From an uncultured Alphaproteobacteria bacterium (GTDB taxonomy: Bacteria; Pseudomonadota; Alphaproteobacteria; RF32; CAG-239): DNA of 44,391 nucleotides. Under the pieces are notes generated by a model. It was not told where the DNA came from and did no database searches. It was given only the letters and a program-made list of their open reading frames with translations. Below are positions 1-44,391 of the stretch, in pieces (positions within the stretch are counted from its first letter, which is position 1; the number at the start of each line of letters is the position of its first letter). Made by a program: the position numbers and the translations under genes. The stretch spans positions 1 to 44,391 of the forward strand of contig CALYBC010000002.1 in assembly GCA_944393725.1 (NCBI GenBank). The letters are read 5' to 3'.

Positions 1-809
1 AATCCTTGCGAAGTAGCTCGCACATTACTTTTTTCGTAAATATAATTTTTTCCGCTAAAAGTTAAGGTACCATTATAAATTCCTAATGTACCGCTATTAC
101 TTTCCATCATTAAATCAAAATTATGAATAGATATTTCAGCGGTTGAAGTTGCTGTTAAAACATTCAATCCTCGTCCGACCGCCGACACCGCTTTAACCGA
201 TAAATCACTAATTTGATTATTACCATTAAGTCTTATGGCATAATTGCTAGTAATATTATTTGCCGCCATGTCAAAACTAAGCTGTGAGTATTTATCTTTA
301 TCGGGTTGAGCAACGCCGAATTTACCAACTCCGACCAAATTTTGCCCGTCTTTTAGAGTAAAGCTTTCTTCACATTCGATATTGCCGTAAATAACAATAT
401 CGCCGGTCAAATTAGATGTAACCGCCGCTTTTAGCTCTTGCCAGTTTGATACTACTGCGGCGACGCCGTCTTGGGCGACAAACCATTCTTTTTCCGGTAC
501 TGCAACCGTCATCGCCTCGTTAACTACCGCGGTTGCTTGTTCCAAAAATTCCGCTCCCGAGGTCAGTCCTTGGGTGGCGGCTTCAATGGTCTGAATCCCT
601 TGCTCCATGGCATCAAGCAACGCGGTTAAATCAGCCGCACGATTGGTCAGAGAGCGAGCTTGGTAATAGCTGGACGCATTGTCTATCGCCGAGTTCATTT
701 TCTTTCCCGTCGCCAATATTAACTGGGTTTTATCCATTTGTTTGGAGATGTTTCGCAAACTTAGCAAATTGCTCCGCATGGAGGCGTTTAAGGTGATGTG
801 GTTATTCAT
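1..809 (-). CDS. Flagellin-family protein with beta-helix-like insert (3' end beyond left edge)
   Basis: The reading frame is open from an ATG at 809 to the left edge, giving 269 codons with no stop, so the C-terminal part is missing. A strong GGAGGTGAG ribosome site lies just upstream. Residues 1 to about 100 look like the helical D0/D1 region of alphaproteobacterial flagellins, including LATGKKMNSAIDN near residue 32 and a Leu/Ala heptad pattern. From about residue 115 the character changes to short beta strands and turns rich in Asn, Gly, Ile and Val (for example GDIVIYGNIECEESFTLKDG and NLVGVGKFG). That pattern is typical of right-handed parallel beta-helix, pectate-lyase-like folds. Flagellin variable domains are displayed on the filament surface, so this would be a surface-exposed beta-helix. 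Whether a C-terminal D1/D0 half follows cannot be seen. Flagellin call fairly sure; beta-helix is inference. Confidence 0.8.
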   Translation of the reverse strand, partial: MNNHITLNASMRSNLLSLRNISKQMDKTQLILATGKKMNSAIDNASSYYQARSLTNRAADLTALLDAMEQGIQTIEAATQGLTSGAEFLEQATAVVNEAMTVAVPEKEWFVAQDGVAAVVSNWQELKAAVTSNLTGDIVIYGNIECEESFTLKDGQNLVGVGKFGVAQPDKDKYSQLSFDMAANNITSNYAIRLNGNNQISDLSVKAVSAVGRGLNVLTATSTAEISIHNFDLMMESNSGTLGIYNGTLTFSGKNYIYEKSNVRATSQG

Positions 810-958
810 CTCTCACCTCCCGCCCATCGGCGATAAATTATATCATTTCTGCTAAGGCGATTCGTATATGTTTTAGACGCAACAAAACTCTCTGCCAAAC
901 GGCAGAAAGCCAACAATTCCTCATTAAAGAGGCTATGTCTAAGTTCTTTACTCAACAT
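806..958 (-). CDS. Candidate 50-aa protein translationally coupled to the flagellin
   Basis: A 50-codon frame starts at ATG 956-958 (MLSKELRHSL...) and ends at a TGA that overlaps the flagellin ATG in an ATGA arrangement, the classic layout for translational coupling. An AAGGA element lies 10 bases before its ATG. The predicted peptide is basic and mostly helical, ending YRRWAGGER, with no signal peptide or membrane segment. The last codons overlap the flagellin ribosome site, which by itself encodes GGER. I do not recognise it. It could be a leader peptide or a small flagellin partner. It could also be a chance frame in a structured leader, since it contains half of a 10-bp inverted repeat. 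Confidence 0.4.
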   Translation of the reverse strand: MLSKELRHSLFNEELLAFCRLAESFVASKTYTNRLSRNDIIYRRWAGGER

Positions 959-970
959 TCTTGTTGCGTC
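876..970 (-). repeat. 10-bp inverted repeat enclosing hairpins in the flagellin leader
   Basis: GACGCAACAA at 876-885 and TTGTTGCGTC at 961-970 are perfect inverted copies 75 bases apart. Between them are two smaller hairpins: CTCTCTGCC with GGCAGAAAG around 888-909, and CCTC with GAGG around 918-931. In the leftward transcript the right arm overlaps the AAGGA ribosome site of the 50-codon ORF, so pairing could mask translation. This is a structural observation only; no known RNA family is recognised. Confidence 0.5.
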
Positions 971-993
971 CTTAAATCTTGGTTTTCTTAAGA

Positions 994-1028
994 AAAATCC
1001 GTACGGACAGCTACTCCGTACGGATTTT
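994..1028. terminator. Strong bidirectional hairpin terminator
   Basis: A perfect 14-bp stem, AAAATCCGTACGGA (994-1007) and its complement (1015-1028), closes a 7-base loop. It has an A-run on the left and T-rich sequence on the right. It lies downstream of the leftward gene ending at 1069 and should separate that gene from the flagellin unit. Confidence 0.85.
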
Positions 1029-1068
1029 ATTTTACCACATTTTTTCTTAAAAAGAAATTAATTTTTAT

Positions 1069-1653
1069 TTAATTTACCTTGCGTTGCAAATCCTCAATTC
1101 GCGGTAAAACTGAGTTTTCGATAATAAAGCTTATCGCCTTTTCTACCGTGCGATCGGTATGCTTTACGGCATTCCACACCGCTGAGCCGTCATCGCCTTT
1201 GGATGCTATTTTTTGATATAACATCGCCATCTCAGAAAGCGAATCTACAATCTCGGCTAAAAATGCCGGCATTTTTAGGTTTTCTTCACCACCAAAAAAG
1301 CCTTCGACATAGCCTTGTTCAACCATGTCATAGCGGGCTTGGCAGTACTCCTTCAAATCTTTGGTTTTGAGGGTGGGAAGTTTTACCTTGTTTTGTTTGA
1401 CACTATCAAATATTTCATCCCAAAGCCCCATAAAAAACTTAAAAAACAAATCGGCCTCGGCCTTGGTTTCAAGCCTTGGAGCTCTGCCCTCAGCCCAAAA
1501 TGACGAAATCACATCGGTCGGTCTTAAACTCAAATTGGGTGAGCATATCGCTCCGGCAAAACGCATTTTTACAACTTCCAACGGGGTTTGGCAGGAGTAA
1601 TGTTCTAACATTTTTGTAAAGCTTGCGTCTCCAATATATTTGTTTGCTTGCAT
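1069..1653 (-). CDS. Hypothetical protein, 194 aa, soluble and helical
   Basis: The protein starts MQANKYIGDASF and reads as a compact, mostly alpha-helical cytoplasmic protein without signal peptide or membrane segment. Visible features are CQTPLEVVKMRFAGAICSPN near residues 21-40, then FWAEGRAPRLETKAEADLFF, and a C-terminal helix ending in LPRIEDLQRKVN. I do not recognise the family. It is a single leftward gene ended by the strong hairpin at 994-1028. It faces away from the divergent lipoprotein gene at 1722, so the roughly 70 bases between them must hold both promoters. Codon use looks like that of the housekeeping genes nearby, so a native gene is likely. Confidence 0.75.
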   Translation of the reverse strand: MQANKYIGDASFTKMLEHYSCQTPLEVVKMRFAGAICSPNLSLRPTDVISSFWAEGRAPRLETKAEADLFFKFFMGLWDEIFDSVKQNKVKLPTLKTKDLKEYCQARYDMVEQGYVEGFFGGEENLKMPAFLAEIVDSLSEMAMLYQKIASKGDDGSAVWNAVKHTDRTVEKAISFIIENSVLPRIEDLQRKVN

Positions 1654-1721
1654 TTTTTATTCTTCTTGCTATAGTTGATGAAAATTTGAACTTGAAAGAA
1701 AGTATAAGGAGTTTTGTTTAA

Positions 1722-2039
1722 TTGTCTAGGGCAAATTTGATAAATATTTTGGTTATGGCCTCGCTTGTCAATGCCTGCTCACAGTTTGGGCCTTTTGTTG
1801 ATCGCAGACGCGAAGCCGGTGCACAAAAAGAAGGTATTTTTTATGTCGGTAAATCAACACCTGAAGAACCGGCAATTTGCTATAATAAACTTTATACTTC
1901 TTATGAGGAAGTCAAAGCTTTGGCCGATGCCGAGTGCAAAAAATATAATACCGGAACTCATGCCACTCCGGTTAAAGAAACCGTGCTTTCTTGCCGATTG
2001 TTAGTGCCTAATCATTACTATTTTAAATGTGAAAAATAA
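1722..2039 (+). CDS. Small putative lipoprotein, 105 aa
   Basis: The best start is TTG at 1722, with AAGGAG ten bases upstream; the next in-frame ATG (1755) would remove most of the signal sequence. The N-terminus is a short hydrophobic segment ending in LVNAC, a plausible lipobox with Cys19 as the acylated residue; Asn at -2 is unusual. The mature part is short and polar, with four further cysteines (ICYNK, AECKK, LSCRL, FKCEK) that could form two disulphides in the periplasm. It lies 11 bases before argS and is probably cotranscribed with it. Function unknown. Confidence 0.65.
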   Translation: MSRANLINILVMASLVNACSQFGPFVDRRREAGAQKEGIFYVGKSTPEEPAICYNKLYTSYEEVKALADAECKKYNTGTHATPVKETVLSCRLLVPNHYYFKCEK

Positions 2040-2050
2040 GGAATAATATA

Positions 2051-3790
2051 ATGTCTTTGTCTTTGGAAAATGCTGTTAACCAAAAAGTTTCCGCCGTCTT
2101 TGCCAAGTTGGGCTTGGATAATAAATTTGCCAATGTTAAAGTTTCCGATCGTCCGGATTTGAGCGATTTTCAATGCAACGGAGCTTTGGCTTTGGCTAAA
2201 CAAGAAAGAAAAAATCCGAGAGAAATTGCAACAAGCATTGCTGCCGAATTGCAAAATGACGCTGACTTTGCCAAAGTATCGGTCGATGGCCCGGGGTTCT
2301 TGAACCTTACCTTGAGCAATGAGTTTATTGCCAAAAATATGCAAGAGATGTTGAAAGATGACCGTCTCGGCATTGAAAAAGATAAAAATCCGCACAAAAT
2401 CGTGATGGATTTCGGTGGGCCCAATGTGGCAAAATCGCTGCATGTCGGACATTTGCGTTCGGCAGTGGTCGGGGAGGCAATCAGAAGAATCGAACTTTTG
2501 GTCGGTAATGAGGTGATTTCCGATGTACATTTCGGGGACTGGGGTACCCCAATGGGAATGATACTGTCAGAAATCATCAGACAAGACGGTAATTTGGATA
2601 AAGTAGAAACTTATGATATCAAACAAATATCTTCTTTCTACAAACAAGCCAACATTCGCTGTAAAGAAGACGAAAGTGCCAAAGAACAGGCGCGTATTAT
2701 CACCACCAAAATTCAAGACAAAGTGCCGGAGTTTTACAAGGCTTGGCAGCACTTGCGCAAAGTGTCGGTTGAAGATGTGAAGAAAAATTACAAAGAGTTG
2801 GATGCTCATTTTGACTTGTGGCTTGGTGAAAGCGATGCTCATGAAACCTGCAAAGAAGTGGTTAAGCTGGCTAAAGGAAAAGGCATTTCCGAAATTGATG
2901 ACGGTGCAACCATTATCAGATTGGACGAGAACAAAGGTCAAAAACCACCGGTTATTTTGGTTAAAAGCGACGGTGGGTTCGGCTATCAACTAACCGATAT
3001 TGCCACGATTAAAATGCGTTATGACAATCTAAAAGCCCAAGAAATCATCTATGTGGTTGACAAAAGGCAATCACTCCACTTTGAACAAGTTTTTGAAGTA
3101 GCTGAAAAACTTAATTTGGCTCCGCAAGTTAAATTATTGCATATCGGCTTCGGCACGGTTAACGGAGCCGATGGTAAGCCATTTAAAACTCGTGACGGCG
3201 GAGTGATGAATTTGGAAGACCTTATAAAATTGTCGAAAGACAAAGTTAGAGAATCTCTGCCGGCACCGAATGAAGTTGAGGGATATGGTGAAAAAGAAAT
3301 TGAAAAAATGGTAGACCAAATTGCCATGGCGGCAATCAAGTTTCAGGATTTGAAAAACAATATTGCCTCGGGTTATATATTTGAACTTGATGATTTTGCC
3401 AAGTTTGAAGGAAAAACCGGGCCCTATATTCAATATGCGGTTGCCAGAATAAATTCTATTTTGCGTAAGGCAAAAGAGAAAGGTTTAACCCCTGATAAGA
3501 TTGAAATCACCACCAAAGATGAACGCGATTTGGCTTTGAAAATTGCTCAACTCAATGCGGCGGTTGCCAGAGCTCACAGCGAAAAAGAGCCAAGCATTAT
3601 TACTGATTATGTTTATACTTTGGCTCAGGTATTCTCAAGCTTCTATAATACCTCACCGATTATGACCGCCGAGACAAACGAGATTGCACAATCGCGTCTG
3701 GCTTTGGCCAAATTGGTACGAGATATTTTGGTCAAACTGCTATATTTGCTCGGAATTGAGGCTCCTGAGGTTATGCTCAAAAAAGCCTAA
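2051..3790 (+). CDS. argS: Arginyl-tRNA synthetase
   Basis: This cytoplasmic class I synthetase attaches arginine to tRNA-Arg using ATP. The 579-residue length is typical. An N-terminal tRNA-binding domain covers about residues 1-90. The HIGH motif appears as HVGH at 131-134 within FGGPNVAKSLHVGHLRSA. The degenerate KMSKS loop is the ArgS-type FKTRDGG. The C-terminal helical DALR anticodon-binding domain includes the invariant-looking YIQYAVARI stretch. The ATG follows AAGGAATAATATA, and the gene sits 11 bases after the small lipoprotein gene. A strong terminator follows. No defects seen. Confidence 0.97.
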   Translation: MSLSLENAVNQKVSAVFAKLGLDNKFANVKVSDRPDLSDFQCNGALALAKQERKNPREIATSIAAELQNDADFAKVSVDGPGFLNLTLSNEFIAKNMQEMLKDDRLGIEKDKNPHKIVMDFGGPNVAKSLHVGHLRSAVVGEAIRRIELLVGNEVISDVHFGDWGTPMGMILSEIIRQDGNLDKVETYDIKQISSFYKQANIRCKEDESAKEQARIITTKIQDKVPEFYKAWQHLRKVSVEDVKKNYKELDAHFDLWLGESDAHETCKEVVKLAKGKGISEIDDGATIIRLDENKGQKPPVILVKSDGGFGYQLTDIATIKMRYDNLKAQEIIYVVDKRQSLHFEQVFEVAEKLNLAPQVKLLHIGFGTVNGADGKPFKTRDGGVMNLEDLIKLSKDKVRESLPAPNEVEGYGEKEIEKMVDQIAMAAIKFQDLKNNIASGYIFELDDFAKFEGKTGPYIQYAVARINSILRKAKEKGLTPDKIEITTKDERDLALKIAQLNAAVARAHSEKEPSIITDYVYTLAQVFSSFYNTSPIMTAETNEIAQSRLALAKLVRDILVKLLYLLGIEAPEVMLKKA

Positions 3791-3811
3791 ATTTTAATGA
3801 GAAAAATTAAA

Positions 3812-3838
3812 CACCCCCGTTTTATCGGGGGTGATTTT
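3812..3838 (+). terminator. Rho-independent terminator of argS
   Basis: An 8-bp GC-rich stem, CACCCCCG (3812-3819) with CGGGGGTG (3826-3833), and a 6-base loop is followed by ATTTTTG. It lies 21 bases after the argS stop codon. Confidence 0.9.
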
Positions 3839-3846
3839 TGTTTGGG

Positions 3847-4338
3847 CTATTTTCCCATAGATTTTTTTTGCATAAATGCACTAACCGCATTTGTAAAATC
3901 GCGATTTGAAGATCTTGTTCTGTTATGAACATGCATAGCTAATGCGTCTATATTTTTGCCAACATATGTTTCCATCATGTCTTTTAATTCTCTATTAGGT
4001 AGCTTTTCGATAAGTCCCTCAGAATTTGTAATGTCTTTATCCTCAACCGAAAAAGATATTGATTGTTTGCTCCCTTTGTCTAGCTCATTTAATGAAACAA
4101 CACATTCGTTGTCTTTTCCTGAGGTAGAAATTCGCAAATATTCATTGCCTTTAACAAATGCTATATCAAGGCATTCTTTTTTGGGATCAGGGTGCTTACG
4201 CATAGCTACAGCGATTTCTGTTCCGTCTTGGTGAACATATCCAAAACTGGTAGAATAGCTTCTTCCTTCTTTTTTAAAAGAAGCTACCAATCCTTTCGCC
4301 TTAGCAGAATCTACAGATTTTATTTGGGCTACATTCAT
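3847..4338 (-). CDS. Hypothetical protein, 163 aa
   Basis: The ATG at 4338 has a good AGGAG site seven bases upstream. The product starts MNVAQIKSVDSAKAKGLVAS and has no signal peptide or membrane segment. The middle looks like an antiparallel beta sheet with charged loops (GTEIAVAMRKHPDPKKECLDIAFVKG), followed by a helical C-terminus with a lysine-rich end (FMQKKSMGK). I do not recognise the family. It converges on argS, sharing the terminator region at 3812-3838, and is preceded by a long AT-rich region. A cytoplasmic protein of unknown role is the most that can be said. Confidence 0.65.
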   Translation of the reverse strand: MNVAQIKSVDSAKAKGLVASFKKEGRSYSTSFGYVHQDGTEIAVAMRKHPDPKKECLDIAFVKGNEYLRISTSGKDNECVVSLNELDKGSKQSISFSVEDKDITNSEGLIEKLPNRELKDMMETYVGKNIDALAMHVHNRTRSSNRDFTNAVSAFMQKKSMGK

Positions 4339-4627
4339 TGTTTTTCTCCTATTATGTTGTGTATAGAGTTAAGTTAACATAAACCAACGATTGTGACCGG
4401 ACATACTTTGACAAGTAGCACTAACAACAAATTTGTCCGAATGAAAAACTATTGTTTTGTTTTACCTAATTTTTTTTGATTTTTAAAAAATAGACAAAAT
4501 TGCAAAAAAAAAAGTTGATTTTATCGTTCTTTTTATTTGACCAATGCCTATATGGCGATCATCCCAATGCTTGTAGCCCTTACAACTATACTCCTTTACA
4601 AAAAATTTTGGGATTAATATTTTATAT
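4339..4627. other. AT-rich intergenic region, no convincing gene
   Basis: This stretch is very AT-rich. A short direct-repeat partner, AAAAAATAGACAAAATTGCAAA at 4485-4506 (here quoted beyond its core TAGACAAAAT), recurs near 17367. GGACA at 4400 and TGTCC at 4434 form a loose inverted pair. A TTG-started frame at 4500 runs through the gltX terminator and is judged spurious. The region probably carries the promoter of the leftward gene 3847-4338. Confidence 0.5.
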
Positions 4628-4662
4628 AAAAAAGCGACCTAATTTATCAAGGTCGCTTTTTT
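4628..4662. terminator. Terminator after gltX
   Basis: A 13-bp stem, AAAAAAGCGACCT (4628-4640) with its complement (4650-4662), and a 9-base loop. The core GCGACC is flanked by A and T runs, so it can act on both strands. It ends the leftward lpxC-bamD-recN-gltX unit 19 bases after the gltX stop. Confidence 0.9.
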
Positions 4663-4681
4663 ACTGTCATTTTTTTACTCA

Positions 4682-6112
4682 CTAACCCAACTTAGCAATG
4701 GCTTGGTCAATGCGGGTTAAGCTCTCTTCTTTGCCCAAAACAACCGCAAGCTCGGTAGCTCCGCCGGGGGTGGTTTCTTTGCCCGAAAGAGCGATGCGTG
4801 CCGGATACAAAATCTGGCCGTTTTTCAAACCTTTGGCTTCGGCTAAAGATTTTAATGAGGCAAATAATGCATCATTGTTCCATTCGTTCTGCTTGGCCAA
4901 AACTTCTTTTATCTCCGGCAAAACAGTCTTGGCAACCTCAATGTCGGTTTTCATCTTTTTATTAACATACAAATCGGCGGCATAATCCGGCAACTCTTTA
5001 ATAAAGTCGGTCTGCTCTTTGATTTGACCTAAGGTTTCGACACGCGGTTGCAATACAGCGGCAAGTGCTTTTTTATCTACATTCGCCGGCATATCTGCCA
5101 AATAAGGCTCGGCCAAACGATAAAATTCTTCGCTTGAAAGATTGCGGATATATACACCGTTCATCCAGGTCAATTTGACAATATCAAATATCGCCGGCGA
5201 TTTGTTTAGTCTGTCAACCGAGAATATCTTTTCCAAATCTTTAATCGAAAAGATTTCTTCTTCGGTTCCGGGGTTCCAGCCCAACAGGGCTATATAGTTA
5301 ATAATCGCCTCCGGCAAATATCCCTTGGCCAACAAATCTTGGAAAGAGGCATCGCCGTTGCGTTTGGATAATTTATGGTGAGCATCTTTCATTACCGGCG
5401 GTAAGTGAACATAAATCGGACGTTCCCAACCAAAGGTATCATACATCAAGTTATATTTCGGGGTGGAGGGCAAATATTCGCTTCCTCTTACCACATGAGT
5501 AATACCCATCAAATGATCATCTATAACATTGGCAAAGTTATAGGTGGGAAAACCATCGGTCTTTAACAGCACCCCTTCATCCAACTCATCATAGTCTATC
5601 TCAATCGTGCCATAAACCTTGTCTTCGTACTTGGATTTGCCGGTTTGATTGATGGTTTGTCTTACCACATAAGGTTCGCCGGCGGCAATGCGGGCTCTGG
5701 CTTCTTCCAAAGGTATTTTTTTGCATGGGTCTTCAAATTTGCAAATTATCTCGTTGCCGTCCTCATCAACTTCTTTTTCTCTTTCGGCACAAAAACAATA
5801 GTGAGCTCCGCCCAACTCTACCAATTTGTGAGCATAGGGGGCGTATAAATCTTTGCGTTCCGACTGTACATAGGGACCAAAATCACCGCTGATATCCGGA
5901 CCTTCGTCCCAATTCATGCCGACCATTTTCAAAGTGTTATAGATAATGTCGGTTGCACCTTCAACATAACGTTTTTGATCGGTATCTTCAATACGCAACA
6001 AAAAATCACCGCCTTGGGCTTTGGCAATCAAGTATTCGTAAAGTGCCGTACGCAAATTACCTATATGCATATAACCGGTGGGACTTGGTGCAAAACGTGT
6101 TCTTACTTTCAT
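4682..6112 (-). CDS. gltX: Glutamyl-tRNA synthetase
   Basis: This class I synthetase charges tRNA-Glu, and in many alphaproteobacteria also tRNA-Gln for later amidation. The start MKVRTRFAPSPTGYMHIGN carries the HIGH-type motif HIGN at 16-19. The KMSKS loop is KLSKR at 247-251. The C-terminal anticodon-binding half runs from about residue 320 to 476. Length is normal for the family. It is the last gene of the leftward lpxC-bamD-recN-gltX run, 22 bases after recN, and is followed by a strong terminator. Many alphaproteobacteria carry two gltX copies; only one lies here, so discriminating versus non-discriminating specificity cannot be decided. Confidence 0.96.
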   Translation of the reverse strand: MKVRTRFAPSPTGYMHIGNLRTALYEYLIAKAQGGDFLLRIEDTDQKRYVEGATDIIYNTLKMVGMNWDEGPDISGDFGPYVQSERKDLYAPYAHKLVELGGAHYCFCAEREKEVDEDGNEIICKFEDPCKKIPLEEARARIAAGEPYVVRQTINQTGKSKYEDKVYGTIEIDYDELDEGVLLKTDGFPTYNFANVIDDHLMGITHVVRGSEYLPSTPKYNLMYDTFGWERPIYVHLPPVMKDAHHKLSKRNGDASFQDLLAKGYLPEAIINYIALLGWNPGTEEEIFSIKDLEKIFSVDRLNKSPAIFDIVKLTWMNGVYIRNLSSEEFYRLAEPYLADMPANVDKKALAAVLQPRVETLGQIKEQTDFIKELPDYAADLYVNKKMKTDIEVAKTVLPEIKEVLAKQNEWNNDALFASLKSLAEAKGLKNGQILYPARIALSGKETTPGGATELAVVLGKEESLTRIDQAIAKLG

Positions 6113-6134
6113 CTTTTTATTTCCTCAAAATATC

Positions 6135-7793
6135 TTATTTCATTAATTTAACCGCTGCCGCTCGAGCCTCATCGGTGATAACTTCACCAGCCAACATGCG
6201 GGCAATTTCTTCTTTGCGTTCGGCCTCGGATAATTTTTTTACCGTGGTGGTGGTTATATCATTTTTGGTATGTTTTTCAACCTTAAAATGGGTGCTGCCT
6301 AAAGCCGCTACCTGCGGAGCGTGAGTTACTACCAACACCTGTACTTCTTGTCCGAGACGAGCCAATCTTTCGCCGACCGCTTGAGCTACCGCGCCGCCGA
6401 TACCGGCATCAACCTCATCAAAAATCATGGTCGGAATGCTACCGGTTGCCGCCAGATTTACTTTTAAGGCCAGCATAAATCTGGCTAACTCACCACCGGA
6501 GGCTATTTTGTTTATCGGTCCTTGCGGCGAATTGGGATTGGTCGAAACCGTAAAACATACATCATCAAAACCTTTATCCGACCAGCCGCCCTCGCCTTTT
6601 TGTTCAATATGGGTTACAAAGCGAGCCTTATCCATCTTTAAGGGCGGCAACTCAGACATTACTTTTTTATCTAATTTCTGTGCCGCGGCTATACGAGCTT
6701 GATGCAAGGCATTTGCCGCCGTAATATAAGCCAATCTTTTTTGTTGCTCGGCTTTTCTTAGGGTTTCCAAACCATCTTCGCCGAGCTCGATTGATTGCAA
6801 CTCCTCCTTAAAATTGGCCAAGGTTTCGGGCAAGGCTTCGGGTGTTACACCATGTTTGCGGGCAACATCTTTCAAGGCAAATAACCGGGAATCTATTGCC
6901 GCTTGCTCGTCGGAATTTAGGCCGATTTCCGCGGAGGCATCTTCGATTGAAGAAACAGCATTCAAAATCTCGGCCAAGGCACTGTCCAAAGAAGCATATA
7001 TGTCGTCATATTTGCCCTCAACATAGCCATTGGCCTTATCGACCCCACTCTGAGCCATCCTGATAGCAGATGAAATATCTTTGCCTTGGGTTAGTGCCGC
7101 ATAAGCATAATTTAGGTTTTCGATTATCTTCTCGGCATGCATAAACTCTTGCCGTTTTTTTTGAAGTTCGTCTATCTCACCTTCTCGTGGCGATAATACC
7201 TCCAGTTCCTTTATCCAGTGCCTTAGGTTTTCTTCTTCCTCTTTAGCTTTGGCAATATTGTGTTCGGCAAAGGCCCGTTTATTTGAGGCATCGCGATATT
7301 CTTCCCAAGCCTTGCGGCATTTTAACAATAAATCACCGTAGCCGCCAAACTCATCTAAAACCTTCTGATGATTGGCCGGATTTAACAATCCCTGATTGTC
7401 AAACTGTCCGTGGATTTCCACCAGATATTTGCCAATATCTTTAAGAAGTTTGGCCGATATCTGCTGGTCATTAAAAAATATCTTGCCGCTGCCGTTGGTT
7501 GACAAACTGCGTTTTATCATTATATCGCCTTCGGCTTCCAAATCGCTTTCGGCTAACAGGGTCTTAAAATCTTCGTTATCGGGCATATCAAAAACAGCCG
7601 ATACCGATAATTTTTCCGCTCCTTGCCTGATAAGCGAGGTTTCGGCGCGTTTACCTAACACCAATCCTAAGGAATCAAGCAAAATGGATTTTCCCGCACC
7701 GGTCTCTCCGGTTAGAACACCGAACCCGCGGGAAAAATCTATGTCAAGCTTGTCAATTAAGACGACATTGCGAATGCTTAAAGAACGCAGCAT
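6135..7793 (-). CDS. recN: DNA repair protein RecN
   Basis: RecN is an SMC-like ATPase that tethers and protects broken DNA ends during recombinational repair. The Walker A motif GETGAGKS is at residues 29-36, right after the N-terminal beta strands. A long central coiled-coil region rich in Glu, Lys and Ala covers about 160-390. The ABC signature SGGEL is near 432 and the Walker B stretch MIFDEVDAGIGG near 456-467, with the switch histidine in VVTHAPQ. The length of 552 fits the family. It sits 11 bases downstream of bamD in the same operon, a frequent order in alphaproteobacteria. No LexA box was identified. Confidence 0.96.
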   Translation of the reverse strand: MLRSLSIRNVVLIDKLDIDFSRGFGVLTGETGAGKSILLDSLGLVLGKRAETSLIRQGAEKLSVSAVFDMPDNEDFKTLLAESDLEAEGDIMIKRSLSTNGSGKIFFNDQQISAKLLKDIGKYLVEIHGQFDNQGLLNPANHQKVLDEFGGYGDLLLKCRKAWEEYRDASNKRAFAEHNIAKAKEEEENLRHWIKELEVLSPREGEIDELQKKRQEFMHAEKIIENLNYAYAALTQGKDISSAIRMAQSGVDKANGYVEGKYDDIYASLDSALAEILNAVSSIEDASAEIGLNSDEQAAIDSRLFALKDVARKHGVTPEALPETLANFKEELQSIELGEDGLETLRKAEQQKRLAYITAANALHQARIAAAQKLDKKVMSELPPLKMDKARFVTHIEQKGEGGWSDKGFDDVCFTVSTNPNSPQGPINKIASGGELARFMLALKVNLAATGSIPTMIFDEVDAGIGGAVAQAVGERLARLGQEVQVLVVTHAPQVAALGSTHFKVEKHTKNDITTTTVKKLSEAERKEEIARMLAGEVITDEARAAAVKLMK

Positions 7794-7804
7794 ATATCAA
7801 AACC

Positions 7805-8530
7805 TTATTTTTGTAGTTTTTCTGCCATTTGATACCATTTGCTTTGCGGATAGTTATGACCCAAAACTCTTAACGACATTTTAGCCTCTTTATTCAAACC
7901 CAAAATGGTATAGATTTCAACCTCGCGATATAATGCTTCTTCAATCTGCGGAGTGGTCTGATATTTCTCGACCACGGTAGAAAAACGATTCAATGCCGAA
8001 AGATAGTTTTTTTGGCTTAAATAATAACGGCCTACTTCCATCTCTTGTCCGGCCAAGTGATCTCTGATTAAGACCATTTTGGCTTTGGCATCTTTGGCGT
8101 ATTCACTGTTGGGGAAACGAGTGATTACTTGCTTAAATGCTTCTTCGGCTTTGGCGGTTACCTCTTGATCTTTTTCGGCTCCGACAATTTGGTCATAGTA
8201 GCAAAGGCCTTTCATATAATAGGCATAAGCAATGTCTTTGTTGCCGGGGTGATAACGGATGAATCTGTCCAGACTTAAAATTGCATCATCGTATTTTTCT
8301 CCCTTGTAATAGGCGTAAGCCCCCATTAATTTGGCTTTGGTTGCCCATTTGGAATAAGGGTGGTCAAGCTCTACTTTTTCAAATGAAGCGGCTGCCTGCG
8401 ACCATGAAGTTTGTTGTAATTCATCATAGCCCTGATTATACAATTCCTCGGCTGACATGTTACTCATATCGGGTTTGCTTGAGGCACAGGCTGTCAGCAA
8501 GAACAATAACAAAAATGCATATTTTTTCAT
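7805..8530 (-). CDS. bamD: Outer-membrane assembly lipoprotein BamD
   Basis: BamD is the essential lipoprotein partner of BamA in the machinery that folds beta-barrel proteins into the outer membrane. The signal peptide MKKYAFLLLFLLTAC ends in a good lipobox with Cys15 as the acylated residue. The rest is a chain of TPR-like helix pairs: SAEELYNQGYDELQQTSW, then FDRFI-type helices, and repeated alanine-rich turns with PxSxxA-like spacing (DHPYSKWATKAK, RFPNSEYAKDAK), as in the ComL/YfiO family. The length of 241 is typical. It lies 13 bases after lpxC and 11 before recN. Confidence 0.95.
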   Translation of the reverse strand: MKKYAFLLLFLLTACASSKPDMSNMSAEELYNQGYDELQQTSWSQAAASFEKVELDHPYSKWATKAKLMGAYAYYKGEKYDDAILSLDRFIRYHPGNKDIAYAYYMKGLCYYDQIVGAEKDQEVTAKAEEAFKQVITRFPNSEYAKDAKAKMVLIRDHLAGQEMEVGRYYLSQKNYLSALNRFSTVVEKYQTTPQIEEALYREVEIYTILGLNKEAKMSLRVLGHNYPQSKWYQMAEKLQK

Positions 8531-8543
8531 CTACTCTTCCTTC

Positions 8544-9392
8544 TTAAATAATTTCATAATTTGCCGTATCGGCAAACAAAGCTTTTAATAATTGATTGTT
8601 GTGATAATGTCCGGTCTTTAGTGCCGTAACTCTGCCGATAATTTGGTAACCGGAGGTGTACATATCTCCGATGGCGTCTAAGACCTTGTGATTAACGCAT
8701 TCGTTCGGAACTTTGAAGCCGCCTTCGTTTAATATCTTATCGCCGTCCAAAACGACCGCGTTGTCTAAGCTGCCGCCTTTTATCAAACCAATTGATTGCA
8801 AATAATCAATCTGGTTTTTTTCGCAAAAAGTGCGGCAGGGAGCAATTTCTTGATTAAACAAATTTAAGTCAATGCTGGCATTAAATTCTTGATGTCCGAC
8901 AATCGGAGATGGAAATTCTATCGTAAAGTCAATGGCAAAATCTTTGGCCGGTTCTATGCTTATATAGCCGCCTTTGTCATCTTTGAACTCAACTTTGCGC
9001 AATACTTTTAAGCGGCGACGCGGCAAATATTGGGTTTTTATTCCGGCAGATGTAATGGCTTCGATAAATTTGGCGGCGGCTCCGTCTAATATCGGCATTT
9101 CGGGAGATGATACTTCAACAGCAACATTGTCTATTTTCAAAACCGATAATGCAGCCATCAAATGCTCAATCGTGGATATCAAATTTCCTTTCCCGTCGCC
9201 CAAGCAAGTACAATTTCTGGTGTCAACGACATTGGAATACAGCGCCTTGACAGGGTTTGAGCCAACAACATCAGAACGACGAAAAGTTATGCCGGTGTCA
9301 ACTTCTGCCGGCTTTAGTATCAAAACAGACTTTAGCCCGGAGTGTAGCCCTACTCCCTTGATGGTGATTTCTTTATTGATTGTTTGCTGCAT
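8544..9392 (-). CDS. lpxC: UDP-3-O-acyl-N-acetylglucosamine deacetylase LpxC
   Basis: LpxC is the zinc hydrolase that performs the committed step of lipid A synthesis in the cytoplasm. Zinc ligands of the family are visible: His77 in STIEHLMAAL, and His235 and Asp239 in NHKVLDAIGD. The catalytic His262 is in KTGHYHNN. The N-terminal IKGVGLHSG and FRR segments are also diagnostic. At 282 residues it is slightly short but complete. It is the first gene of the leftward operon. LpxC presence means the cell makes lipopolysaccharide or lipid A. In most alphaproteobacteria lpxC follows ftsZ; here it follows the RNase P RNA gene. Confidence 0.96.
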   Translation of the reverse strand: MQQTINKEITIKGVGLHSGLKSVLILKPAEVDTGITFRRSDVVGSNPVKALYSNVVDTRNCTCLGDGKGNLISTIEHLMAALSVLKIDNVAVEVSSPEMPILDGAAAKFIEAITSAGIKTQYLPRRRLKVLRKVEFKDDKGGYISIEPAKDFAIDFTIEFPSPIVGHQEFNASIDLNLFNQEIAPCRTFCEKNQIDYLQSIGLIKGGSLDNAVVLDGDKILNEGGFKVPNECVNHKVLDAIGDMYTSGYQIIGRVTALKTGHYHNNQLLKALFADTANYEII

Positions 9393-9432
9393 TGATAAAG
9401 TCTCCGCTAATCATAAAAAATTATTGGTAAAA

Positions 9433-9837
9433 CAAGACGGCCTATAAGCCGGGTTCTGTAATTTGGGCAAGCCCAAACCGACAGCCATTCATCTTGGCCG
9501 TTTATTGCTAAACGGCTCGTCGCGACCTACCTCTGGAGCGGAGGAGGAACACTCCGTATCGTTTGGTTTGTATTTACTTTATAAAAAAGAAAATACACCT
9601 TAACGCCCCTAACTTGGTCTTGCATCAGACAGGGTTTACCTGGACCGGCGATGTTACCACCGCCGCGGTGAGCTCTTACCTCGCCTTTTCAACCTTACCG
9701 AAGAATCTTCGGCGGTATATTTCTGTGGCACTTTCCCTTGGGTCTCCCCAGCCGGACGTTATCCGGTGCCTTGTTCCCCCGATGCCCGGACTTTCCTCGC
9801 CGCAGTCATGCTGCGGTGCGGCTGTCCGGCCGTCTTG
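9433..9837 (-). ncRNA. rnpB: RNase P RNA (type A)
   Basis: The ribozyme that trims tRNA 5' ends. Read leftward, the transcript begins CAAGACGGCC and contains the conserved GAGGAAAGTCCGGGC segment (complement around 9788-9802). It ends in ACAGAACCCGGCTTATAGG plus GGCCGTCTTG. The first and last ten bases (9828-9837 and 9433-9442) pair perfectly as helix P1, which sets the ends. At about 405 nucleotides it fits a bacterial type A RNA. Short open frames on both strands here are shadows. No clear hairpin terminator follows before lpxC. Confidence 0.95.
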
Positions 9838-9909
9838 TAAAACCTTTATCAAGCATAATAAAATCATTTGGTGATTGCAAGAATTATTAAATCATTTTTT
9901 ACACAAAAA

Positions 9910-9936
9910 AAACCGCGGTTTTTAAACCAGCGGTTT
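9910..9936 (-). terminator. Terminator after the 9952-11037 gene
   Basis: AAACCGCGGTTT (9910-9921) pairs with AAACC-A-GCGGTTT (9924-9936): a 12-bp stem with one bulged base and a two-base loop. An A-run to its left gives a U-run on the leftward transcript. Confidence 0.8.
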
Positions 9937-9951
9937 CAAATTTTATTTAAA

Positions 9952-11037
9952 CTATATTTCGCAGACGCCCAGCGGCACTTCTACGAATTTCTGGGTTATG
10001 CTGTTTACCAGCAACCCCATAGCGACCCTCTCATCATCGCGACATTTGGCTAAAATCGCCAAAGCCTCTTCTTTGGGCAGAGGATTGGCAGGCAAAAAGC
10101 GCCTTAACTTTTTGTGAGAGCCAATGGCTGTGTCATCTCCGGCAAACACGGCGAAGTTACAGCCATAAACATCCCTCTCGTCGGTGATATTTATCATGGC
10201 CTTGGCTAAGAACTCAAACGAACCCCACAGCGGACCAAAGATATTTTCTTCGGTCATGGTCCATTGCTGAACCACTTTCTTTGGTCGATAAACCGGAATA
10301 CCGTTTATCTCGCCATCAGGTTCGTAGTTCTTCAGCAACTTCTCACGCTTTTGCTTGTAGCATTCGCCGTGATAAGCGTTTTGAACCAACACCTCACCAT
10401 CTTTTAAGACGGCCGCATGCTCATTGACGCCGCCAAGAACAGAATTTACTTTGGTTCCAACGACATCCGTGAGCAGATAAACCGGCTCCACTTTTTCGGC
10501 TTCAACATACCCGAACAAAGCCTTGCAAACCAAGCCATATAGTCTGAAATCAACAAGGTTATACGGTACTCCGAACTCGTTAAAAAGCACCTTTGGCATG
10601 ATGCACTTGTCAAACCGCGGCAGTTTCGGGTGACGGGAAAACGCCTGTATTTCACCACTTGAGTATTGGCGGTTTACAATATATCCGCACCCTGCCGCAA
10701 GAGCTTTGGCTGAGTTTATGCCTTCATCTTCCTCAAGAGTTCGGATAAAGTAGTTACCTTGACCGTCCGAAAAAACGGAGTTTGGCACGAAGATAGGATT
10801 AGGAACCACCTGTCCATCTACTACAGAGATGGTTGTTTGTATCCGACCGCCAGAAAGCCCTATGTGCATAAGGTAGTTTCCTTTTAACGGGGCTTCGTTT
10901 CCTTGAATGCGGCGGAATATTTTTCCTTTTTCATCTTCAAATATTTGTCCTACAGACATTCCTGCTAACGGCAAACGGTTAATCGTGAAATTATTCATAT
11001 TTTTTGTATTTGGAGCAACCACAAAAAAACACAACAT
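9952..11037 (-). CDS. Hypothetical protein, 361 aa (orphan, G+C-richer)
   Basis: The ATG at 11037 has an AGGAG site five bases upstream; a second in-frame Met (10998, MNNFTINRLPLAG) has no such site, so the longer form is preferred. The product is soluble and mixed alpha/beta, with many short strands and turns (GNYLMHIGLSGGRIQTTISVVDGQ). No membrane segments or lipobox are seen, although the first nine residues are hydrophobic. There are seven cysteines. I do not recognise the family. It has its own promoter and terminator and stands alone between rnpB and mraZ. Codon third positions use more G and C than the flanking genes, as in the orphan genes at 15248 and 16377, which hints at shared origin by transfer. 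Confidence 0.7.
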   Translation of the reverse strand: MLCFFVVAPNTKNMNNFTINRLPLAGMSVGQIFEDEKGKIFRRIQGNEAPLKGNYLMHIGLSGGRIQTTISVVDGQVVPNPIFVPNSVFSDGQGNYFIRTLEEDEGINSAKALAAGCGYIVNRQYSSGEIQAFSRHPKLPRFDKCIMPKVLFNEFGVPYNLVDFRLYGLVCKALFGYVEAEKVEPVYLLTDVVGTKVNSVLGGVNEHAAVLKDGEVLVQNAYHGECYKQKREKLLKNYEPDGEINGIPVYRPKKVVQQWTMTEENIFGPLWGSFEFLAKAMINITDERDVYGCNFAVFAGDDTAIGSHKKLRRFLPANPLPKEEALAILAKCRDDERVAMGLLVNSITQKFVEVPLGVCEI

Positions 11038-11262
11038 ACCAGCTCCTGTCGCATGTGTGCATATAATAATAAAAAAATAAAATTCTTAGCAAATCAGAGT
11101 GTAATTTAGCATATTTTCAAGCACTTGGCAAGATATAAACATTGCATAAAAAAATAATAAATTTTTTTATTTTTTTTGCATTGTCGCAAACCCTTACGAG
11201 GCCTACAACAGCCCTGAATCGCGCCAGAACAGAACATGAACTGTTAAAATTTTGCTAAAAAT
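11038..11262. other. AT-rich divergent intergenic region
   Basis: This stretch separates the leftward orphan gene from mraZ. Besides the two promoters listed separately, it holds a GC-richer patch at about 11185-11232 (gtcgcaaaccc ... gcgccagaac) with no recognised function and a very AT-rich run at 11148-11180. No open frame is convincing. Confidence 0.4.
11103..11131 (-). promoter_or_regulatory. Predicted sigma-70-type promoter of the 9952-11037 gene
   Basis: Read leftward, TTGCCA (11126-11131), a 17-base spacer and TAAATT (11103-11108). The -35 matches 5 of 6 bases of TTGACA and the -10 matches 4 of 6 of TATAAT. It lies 66 bases upstream of the start codon. Confidence 0.5.
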
Positions 11263-11297
11263 TACCATTGATTCCCATAAAATCCCATGTTATACCA
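11263..11297 (+). promoter_or_regulatory. MraZ operator: four boxes spaced exactly 10 bp
   Basis: Five-base boxes begin every 10 bp: TACCA (11263), TCCCA (11273), TCCCA (11283), TACCA (11293). On the other strand these read TGGTA/TGGGA, matching the known MraZ pattern TGGGN-N5 repeats. The array overlaps the predicted mraZ promoter, consistent with autoregulation of the division cluster by MraZ. Confidence 0.8.
11268..11296 (+). promoter_or_regulatory. Predicted mraZ promoter overlapped by MraZ boxes
   Basis: TTGATT (11268-11273), 17-base spacer, TATACC (11291-11296). Each element matches 4 of 6 consensus bases. It is embedded in the MraZ box array and lies 34 bases before the mraZ start, so bound MraZ would cover RNA polymerase contacts. 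Confidence 0.45.
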
Positions 11298-11330
11298 TAA
11301 ACATGTTACAAGTTTTGAGGTTTTAGTAAA

Positions 11331-11798
11331 TTGCGTAAAACTTTTTTGTTTCTTGATACGATTGTTAATAAGGTTGACGCCAAAGGACGCGTTTCTTTGC
11401 CGGCCGACTATCGTGCAATCGTTAAAGAAACTGCCTCCGAAATTGTTTGCTACCGCTCGTTTAACTCCCCTTGCATCGAAGGATGCCTTGAGACCATGCT
11501 CGACAAATTGGCCGACGAGATGGATTCCAACCTCGATTTCTTTTCCGAGACCCAAGATGAAATTTCTAATCTTTTGTTCGGCGATTCGAAAAGATATCCT
11601 TTCGATTCCACCGGCCGTATCATGTTGTCGGAAAAACTCCTAAAGCATGCAGGAATTACCGACACTGCCGTATTTGTCGGCAAAGGTCGCAAATTTCAAA
11701 TCTGGAACCCGCAAAACTGGGAAAAAGAAGAAGAAAGAATTAGAGCCGCCGTACTCAAAAACCGCCCATCAATCAAAAAATCGGAGAATGACAGATGA
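11331..11798 (+). CDS. mraZ: Transcriptional regulator MraZ
   Basis: MraZ is a ring-forming DNA-binding protein of the AbrB/SpoVT fold that controls the division and cell-wall cluster. Two copies of the MraZ half-domain are visible: FLDTIVNKVDAKGRVSLP at residues 7-24, and YPFDSTGRIMLSEKLLKHAG at about 89-108. The length of 155 is typical. The start is TTG at 11331, with a GAGG element ten bases upstream; no in-frame ATG would preserve the first strand. It overlaps rsmH by four bases (ATGA). Four regularly spaced MraZ boxes lie just upstream. Confidence 0.95.
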   Translation: MRKTFLFLDTIVNKVDAKGRVSLPADYRAIVKETASEIVCYRSFNSPCIEGCLETMLDKLADEMDSNLDFFSETQDEISNLLFGDSKRYPFDSTGRIMLSEKLLKHAGITDTAVFVGKGRKFQIWNPQNWEKEEERIRAAVLKNRPSIKKSENDR

Positions 11799-12757
11799 TA
11801 AATGAAAATTATCAGAAACATTTTCCGGTTATGCTTAATGAGGTATTAGAAAACCTTGATATCGCTGATGGCAAAATATTTGTTGATGCAACTTTCGGCA
11901 ACGGCGGGTACTCCGAAGCTATACTAAAAAAAGCCAACTGCAAGGTGATTGCGCTTGATCGTGATACAACAGTTTTGCCGCGTGCCGAAGAATTGAAAAA
12001 AACTTACGGCGAGCGTTTTGAGTTCAGAGGCGGAGAATTCGGAAACTTTGATGTTTTGGTAAATGAAAAAATCGACGGTGCCGTATTTGATATCGGTGTT
12101 TCTTCCATGCAATTAGACCAAGCTGAAAGAGGTTTTTCTTTTAGCAAAGAAGCGCCGCTTGATATGAGAATGTCGCAACAAGGAATTACCGCTGCCGATG
12201 TGGTTAACACCTATAATGAAAGCGAGTTAGCCGACATTATCTTTAACTTAGGTGAAGAAAAAAAATCACGTCAGATTGCCAGAAAAATTGTTGAAACCAG
12301 AAAATCTGCCCCCATTAAAACCACAACCGATTTGGCTAAAATTATATATCAGGTGATAAAGCCCTCTTTTAGTCAAAAAATCGATCCGGCAACCAGAACA
12401 TTTCAAGCCTTAAGAATTGCCGTTAACGATGAATTAAACCAATTACAAAAGGGTTTGGAAAAAGCTACCCTGCGATTAAAACCTAACGGCCGTCTGGTCG
12501 TGGTGGACTTCCATTCGTTGGAAGACCGTATCGTTAAAAACTTTTTCAAAAATAACTCCGAGAAAACCGTGCATGTTTCGCGTTATCGTAAGAGTGAACC
12601 AAAAACCTCAAGCGCTGCCTTTGCTTTCGCGTCAAAAGCCATCGAGCCTTCAAGCCAAGAAGTTGCTTTGAACCCTCGTTCGCGTTCGGCAAAGCTGCGT
12701 TATGCCATTAAACAACAACTTCCAGAAGGAGTTTGCAACAATGATGATGAATGCTAA
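11795..12757 (+). CDS. rsmH: 16S rRNA m4C1402 methyltransferase RsmH
   Basis: RsmH (MraW) uses S-adenosylmethionine to methylate N4 of C1402 in the 16S rRNA decoding site. The N-terminal HFPVMLNEVLENL, then FVDATFGNGGYSEAIL (the SAM-binding glycine motif) and VIALDRD are diagnostic. DIGVSSMQLD, RGFSF, LDMRM and the C-terminal GGRL-like PNGRLVVVDFHSLEDRIVKNFF also fit the family. At 320 residues it is full length. It overlaps mraZ by four bases and is followed by ftsL in the expected order. Confidence 0.97.
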   Translation: MINENYQKHFPVMLNEVLENLDIADGKIFVDATFGNGGYSEAILKKANCKVIALDRDTTVLPRAEELKKTYGERFEFRGGEFGNFDVLVNEKIDGAVFDIGVSSMQLDQAERGFSFSKEAPLDMRMSQQGITAADVVNTYNESELADIIFNLGEEKKSRQIARKIVETRKSAPIKTTTDLAKIIYQVIKPSFSQKIDPATRTFQALRIAVNDELNQLQKGLEKATLRLKPNGRLVVVDFHSLEDRIVKNFFKNNSEKTVHVSRYRKSEPKTSSAAFAFASKAIEPSSQEVALNPRSRSAKLRYAIKQQLPEGVCNNDDEC

Positions 12758-13127
12758 CCGTATAACCCAAATTGCCTTGAGTCTCGTACTCGTTGTATTT
12801 ACAGTCGCCGCTTCCAATTATATGAAAAATTCGGTCTACCGTTTGGAAGACGAACTGGAACAAATTAATCGTGATATCCAGACCGATATTCAAACCATAC
12901 ATATTCTTAATGCCGAATGGTCAAAATTAAATAATCCGGCAAGACTGAGAGCCTTGGTTAATGACCATATTGCGCTTAACCCGATTAAGGCTGAACAAAT
13001 TATTAACTATTCTGCGTTACCATTTGACTATGAAACCGGCGAATCGCGCAAAGAGCTGGCTCGTAAAAAAATTGCCAAATACGCAAAACAAAGAAATTTG
13101 AAAAAATTAGCCAATATGCAACACTGA
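12741..13127 (+). CDS. ftsL: Cell division protein FtsL
   Basis: FtsL is a bitopic inner-membrane protein that, with FtsB and FtsQ, activates septal wall synthesis by FtsW and FtsI. A frame is open from 12702, but the first of three ATGs at 12741 has GAAGGAG nine bases upstream and is the preferred start (128 residues). One transmembrane helix is at about residues 8-27, followed by a periplasmic coiled coil (YRLEDELEQINRDIQTDIQTI). The FtsL-like WSKLNNPARLRALV segment comes next, and a basic C-terminal end. The sequence is poorly conserved, as usual; the position between rsmH and ftsI supports the call. Confidence 0.85.
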   Translation: MMMNANRITQIALSLVLVVFTVAASNYMKNSVYRLEDELEQINRDIQTDIQTIHILNAEWSKLNNPARLRALVNDHIALNPIKAEQIINYSALPFDYETGESRKELARKKIAKYAKQRNLKKLANMQH

Positions 13128-13143
13128 GTTTTTTGATATTTTA

Positions 13144-14904
13144 GTGCAGGAAGCAATGAGAAAAAAAATATTAACAAAGAAAACCAAAAATAATTTTTAT
13201 CTGCCAGGCGAAGAAATAAATATTCAACGCGAAGATATGTTTATCAACTGGGATAGCAAGCAACAAAGCGGCTATCTGGCAAAGGGCAGGATCATGTTCG
13301 GAATCGCTTGTTGTGCCTGTGCTTATATTTTGGTTGCCTTCAGATTGCTTGATACCTGCATATTACCCAACTTGGCAGAAACAGACGATGTAACGGGACT
13401 TTATACCGGCGGAGAAGTTAAAAAAAGAGCCGATATTGTTGATGTAAACGGGGCGATTGTTGCAACCTCACTGCCTACCAAAGATTTGGATGCAAATACC
13501 AGAAATATTTTAAGTCCGCGTGAAACCGCTCTTAAGCTTACCGAAATTTTTCCTGATTTGTCCTTTGACGAAGTTTATAAAAAGCTGAAACGCAAACGCG
13601 GAACTTATACCATAAAACGCAACCTATCTCCACACCAGCAGTCACTGGTGATTGCTTTGGGAAATCCGGGGTTGGAATTTAGAAAAAGCGAAAAAAGAAT
13701 TTACCCGCACAAAAACTTGTTGGCTCATGTTACCGGAATGACCGATATCGACAATAACGGTGTGTCCGGTATTGAAAAAGGAATGGAGGAAAGAATAACC
13801 ACTTCCGAGATTCCGGTTAAACTGTCGCTTGATATCGGAGTGCAGGATACCATTCGCACAATCTTAAAACAAAATATGGAAAAATATCATGCCTTGTCGG
13901 CGGCGGCGGTTTTGATGAATACACAAACCTCAGAAGTTGTGGCAATGGTCTCATTACCTGATTTTGACCCCAATAATGTAGGTAAAGAAGATACCAAAGC
14001 CTTATTTAATACTGCAACATCCAGAGTATATGAACCTGGGTCGGTATTAAAAGTGTTTAATGCGGCAATGGCTTTGGAAAGCGGTAAAATTAAATTGTCA
14101 GAAAAGTTTGATGCTACTGAGCCAATGCGTTTGAAGTACAACACAATTTATGATTATCGCGGTGAAAATCGTTGGCTTTCGGTTGAAGAAGTTTTGATTT
14201 ATTCATCAAACATCGGTTCGGCAAGAATAGCTTTGCAGGCAGGCTTTAGCGAACAGTATAATTTTTTGAAAAAAATCAAATTTTTTGACCGTCTGGACAC
14301 CGAAATCGTAGAAACGGCCAGACCTTTGGTACCACCATTTGACAAATGGAAAATTTCGGATTCTACGGTTGCAACCATCGGTTACGGATACGGAATTTCG
14401 GTTTCGCCGTTGCATTTGGCGGCGGCTTATTCGGCAGTGGTAAACGGCGGTATATATCATAATCCGACATTTTTGGCCAAAGATAAAAATGATGACGGAT
14501 ATCGTGTATTGTCCGATAACACCTCAAAACAAATGCGCAAATTGGTCAGAGCAGTGGTGACCGAAGGCTCAGGCAAAAGGGCAAATATTGTAGGATATGA
14601 AGTCGGCGGCAAAACCGGAACGGCTAATAAATTAGATGAAAACGGCAAATATGGCAAAAAGAAAGTGAGAACTACTTTTATGGCGGCTTTCCCGATTTCT
14701 GATCCGAAATATACTTTGGTTGTTATGTTTGATGAGCCAAAAGCAATTAAAGAAACTTTCGGCTTTACCACTTCGGGCTGGAATGCAGTGCCGACGGGCG
14801 GCGAAATTATATCGGCAATCGCTCCGCAATTAAATGTTCCGGCAAACTACGATTTGGAAGAAAAAATAAACAATCGGATAATCGAAGCCGCTTTTGAAAT
14901 GTAA
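13144..14904 (+). CDS. ftsI: Septal peptidoglycan transpeptidase FtsI (PBP3)
   Basis: FtsI is the class B penicillin-binding protein that crosslinks septal peptidoglycan. An N-terminal cytoplasmic stretch precedes one membrane helix at about 50-68 (IMFGIACCACAYILVAF). The dimerisation/pedestal domain covers about 90-220. The catalytic SxxK is SVLK (Ser300, within EPGSVLKVFN), followed by SSN at 354-356 and KTGT at 490-493. Numbering uses the GTG at 13144; ATG at 13156 is an equally possible start, with AGGA four bases before it. The gene is complete (586 residues) and follows ftsL by 16 bases. The usual next genes murE and murF are absent. Confidence 0.95.
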   Translation: MQEAMRKKILTKKTKNNFYLPGEEINIQREDMFINWDSKQQSGYLAKGRIMFGIACCACAYILVAFRLLDTCILPNLAETDDVTGLYTGGEVKKRADIVDVNGAIVATSLPTKDLDANTRNILSPRETALKLTEIFPDLSFDEVYKKLKRKRGTYTIKRNLSPHQQSLVIALGNPGLEFRKSEKRIYPHKNLLAHVTGMTDIDNNGVSGIEKGMEERITTSEIPVKLSLDIGVQDTIRTILKQNMEKYHALSAAAVLMNTQTSEVVAMVSLPDFDPNNVGKEDTKALFNTATSRVYEPGSVLKVFNAAMALESGKIKLSEKFDATEPMRLKYNTIYDYRGENRWLSVEEVLIYSSNIGSARIALQAGFSEQYNFLKKIKFFDRLDTEIVETARPLVPPFDKWKISDSTVATIGYGYGISVSPLHLAAAYSAVVNGGIYHNPTFLAKDKNDDGYRVLSDNTSKQMRKLVRAVVTEGSGKRANIVGYEVGGKTGTANKLDENGKYGKKKVRTTFMAAFPISDPKYTLVVMFDEPKAIKETFGFTTSGWNAVPTGGEIISAIAPQLNVPANYDLEEKINNRIIEAAFEM

Positions 14905-14935
14905 AAAACTTATGTAAATCAAGGGATACAGGATA

Positions 14936-14969
14936 TTTAGCCCATATGATCTATTGCATATGGGCTAAA
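14936..14969 (+). terminator. 13-bp hairpin after ftsI
   Basis: TTTAGCCCATATG (14936-14948) and its perfect complement (14957-14969) enclose an 8-base loop. No run of T follows, so it is either a weak terminator, an RNA stabiliser or a protein-binding palindrome. It marks the end of the division cluster, 31 bases after the ftsI stop. Confidence 0.6.
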
Positions 14970-15247
14970 ATTGTGATATATTGGGAGTGTATTTTACATT
15001 AAGACTATTATTAAATTTCTCCGCGCATATGTAAGGATTGCGAGTTTATGCCAAAGAATGTATTTAATTGCTTTTTTAAGAGTTGCGACAACAACCGCCC
15101 AATCGAGTGAAGTATAGTAGCTTGGGGACTAATAAAATTAAGCAAGGACATTTTAGTAACATTGGCTCAAAACCCCAGGGATGTGCGGAGCATAAAAAAA
15201 TAACCCCGACTGAGGTCCGAAAGGAAGTAAGGTTATGGGGAAATAGT
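14970..15247 (+). other. Long leader of the 15248 gene, with possible RNA structure
   Basis: After an AT-rich stretch, base composition rises from about 15083. Candidate helices are CCCAA (15098-15102) with TTGGG (15122-15126); GCTC with GAGC flanking the AAAACCCCAGGG segment; and ATAACC with GGTTAT enclosing a TCC-GAAA-GGA tetraloop hairpin. CCCC near 15174 could also pair with GGGG near 15238, close to the start codon. A frame in phase with the gene runs back to a TTG at 15083, but its codons look unlike the gene body. TGAAGTATAGTAG (15108-15120) recurs with one mismatch upstream of the 16377-16991 gene. No known riboswitch class is recognised. Confidence 0.35.
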
Positions 15248-16222
15248 ATGGCAAGAATTGAGATTGTCGTAAGCAAGAATATTGAGACCGTACGCGAACT
15301 CGCTGCTGTTGGGTACTGCCCCGTTGAATGTTCATTCGGCGGCACTACAGTGGTGAATGAGCTTGAGCTCGACCACCACGGCAGCATGAGTCATCTAGAG
15401 TCTGTAGCAATACGGGCTTATAGAGACTTCTTTGCGGCCCGCGAAGAGGACCCGCGCTTTGTGATTAATCACATTGACGCGGATTCAATATTCGCGGTAG
15501 CGTCCCTTGCCGGACTGTTGCCGCACCCGCAGAGCAAATATGCCGCAACTCTGCCGGCATTTTTGCAGAAGACTTGGCAACAGGATCTTCTGCCGCTGGC
15601 GGAGACCATTGCCATAATGGACACCGACCCGATTGGGCGTGATGTCCTGGGCATGCCGTTTGGTGCTGTCCTGATTACTTGGGAAGCGCTGTTCGGGGCC
15701 AACGCCACCGATGAACTGTCTGCTTATGCGGCGGTTGAGGGATGGCGGCGATTGCTGACCCAGGCGTCTACCAAGGCATTTATTGCCGCGGCGGAAAAGG
15801 CTGAGGCTGATCGCCGTGCGGCAGCTTTGGCTGACCTTGCCGAACGCGGTAGCAAGACCGGAAAGGCCTTGGCCATCTGCAACAGCCGCGTGTTTGGTTT
15901 TGCAGAGTGGTATGACCGTAAGGTTGAGGCCGGACAGCCTGATGAGGCCAAAGGTTGGGGTAACCCAATTGTTGTGTCTTTGGTGGAGGCGACCGGGGCT
16001 CTGACTTTCGGTATGCCGAACAAGGCTGTCGCCGAAGAAATCTTTGGTAAGGGAGGCCTTACCAGAGTCTTTGCGGCCTTAAACGAGATTTATCAGCTCG
16101 AGGCAGGCAATGGCTTCGGTGGTCGCGATACCATCGGCGGATCGCCACGCGGCAGGAAGATGACCGAGACTGACCTTGCAAAGGCTGTTGAGGTTATCAA
16201 CGGTCTCTTGGAGCAAAAATAA
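15248..16222 (+). CDS. Orphan protein, 324 aa, with DHH/DHHA1-like motifs
   Basis: The chosen start is ATG 15248 (MARIEIVVSK); the frame is open back to 15083, but composition and content change at the ATG. Residues 40-52 read ELDHHGSMSHLES, residues 73-85 NHIDADSIFAVAS, and 123-129 IMDTDPI. Near the C-terminus is a glycine-rich GFGGRDTIGGSPRG (289-302). DHH-family phosphoesterases use an HxDxD motif, a later Asp, a DHH motif and a C-terminal GGGH-type DHHA1 loop. Here the pieces occur, but DHH comes before HxDxD. Residues 160-200 are an alanine-rich helix. It would be a metal-dependent hydrolase acting on a phosphodiester; this is inference. Codon use is clearly G+C-richer than in ftsI next door. 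Confidence 0.7.
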   Translation: MARIEIVVSKNIETVRELAAVGYCPVECSFGGTTVVNELELDHHGSMSHLESVAIRAYRDFFAAREEDPRFVINHIDADSIFAVASLAGLLPHPQSKYAATLPAFLQKTWQQDLLPLAETIAIMDTDPIGRDVLGMPFGAVLITWEALFGANATDELSAYAAVEGWRRLLTQASTKAFIAAAEKAEADRRAAALADLAERGSKTGKALAICNSRVFGFAEWYDRKVEAGQPDEAKGWGNPIVVSLVEATGALTFGMPNKAVAEEIFGKGGLTRVFAALNEIYQLEAGNGFGGRDTIGGSPRGRKMTETDLAKAVEVINGLLEQK

Positions 16223-16240
16223 GCTCCATAATATATGCGA

Positions 16241-16272
16241 GGAGAGGGAAGTAAAATCCCCTCTCCTTTTTT
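16241..16272 (+). terminator. Terminator after the 15248 gene
   Basis: GGAGAGGG (16241-16248) pairs with CCCTCTCC (16259-16266) and is followed by TTTTTT. A classic rho-independent terminator 18 bases after the stop codon. Confidence 0.9.
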
Positions 16273-16288
16273 GTGATTTAAAAACTAA

Positions 16289-16353
16289 AACAGAGGAGCA
16301 ACCAATTATGGTCATTCCTCTGTTCTATAAGTAAAGGGGTGCTTGGGCACCCC
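16289..16353. terminator. Two further hairpins between the convergent orphan genes
   Basis: AACAGAGGA (16289-16297) pairs with TCCTCTGTT (16316-16324) around an 18-base loop. GGGGTGC (16336-16342) pairs with GCACCCC (16347-16353) around TTGG. With the terminator at 16241 this makes three hairpins in 113 bases. The second or third should stop the leftward transcript of 16377-16991; neither has a clean U-run. Confidence 0.55.
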
Positions 16354-16376
16354 GATACTCTATCCTGACGCTGATG

Positions 16377-16991
16377 TTATTCAGCGTCTTTTAGGTAGTT
16401 AAATCCAACCTCGTTAAAGGTCGGTTCATCCGCACCGATTTCGACACAGATTTGTTTAACTATCTCTTTCCAGGTATTGAGGTCCTGGACGAAGGCTGGA
16501 TTTGCCTCCGCGGAAATCACAATGTGATTTCCTTCCTCCGCCATACCGCAAGAGACGTATACGCCTTTTTCCTGCATGCAGCGGGCGGCGGCCTCTTGCC
16601 ACTTAGCACCTGCCTCAAGAAGAGAGCAATGTGCATAGGCTTCAAAGCCGATGGTAGCCTCTCCAACCCCTGGCAGTCCCACGCTAAGCGTAGTCTGCCT
16701 CAAATCCTTACGAAGCTTCTCAGCTTCGGAAAGGATTTCTTCGGGAGTGCCCTCGGCGCGATATGCACCAACGGGCTCACCTCCTGAAGGGCAACCCCAG
16801 TCGGTGTGATAAACACACACTCCTGGGAGCACCTTGCGACCAAGAGCTGCCGAAACAGCTTCAGCCGCATTTTGCGGGGTAGCAGTGTTACCATCACCCT
16901 GATACCCAGACACAAGTCCGCAGTAAATCAGGGAAGATATTACCTTTGTTGCGTTGTTTTTGTTGCTCAAATTTAAATTTTTCATATGCAT
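16377..16991 (-). CDS. Orphan hypothetical protein, 204 aa
   Basis: Start is ATG 16991 or the in-frame ATG 16985; both lie in the loop or arm of a long palindrome. The product has no signal peptide or membrane segment. It is rich in Ala, Glu, Gly and Cys: seven cysteines, including CGLVSG, GVCVYHTDWGCPSGG, AHCSLL, ARCMQ and YVSCGMAEEGNH. Such a spread could bind metal, but no standard zinc motif is clear. The C-terminal half resembles an alpha/beta sandwich (NHIVISAEANPAFVQDLNTWKEIVKQICVEI, quoted in part). I do not recognise the family. It converges on the 15248 gene, shares its G+C-rich codon use and is likely part of the same acquired or fast-evolving block. Confidence 0.65.
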   Translation of the reverse strand: MHMKNLNLSNKNNATKVISSLIYCGLVSGYQGDGNTATPQNAAEAVSAALGRKVLPGVCVYHTDWGCPSGGEPVGAYRAEGTPEEILSEAEKLRKDLRQTTLSVGLPGVGEATIGFEAYAHCSLLEAGAKWQEAAARCMQEKGVYVSCGMAEEGNHIVISAEANPAFVQDLNTWKEIVKQICVEIGADEPTFNEVGFNYLKDAE

Positions 16992-17003
16992 GAAAATTTA
17001 AAT
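16971..17003 (-). repeat. Palindrome over the start codon of 16377-16991
   Basis: ATTTAAATTTTTCAT (16971-16985) and ATGAAAATTTAAAT (16990-17003) are inverted copies with one extra T, around a 4-base centre. The ATG codons at 16991 and 16985 sit in the turn. It could be an operator, or an RNA hairpin that hides the start. No clear Shine-Dalgarno element precedes it. Confidence 0.6.
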
Positions 17004-17162
17004 CTTCTAACAACTTTGGATTGGCATTTTAACAGTACTCCAATTAAGTAATTACAAAGGTTTTGAATCACAGCCTACTGTACTTCAACTGCGGGGCCAA
17101 AGCAACAAGCCCTTTCCTTTGCAATATTAATTTTCATAATTGCTATTATTACCAATTTACTT

Positions 17163-17253
17163 GTTGTAAGAAGGCACCCCGGGTGATTTAGCGGCATTCG
17201 CCGTAAACTAAGCCGGAGTTGGTTCAATACCGCCAAAGCAGTAACCTTACAAC
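17163..17253. ncRNA. Candidate structured RNA, G+C-rich island closed by an 8-bp stem
   Basis: GTTGTAAG (17163-17170) and CTTACAAC (17246-17253) are perfect complements. Inside are CACC-CCG-GGTG, a TTTA-CGGC-ATTC-GCCG-TAAA hairpin with one bulge, and an ACCGCCAAAGCAGTAACC segment. ACCGCC(A/G)AAGCAGT(A/G)A recurs just outside at 17279-17293. The island stands out from AT-rich flanks and lies upstream of the leftward 16377-16991 gene, so it could be its leader, a free RNA or a mobile remnant. No family recognised; strand uncertain. Confidence 0.35.
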
Positions 17254-17423
17254 GCAACATTTAACCATAATAATAAAAAACCGCCGAAGCAGTGAGATGG
17301 CATAATAATATCTTTTGACTTTTGGTTATATCATATTTTTGCGAGTCGCACAAGGGGTATTTTTTAAAAAAATAGACAAAATCGCCAAATTGACACAATA
17401 AAATTAATATTCCTGAATACAAC
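17254..17423. other. AT-rich remainder of the 16992-17475 gap
   Basis: It contains the second ACCGCC...GCAGT copy, and a copy of the dispersed element with core AAAAAATAGACAAAAT (17367-17382) also seen at 4485. No convincing open frame or tRNA is seen. With the section at 17004-17162, which shows only short AT-rich sequence and the TGAAGTACAGTAG complement (17075-17087), it makes up a noncoding gap of nearly 500 bases. Confidence 0.4.
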
Positions 17424-17452
17424 AAAACACCGCTTTTTTAAGGCGGTGTTTT
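17424..17452 (-). terminator. Terminator after trcR
   Basis: AAAACACCGC (17424-17433) pairs with GCGGTGTTTT (17443-17452) around a 9-base loop. It is bidirectional in form and lies 23 bases after the trcR stop codon on the leftward strand. Confidence 0.9.
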
Positions 17453-17475
17453 TCTACTAATCTATACTCCAATTA

Positions 17476-18309
17476 CTACTTAGCGGCTTTCTTCTTGGCT
17501 GCAGGTTTCTTAGTTGCTGCCTTTTTGGCCGTGGTCTTCTTTGCCGGAGATTTCTTGGCAGTTGTCTTCTTGGAAGTAGCGGCTTTTTTTGCGGTTGTTT
17601 TTTTAACGGTCTTTTTCTCTACAGATTTCTTCGCCGCTTTTTTAGCCGGAGCTTTTTTAACAGCTGTTTTTTTGGCTGTTTTCTTTGCTGAAGTTTTCTT
17701 TGCCGCCGCTTTTTTGACCGCTGCCTTCTTGGGAGCTTTTTTGACCTTTTCTTTCTTTACTTTCTCTTTCTTTACCTTCTCTTTAACCGGTTTGGGCTGT
17801 GAGGCAACCAAAGCTTTCTCAATATCTGATTCGGAACATAAACCGATGGTTACCGGATTCTTCGGACGCAAAGAAGACATTTCTTTGTGCGAACCATCAC
17901 GAATAGAAGATATCGTCCCCTTGGTCGTGCCAATGAGCTTGCAAATAAGAGTATCTTTAATTGTGGGATAATTTTTAACAATCCATAAAATTGCATTGGG
18001 TTTATCCTGTCTTTGCGACGGAGATAAAACCTTTTTGCTCTTTTGATTGCGGAGCTTTACATTGCGTTCCATAGCACAGGCTTCCAAATTTGCCTTTTTA
18101 TCGGCTTCGCAACGGTGTATTTCTTCCCATGTCAACTGACCATTGTCAACGGGGGATAATCCTCTGATGTTGCCCGATACATCACCGTCTGCCATGGCTT
18201 GAATCTCAAGTTCGTGTATTTCGCAAAAAACTGCTATCTGACGAAATGTCAAAGTTGTATTCTCAACCAACCATACGGCCGTTGCTTTGGGCATTAATGG
18301 TGCTGTCAT
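17476..18309 (-). CDS. trcR: TrcR-family (DUF1013) cell-cycle regulator with histone-H1-like tail
   Basis: Residues 1 to about 170 match the alphaproteobacterial DUF1013/TrcR family: MTAPLMPKATAVWLVENT at the start, TFRQIAVFCEIHELEIQAMADG, then RQDKPNAILWIVKNYP, LIGTTKGTISSIRD and NPVTIGLCSESD. The two repeated helix-turn-helix-like halves suggest DNA binding. TrcR proteins are described as transcriptional regulators of the cell cycle. Residues 172-277 are almost only Lys, Ala, Thr, Ser, Val and Pro in AKK/KKTA repeats, like bacterial H1-like proteins (AlgP, HctB). This tail is not a feature I know from the family. It would bind DNA nonspecifically. The start ATG and a terminator are clear. 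Confidence 0.9.
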   Translation of the reverse strand: MTAPLMPKATAVWLVENTTLTFRQIAVFCEIHELEIQAMADGDVSGNIRGLSPVDNGQLTWEEIHRCEADKKANLEACAMERNVKLRNQKSKKVLSPSQRQDKPNAILWIVKNYPTIKDTLICKLIGTTKGTISSIRDGSHKEMSSLRPKNPVTIGLCSESDIEKALVASQPKPVKEKVKKEKVKKEKVKKAPKKAAVKKAAAKKTSAKKTAKKTAVKKAPAKKAAKKSVEKKTVKKTTAKKAATSKKTTAKKSPAKKTTAKKAATKKPAAKKKAAK

Positions 18310-18338
18310 CGCTAAAATCCTTTCTTTGTCTCAAATTA

Positions 18339-18367
18339 TAAAAAAACTATTTTAAGGATAGTTTTTT
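18339..18367 (-). terminator. Terminator after the 18406-19998 gene
   Basis: AAAAAAACTAT (18339-18349) pairs with ATAGTTTTTTT (18357-18367) around a 7-base loop. Mostly A-T pairs, so of moderate strength; it lies between the 18406 gene and trcR. Confidence 0.65.
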
Positions 18368-18405
18368 TATTGCAAATATACAAGTACTTTTTCCCTGATT
18401 TACCA

Positions 18406-19998
18406 CTAATATTTAACTTTATACAACTCCGCATTGGTGTTGGTGCCGCTTAAAAGCTTGTCGCCTAAAAATTCGACCTCATAACCATCACCTTCTAATA
18501 GCTGTGCTATATCTTTTATTGTAATTATCTCATTATTGTATACATGTTCAAAAATGTCCATAACATACTGATTCAAATCACCCTGCTTCTCGCCTTCGGC
18601 TTTGGTAATTGAACAGCAATTCCTCAAAATTATCTGGTCACTGCCGTTTTCATCATTATAGGTGCCGATATCCTTTAGGTACTCTGCGGCAAATTTTATT
18701 GCATCTCTAACTTTATCAAAGTCTACGCTGGTAACGCCTCCGGATTCAACCACTGCTTTACCGCTGTATTTGTCGACCAAATTATTTATTATGGTTTTTA
18801 TGGCCTCACTGCTCTTGTTGGCTATATCTTCTTGATTGCGAATATTTTCGCCCAAAAATTTTAAGTCGCTCTTGATGTTAACTCGGCAGGTTTGCGTATC
18901 ATCTTTTACCGGAGAATTAACGACCACATTGTCGGTTCCTTTCTTTTCGGCCGGTAAGTAATTGCTGCTGACCTCTGGATTGCGTTGTTCTTCCCATTTG
19001 GCAAAAGCTTTGTTTAAAACCTTAGCATAAAGCTTTTGGTCGGTAATTATCTGGTGCATCAAAAAAGCCCCGACACCGGTCAGATAAATGGCAATCTTGT
19101 TGTCGCTGTAGCTTTGTTTGGTTTCGTAAAAGGCCTCCAAATCCGCCTCATCACCATCGGTTATCTTAAAGGCATCATATAAAATGGAATTGGCTTCACT
19201 CATTTTTAACGAACCATAACGCGCAAGCTCTAAACAACCGCCAAAGACCAAAAACTTAACCCCTAATCGCGAGAAACTGTTTTGCAACGCTGAACGAACA
19301 TTTAAATTTGATAGTATCTCACTTAGAAAATATATCAGATATTGCTTATATTCCAAAGGTGCTTCAGGGTATGCACTGGTTTGTAAATTTTTTAAATCAG
19401 AATTAACATTGAATGCTCTAACCAGACTTTGAGCTCTCTCAAAAAATTTTTCTTCGCCTACTTCTTGCTTGTCATCTTTGTCCTGACTTATGAATATATA
19501 CCACGGAATGTTTTTTAATACCAATGGTATTGCCATGGCTAAAAATACAATAAAAAACACCGAAAATAAAAGTGAGCTGTTGTGCTCCTCGCCTACAACT
19601 ATCTCCAGAAGAGGAAATATCAAACCAACAAAAATATTGGCAAATATCAGGCTTACCAGTATCAGGGCAAAAAATTTGATTATCGCCTTATATATGTTGC
19701 GGCGACTGTCGGCAATATCTTGGACAACTTCAGTCGAGTCTTTTTGGTAGTCTATCTTGCTTAAACTTTTTTTGCTACCCTTCTTGTTACTCAAGTTGCT
19801 TATGTATTCTACCGATTCAATATAGGTATTATCGCTGATTTCAAAAGTTTCTTTGATAATCTTTACCTTATTATTGGCGGCTTCCTGTTCTTTGGCTACC
19901 TCATAGGCTTGATGCCTTTGCTCAACGGCAAATCTTTCAACCAACTGCCAGCCCGAACCGTTATCTTTGTATACCTCATAATGAACTATCTTAGTCAT
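18406..19998 (-). CDS. Uncharacterised two-pass membrane protein, 530 aa
   Basis: The N-terminal ~90 residues are soluble (MTKIVHYEVYKDNGSGWQLV), looking like a small beta-sheet domain. Two strongly hydrophobic helices follow, at about residues 105-135 (FFALILVSLIFANIFVGLIF) and 142-170 (LLFSVFFIVFLAMAIPLVL). They imply a hairpin in the inner membrane with both ends in the cytoplasm. The remaining ~350 residues are acidic and helical, with no catalytic motif I recognise. It sits 84 bases downstream of rpmE on the same strand but beyond the rpmE terminator, so it likely has its own promoter. Unknown function. Confidence 0.75.
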   Translation of the reverse strand: MTKIVHYEVYKDNGSGWQLVERFAVEQRHQAYEVAKEQEAANNKVKIIKETFEISDNTYIESVEYISNLSNKKGSKKSLSKIDYQKDSTEVVQDIADSRRNIYKAIIKFFALILVSLIFANIFVGLIFPLLEIVVGEEHNSSLLFSVFFIVFLAMAIPLVLKNIPWYIFISQDKDDKQEVGEEKFFERAQSLVRAFNVNSDLKNLQTSAYPEAPLEYKQYLIYFLSEILSNLNVRSALQNSFSRLGVKFLVFGGCLELARYGSLKMSEANSILYDAFKITDGDEADLEAFYETKQSYSDNKIAIYLTGVGAFLMHQIITDQKLYAKVLNKAFAKWEEQRNPEVSSNYLPAEKKGTDNVVVNSPVKDDTQTCRVNIKSDLKFLGENIRNQEDIANKSSEAIKTIINNLVDKYSGKAVVESGGVTSVDFDKVRDAIKFAAEYLKDIGTYNDENGSDQIILRNCCSITKAEGEKQGDLNQYVMDIFEHVYNNEIITIKDIAQLLEGDGYEVEFLGDKLLSGTNTNAELYKVKY

Positions 19999-20020
19999 CT
20001 CTATAATACCTTGTATAAAA

Positions 20021-20050
20021 AACCTGCACTTATTATAACAAGTGCAGGTT
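20021..20050 (-). terminator. Terminator after rpmE
   Basis: AACCTGCACTT (20021-20031) pairs with AAGTGCAGGTT (20040-20050) around an 8-base loop. The A-run to the left gives a U-run on the leftward transcript. Confidence 0.9.
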
Positions 20051-20082
20051 AATAAATCGTAAGTTATTACTAAACTAAGATA

Positions 20083-20319
20083 TTATTCGGAATCACCGGT
20101 CTTAAGACCAAAAGCACCGAACTTATTCTTAAATTTAGAAAGTTGACCACCGGTATCTACCAAACGACGAACGCCGGTCCATACAGGGTGCGATTTGGGA
20201 TCTACTTCCAAGTTGATTACATCACCGGCCTTACCCAAAGTCGAACGAGTTGTATATTTTTGACCGTCGGTCATTACATAGGTAATCTCATGATAGTCAG
20301 GATGGATTCCTTTTTTCAT
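20083..20319 (-). CDS. rpmE: 50S ribosomal protein L31
   Basis: A 78-residue protein starting [19 protein letters not shown], with HPVWTG near residue 44 and a C-terminal KFKNKFG segment, as in alphaproteobacterial L31. It lacks the CxxC zinc-binding cysteines, so it is the non-zinc form. L31 bridges the two ribosomal subunits. An AGGAG-like site (AGGAGCAATTAAAA) precedes the ATG. Single gene with its own terminator. Confidence 0.95.
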
Positions 20320-20421
20320 TTTTAATTGCTCCTAATTTCTACATTAAACGCGATAATTTTATGCCCTTATACATTAAGCATTTAAATAACGCAAGCATTA
20401 TTTTAAAATTTTGTATTTTTT

Positions 20422-21477
20422 TTAAATCTCTTCCAATTCTACCGTATTAACTTTATCTGATCCGGCATTAATATTGATAACCTTTATGCTAAAGTTTTTG
20501 TAGCCTTGCTTGAGAAGATAAGTCCTTACGGCAATTGCTCGATTTAAGCTGATTCTTTTGCGTTTAAAACTATCGGTTCCATCCTCAAGATTATATGCAT
20601 AGATAGCTATTTTGCTTTTTTCCATATTTCTAAAATTTTTAACTATGGAATTAATTTGCTTGCCCATCGCAGGTGTGACTTCATCTTCATCTTCGGAAAA
20701 CTTTAGTACATTATCAGACTTTTTATTTACCATCTCCGGTACATTTTCTTCTATCAGAAGTCCTTTGTCTGCTTGAAAAGCTTTGTTGGCCTGAGGATTA
20801 ATTTCTGCTTTTCCGGCATCTTTATCTTCTTTTGATAAAGTAGCCAATGATGAGGGCATATTTTCCGATGAAATTTCTGCAGCAGATTTTGTAGCTTGAT
20901 TATCAGAATTTGGTTCCAGTAATTGTATTATATCGGCAGATGTCTTATCTGTTGTTATTGCTGCTTCACCGGAAAGTGCTGCAGAAATTTCGGCAGCAGA
21001 GAGTGTTTTATTCTCTACTTTCGGAGCAGTTGCAGGTTCCTTATTTGTTACCGGCTCAACGGCGACCACCTCGACCGGCTCGCCAGAGGCTACATATTTG
21101 ACCGGTTCTTCTTGCACTGCCTCAATCTTGCGGGAAACTTCTTGGGTCTTTACAATGTTTTTATCTTTTGCTTCCGGTTTAATTTCCGGTCTGGCTTCCT
21201 CTTTTACTTCGGTCTCTACTTCAGGCTTAACTTCTACTTTCACCTGAGCCGCTTTGGGCCCTTTCTTATCAAAAACAGATGATTTTGATTTAGCAAAAGT
21301 CTTTTTTACGGTCGGTTTGGCTTTTTTGGGCAAAACCGGAAACATCGGTTGAGAAACACCGACATAAGATGTGCCCAATCCGTCCAAAACTGACAAATCG
21401 ACAACAACATTTTCTTCTGCCATCGCAGATACGGAAAACATCATCGCCGTTGTAAAAAAGACCTTTGATAAACGCAT
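20422..21477 (-). CDS. Secreted OmpA-like protein with long charged linker
   Basis: Signal peptide MRLSKVFFTTAMMFSVSAMA with cleavage after AMA. Residues 50 to about 250 are a low-complexity linker rich in Lys, Glu, Pro, Val and Ala (KVEVKPEVETEVKEEARPE). The last ~90 residues resemble a degenerate OmpA/Pal peptidoglycan-binding domain: IAIYAYNLEDGTDSFKRKRISLNRAIAVRTYL (quoted in part), where RISLNRA stands for the RxxSxxRA helix and AY replaces the usual GHTD. The layout suggests a periplasmic or envelope protein bridging to the cell wall. It is the third gene of the efp-suhB-like-OmpA-like run, 15 bases after the suhB-like gene. Confidence 0.75.
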   Translation of the reverse strand: MRLSKVFFTTAMMFSVSAMAEENVVVDLSVLDGLGTSYVGVSQPMFPVLPKKAKPTVKKTFAKSKSSVFDKKGPKAAQVKVEVKPEVETEVKEEARPEIKPEAKDKNIVKTQEVSRKIEAVQEEPVKYVASGEPVEVVAVEPVTNKEPATAPKVENKTLSAAEISAALSGEAAITTDKTSADIIQLLEPNSDNQATKSAAEISSENMPSSLATLSKEDKDAGKAEINPQANKAFQADKGLLIEENVPEMVNKKSDNVLKFSEDEDEVTPAMGKQINSIVKNFRNMEKSKIAIYAYNLEDGTDSFKRKRISLNRAIAVRTYLLKQGYKNFSIKVININAGSDKVNTVELEEI

Positions 21478-21492
21478 TCAAAACCTCCGAAA

Positions 21493-22251
21493 TTATTTGT
21501 TGGTTACGGCAAAAACTTTATCGCTTAAAGATGTGTTGACAGCAACGACACCCTTTGATGCCAAAATATGCTCATCACTGTCATGAATTTCTTTTGAGGA
21601 TAGCGACCATACCTGACCACCGGCCTCTTTTACCAGTAAAATACCGGCGGCAGCATCAAGAACATCTTCACCTTCAAAAACAACCGCTTCCAGTTTTCCC
21701 GAAGCCAAATATGCAAAATCGAGTGCGGTTGAGCCTAAACTTCTTATTGCTGCGGATTTGCCTGCTAACTCACCGGTTGCAGAAACCAACGCAGTACCCA
21801 AATCCTTGCGAGCCGAAACACGCAATCTTTCATGGTTGCGGAAACCTTCTTTAAACGCCCCGTAGCCCTTTTCGGTGAAGTACAAATCGGTAGTGGCTGG
21901 ATTATAAATAACGGCTGAAGTTATTTTGCCTTCAACAACCTCGGCGACGCTTACGGCAAAGTATGGGATACCATGCATGAAATTAACCACACCGTCTAGA
22001 GCCGAAACTACAAAATATGACCCTGAAGGGATTTTGCTTCCGGAAGTAATTACCGCATATTGCGGGCGAGCCTTCTGAAGGCCGTTACGCAACAAACCGA
22101 GCGTTCTTTCTATGGCGGCTTTGGTAAATTCTTCGTGCCCTTTAACCGAAGTTTGCAACTGTTCAATCTCACTAAAGTCGCGCGACAAACCGGCCGCGGC
22201 TTTTTTTACAGTATTGATTAACAGACTCAAATTGGTAGAAATATAAGACAT
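21493..22251 (-). CDS. SuhB-like inositol monophosphatase family protein, probably catalytically dead
   Basis: The fold is clear: SALDGVVNFMHGIPYFAVSVA (83-103, quoted within 20), EKGYGAF, RLRVSARKDL and GSTALDFAYLASGKLEA match alphaproteobacterial SuhB/IMPase proteins. The metal and catalytic residues are largely gone. DPLDGT is SALDGV, so the first Asp and the Thr are lost. The GEE motif region reads ITSGSK, and the VTxxD segment reads FTKAA. Only the Asp of WDxAAG survives, as LDAAAG. The gene is intact and follows efp with a one-base TAATG overlap, as in many relatives. A non-enzymatic role, as known for SuhB in rRNA antitermination, is possible; hydrolase activity is unlikely. Confidence 0.85.
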   Translation of the reverse strand: MSYISTNLSLLINTVKKAAAGLSRDFSEIEQLQTSVKGHEEFTKAAIERTLGLLRNGLQKARPQYAVITSGSKIPSGSYFVVSALDGVVNFMHGIPYFAVSVAEVVEGKITSAVIYNPATTDLYFTEKGYGAFKEGFRNHERLRVSARKDLGTALVSATGELAGKSAAIRSLGSTALDFAYLASGKLEAVVFEGEDVLDAAAGILLVKEAGGQVWSLSSKEIHDSDEHILASKGVVAVNTSLSDKVFAVTNK

Positions 22252-22814
22252 TATTTAGCTCTTTCAACATAAGAGGCATCTGCTGTTGCAACAACGATTT
22301 TATCTCCTACACCAACAAACGGAGGAACGGTTGTTCTGACGCCATTATCCAATATGGCCGGCTTGTAAGATGATGAAACGGTTTGGCCCTTAATAACCGG
22401 CTCGGTTTCAACAACTTCACAGATAACTTGTAACGGCAACTCAACCGATATCGGTTTGCCGTCAATTACACTTACTTTAACTTCCATGCCATCAGTTAAG
22501 AATGGTCTGGAATCCCCTAAGATATCCGACGGCATGGCAAATTGTTCGTAAGTATCACTTTCCATAAAGGTAAGCCCGGTTGCGTCTTCATATAAAAACT
22601 GGCAGTCTTTGGTTTCGACCATCAATTTTTCTACCATATCCTCGGTACGAAATCTTTCGTTGGTTTTGGTGCCTTCTTCAACGGACTTCATTTCGACCTG
22701 CATAAAAGCACCGCCTTTGCCGGGCTTTACAAAATTGGTTTTAATAACCGTCCAGGGTTTGCCCTTATATTCAATTACCCAACCGATACGAATTGATCCT
22801 GCTTGTTGTTTCAT
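22251..22814 (-). CDS. efp: Translation elongation factor P
   Basis: EF-P rescues ribosomes stalled at polyproline stretches. The 187-residue length and three beta-barrel domains fit. The conserved loop KPGKGGAF has Lys33 at the position that is post-translationally modified in many bacteria. FRTEDMVEKL, LYEDATGLTFMESDTYEQ and the C-terminal VVETEPVIKGQT...KPAILDNG stretch are diagnostic. No modification genes (epmA/epmB or earP) lie in the window. It leads the leftward efp-suhB-like-OmpA-like operon. Confidence 0.97.
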   Translation of the reverse strand: MKQQAGSIRIGWVIEYKGKPWTVIKTNFVKPGKGGAFMQVEMKSVEEGTKTNERFRTEDMVEKLMVETKDCQFLYEDATGLTFMESDTYEQFAMPSDILGDSRPFLTDGMEVKVSVIDGKPISVELPLQVICEVVETEPVIKGQTVSSSYKPAILDNGVRTTVPPFVGVGDKIVVATADASYVERAK

Positions 22815-22880
22815 TTTTATACTCCCATTATTTTTAATTGTTATCTTTTTTTCTTAGCAAACTAATATAAACTTCTGTTT

Positions 22881-23390
22881 TTAGCAACCAAAATTTTTAA
22901 AATTTTTTGCCGTTAATATTACAAAATCGACGACATATTCCCCTAAATCTTCTTTACTGCCGTTATAATACAAAGCCGAAGGAATTAAAAATAACTCATT
23001 ATACCATGACAGAATTGATTTATCATGCTCGACATCATCGCCTTGCTTAAAGGCTATAAACTCAGGCTCTATCTCTCCTACAAGCATTGCTTCGTGGCGT
23101 CTTATCGGTATCAAAACACCTAAAGTTTTGTGTTTTAGAGCTTCTCTTAGAGGTTTTAGCTGAGATTTTACCGGTTTTTTTTCATCTAATTCTACAAATA
23201 TCCCGTCAAGATTTTCCCGACGGCAAAATTCCAAACTATCCGCTCCACAGCTTAAAATCATTTTTTGGCTCTGCTTTAATTGCCGTAAAATTTCTGCGTT
23301 TATGTCGGAAGAAACTATATAGCATGATATTTTATCTGACTGCGGTATGCTTCCGCTTTCTGCTCTGGTATCTAATATTATCTGTGGCAT
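22881..23390 (-). CDS. Thiamine-phosphate synthase-like protein (degenerate, 169 aa)
   Basis: The product looks like a shortened TIM-barrel of the ThiE/TenI family: LDGIFVELDEKKP resembles the HADGVHLG strand, and GVLIPIRRHEAMLVGEIEPEFIAF resembles the GxSxHSxxEA...GADYVxFG segment. The phosphate-binding GG motifs and the DDxxxxxxxxADG catalytic core are not evident, and at 169 residues it is shorter than usual ThiE (about 210). It lies 66 bases upstream of efp on the same strand. The name rests on pattern resemblance; it may be a non-thiamine paralogue. Confidence 0.6.
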   Translation of the reverse strand: MPQIILDTRAESGSIPQSDKISCYIVSSDINAEILRQLKQSQKMILSCGADSLEFCRRENLDGIFVELDEKKPVKSQLKPLREALKHKTLGVLIPIRRHEAMLVGEIEPEFIAFKQGDDVEHDKSILSWYNELFLIPSALYYNGSKEDLGEYVVDFVILTAKNFKNFGC

Positions 23391-23488
23391 AATTTGCTTT
23401 ATCTCTTGTAAAAGTTATTCTGCTGTTTATTATGTTGTTACCTGACGATAATACGCGATTATTTTTTAAAGTGAAAGAAAAATAACCA

Positions 23489-23728
23489 ATGGACAATAAA
23501 AATTTTGAATTTACCAAAACTTATGATGCCTTGAGTGAGCTGTCAACACTGATTGCAAACCTTGATACAGCCGTAAAAAATAGAAGTTCTAAGATTGAAA
23601 ATGATAAGAAAAACTTAGAAGCTCAAATTGAAACATACAAACAAAAAAATGATAAATTGGAAAATGCGACCAAACAAGCTCTGCAGAAAATTGATAATAT
23701 CAACAACTTTATAAATGAGGTTTTGTAA
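23489..23728 (+). CDS. Small coiled-coil protein upstream of zapA
   Basis: A 79-residue, charged, almost entirely helical protein (MDNKNFEFTKTYDALSELST...), with heptads through KIENDKKNLEAQIETYKQKNDK. It resembles the small DUF4164-type coiled-coil proteins found just before zapA in alphaproteobacteria, which have been likened to ZapB. It ends one base before the zapA ATG, and its last codons contain the GAGG ribosome site of zapA, so the two are coupled. A role in Z-ring organisation is inferred from context. Confidence 0.8.
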   Translation: MDNKNFEFTKTYDALSELSTLIANLDTAVKNRSSKIENDKKNLEAQIETYKQKNDKLENATKQALQKIDNINNFINEVL

Positions 23729-23729
23729 T

Positions 23730-24068
23730 ATGGCTCAGGTTACTATCACCATTAATTCAAGAGAATATGCGATTGCTTGCGAAGATGGTCAAGAATTGCG
23801 AATCCTGCAGCTGTCAAGAATCCTTGATGAAAAAGCAAAATTACTGACCGATGGCAGTACTCAGGTAAGTGAAAACATGCTCCTTACCATGATTGCTCTC
23901 CTGTTGGCCGACGAACTTTCCGAACTACAAAAAAATAAGCCGCAAAATAGTGATATTACCGTCCAAAACTGTCCGGATTTGACCAAATTAGACACTGATT
24001 TGGCTGATAAAATAAAAAGTTTAAATGCGGCGATTAAAACGCTTGCAAACGAAATTAATTTGTTATAG
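23730..24068 (+). CDS. zapA: Cell division protein ZapA
   Basis: ZapA bundles FtsZ filaments at the division site. The start ATG 23730 (MAQVTITINSREYAIACEDGQE) has GAGG nine bases upstream; the longer frame from 23715 adds a non-conserved MRFCN and is rejected. The N-terminal beta strands and globular head are followed by a helix, SENMLLTMIALLLADELSEL, and a C-terminal coiled coil. Its 112 residues are typical. The 6S RNA gene follows directly, the common alphaproteobacterial arrangement. Confidence 0.92.
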   Translation: MAQVTITINSREYAIACEDGQELRILQLSRILDEKAKLLTDGSTQVSENMLLTMIALLLADELSELQKNKPQNSDITVQNCPDLTKLDTDLADKIKSLNAAIKTLANEINLL

Positions 24069-24090
24069 CATTACTGCATAGAAGGTTTTT

Positions 24091-24244
24091 AGAGACTGCG
24101 TAGTTCGTAGATTAGCAGGTCTTCCGAGCCAACATTATTTTTTAGGGAGCTGTCGCTGAATAAATCGTGGTTTATTTATATGGTGCCCACTTATTGACCC
24201 GCGGTTCGTTTCAAGAATGTATTATACGGCTAAACGGTTTCTCT
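24091..24244 (+). ncRNA. ssrS: 6S RNA
   Basis: 6S RNA binds the housekeeping RNA polymerase holoenzyme and damps transcription in stationary phase. The segments TCTTCCGAGCCAACA (about 24120-24134) and GGGAGCTGTCGC (24145-24156) match the conserved alphaproteobacterial 6S sequence. So does the TGGTGCCCAC (24181-24190) on the returning arm. AGAGA (24091) pairs with TCTCT (24240) at the ends; the precise 5' and 3' ends are estimated. Placement after zapA supports the call. Confidence 0.88.
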
Positions 24245-24260
24245 TAAATCTTTATGGTTT

Positions 24261-24290
24261 GAAAACTCCGCTCTCTTAAGCGGAGTTTTC
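24261..24290 (+). terminator. Terminator after 6S RNA
   Basis: GAAAACTCCGC (24261-24271) pairs with GCGGAGTTTTC (24280-24290) around an 8-base loop. The T-run is part of the stem. It separates zapA-ssrS from ymdB. Confidence 0.8.
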
Positions 24291-24316
24291 TCAGTTATAA
24301 AAAGGAAATTTGTAAA

Positions 24317-25105
24317 TTGAAAATATTGTACCTAGGCGACATTGTTGCAAAAGCCGGTCGTGAGGCGGTGAGAAATAATGTTAAAAACCTTAAAGAAATA
24401 TACGACTTCGACGCATTAATCGTAAATGCCGATAATGCCGCTCATGGTTTTGGTTGCACGCCTAAAATCTGCAACCTTTTGTTTGAAGCCGGAGTATCAG
24501 CCATAGTAACAGGCGATCATGTCTGGAACCAAAAAGATATAATTCCATACCTTGATGAAAACAAAAAAATCGTCAGACCGCTTAATTACAGTTCTAATCT
24601 GGCCGGCAGCGGCTATCGCGAAATTCCGCTAGATAACGGAAAAAAATTGTTGGTAATCGAAGTGGTCGGAAGAGTTTTTATGGAGGCTGTGGATTGCCCG
24701 TTGCAAGCAATTGATAAAGTATTGGAAAATTATACTTTAGGTAAAAATATTGCTGCCATCTTCGTCGATATTCACGCCGAAGCTACCGCAGAAAAACAAG
24801 CTCTTGCACATTATCTTGACGGCAGAGTGTCTGCGGTTATCGGATCTCATACTCATGTGCCGACAAATGATGCAACCGTTTTACCCAAAGGAACCGCTTT
24901 TCAGACCGATGCCGGAATGTGTGGTGATTATAGCGGAGTTATCGGCTTTGATATTCAGGCTCCAATCGAAAGATTGAAAGACAAATTCTCTCCCAGAAAA
25001 TTAGAGCCTTGCTCCGGAAAAGCAACCTTGTGCGGTGCACTCATTACGATTGATGATAATTCCGGTCTGGCAAGCAAAATCGAAGCAATAAAATTTATTC
25101 CGTAA
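24317..25105 (+). CDS. ymdB: YmdB-family metallophosphoesterase
   Basis: YmdB proteins (TIGR00282 type) are dimetal phosphodiesterases; the Bacillus member hydrolyses cyclic nucleotides and affects motility and biofilm choices. Metal-binding segments are MKILYLGDIVAKAGR (Asp8), VNADNAAHGFGCT, GDHVWNQ, VDIHAEATAEKQA and SHTHVPTND. The GTAFQTDAGMCG loop is also typical. Start is TTG 24317, with AAAGGAAA upstream. Its 3' end overlaps the convergent J-domain gene by 11 bases. In this neighbourhood, between cell-division and flagellar genes, a signalling role is tempting but unproven. Confidence 0.92.
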   Translation: MKILYLGDIVAKAGREAVRNNVKNLKEIYDFDALIVNADNAAHGFGCTPKICNLLFEAGVSAIVTGDHVWNQKDIIPYLDENKKIVRPLNYSSNLAGSGYREIPLDNGKKLLVIEVVGRVFMEAVDCPLQAIDKVLENYTLGKNIAAIFVDIHAEATAEKQALAHYLDGRVSAVIGSHTHVPTNDATVLPKGTAFQTDAGMCGDYSGVIGFDIQAPIERLKDKFSPRKLEPCSGKATLCGALITIDDNSGLASKIEAIKFIP

Positions 25106-26231
25106 TTGCACTGCCGAAAGGAATGTCCTTGCCTATACCTTGTTTGATATCGGCAAAATAAACAAAACCTATTTCGCCGTTATCTATCATGATTCTGGCC
25201 CATACATTGTCCGGAGTATAGCCGGTTAGACGAACGGTGGTTTGTGCCGGCAGGGTCTTGATTACATCAAAATCGCTTGATGGCCCGTACATTATTTTGC
25301 TGTCTTGTGTAAGATGATATAATTGCGTGTTATCGGATTTATTTACCGGAACACTCATTATCTTGCCTACGACGACATCATCAACACTCTCCCCTTGGCC
25401 GAAATTTACTTCTTGATAGTAGTTAATCTCTTTTTTAGAAGCAAAAATATTCCACAATTCGGATTCACTCAGATTCATATATTTATCGGCACCGGAAAAT
25501 ATAATTGCCACGGCAGCCATAGCCGGAACTATCAGCTGTCCGGCTTTGAGCGAAGTTATTTTCCAGGCTTTGGGAGCAGATACTTTTATATTTTGCAGGC
25601 TTATAAATTTATCTATTAAAGCTTTATCTTCGCCGCTAAACATTAGACCGGCCTGTAATCCGCATTTTACCGATGATGCCTGTTGTTTATCGCGAGCGTA
25701 CACTATCATGTTATGAATTAGGGCTTTCTTACTCTCACTCTCATTAAGCGGATGCTTAAAATTATTTTTTATTGCTTTGATATTTTGCAAAAAGGCTTTA
25801 GGATGCCACCATCCGCAAAGCCAATTTAAGGCTGCGTTCTTGGCTGTTTTAGAAAAAGCCGAACTTTCTTTGCTGATGGCGTGATGTTGGGATATTTTGT
25901 AACCCGAAAACCAGCTCCTAACCGAAAAGAGATTTAAAACTCTTATTCTTACTCCGTCTCCGTCATCTTGAAATATCGTCATACTTTCTATGTCAGGATA
26001 ATTTTCTTTGCCATAAACCAGAGAAAGCAAATCGTAACGCAAACGCGACTGCTCATCGCTTAATACATCGTATGCTATCGAGATTTTTTGGAACATATCA
26101 GTTGCCGAAGCATCTTTATTATAGTCAGGGTGCCAAACTTTGGCCAAATCACGATATGCCCGCTTGATGGTTTCGGCATCCGCATCGGCTGATACTCCTA
26201 GTGTTTTATAATATTCTAATGCATCTTTCAT
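25095..26231 (-). CDS. J-domain membrane protein with SH3-like C-terminus
   Basis: Residues 4-68 form a J domain with the HPD motif at 34-36 (KVWHPDYNKD), so it should stimulate a DnaK-type chaperone. A helical region follows, then one transmembrane segment at about 229-246 (LIVPAMAAVAIIFSGAD). A C-terminal beta-rich domain at about 312-370 resembles bacterial SH3 (SH3b) modules (YHLTQDSKIMYGPSSDFDVI). The topology would put the J domain in the cytoplasm and SH3b in the periplasm. It starts directly after the stop of the FliK-like gene and is the last gene of the fliF operon, so it may assist flagellar assembly or envelope quality control. Confidence 0.85.
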   Translation of the reverse strand: MKDALEYYKTLGVSADADAETIKRAYRDLAKVWHPDYNKDASATDMFQKISIAYDVLSDEQSRLRYDLLSLVYGKENYPDIESMTIFQDDGDGVRIRVLNLFSVRSWFSGYKISQHHAISKESSAFSKTAKNAALNWLCGWWHPKAFLQNIKAIKNNFKHPLNESESKKALIHNMIVYARDKQQASSVKCGLQAGLMFSGEDKALIDKFISLQNIKVSAPKAWKITSLKAGQLIVPAMAAVAIIFSGADKYMNLSESELWNIFASKKEINYYQEVNFGQGESVDDVVVGKIMSVPVNKSDNTQLYHLTQDSKIMYGPSSDFDVIKTLPAQTTVRLTGYTPDNVWARIMIDNGEIGFVYFADIKQGIGKDIPFGSAITE

Positions 26232-27710
26232 CTATACATATATCCCTTCATCCATCAAGTTTGCTTCTTCTATCTTAATGAAACCTTCTTGCTGATTTAT
26301 CTTAATGGTTCCGTTGTAGTCTGCATCATATAACGATTTCTTAAATAAATTGATAACATGAGAACAAAAATCTTCGTCTTGTTTTTGAGTGGTTCTGATT
26401 ATCAAGTCAAGTTTGCGTTGTTTTATATTAGAAAGGCCATCAAATTGAAATTCTCCGAGTTTGGAAAATCCGGTTTCAATCATGAACCTGACATCTTCTT
26501 GCTTGCTTGATTGTGATTTTTTACCGTCTTGCCCCCGCTTCTTAATCCCTATTTTTAAAGGCTTAAAAACATTACCGTCAAAAAAAGGCATCTCGACTAT
26601 TTTCCAATTTGCGGTTTCGCGGTATGAGGAGTTGATAAAACGCGTAATATCCTCAACGGCTTTTTCTTTTACCGCCGGCGGAATATTATCTAAGTCTTTT
26701 AGGTCTTTGCCTAAAAATAAATTAATATCTTTGCCGATTGCCGCTTGGTAGAAATTGTATATCTTGCTTAGCACATTACCTTGATTAATGGCTATTTTCT
26801 CTACGACCAAACTCAGCACCTCATCGTTTGCGGATATATTCTTGAGCAAATCGCCAAATTTTGGAGACTGCGACAAAATCTCTTTTATGCTCTTGATATC
26901 TCGGGGCAGTTCTATATTTTTGGCAAGCTCTCGTAAAAATTTATCACCACCGCTAAACGGCGGAATAAATTTTAGTCCGTCAATATGCAATAATATCTTT
27001 TCATGAACCGGAATATTTACCTTGGTGGTAAAAAAAGTTTCGCCAAATATGGTTTTTATTTTGGTTACATCGTTAAAATTGGCAATAACTTCCCCTTTAA
27101 TATTCAGCCCTTGCAACTTGTTTAGTGCCGCCGTAATTTTATCTTGAATATTGCCTAAACTCTCAGACTGTGAATTTGGTATTTTAAAAATATTTTCCAA
27201 TATTTTTACAAAAGCCGCATCATCTGCCGTATCCGCACCGGACATACTGACTTTTAGGCTTGGCAAAATATCGGCAATTTGTGATTTAAGCTGTTTAACA
27301 ACATCACTGTCAGGAAAAGTTGTTTTGATAAATTTCTCCAAATTCAACGGTTCGACTTCGGGCTTATTAACTGTTGGTTCATGACTGATAATTATATCTT
27401 TAGACGGCTTAAGCGAAGTTTCTTTAACCGGATAAAGCATCGCGCCCTGTCCGATTTTTACCGTTATATTTTCCGCCCCTTGCGACAGCATTCCTCCTTT
27501 GATTACAATATTAACGGCTTTGTCACCTATGTGCAATACGGCTTGAGCCAACCCTTTATTAAGACTTATAACCTCTAAATCCGCAACTTCTGTATTTTGT
27601 AAAATTTTTAGAAGCTCCGGCGTGATATTTTGGATTTGCAAACCCTGCTGACCTTCGGAAAGTGATGGCTGCAGTCCCGATAACAAAGGTGGTATAATAT
27701 TTTCACTCAT
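26232..27710 (-). CDS. FliK-like protein in the fliF operon, 492 aa
   Basis: The protein has no signal peptide or membrane helix. Residues 1-100 begin with a Gln/Leu-rich stretch and a small beta domain (VAVLHIGDKAVNIVIKGG-like). The middle is helical. The C-terminal region (about 365-485) has a W...LP...G pattern, with DVRFMIETGFSKLGEFQFDG and later INLFKKSLYDADYNG. It resembles the C-terminal hook domain of some FliK/hook-length proteins, where a LGxxxFxG strand pair is followed by a helix. It overlaps flhG by four bases and abuts the J-domain gene. A canonical fliK already lies at 38827-40359, so this would be a second, divergent member. Moderate confidence for a flagellar role, low for FliK homology. 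Confidence 0.7.
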   Translation of the reverse strand: MSENIIPPLLSGLQPSLSEGQQGLQIQNITPELLKILQNTEVADLEVISLNKGLAQAVLHIGDKAVNIVIKGGMLSQGAENITVKIGQGAMLYPVKETSLKPSKDIIISHEPTVNKPEVEPLNLEKFIKTTFPDSDVVKQLKSQIADILPSLKVSMSGADTADDAAFVKILENIFKIPNSQSESLGNIQDKITAALNKLQGLNIKGEVIANFNDVTKIKTIFGETFFTTKVNIPVHEKILLHIDGLKFIPPFSGGDKFLRELAKNIELPRDIKSIKEILSQSPKFGDLLKNISANDEVLSLVVEKIAINQGNVLSKIYNFYQAAIGKDINLFLGKDLKDLDNIPPAVKEKAVEDITRFINSSYRETANWKIVEMPFFDGNVFKPLKIGIKKRGQDGKKSQSSKQEDVRFMIETGFSKLGEFQFDGLSNIKQRKLDLIIRTTQKQDEDFCSHVINLFKKSLYDADYNGTIKINQQEGFIKIEEANLMDEGIYV

Positions 27711-28504
27711 GCAATAATTATCCTTTGAGCTATGGCTAATATGTCTTGCGAGGCTTCGGAATTGGGATATCTGTTTATTATTGTTGATTGGTTGCGTATA
27801 GAATCCCTAACTCTGGTATCTTGTCTGATTACCCCCAACAATAACGGTGCCGCAGGCAAAAATTCGCGGCAGGCTTTTTCCATAATATCATAAGTTCGCA
27901 AGCCGGCACTAATATTATTTACCTGATTGATGACAAGATTTATTTTTAATTTTGGATAGCGAGAGGCCAATATCTTGATGAGCCCGTAATTATCGGTCAT
28001 TGACTGCGGAGCATCGGTACAAATTACTATTATGTTTTGCGACATGCCGGATAACACCTTAGAGGTATCTGATATTCCGGCGCGCATATCCAAAATAACT
28101 TTATCGTAGTTTTGCGCAATAATGGCCAAATCATCTCCCAATATTTGCAATCTGCCGATTGACATCATGGATAAACCGGAGGAACCTGAGTTAGAAGTTA
28201 TTATAGAAAAACGCCCTTTATCGTAATCGTGAATTATTTGATTGAGGCTGCGATTGCCGAAAATTACCGCATTTAAATCATTTACTTCATCAAGGCCTAA
28301 TTGCACCTTGGTATTGCTTAAACCGCTGTCTCCGTCAAATAACAATACTTTTTGCTTAAACATACTCAAAGCCTGAGCCAAATTAACCGCGAACCAGGTC
28401 TTGCCGCAACCTCTGGTTCCGGAGGTTACCGCAATCATATTTTTGCCTTTTAGCACCTCGGCTTCTTCGGCTAAAATTGATGACGGCTTGGTTGAAAACT
28501 GCAT
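27707..28504 (-). CDS. flhG: FlhG/FleN-type MinD-family ATPase
   Basis: MinD/ParA-family proteins of this group set flagellar number and placement. The P-loop is TSGTRGCGKTW (27-37), followed by LLFDGDSGLSNTKVQLGLDE, the counterpart of the DADxGLAN motif, and VILDMRAGISDT (Walker B). In canonical members the loop is SGKGGVGKT; here the signature lysine position is Thr and is followed by Arg. That loss may change dimerisation or ATP turnover. No flhF gene is seen, although flhF usually lies between flhA and flhG. It starts 3 bases after flhA. Confidence 0.88.
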   Translation of the reverse strand: MQFSTKPSSILAEEAEVLKGKNMIAVTSGTRGCGKTWFAVNLAQALSMFKQKVLLFDGDSGLSNTKVQLGLDEVNDLNAVIFGNRSLNQIIHDYDKGRFSIITSNSGSSGLSMMSIGRLQILGDDLAIIAQNYDKVILDMRAGISDTSKVLSGMSQNIIVICTDAPQSMTDNYGLIKILASRYPKLKINLVINQVNNISAGLRTYDIMEKACREFLPAAPLLLGVIRQDTRVRDSIRNQSTIINRYPNSEASQDILAIAQRIIIA

Positions 28505-28507
28505 TGC

Positions 28508-30619
28508 TTATATTTGACCTACGGTTTTGATTTTGGCTTTGGGATGAATTTCGTTTTGAGACATTACAACACTAAGAGGTCTGAATCTCTCAACAATAGA
28601 ACGAACAAAAGGTCTGATGTTGGGGCTGGTCAATAAAACCGGAGACTCTCCTTTGGCGGCCAAATCCTCCATGACATTCCTAACCTTGCTTATGAATGCT
28701 TGCAAGGTACTCGGAGACATAGCCAACTGTTTGTCATCTCCCTCACCAACAATGGCTTGAGCAAAATTTTGCTCCCATTCGGCCGAAAGCGGGACTAACG
28801 GAATAACACCAAACTCATTGGCGTAGGCATTGGATAATTGGCGAGATAATCTGGTACGAACATGCTCGGTTATCAGCATCAAGCTGTGGGTCGAAGTAAC
28901 GGCCTCGGATATTCCTTCTAAAATGGTCGGCAAATCGCGAATCGAAACTCTTTCTTGCAGCAAGTTTTTGAGAATGCGTTGAACCGCGGCCAAACTAATC
29001 TTGTTGGGAATAAGGTCTTTAACCAATTTCTGATGCTCTTTATCCATCTCATCAAGAAGTTTTTGCGTTTCGGCGTATGATAATAATTCCGGCATATTCT
29101 CTTTAACCAACTCGGTGATATGAGTGGTAACAACCGTTGCCGGATCAACAACCGTATAGCCCCTGAACATGGCTTCTTCGCGGTATGATGGGTCTACCCA
29201 CATAGCCTTTAGGCCAAATGTCGGCTCAAAAGTGTCCTCGCCGGGAAGGTTTATCGGCTCGCCTCTTGGATCCATTACCAAAAGCTGTGTCGGTCGGAGT
29301 TCTCCTTTTCCTGACTTAACCTCTTTGATATAGATATTGTACTCGTTGGCATCTAACTGCATATTGTCTTGAATACGAATAGAAGGCATAACAAAACCCA
29401 ACTCCATAGCCAAGGCGCGACGCAAAGCTTTAATCTGATCGGTCAGCTTGCGATTGCTTTCATCGTTTATCAAAGGAAGTAAACCGTATCCGATTTCCAA
29501 TCTTATTAAATCAACCTTTAAAACATTGGCTATCGGCTCGTCGGCCATCTTGCTGATGGCTGATTGCTTTTGCTCTTGCTCCATAACCGCCTGAGCTTGG
29601 GCAAATTCTTCTTTTTGCTTTTTATCTAAATAATAAGCAGACCCACCGGTTAAACCTGCCAAAATAAAAAACGGTATGGCCGGAGTACCGGGAATCATAC
29701 CCAAGGCAACAGCCAAGGCCGCACTCATACCCAAAGCTTTGGGATAATTGGCAAGTTGTTCAAACAAAACTTTGTCTGTTGATTCGGTCATACCGGCTTT
29801 AGACACCAAGATACCGGCAGCAACCGAAACAATTAATGCCGGAACCTGACTTACCAGCCCGTCACCAACCGTCAATCTGGTGTATGTTTCTCCGGCTGCA
29901 GAAAAACTCATGTCATTTTGTACCATTCCGATGATGATACCGGCAACAATATTAATAAAAGTTATTAAAAGTCCGGCTATGGCATCACCGCGAACAAACT
30001 TTGAGGCACCGTCCATGGCTCCGTAAAATGAGCTTTCTTTAGATAAATCCTCTCTCCTTTTTTTGGCCTCTTCTTCATCTATCAAGCCTGATGATAAATC
30101 GGCGTCAATCGCCATTTGTTTACCAGGCATGGCATCCAAGGCAAATCTGGCGGCAACTTCCGCAATACGACCGGAACCTTTGGTGATGACTACAAAGTTT
30201 ACCAATACCAATATAGCAAAAACAATAACCCCGATAACAAAGTTGTTGCCCATAATAAAGCCGCCAAAAGCCTTAATTACCTCACCGGCGGCATCGGGCC
30301 CTAAATATCCTTGCGACAAAATCAAACGCGTCGAGGCTAAGTTTAGAGCAAGCCTGTACATAGTGGTAATTAACAAAACCAGCGGAAAGGCACTAAACTC
30401 AATGGGCTTTTCAATGAAAATTGCCATCATCAAAACAACACAGGACATGGTTATCGAAAGTGCCAAACAAATATCCAAAAGCCAGGTCGGCAAAGGCATT
30501 ATCAAAATAACCAACATCAGAATAATAGATACGGCAAAAAGCAAATCTCCGCGTTTGGCCGAGCCTAAAAACATGTCCTTAAAAGAACTTCTCAAATTGT
30601 TTGTCTTTGCTTTTGCCAT
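28508..30619 (-). CDS. flhA: Flagellar export gate protein FlhA
   Basis: FlhA is the large membrane component of the flagellar type III export gate. Residues 25 to about 330 contain eight predicted membrane helices. The conserved FHIPEP-family cytoplasmic loop MPGKQMAIDADLSSGLIDEEEAKKRR is present in part near 160. The C-terminal soluble domain follows (LIRLEIGYGLLPLI; GYTVVDPATVVTTHI). The length of 703 is typical. It lies 9 bases after flbD and 3 before flhG in the fliF operon. Confidence 0.97.
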   Translation of the reverse strand: MAKAKTNNLRSSFKDMFLGSAKRGDLLFAVSIILMLVILIMPLPTWLLDICLALSITMSCVVLMMAIFIEKPIEFSAFPLVLLITTMYRLALNLASTRLILSQGYLGPDAAGEVIKAFGGFIMGNNFVIGVIVFAILVLVNFVVITKGSGRIAEVAARFALDAMPGKQMAIDADLSSGLIDEEEAKKRREDLSKESSFYGAMDGASKFVRGDAIAGLLITFINIVAGIIIGMVQNDMSFSAAGETYTRLTVGDGLVSQVPALIVSVAAGILVSKAGMTESTDKVLFEQLANYPKALGMSAALAVALGMIPGTPAIPFFILAGLTGGSAYYLDKKQKEEFAQAQAVMEQEQKQSAISKMADEPIANVLKVDLIRLEIGYGLLPLINDESNRKLTDQIKALRRALAMELGFVMPSIRIQDNMQLDANEYNIYIKEVKSGKGELRPTQLLVMDPRGEPINLPGEDTFEPTFGLKAMWVDPSYREEAMFRGYTVVDPATVVTTHITELVKENMPELLSYAETQKLLDEMDKEHQKLVKDLIPNKISLAAVQRILKNLLQERVSIRDLPTILEGISEAVTSTHSLMLITEHVRTRLSRQLSNAYANEFGVIPLVPLSAEWEQNFAQAIVGEGDDKQLAMSPSTLQAFISKVRNVMEDLAAKGESPVLLTSPNIRPFVRSIVERFRPLSVVMSQNEIHPKAKIKTVGQI

Positions 30620-30628
30620 TTGTGCAAA

Positions 30629-31945
30629 TTACCCCTGACTTGAAGGTATATTAAAACCTTCTTCCTGATATTGCTTTAGTTTGTTACGCAATGTGCGAAT
30701 CGAAATACCTAATATTGTTGCAGCCGTAGAACGGTTCCATGAAGTACTCTCCATGGTATCCAAAATAAGTTTGCGCTCAACTTCGGCTACCGTCTTTCCG
30801 ACCGGAGATATTACTTCTTTGGCGGATGATTTTTCTTTTATCGCGGTCTTGTCTTGCAACATGATTGCCACTTCATCTATTTCATCGCCGGTTGCCAATA
30901 ACACTGCTCGGTGCATGGTATTTTCAAGTTCTCTGACATTGCCTGGCCATAAGTAATTTAACAGCATTTCTTCGGCCTTTTTAGATAAATCCTTCATCGG
31001 CAGTTCGTTAAGCTCAGAATATTTTTTGATAAAATGCTTGGCCAAAACTATGATGTCACCGGGACGATCTTTTAAATCCGGAATGTTTATATTAATAACA
31101 TTCAAGCGATAGTACAAATCCTGACGGAATGTTCCGTTGGCCACACATTCTTCCAAATTGCGGTTGGAAGTCGCTATAATTCTGGTATTGACCTTAATCG
31201 GTGCTTTGCCGCCCAAGCGATCAATTTCTTTCTCTTGAATGGCACGAAGTAATTTAGCTTGCAAGCCGATATTCATTTCTGAAATTTCATCTAACAACAA
31301 TGTGCCCTCCGAAGCTTCTTCAAATTTACCGATGCGACGAGCCACCGCTCCGGTAAAAGCTCCTTTTTCATAGCCAAAAAGTTCTGATTCCAGTAAGGCT
31401 TCGGGTATAGCGGCACAGTTTACGGCCACAAAGCGGTTGTTGCTTCTTTTGGAATTGTCGTGAATGAATCTGGAAAATATTTCTTTACCGGTTCCTGACG
31501 AGCCGGTCAAAAGCACACTGGCCTCCGATGGGGCGATTTGCTTAGCAATTTTTAAAATTGCTTCGGTTTTTTTATCACCATATATGAGAGCATGATTTTC
31601 TCGGGTCGCCGCAGCTAAAACCGCACCGATTAACTCCGGATCGGGTGGAAGCGGAATGTATTCTTTGGCTCCGGCTTTAATGGCCTTAACGGCCAAAGAT
31701 GTATCGTTAGCGACACCGCAAGCAACTACCAAAACATTAATACGGGATGTTTCAAGAGATGATATTAATTTATGGACATCTAAGGTAACATCCACCATCA
31801 CCAACTCTACCGTCTTGCCGGAACGCAATATATCCAGTGCCTTTTCGACACTGTCGGCTAAAGACACCTGTCCGCCCTTGGATACTGCTATCTTGCTGGC
31901 GGCTCCAATCTGCCCGTTTAGTGTTCCGACAATAAGAATTTCCAT
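30629..31945 (-). CDS. flbD: Sigma-54 flagellar transcription activator FlbD
   Basis: A three-domain sigma-54 enhancer-binding protein. The N-terminal receiver-like domain (1 to about 110) lacks the acidic pocket (ILIVGTLNG instead of xxVVDDD) and the conserved Lys (YIPLP). So phosphorylation control is unlikely, as known for Caulobacter FlbD. The AAA+ domain has Walker A GSSGTGKE at 148-155, GAFTGA (195-200) for sigma-54 contact, and LLLDEISEM as Walker B. The C-terminal Fis-type helix-turn-helix reads WNRSTAATILGISIRTLRNKL. It should activate the sigma-54 promoter upstream of fliK. It sits between fliN and flhA, the Caulobacter order. Confidence 0.95.
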   Translation of the reverse strand: MEILIVGTLNGQIGAASKIAVSKGGQVSLADSVEKALDILRSGKTVELVMVDVTLDVHKLISSLETSRINVLVVACGVANDTSLAVKAIKAGAKEYIPLPPDPELIGAVLAAATRENHALIYGDKKTEAILKIAKQIAPSEASVLLTGSSGTGKEIFSRFIHDNSKRSNNRFVAVNCAAIPEALLESELFGYEKGAFTGAVARRIGKFEEASEGTLLLDEISEMNIGLQAKLLRAIQEKEIDRLGGKAPIKVNTRIIATSNRNLEECVANGTFRQDLYYRLNVININIPDLKDRPGDIIVLAKHFIKKYSELNELPMKDLSKKAEEMLLNYLWPGNVRELENTMHRAVLLATGDEIDEVAIMLQDKTAIKEKSSAKEVISPVGKTVAEVERKLILDTMESTSWNRSTAATILGISIRTLRNKLKQYQEEGFNIPSSQG

Positions 31946-31957
31946 TATCCATAATTC

Positions 31958-32314
31958 CTATTTGTTGGGAGCTTTGACTATTTCGGTCATGGTTATACCG
32001 AGCTTATCATCAACAACAACAACCTCTCCTCTGGCAACCAAACTATTGTTGACATAAATGTCTATGGCCTCACCTACTTTGCGATCAAGCTCGATTATAG
32101 CGCCTTTGCTGAGTTTCATTAATTGGCTTACCTTCATACTGGTCTTGCCTAAAACCGCAGAAACTTTTACCGGTATGTTATAAACCGCCTCTAAATCAGA
32201 CGCCGATGACGGAATATCAAAATCTTCCATGCCGACATCTTTGCGTAAAATCGGCTCCTCATCAAGAACTCGCGATTCACTCATTTCATCTAATTCTAAA
32301 TTTTTATTCTCCAT
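31958..32314 (-). CDS. fliN: Flagellar motor switch protein FliN
   Basis: FliN forms the lower part of the C-ring, which switches rotation. After an acidic N-terminus (1 to about 40), residues 42-115 form the SpoA domain: YNIPVKVSAVLGKTSMKV, LMKLSKGAIIELDR, VGEAIDIYVNNSLVARGEVVVVDDKLGI (in parts). Its 118 residues are normal. Its 5' end overlaps the end of fliH by 11 bases. A FliM gene is not present in this operon. Confidence 0.96.
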   Translation of the reverse strand: MENKNLELDEMSESRVLDEEPILRKDVGMEDFDIPSSASDLEAVYNIPVKVSAVLGKTSMKVSQLMKLSKGAIIELDRKVGEAIDIYVNNSLVARGEVVVVDDKLGITMTEIVKAPNK

Positions 32315-33044
32315 TTTCCCTCTCTTGTGTGCTCTCCGTAATCATCTGCTCAACTTTATCCAAACTCTTTCGTATATTGCGTTCAACTCCGCCGTTTTTC
32401 CATTCTACCCTGCAATCTGACGGACCTAAACTGTTATCCTTATGAACTGCTATCTTGCCCTCAAAATCATTCTGCTCCGCAAGCCTACCGATACTATCGG
32501 CAACAAGGCTTATAACCTCCGGATTAAATGAAAAAGACAAGCTTTCCTGAGATGAAAAATTAGCAAAATTCTGTGCCAAAAAATTTTTAACCTCAGCCTC
32601 GGCTCTGTCTTTTTCCAGGGTCGGCAACAACTTGCGAACCAAATCAACGGCAAATGAAATAGCTGATGCCTCCTGGTTGGCGGCTTTTTCTTCAACTGCG
32701 GCAAAAATTGCCATCAATTGATTCTTTATGCCCTCAAGCAATATATTATGGCGGTTTAATTCTGTTTCCGCAACTTCTTGCTTGCCTTTTTCGTAGCCTT
32801 CTGCTTCTGCTTTGGCAACCGCCTCGGTAAACTCACTTTCGGTATACATATGCTCAACCGGTTTTATTTCTTCTTCAACAACTTTTTCTTCAAAAGCTAC
32901 CGGCTCGGCCTCAACCGGTTCGGGTTCTACAATCTCCGGAGCGACAAGTTCCGCTTCAGAATCTTCTTCCATAGCGGGCATATCCTCCTTTTTGGGAGTT
33001 GTGATGACAAAATTGTCAAACATATATTTCTGATATTCCGCCAC
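32304..33044 (-). CDS. fliH: Flagellar export regulator FliH (FlbE-like)
   Basis: FliH holds the FliI ATPase at the export gate. The N-terminal ~90 residues are a very acidic Glu/Pro/Val linker (PEIVEPEPVEAEPVAFEEK). A coiled coil follows at about 90-150 (ALAKAEAEGYEKGKQEVAE-like). The C-terminal FliH/HrpE domain runs 155-235 and includes the conserved DCRVEWKNGGVERN. The gene lies between fliG and fliN, as flbE does in Caulobacter. FliI is not encoded in the window. Confidence 0.88.
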   Translation of the reverse strand: MAEYQKYMFDNFVITTPKKEDMPAMEEDSEAELVAPEIVEPEPVEAEPVAFEEKVVEEEIKPVEHMYTESEFTEAVAKAEAEGYEKGKQEVAETELNRHNILLEGIKNQLMAIFAAVEEKAANQEASAISFAVDLVRKLLPTLEKDRAEAEVKNFLAQNFANFSSQESLSFSFNPEVISLVADSIGRLAEQNDFEGKIAVHKDNSLGPSDCRVEWKNGGVERNIRKSLDKVEQMITESTQERENGE

Positions 33045-33060
33045 TTAACCAATTTCCTTA

Positions 33061-34083
33061 TTAATATACCAACTCGTCGCTGTCCTTGCCTTCTGAAACA
33101 ATAATTTCACCGCTGTTAGCCAAATCCTTGGCCGCAGAAACAATGTATTGTTGAGCTTCTTCAACATCTCGCATTCTGACCGGCCCCATGGCATCCATGT
33201 CTTCTTTAATAATTTTTCCGGCACGGGTCGACATATTATTAAAGAATAACTCTTTAACAGTTTCTGATGCCCCCTTGAGTGCAATCGCCAATTTGTCTTT
33301 ATCTATATTACGCAACAATACCTGAATACCCTGAGAATCAATTCTGACCAAATCTTCAAAGGTAAACATCAAAGATTTAACTCTTTCGGCACTCTCGCGA
33401 TTTCTTTCTTCAAGAGCATCCATAAATCTGCTTTCGGTATTGCGGTCAAGCGAATTGAAAATATCTGCTATCAACTCGTGGGCATCGCGACGAGTTGATT
33501 TCGACAAATTGCTCATAAACTCTTTACGCAATGTCTTTTCCAAGCTGTCCAAAACCTCTTTTTGCACAGAATCCATTCTCAGCATACGCATAACTATTTC
33601 CATAGCGAAGTTTTCGGGAAACAGTGCTATTACTTTCGCGGCATGCTCGGCCTTAATCTTGGATAAAATAACGGCAATAGTCTGCGGATACTCGTTTTTA
33701 AGGTAGTTGGCCAATACATGCTCGTTCACATTTCCTAATTTATCCCACATCGTGCGGCCGGCCGGGCCCCTGATTTCTTCCATAATAATGGAAACTCTGT
33801 CCTTGTCCAAAGCCTTGGCCAATAGTCTTTCGGTACTTTCATATGAACCGACAAGACTTCCGGTACTGGTTATCTTCTCATTAAATTCGTTTATTAACTG
33901 TTCAACGACATTAGAATTTATTTTACCCAATGAGGCCATTATAACCGAAAGCTCTTTTATTTCTTCATCGTCCATCATGGAAAATAAAGATGCCGAACGT
34001 TCTTCATCAAGAGCTAACATTAATATGGCAGCTTTTTGCTGGCCGGAAAGTATATTGTAATCATCTATAACATTTTGCTTCAT
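33061..34083 (-). CDS. fliG: Flagellar motor switch protein FliG
   Basis: FliG connects the MS-ring to the C-ring and takes torque from the stator. Three helical domains are seen: LSGQQKAAILMLALDEERSA at the N-terminus, the middle EHVLANYLKNEYPQTIAVIL with the EHPQ-like patch, and the C-terminal torque domain with RNIDKDKLAIALKGASETVKELFFNNMSTRA (in parts). The 340 residues are typical. It lies 12 bases after fliF and 16 before fliH. Confidence 0.97.
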   Translation of the reverse strand: MKQNVIDDYNILSGQQKAAILMLALDEERSASLFSMMDDEEIKELSVIMASLGKINSNVVEQLINEFNEKITSTGSLVGSYESTERLLAKALDKDRVSIIMEEIRGPAGRTMWDKLGNVNEHVLANYLKNEYPQTIAVILSKIKAEHAAKVIALFPENFAMEIVMRMLRMDSVQKEVLDSLEKTLRKEFMSNLSKSTRRDAHELIADIFNSLDRNTESRFMDALEERNRESAERVKSLMFTFEDLVRIDSQGIQVLLRNIDKDKLAIALKGASETVKELFFNNMSTRAGKIIKEDMDAMGPVRMRDVEEAQQYIVSAAKDLANSGEIIVSEGKDSDELVY

Positions 34084-34095
34084 AATATATCTTCC

Positions 34096-35715
34096 TTAAC
34101 CTTCATTGTTATACAACCATGAGCGAATAACATTAACCGTCGCATCAGGATTCTTCTCTACCGTATTGTTAAGCTTCTTTATGAGTGATACTTTGACCCT
34201 ACCGTCAACCTTATTAATATTAACCAGTTCTTCGGCAGTTTCATCAATGTTGTCATTTAAGAAATTGGATAACAGCAAGTTATCATCTTCCTCTGATGAC
34301 AACAGCTTGTCGGCTGAGTTTGCCCCCGAGGTATCAAAGGCATTATTTATTAACGGACGAATTACCAAAACAATTACCAATATGGCTATAATTGATATTC
34401 CTAAGCCTTCGGCCATTTTCATCAGCTCGGCCTTGCTAAAGCCAAAGTATAATGTCTCTTTGGGCTGCAGAGGATCCGAACCGATACTGGCAAATCTTAA
34501 ATTTTCGACCTCAACCATATCACCGCGGTTAGCATCATAACCGACAGCCGATTTAACCAAATTGGTAATTTGCTCCATCTCATCATCGGTGCGGGGACGA
34601 TAAACTATGTTGCCATCTTTATCTTTTTCATAAACGCCATCAACCAAAACCGCTGCAGTTAACCTTTTTATGGTGCCGGTATTTTTTACTTTGTTACGAA
34701 CAATCTTTGATATTTCGTAGTTTATAGTTTCTTCGGTTTTTGAACTGGTGTCATATACGCCGCCGGTTGATGAGGCTTCATCGCCGTTGGGAATGTTCTG
34801 TGCCACCGTAACCGGCTGTGAGGCTTGAGTCGATGTTCCTTGCTCCGAAATGGTGGCCTGAGATCTGATAACCTGACTATCCGGATCATAGATTTCTTCG
34901 TTGGTAACAACTTCATCAAAATCCATCTCAATATTAACCTGAGCTTGAGCTTTACCAGAACCTAAACTCTTTTCCAAAAGTTGTTGCACTTTTTGAGCAA
35001 TTTTGCGTTCTTGTTCAAGACGCAATGCTTCGTTGGTCGTATTTTTTACGACCTCACTTTGTTCTTCGCTGTATTCGGTAAGTAAATTGCCATTAGAATC
35101 GACTATCGAAACATTTTTTACATCAAGTTTCGGAACAGCTGCCGCTACTAATTTTTGGATAGATTGGATGTTTTGCGGGCTTAGATTTCCGTGCTTGGTT
35201 TTAATGACAACCGATGCAGTCGGGGTCTGCTCCTCTCTTGAGAACATTTCTCTTTTGGGCATAACTAAATGTACACGGGCCGAGCGAATATTATCAACCG
35301 AACGAATGGTTCTGGCAAGCTCCCCTTCTAATGCGCGCAATAAATTTACATTTTGCACAAAGTTGGTCGAACCGAGGGCATCAGTGTGGTCAAAAACTTC
35401 GTATCCGACATTAGACCCTTTGGAGGCAAGTGCCAAATCCGCCGTTTCTATTCTCATCCGATTCACATATTCAACCGGAACCATAACTTCGGTCCCATTC
35501 TTGGTCAACTTGTATTTTACATTGGAACTTTCAAGCTTTGCGACTATCTGTTTGGCATCTTCCAAATCCAAGTCGGTATATAAAACTGAGTACTCACTAC
35601 TGTTCATTTGAACGGCAAGATAGATAAAAAAGCTGATTAAAAATACCAGAATCGCACCGATAGAAGCCATCTTGGCCGGTGACATATTTTTGATAGTCTG
35701 CAATATGTTATTCAT
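34096..35715 (-). CDS. fliF: Flagellar MS-ring protein FliF
   Basis: FliF builds the inner-membrane MS-ring on which the motor assembles. The first membrane helix is at about 17-36 (IGAILVFLISFFIYLAV). The periplasmic ring-building motifs follow, with YSVLYTDLDLEDAKQIVAKL (47-66) and RALEGELARTIRSVDNIRSARVHLVMPKR (in parts). The second helix is at about 440-455 (IIAILVIVLVIRPL). The last ~20 residues (VNVIRSWLYNNEG) are the FliG-binding tail. At 539 residues it is complete and first in the nine-gene operon. Confidence 0.97.
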   Translation of the reverse strand: MNNILQTIKNMSPAKMASIGAILVFLISFFIYLAVQMNSSEYSVLYTDLDLEDAKQIVAKLESSNVKYKLTKNGTEVMVPVEYVNRMRIETADLALASKGSNVGYEVFDHTDALGSTNFVQNVNLLRALEGELARTIRSVDNIRSARVHLVMPKREMFSREEQTPTASVVIKTKHGNLSPQNIQSIQKLVAAAVPKLDVKNVSIVDSNGNLLTEYSEEQSEVVKNTTNEALRLEQERKIAQKVQQLLEKSLGSGKAQAQVNIEMDFDEVVTNEEIYDPDSQVIRSQATISEQGTSTQASQPVTVAQNIPNGDEASSTGGVYDTSSKTEETINYEISKIVRNKVKNTGTIKRLTAAVLVDGVYEKDKDGNIVYRPRTDDEMEQITNLVKSAVGYDANRGDMVEVENLRFASIGSDPLQPKETLYFGFSKAELMKMAEGLGISIIAILVIVLVIRPLINNAFDTSGANSADKLLSSEEDDNLLLSNFLNDNIDETAEELVNINKVDGRVKVSLIKKLNNTVEKNPDATVNVIRSWLYNNEG

Positions 35716-35849
35716 AGATTCCCCAATCTATTTATAAATAAACAATATTAATCCGCACGATTAAATCTGCGAATCTTTCCCCTTTATTTATCCTTAACTT
35801 AAAAATCTTGTTTAGTTAACTATTTATTTAAGATATTAACAGCCCCAAA

Positions 35850-35878
35850 AAAATAAGGAGCAAAAAGCTCCTTATTTT
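35850..35878 (-). terminator. Terminator after flgE
   Basis: AAAATAAGGAGC (35850-35861) and its complement (35867-35878) form a 12-bp stem with an AAAAA loop. The A-rich sequence to the left supplies the U-run. It separates the fliK-flgD-flgE unit from the fliF operon. Confidence 0.9.
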
Positions 35879-35901
35879 AAGTTTTAGGATTGTTTTTTTA
35901 A

Positions 35902-38016
35902 TTATATAAGATTGGTGAGTTCCTGCAGCATCTCATCTGAGGTGGTAATAATCTTACCTGCTGCAGAGTATGCTCTTTGAACTACAATCATGTTGGAAAA
36001 TTCTGTTGCCAAATCTACGGTAGAGCTTTCAAGCGAACTTGATGCTATTTCTCCGGCTCCTCCGGTAGTGGCTCTGGTCAACAAAGGATTTCCTGATTCG
36101 GTGGTGGCAATCCATACATTGTTATTTAATGCCTCCATACCATTGGCATTGGTAAACATTGCCAAGGGGATAATTGATATCGGCTTGGTTTCACCGTTTG
36201 AAAATACTGCGGTTACCACACCATCTTCACTTACCGTAACACCTGAATAGCTACCGAAGGTGGCTCCGTCTTGATTTATGTAGCTGGTGGTAAAGCTTCC
36301 GGATAAGCAGGTCAAACCGGAAGAAACATTGGCACTACCCATATTAATTGATATTCTGGTGCCGTCGCCAAGTTTGGTGTTGCCGGTCATATCCTGAGCA
36401 CCGTTAGCCCAATATATTTCCATTCCCTCTACATTTACTTCCTTAGGTGTTCCGTCAGAATTAAACATAACTGCAGGAATCTGCGAACCAAGCTGATCTA
36501 CTCCATCATATTGGAATTGATTGGTAATCGGGGTAGCATCGGTTAAATTATTAACCAAACCACCGCTGATAATGGTACCGGTGCTGTTTGCAACATTATT
36601 ATCAATGGTTATATCCTCACCGGTCGATGAAGGAATAATCTGCAAAGTCTTACCACTGGCCACAAATCTTTCCGGCTCTGCTACGCCCGAGGTTTGGATT
36701 GCACTCGCCAAATTGTTGATATCGGTAACGACATCTCCGCTGTATCCGACATAAAAAGTATCATCGGTATTTACACCGGTACCAAAGACAAAGTTTATGC
36801 CATTAATAGTAATGGTTTCATTTTCGGTAATTGAGGTAAAATCAATATAAGCACAGTTTTTGATAGTGTTATCAATGGCTGCCAGGGTAAAAGTTCCGCT
36901 CGGAAGACCAGATGATTTATCAATGTTGGCAGAAGATTGAACACAGGCAAGTGTTCCGCTGCAATCAAAATTCAAGGCGTCACCAGTTACCGATTGTTGA
37001 ATCTTAATGGCATTGCCGTCTATGCTGAAACGACCTGCATCCCTTATGTTGCTTTTAATGGCCGTCATAAAGCTATTTAAAACATCGGTTACCGAGTTGG
37101 CGGTTGACATATCTACTGCAATATTGCCTCCAGCAGCGGCATTGCCATCGGTAAATTCAAAAGTAACACCATTTATGGATATGGTGGAGCCGACAGAAGG
37201 TATATCCGTAAACTCCATTTGAGCAATTGATGAATATACCAAGCCGTCATCAGTATAAAGATTTACAGCCGCAGCACCAGAGGGAATGGTGGTATTCATA
37301 CTCCATGCGTTGGCGGCAGATTTTGTGTAATTTAAGCTGAGATTGCTGGCATTGCCTAAGCTATCATATATTAATGTCGATACAGAGTGAGTAGTACCGA
37401 TAGTGGCTCCGGACGGTAAATTAGCACCAAAGGCAATCTGCGTGGTCGGAGTTGCCGTACCGCCAATATTGGAAAGGTTGATACCTTGCATATTGTTGGC
37501 ATCAACAATATTGTCATTGATATATACGGTCTCACCATTAGTATCTTTATAGGCTTTCATGTATGTAATACCATTGATATTAACGGTCGATGCTTCGGTG
37601 TTGCCGTCCCACGGCATTAAAGACCAACCTTGTACGTAATATCCTCCGGTATTTTTTAGGTATCCGGTCTCATCAACCGTAAAATCTCCGGCACGGGTAT
37701 AGGCCCAAGTACCACTACCGTCATATGCCGAGTTAACGACAAAATATCCACTGCCCGATATTGCCAGCGATGTTGTTGATGATACCGATGATAGCAAACC
37801 TTGTGCATCAATACTCTGGGTGGCATGAGGTTGAACACCGCCGGAAGAATATTTGTTGGATGACACTTGTTTGGTCACTAAGGTTGAAAACGATACATTG
37901 TTGTTTTTATAGCCGATTGTATTCATATTGGCGATATTATCAGCCACCGCACCCATTGCACTTGACTGTGCGCTGAGTCCCGAAATACCGGCTTGTAATG
38001 CTCCTAAAATACTCAT
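35902..38016 (-). CDS. flgE: Flagellar hook protein FlgE, enlarged
   Basis: FlgE polymerises into the hook. N-terminal rod/hook motif: MSILGALQAGISGLSAQSSA with NIANMNTIGYKN at 27-38. The C-terminal helix is LATEFSNMIVVQRAYSAAGKIITTSDEM (in parts). Length is 704 residues, against about 400-590 in common relatives. The excess lies mainly in two similar inserts at about residues 267-352 (GSTISINGVTFEFTDG) and 391-475 (NETITINGINFVFGTG). Both have the ITINGxxFxF...TDxxN pattern of flagellin hook IN-type repeats. They probably decorate the hook surface. Third gene of the sigma-54-driven fliK-flgD-flgE unit. Confidence 0.95.
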   Translation of the reverse strand: MSILGALQAGISGLSAQSSAMGAVADNIANMNTIGYKNNNVSFSTLVTKQVSSNKYSSGGVQPHATQSIDAQGLLSSVSSTTSLAISGSGYFVVNSAYDGSGTWAYTRAGDFTVDETGYLKNTGGYYVQGWSLMPWDGNTEASTVNINGITYMKAYKDTNGETVYINDNIVDANNMQGINLSNIGGTATPTTQIAFGANLPSGATIGTTHSVSTLIYDSLGNASNLSLNYTKSAANAWSMNTTIPSGAAAVNLYTDDGLVYSSIAQMEFTDIPSVGSTISINGVTFEFTDGNAAAGGNIAVDMSTANSVTDVLNSFMTAIKSNIRDAGRFSIDGNAIKIQQSVTGDALNFDCSGTLACVQSSANIDKSSGLPSGTFTLAAIDNTIKNCAYIDFTSITENETITINGINFVFGTGVNTDDTFYVGYSGDVVTDINNLASAIQTSGVAEPERFVASGKTLQIIPSSTGEDITIDNNVANSTGTIISGGLVNNLTDATPITNQFQYDGVDQLGSQIPAVMFNSDGTPKEVNVEGMEIYWANGAQDMTGNTKLGDGTRISINMGSANVSSGLTCLSGSFTTSYINQDGATFGSYSGVTVSEDGVVTAVFSNGETKPISIIPLAMFTNANGMEALNNNVWIATTESGNPLLTRATTGGAGEIASSSLESSTVDLATEFSNMIVVQRAYSAAGKIITTSDEMLQELTNLI

Positions 38017-38041
38017 TGTTCTTCTCCTAAAACTTTTTTAT

Positions 38042-38806
38042 TTAAACTAATTGCGATAATACTTCTTCAGGAGTTTCTTCCCCAGCGGCGTTTCCGCCAT
38101 CTTCTTTCTTGATACTGTCAATCAAATTGTTCCAATAATTCTCATCTCTGATGGTCAGAATGTAGTCTAAAGTTGCGGTCACGGAATCTGCCAAGCCTAC
38201 ATATATACCGCTGTCGTCGCTGGCAACACCGGTAACTCTGCCAAAAATGGTTGTGGTTACGCTGGCCGCGGTTTCGCCGGAATTTACTTTGGTGTCAACC
38301 GCAATTTGATAGACCCCGTCCGGCATTTGTTCACCGGCCGAATTTTTGCCGTCCCATACAAAATCGTGAGCTCCGGCTGAGGTCTCGCCTTTTTGGGTGT
38401 AAACTACCTTTCCATCGGAATCCTTAACCGTTATGGTGCATTCTTGTACATTTTTACTTAAGGTATAGGTAGCTTTACTTACACCACCGTCAAGAGGCAT
38501 CATATCCCCTAAGGCCTGGACCGTTTTGCCGACATATGATGCTGCTTGTACTCCAAGGTTGTATATTGATAAATTCAAAAGATTATCCAGCTTTTTGTTG
38601 GTTTGAATGGCTTGCTCAACATTTGAATATTGTACCAACTGGCTGGTATATTCCGAAGCATCCATCGGATCTAGGGGGTCTTGATATTGCAACTGAGTGG
38701 TTAACATGGTCAGAAAAGTGTTCATATCAGCCGACAAGGTTTGGCTGGAACTTTGAGTGGTTGAACTGGTGTTAACCGAGCTTATGATTGAGCTTAAATC
38801 TGTCAT
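38042..38806 (-). CDS. flgD: Hook assembly scaffold FlgD
   Basis: FlgD caps the growing hook. N-terminal MNTFLTMLTTQLQYQDPLDPMD (in parts) is diagnostic, with TSQLVQYSNVEQA. The C-terminal half has a tudor-like and fibronectin-like beta domain (VYTQKGETSAGAHDFVWDGK; MPDGVYQIAVD). Its 254 residues fit the family. It lies 20 bases after fliK and 25 before flgE. Confidence 0.96.
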   Translation of the reverse strand: MTDLSSIISSVNTSSTTQSSSQTLSADMNTFLTMLTTQLQYQDPLDPMDASEYTSQLVQYSNVEQAIQTNKKLDNLLNLSIYNLGVQAASYVGKTVQALGDMMPLDGGVSKATYTLSKNVQECTITVKDSDGKVVYTQKGETSAGAHDFVWDGKNSAGEQMPDGVYQIAVDTKVNSGETAASVTTTIFGRVTGVASDDSGIYVGLADSVTATLDYILTIRDENYWNNLIDSIKKEDGGNAAGEETPEEVLSQLV

Positions 38807-38826
38807 AGCTTTGTCCTCCTTATGTA

Positions 38827-40359
38827 CTAAACCCTGATATTAAGACCGCGCAAGGGGTCATAACCGAGGTTGTCGTTGCCGGCTAGAGCTTCGGCTTCTT
38901 GTTCTAAGCTCTCTCCGATAAATTTTAGCAAACCGGCTTCATCTTTTTGTTCGCCACCGGCTTGGTTTTCCTTCTGGAAACTAAAGTTAAAACTTCTGCT
39001 GTCCGTATCGTATCCGGCATCTTGGAAAGCTCTTTCCAAGCCGGAAACATCTTTTTGCAACATATCCATGGTTTCGGGGCGACTGGAAATAATGTCAGCG
39101 TGTAACTTACCATCTTTGGCTATGTGCATTCTTATCTGAATTTTTCCTAAATCTTCAGGCTTGAGCTGAATATCTATGGTATCGACACCTTTAATAGCAG
39201 ACTTGGTTATATTGACTTTTATTTGTTCCACAACTTCTTTAGCCATTCCTTTAACACTACCTCTTTGTGTTGCTTCGTTTAGTCTGGCAAAGTTTTCATT
39301 TCTTTGAACATTAGATGTTTCAAAAACAACTTCTTTTCCTGATACTGCCAAAGTATTGTTCGTAATTTGAGCTGAATTACCATCACCGGCAACTTTTGCT
39401 TCGGCAACGGCAAAATTCTTGAACATTTGCGGATTAACCATTTGCTCGTTTTGCAACTTTATGGCCTTGTTATTATTTGTAACGGCATCAGAAGCCAGTT
39501 TGACATCTGCATCAAGAACTTCCGTATTGTTTTCAACATCTTGGAACATAGAATCAACGGCAAAGCGGTTTTGCAGAATGTCCTTTTCTATCGGAGCGGC
39601 AATTTTTTCCTCTGCCACCGAAACTTCAATCTTGAGCTTGTCAGACGATGCTACTTTCTTGTCTATATATTGTGCTTGTTCGGCAAGCAACAAATCATCT
39701 TGATTTAGCGGCAACTCAACATCGTTAACTACTTCTGCCGCGGCAGCCTGAACTTTTGCATTTTGCTTAGGCAAAGCCTCAACCATATCCGACGGCAATT
39801 CCTCCTCGGTAACCATCTCTGCGGAGTAAGCATTAATCATATCGGCAAAAAACTGCTGTACATCAATATCCTGTGCGACCGGAACTACTTCGGATACGGG
39901 AGCGACATCTTCTTGTACCGGTGCTTCTTGGACAGCCTGTGCTTCTTCTACAGCTGTATCTACGACCGCATCTCCTTCCTCTGCAGGTTTGGTTTGCTCC
40001 TGTTTTGCTTCCGGAGCGGTTGTTTCTTGAGGAACGGTGTCTTCTTTGGCCTTTGACTCAACTTTTTTATCTTTAGCTTTAATCGGCTCTTCTTTTTTGT
40101 CGGCGACCGGCTCTTTTTCGTTTTTTTTGTTTTCTGTCTTTACGGAAAAATCTTCTTTTTCTTTAACTTTAACTTCGGGCGTGGAAAAATCTTCGCGTTG
40201 AAATGACGGCTCGGTTTTATCAGCCGGCTTTTGCGGAGCTGAGAAATCAGGTTTGAGCATATCGGCAAAGCCGCTTTCCGCACCTTCCAATATTGGGGTA
40301 CTGCTAAATCTTACCGACATCAACTGTTGCAACAAACTGTTTTTATCTTGTATTTCCAT
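38827..40359 (-). CDS. fliK: Flagellar hook-length control protein FliK
   Basis: FliK measures hook length and switches the export gate to late substrates. The long N-terminal part (1 to about 370) is low-complexity, rich in Glu, Lys, Pro, Ala and Val, as expected for a molecular ruler. The C-terminal domain holds the conserved DTIDIQLKPEDLGKIQIRMH and SRPETMDMLQKDVSGLERAF segments near 395-450. The last residues end GLNIRV. At 510 residues it is normal. A perfect sigma-54 promoter lies 44 bases upstream. Confidence 0.93.
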   Translation of the reverse strand: MEIQDKNSLLQQLMSVRFSSTPILEGAESGFADMLKPDFSAPQKPADKTEPSFQREDFSTPEVKVKEKEDFSVKTENKKNEKEPVADKKEEPIKAKDKKVESKAKEDTVPQETTAPEAKQEQTKPAEEGDAVVDTAVEEAQAVQEAPVQEDVAPVSEVVPVAQDIDVQQFFADMINAYSAEMVTEEELPSDMVEALPKQNAKVQAAAAEVVNDVELPLNQDDLLLAEQAQYIDKKVASSDKLKIEVSVAEEKIAAPIEKDILQNRFAVDSMFQDVENNTEVLDADVKLASDAVTNNNKAIKLQNEQMVNPQMFKNFAVAEAKVAGDGNSAQITNNTLAVSGKEVVFETSNVQRNENFARLNEATQRGSVKGMAKEVVEQIKVNITKSAIKGVDTIDIQLKPEDLGKIQIRMHIAKDGKLHADIISSRPETMDMLQKDVSGLERAFQDAGYDTDSRSFNFSFQKENQAGGEQKDEAGLLKFIGESLEQEAEALAGNDNLGYDPLRGLNIRV

Positions 40360-40402
40360 AACGCAATCCTTTTTAGCGCAAAGTTAAATCTGTGAGATTA
40401 TA

Positions 40403-40418
40403 TGCAAAATGCGTGCCA
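40403..40418 (-). promoter_or_regulatory. Perfect sigma-54 promoter upstream of fliK
   Basis: Read leftward: TGGCAC, five bases (GCATT), TTGCA, exactly the -24/-12 consensus. It lies 44 bases before the fliK ATG and faces leftward into fliK-flgD-flgE. FlbD, encoded in this window, is the likely activator. I could not assign FlbD sites with confidence. Confidence 0.9.
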
Positions 40419-40558
40419 AAAATACACGGGACTTTGTTTTTTATGTGCTTTTGCTATGGGAATTTGCAATATTCATCATTTTTGTTGTATTTAGCGGATA
40501 AAATGCTATCCTTGGGACAGAGTCGAATGTTTATTTTGCAACCGCAAGTGAGAAAATT

Positions 40559-41035
40559 ATGACAAATCAAATTGATACTAAAATTATCGGCAAGCTCGCC
40601 GAGGTCTTGAACAAAAATGCTTTAAGCGAAATCGAATATGAAGACGAAAACTGTAGGATTAAAATAAAAGGCGCAATGTGCGCGACCGCAACACCTCTGC
40701 CGCCAGTACAAATGCAAGCTCCGGTTGCCGCTCCTAGTTCGGTTAATGCAGAAGTTACTGCCAAAACCGATGAGTTTGCCATTGATGATTACGCAAAGAA
40801 TCCCGGTAGCGTCAAATCGCCTATCGTCGGTGTAGTTTATCTCTCTCCAGACCCGACTAAGCCTGACTATGTCAGTGTAGGCGACAGCGTTAAGGAAGGC
40901 GATATTGTTTGCCTTATTGAGGCAATGAAAACTTTTAATCCGGTTAAAGCTCATCGTTCGGGCACGGTTACCAAAATTTTGCTTGAATCCGGAGACCCGG
41001 TTGAATACGGCGAATCTATAATGATTATTGAATAA
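40559..41035 (+). CDS. accB: Biotin carboxyl carrier protein of acetyl-CoA carboxylase
   Basis: AccB carries the biotin used by acetyl-CoA carboxylase for fatty-acid synthesis. N-terminal helical domain 1-40; Ala/Pro/Val-rich linker 42-65; biotinyl domain 84-158 with the biotin-acceptor Lys124 in EAMKT. The 158 residues are typical. It is divergent from the fliK unit, with about 200 bases between, and is followed 12 bases later by accC. Confidence 0.96.
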   Translation: MTNQIDTKIIGKLAEVLNKNALSEIEYEDENCRIKIKGAMCATATPLPPVQMQAPVAAPSSVNAEVTAKTDEFAIDDYAKNPGSVKSPIVGVVYLSPDPTKPDYVSVGDSVKEGDIVCLIEAMKTFNPVKAHRSGTVTKILLESGDPVEYGESIMIIE

Positions 41036-41047
41036 GAGAGGACTCCC

Positions 41048-42388
41048 ATGTTTGAAAAAGTTCTGATTGCCAATCGTGGCGAAGTCGCATTGCGTATTCA
41101 TCGTGCATGCAGAGAAATGGGGATAAAAACCGTGGCCGTTCATTCCGATGTTGATGCAAACGCAATGCATGTCAGGTTGGCTGATGAAGCCGTATGCATA
41201 GGACCTGCCAAGTCAACAGAGTCTTATCTTAATAAGTCGGCTATAATCTCGGCTGCCATAATTACCGGAGCAGATGCCATCCACCCCGGCTACGGCTTCC
41301 TTTCCGAAAACGCCGACTTCGCCGAAATGGTTGCAGAACACGGTATTACATTTATTGGCCCCAGGCCAGAACAAATCAGAACCATGGGCGATAAATTACT
41401 GGCTCGCGAGGCCGCTATTGCATCAGGATTGCCGGTAATCCCCGGATCTCCGGCTTTGCCCGATATCGAAACCGCAAAACAGTGGGCTAATAAAATCGGG
41501 TATCCCATAATTATTAAAGCCAAGGCCGGTGGCGGCGGTAAAGGCATGAAAGTTGCCTTTAATGATGAAGAAATCGAAACCGCATATACAATGGCTCGTG
41601 CCGAAGCAAAGGCTTCTTTCACCAGTGATGAAGTTTATTTGGAAAAATACCTGCAAAAACCGCGCCATATCGAAATTCAAGTATTGGCAGACAACTATGG
41701 AAATGTTGTACATTTGGGCGAGAGAGATTGTTCCATCCAACGCAAAAATCAAAAAGTAATTGAGGAAACCCCTTCTCCGGCTCTCAACCAACAGCAAAGA
41801 GACGAGATTGGTGAAATTGCCCGTTCGGCCATGGAAAAAATCGGATATTCAAATGCCGGAACTTTGGAATTTTTATACGAAGACGGAAAATTTTATTTTC
41901 TGGAGATGAATACCAGATTGCAAGTTGAACACCCGATTACCGAGGCTTTGACCGGAATTGATATTGTGAGAGAACAGCTTAGAGTCGCTGCCGGTGCTCA
42001 GCTGGGTTACTCTCAAAAAGATATTACCTTCTCAGGACATGCAATTGAATGCAGAATTAATGCCGAAGACCCAGAAACCTTTGCTCCCAACCCCGGCAAA
42101 ATTACCGAATGGCACGCTCCGGGCGGTTTGGGCGTCAGAGTTGATTCCGAAATATATTCTGGTTATAAAATTCCACCGTTTTATGACAGCATGATTGCTA
42201 AACTTATTGTCAGCGGCAAGACCAGAAATGCGGCTTTAATGCGTTTGCACCGAGCACTGGAAGAATTTGTAATTGACGGAATCAAAACGACCATTCCTTT
42301 GCACCAGCGGATAATTAACAATCCTGAGTATATAGACGGATTGTATAATATTCATTGGTTGGAACATCTGCTTGAAAACAAAGATTAG
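41048..42388 (+). CDS. accC: Biotin carboxylase subunit of acetyl-CoA carboxylase
   Basis: AccC carboxylates the biotin on AccB using ATP and bicarbonate. N-terminal FEKVLIANRGEVALRIHRAC; HPGYGFLSENADFAE; the ATP-grasp glycine loop KAKAGGGGKGMK; and the ERDCSIQRKNQKVIEETPSP stretch (in parts) with FLEMNTRLQVEHPITE are all present. At 446 residues it is full length. AGAGAGGACTCCC precedes the ATG. Its stop codon is one base from the convergent Sel1-repeat gene. Confidence 0.98.
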   Translation: MFEKVLIANRGEVALRIHRACREMGIKTVAVHSDVDANAMHVRLADEAVCIGPAKSTESYLNKSAIISAAIITGADAIHPGYGFLSENADFAEMVAEHGITFIGPRPEQIRTMGDKLLAREAAIASGLPVIPGSPALPDIETAKQWANKIGYPIIIKAKAGGGGKGMKVAFNDEEIETAYTMARAEAKASFTSDEVYLEKYLQKPRHIEIQVLADNYGNVVHLGERDCSIQRKNQKVIEETPSPALNQQQRDEIGEIARSAMEKIGYSNAGTLEFLYEDGKFYFLEMNTRLQVEHPITEALTGIDIVREQLRVAAGAQLGYSQKDITFSGHAIECRINAEDPETFAPNPGKITEWHAPGGLGVRVDSEIYSGYKIPPFYDSMIAKLIVSGKTRNAALMRLHRALEEFVIDGIKTTIPLHQRIINNPEYIDGLYNIHWLEHLLENKD

Positions 42389-42389
42389 T

Positions 42390-43469
42390 TTAGAAAAAAC
42401 TGCGAATATCTTCACCAAATGTCTGTCTGATATATTGGGTTAGCTTGGAGGGTTTGTCTTTGAAGTTTTCAGCTCGCAGCTGGGCTTGCAAAATGTCGTT
42501 AATTTTCATTTTGGATTCAACCATTTGCCGCTTGCTCGGTGCTTCTCTCACACCTCTTACCGATGCCAGGTTATAAAGGACATGCGCATACTCAATATCC
42601 TTGTTATATTTGTCTCCGGTATATAAGATATCGGCCAACTTCATCATAGCTTCGGTATTGCCCTGACTTACAGCCTCTTGCAGATACTTTACTCCATTGT
42701 TATAATTTTGAGGAAAACCGCGACCATTTATATAAACATCGGCCATAACTACCTGCGCCTCCTCTATACCGGCGTCGGCTGCAGCTTTAATTAACGGAGC
42801 TGCTTTAACATAATTTTGTGGGCGCAGTTTTCCGGTATAATAGGCATATCCGGTCATAAATTTGGCGGTTGGATTGTCGGTTGACGATGCATTTTCAAAA
42901 TATTGTATGGCTTTTTCTTTATCTTGTTTAACTCCATTACCACTTATCAATATAAATCCGGCATTTACTGCTGCCTCCGAATTTCCTAAATCTGCGGCCT
43001 TGGAAAACAACACCAAAGATTTAGCGGTGTTTCTCTTAACCCCGATACCATTATAATATAAACTGCCCAAATTATTAAGTCCGGCCGGATCATTTTGCAA
43101 TGCGGCTTTGCCGTAATAATTAAAAGCTTTTTCATAATCTACTTGAAGACCGTTTTCGCCATAAAGATACGAGTATCCCAAAAACAATTGGGCTTTTACA
43201 TCTCCGCGATCGGCCAATTTGATTGTATCCTGAATATTTGACGGCAAATTTTTATCAGCCGCAGTGGGAATGTCTTTTTCGGGAAGGCTAAATTTTAGAA
43301 ATGAAAACAGTCCACTATCATTTTGTGGAGCGTTGGTTTCGGATGTGGTGCTTTCCGCAGTTACACCGCTATCCTCAAACAACGAAACAACCCCCTCTTC
43401 TCCTGCTTGAGCAACATTTGGCAAAATACTAATTAGTGATATTAAAGATATTATTTTTGTAGCTGGCAT
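42390..43469 (-). CDS. Periplasmic Sel1-repeat protein
   Basis: Signal peptide MPATKIISLISLISILPNVAQA, cleaved after AQA. An acidic linker follows, then from about residue 80 to 310 a tandem of Sel1-like (TPR-related) repeats: AQLFLGYSYLYGENGLQVDYEKAF, GLNNLGSLYYNGIGVKRNTAKSL, AAVNAGFILISGNGVKQDKEKAI (each shortened) and further copies. Such proteins are protein-interaction scaffolds in the envelope. It lies between accC and the second flagellin, both reading leftward here from their own signals. A link with flagellar function is possible but only from position. Confidence 0.85.
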   Translation of the reverse strand: MPATKIISLISLISILPNVAQAGEEGVVSLFEDSGVTAESTTSETNAPQNDSGLFSFLKFSLPEKDIPTAADKNLPSNIQDTIKLADRGDVKAQLFLGYSYLYGENGLQVDYEKAFNYYGKAALQNDPAGLNNLGSLYYNGIGVKRNTAKSLVLFSKAADLGNSEAAVNAGFILISGNGVKQDKEKAIQYFENASSTDNPTAKFMTGYAYYTGKLRPQNYVKAAPLIKAAADAGIEEAQVVMADVYINGRGFPQNYNNGVKYLQEAVSQGNTEAMMKLADILYTGDKYNKDIEYAHVLYNLASVRGVREAPSKRQMVESKMKINDILQAQLRAENFKDKPSKLTQYIRQTFGEDIRSFF

Positions 43470-43543
43470 TATTCTGCTCCAATATCAAAAACTTGAACTT
43501 AAATTTGATTATAATTTAATAAAGTTAATTTTTAAATAAAAAA

Positions 43544-43565
43544 CGGGAGTGGAAAACCACTCCCG
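43544..43565 (-). terminator. Terminator after the right-edge flagellin
   Basis: CGGGAGTGG (43544-43552) and CCACTCCCG (43557-43565) form a 9-bp stem around AAAA. The A-run to the left supplies the U-run. It lies 28 bases after the flagellin stop. Confidence 0.93.
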
Positions 43566-43592
43566 CATTTATTCCCAATATGAGATGTTGAA

Positions 43593-44391
43593 CTAGAACA
43601 AGCTCAATACTGATTGGGCTGATTGCGAAGCCAAGGACAGTGAATTAATAGCCAATTGCTGTCTGGTTTGCAATGCCAAGTAGTTGGCTGATTCTTCGTT
43701 CATATCGGCAAGTACCAAGTTATCCGAACCGGTCTCTAATACATCAATCAATGCCTCGGTAAAGTTTTGACGAGTTTCAATGATTGAGTAGTTGTTACCT
43801 AATTCAGTAGCGTATGAACGCAAATAATCGGTAGCCTTGGCTATCTCGGTGATGGTAGCATCAATCGAGGCAGCATAGCTTTCTACTGCAACCTTATGCT
43901 CAACCATTGTTCCACCCGGGGTATCATTGCGATCTGCCGTACCATCACCTTGCAATTCATAGTATACATCACCACTTTTAACAAAGGTTGTGGTACCACC
44001 ATCATTAGTATAGATTACTGATCCTTCAGCTACAGTACCTTCGTCATCGGCCCCAGCATCATCTTTTAGCTCAATTGCTGTTGCTGTAGTAGCTGTAGTA
44101 GTTTGACCATTTGGAACTTTTGCCCAGCCATCAGCACCGCTGATGTTCATCTCGGTAATAATATCATCACCTTGAATATCAAATTTGTTTGAGCGCGACT
44201 CGTTGAAGGTTACGGTTAACTTACCGCCTTTTAACAAGTTAATACCTTGATATGAAGCATCGGCTACCAATTTGGTAATTTCGCCTTGGATCTTTGCAAA
44301 CTGCTCTTGGTAACTTTTAATCTGATCACCATAGGTTTTTGAAGCAGGATCCAATGCATAAGCCGACTCGGCAACTGATTTCAACTGCTCA
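43593..44391 (-). CDS. Flagellin (5' end beyond right edge)
   Basis: The frame enters at the right edge (EQLKSVAESAYALDP...) and runs to the stop at 43593, so only the C-terminal 265 codons are seen. A TTG at 44384 is not a real start. First come D1 helices ending SYQGINLLKGG. Next is a variable domain of about 110 residues rich in Asp, Gly, Thr and Glu (IELKDDAGADDEGTVAEGSV). Last is the conserved C-terminal D1/D0 region ending NSLSLASQSAQSVLSLF, the standard alphaproteobacterial flagellin end. This is a conventional filament subunit by comparison with the left-edge paralogue. Confidence 0.94.
   Translation of the reverse strand, partial: EQLKSVAESAYALDPASKTYGDQIKSYQEQFAKIQGEITKLVADASYQGINLLKGGKLTVTFNESRSNKFDIQGDDIITEMNISGADGWAKVPNGQTTTATTATAIELKDDAGADDEGTVAEGSVIYTNDGGTTTFVKSGDVYYELQGDGTADRNDTPGGTMVEHKVAVESYAASIDATITEIAKATDYLRSYATELGNNYSIIETRQNFTEALIDVLETGSDNLVLADMNEESANYLALQTRQQLAINSLSLASQSAQSVLSLF

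Follow-up and report, generated by a model that had tools for sequence, protein, structure and literature searches.

A family of flagellins with a predicted adhesin-like beta-helix inserted between ND1a and ND1b, and a structured leader RNA upstream of part of its genes, in an uncultured alphaproteobacterium

The window, a stretch of 44,391 nucleotides, begins within a gene whose product joins a flagellin N-terminus to a predicted right-handed beta-helix. The architecture of flagellin N-half, beta-helix and flagellin C-half is fully supported by sequence comparison and structure prediction of complete copies. On balance, these proteins are read as variable adhesive flagellins of the filament, whose gene copies would replace one another or move between loci, probably under leader-RNA control. 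A flagellin D0/D1 core, split between ND1a and ND1b by an SRRP-like right-handed beta-helix of approximately 350 residues, would leave the cell via the flagellar export apparatus and co-assemble with ordinary flagellins, placing the beta-helix on the filament surface, where it may bind a glycan or mucus-type ligand. Dispersed genes with a constant core and variable outer coils would provide a set of variants differing in binding or antigenicity, gene copies would replace one another or move between loci, and the structured 5' leader RNA would probably control expression. Roles in motility or immune evasion that involve no specific binding would be compatible with these data as well. If filaments do display beta-helices, adhesion and motility would be united in one organelle with a built-in set of variants.

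The window is the entire contig C2 of the draft genome G000 (33 contigs, 1.435 Mb, 97% complete), so that the truncation of the gene at its left end is an assembly break; flhA, fliF, fliG, fliN, flgE and flgD are all present within the window. The frame stays open up to the window's first bases, and its ATG start stands in a good ribosome-binding context (GGAGGTGAGAG-ATG). The following features were assigned around the gene and at the opposite end of the window:

3..809, minus strand: beta-helix flagellin gene, 269 codons, 3' half missing, truncated by the contig end
498..809, minus strand: codons 1–104, flagellin N-terminal D0 and D1 helix ND1a, from the Flagellin_N match and modelled helices
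3..497, minus strand: codons 105–269, N-cap and first coils of the predicted right-handed beta-helix, running past the contig, from Pfam, the model and the homolog L068
816..820, minus strand: Shine-Dalgarno sequence GGAGG, read directly from the sequence and the same in six G000 paralogs
1069..1653, minus strand: upstream gene, 194 aa, unknown, its stop codon abutting the 5' module; syntenic in genome G064
43593..44390, minus strand: C-terminal part of an ordinary flagellin without beta-helix, its N-part lying on contig C16; comparison gene

In Pfam scans, Flagellin_N (PF00669) matched residues 8–100 of the window protein (E 7e-10), bearing out the flagellin D0/D1 N-terminus recognised in the earlier note, and was found in 13 of 13 members of set A2. 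Pectate_lyase_5 (PF20585), described in Pfam as a 'putative pectate lyase-like adhesive domain', matched residues 119–242 (E 1.7e-4) at 22.2 bits, just under the curated gathering cut-off of 24.3 bits, and the insert is therefore termed a PL5-like fold and not a PF20585 member. Relative to Pectate_lyase_5 proteins, the profile match is weak, lies at the N-half of the beta-helix and occurs in the context of a flagellin; PF20585 did pass the cut-off in a fragment of a related flagellin from genome G095 and in non-flagellin secreted-type proteins of G000.

Two complete paralogs, on contigs C5 (622 aa) and C17 (617 aa) of G000, consist of Flagellin_N, insert and Flagellin_C, and L068 (620 aa), a homolog encoded in the genome of an uncultured alphaproteobacterium, shares 88% identity with the window protein along the length of the latter. 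The C-terminal flagellin half envisaged in the earlier note is present, as Flagellin_C, in C5, C17 and L068, and the window copy itself ends before that region. Judged by sequence, the family is real and complete in relatives, and a C-half of the window copy's own is to be expected. Contig C28 holds a third G000 copy with one TAA in its N-half, and contig-end partial copies were found as N-halves on C19 and C23 and as C-halves on C10 and C24; the latter two orphans have no overlap with the window N-half. Internal TAA codons occur in the copies on C28 (L011) and C24 (L033), several copies in genome G050 (L143, L150–L152, L156) contain stops or internal deletions, and the deletions in some broken copies fuse the start to the C-terminal part. 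Such copies suggest birth-and-death turnover, or else assembly error. Assembly breaks lie in or beside the repeat family on C5, C13, C14, C15, C16, C19, C21, C23, C26 and C28 as well as at the left end of the window.

AlphaFold2 was run on the window's own 269 residues, together with 12 relatives, and gave helices at 9–43 and 54–101 and strands at 116–259, the latter mostly at pLDDT 84–96, which agrees with the switch to a beta-helix placed near residue 115 in the earlier note. The model of L068 has a continuous beta-helix at approximately 107–440 (pLDDT mostly 80–97); the flagellin helices of the AlphaFold2 models are poorly determined (pLDDT approximately 30–60). Using Foldseek, the flagellin part was matched by Caulobacter FljK/L/M/N filaments and the insert by pectin-lyase-like proteins, all with weak E-values. 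A structural aligner applied to the L068 model returned the Lactobacillus reuteri SRRP structure 5ny0 as top match (Z 23.7, 2.9 Å, 265 residues), a second SRRP structure, 5nxk, at Z 21.2, and alginate epimerases/lyases, polygalacturonases and phage tailspikes below these at Z 18–20, a search in which low rank or absence of a structural family proves nothing. The full-length structure called for earlier, here that of the homolog L068, is predicted to contain a beta-helix and matches solved pectin-lyase-like folds; a sequence search with the insert profile found no solved structure.

The position of the insert was defined against ordinary flagellins. Codons 1–104 of the window gene align with residues 2–98 of the canonical flagellin on C16, and the insert takes the place of residues 99–114 in C16b, an ordinary flagellin encoded by the same genome; these residues form the ND1a–ND1b connection. 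The hypervariable region of C16b (approximately 172–264) is reduced to a counterpart of approximately 16 residues in the beta-helix flagellin; the beta-helix flagellin thus leaves the customary outer-domain position almost unoccupied and carries its extra domain elsewhere. In FljK, where an outer domain is missing, the aligned residues are 2–79 and 114–270, flanking the insert on both sides. In the FliC topology, ND1a and CD1 should come together with their ends at D1's outer edge, and the ND1a–ND1b insertion site would accordingly lie there. The flagellin at the right edge (43593–44390 with its continuation on C16) carries no beta-helix, as had been noted from the window alone.

Flagellins tolerate foreign surface domains. 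The nearest parallel, flagellinolysin (FlaMP), is likewise a flagellin with a foreign functional surface domain and a multi-species family (PMC5595980). There, a protease occupies the central hypervariable region, whereas here a beta-helix is predicted at ND1a–ND1b, no catalytic set was found and, unlike flagellinolysin, many paralogs occur per genome. The ten commonest of the 61 hypervariable-region domains listed in PMC5595980 do not include Pectate_lyase_5, and Pfam scans of the present flagellins detected no peptidase family. In the open-access papers searched, no report was found of a beta-helix or pectate-lyase adhesin-type flagellin, of an ND1a–ND1b insertion, or of a comparable number of copies in genomes this small.

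The fold is shared by polygalacturonases, alginate epimerases/lyases and tailspikes (Z 18–20) and enzymatic flagellins exist (PMC5595980), so the beta-helix could make an enzymatic filament, acting as a polysaccharide lyase or hydrolase in a carbohydrate-active parallel of flagellinolysin. Against this, the GH28 four-motif set, searched in order and spacing, was found in 0 of 32 non-redundant family members (the window copy itself being truncated), the RxK motif in none of the 32, and no conserved acidic/basic cluster was found among them. Conserved beta-helix positions are mostly hydrophobic, Gly or cap residues, with a few conserved polar residues near the N-cap (E126, Q157, D203 and N232 in C17 numbering; frequencies 0.84–0.94), and the Pfam match is to a putative adhesive domain. 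The check covered GH28-type motifs, the RxK motif and conserved clusters; on this evidence an enzymatic filament is considered very unlikely. Adhesion is favoured over catalysis because, among solved structures, an adhesin comes closest, and because the family conserves no catalytic set of the polygalacturonase type. The earlier suggestion of an adhesive or enzymatic filament is thereby narrowed towards the adhesive side; from the models and motif searches, the insert is likelier adhesive than catalytic.

The binding region of SRRP (5ny0, 5nxk), a protein of a gut bacterium, is a right-handed beta-solenoid, as predicted here, but SRRP is a cell-wall adhesin exported via accessory Sec, whereas the present domain is part of a flagellin, and the aligned identity is 14–16%. 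SRRP attaches to epithelial cells, to mucins and to DNA (PMC6973325); it also binds pectic acids and has been described in connection with biofilm (PMC9210967). A second comparison is offered by enterotoxigenic E. coli, whose flagella display the exoprotein adhesin EtpA to receptors of the host (reviewed in PMC8306008). EtpA binds the flagella in trans, while here the adhesin-like domain lies within the flagellin chain.

Values of dN/dS were 0.04–0.14 in core and cap and 0.22–0.45 in the outer coils, so that the genes are coding and selected as proteins, with the coils changing faster. Strong conservation and purifying selection mark the two terminal regions, down to the final residues LSLASQSA.S.L.LF. 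These observations bear on the possibility that the proteins are secreted flagellin homologs outside the filament, which pass through the flagellar channel and end up in the matrix. Release of this kind has been reported for FlaE and FlaF, two flagellin-homologous proteins of Vibrio that bind exopolysaccharides (PMC6692518), the gene number lies far above what a filament needs, and an insertion inside D1 could hinder polymerisation. The conservation of both termini speaks against this reading, however. The expected meeting of the ND1a and CD1 ends at the outer end of D1 also weighs against release, which is judged unlikely.

G000 holds at least six, and probably approximately 13, dispersed beta-helix flagellin genes. 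When the insert was searched against 153 genomes of the order, 74 gave matches; part of these reflect ordinary flagellins, as the query includes some flagellin D1 sequence. Flagellin_N matches numbered 8 in G000, 6 in G048, 5 in G042, 12 in G064, 11 in G128, 8 in G035, 9 in G022, 11 in G044, 13 in G061, 17 in G055, 20 in G045 and 44 in G028, the last within a 1.6-Mb draft; the counts pool ordinary and long forms, include contig-end fragments, and come from genomes picked either for their quality or because their matches were many. Where the assembly is good, ordinary flagellins (281–436 aa) are clearly apart from the long forms (approximately 500–800 aa), and the long ones are scattered. Within a 385-genome sample of the class, insert-spanning matches were obtained in G000 only. 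Longer matches in other alphaproteobacterial orders (residues 1–240, approximately 31% identity) were set aside, as seven of the eight, on reading, resemble ordinary long hypervariable regions, one of them Gly-rich. A flagellin-like protein of another family (L200, genome G387) has a very Gly-rich insert.

Given the extreme variability of the coils and the many paralogs beside ordinary flagellins, which suggest no conserved contact surface, a mechanical role, in which outer beta-helices touch and stiffen the filament for viscous surroundings, appears highly improbable, even if outer-domain interactions do so in other species (PMC8931119, PMC10256154).

Approximately 260 bp before the start codon are near-identical in all six G000 genes with a visible start, and the two ordinary flagellins of G000 are without this 5' module. 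Its parts in the window are:

810..1067, minus strand: whole 5' module, comprising hairpin, leader RNA and ribosome-binding site, beginning where the upstream gene ends
874..971 (model match 869–976), minus strand: structured leader RNA, a 12-bp closing helix P1 around three hairpins
998..1024, minus strand: hairpin followed by a T-run, TCCGTACGGAGTAGCTGTCCGTACGGA-TTTTT; base changes in C17 preserve the stem

The hairpin with T-run at 998..1024 is terminator-like and perhaps belongs to the upstream gene. The leader, approximately 100 nt long, is predicted to form a multibranched RNA (fold z −6.7). A covariance model gave 58 leader matches in 13 of the 153 genomes of the order and, against the 385 genomes of the class, none in any genome but G000 and none in other orders. 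Among 49 aligned matches, 96.8% of cells pair and two-sided changes occur in 18 of 29 pairs, versus 8.0 for shuffled and no more than 8 for slid controls, in an alignment which was fitted to the model and so favours the structure; an independent alignment of 12 leader sequences likewise has two-sided changes. In Rfam, the leader matched no family at gathering score, with sub-threshold matches only. Flagellin starts, some of broken genes, follow at 9–202 nt in 39 of the 42 matches with at least 200 nt downstream and at approximately 410 nt in one, and two are without any. A strong match in genome G039 (L160, 69 bits) has no flagellin nearby. Most beta-helix flagellins of other genomes are without the motif, which therefore marks a subset. 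An invertible promoter, considered for the inverted repeat of the leader, was dropped, as complete copies all have one orientation and covary in the manner of RNA; a consensus search upstream gave no sigma-28-type site.

On these comparisons the leader is a candidate for a previously undescribed cis-regulatory RNA. An alphaproteobacterial flagellin mRNA leader as control point is known from the FlbT system of Caulobacter and Brucella, FlbT binding flagellin 5'UTRs in Caulobacter (PMC4347634), and by analogy FlbT may be regarded as one candidate partner. Unlike in descriptions of that system, the leader here precedes beta-helix flagellins and not the two ordinary flagellins, and its regulation is putative. 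On contig C16, a flbT gene (L014, 1656–2051, minus strand) is the immediate upstream neighbour of the ordinary flagellins.

G000 contains 13 leader copies, 12 of which lie less than 1 kb from a contig end. Set against six visible starts, they indicate up to seven further genes in assembly gaps, and for families of this kind the counts obtained from metagenome-assembled genomes are probably too low. At most sites checked, the 5' module begins a few bases from the stop codon of the upstream gene. Between G000 and G064, six sites are syntenic; the upstream flank of the window locus is 92% identical to that of locus G064_d over 1,756 nt. The window flagellin is 53% identical to its positional counterpart G064_d and 88% identical to G064_a, a gene from another locus. 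The paralog at the window locus thus differs from the one at the corresponding position in G064, which indicates variant replacement or movement. At the G064_a locus, G000 has a terminator-like hairpin and no beta-helix flagellin gene, and from this sequence comparison gain and loss cannot be told apart. Leaders are 90–98% identical within G000 and 75–85% between species, and the near-identity within the genome suggests that copies have been homogenised or have spread recently; as the simplest guess, replacement or movement may proceed by recombination between near-identical flanks.

The same pattern could arise from antigenic or phage-evasion variation, in which the outer coils have no specific ligand and vary mainly to evade immune systems or flagellotropic phages: variable coils stand between conserved modules, leaders are near-identical within the genome, and variants were replaced or moved between loci. 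The coil dN/dS stays below 1, however, and the closest fold is an adhesin; taken as the sole explanation it is distinctly unlikely, and it is not exclusive of the adhesin reading. Taken to its full extent, the adhesin reading would describe a flagellar adhesin variation system, with dozens of dispersed genes in a reduced genome, a new D1 insertion point, copies that replace each other or move among fixed sites located where genes end, and a previously undescribed leader RNA controlling part of the family, a proposal that is offered tentatively and is more doubtful than not.

Further observations were made beside the family. Non-flagellin proteins on contigs C7, C8 and C25 (L025/L036, L024/L035, L023/L034) have an N-terminal signal-like stretch and carry Pectate_lyase_5 or AIDA-like repeats; they are possible autotransporter-type adhesins and a possible source of the flagellin beta-helix. 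In G095, the fragment L067 combines Pectate_lyase_5 above cut-off with a weak Lcl_C match and lies next to a frame for a flagellin C-terminus; together they may represent a flagellin that bears two domains of adhesin type. Contig C24 (L033) bears foreign-looking genes beside its flagellin C-half, e.g. a lipoprotein-like 809-aa protein, and is possibly a binning mixture. Within the window, 17476–18309 (minus strand) encodes the cell-cycle regulator TrcR with a long Lys/Ala-rich, histone-H1-like tail.
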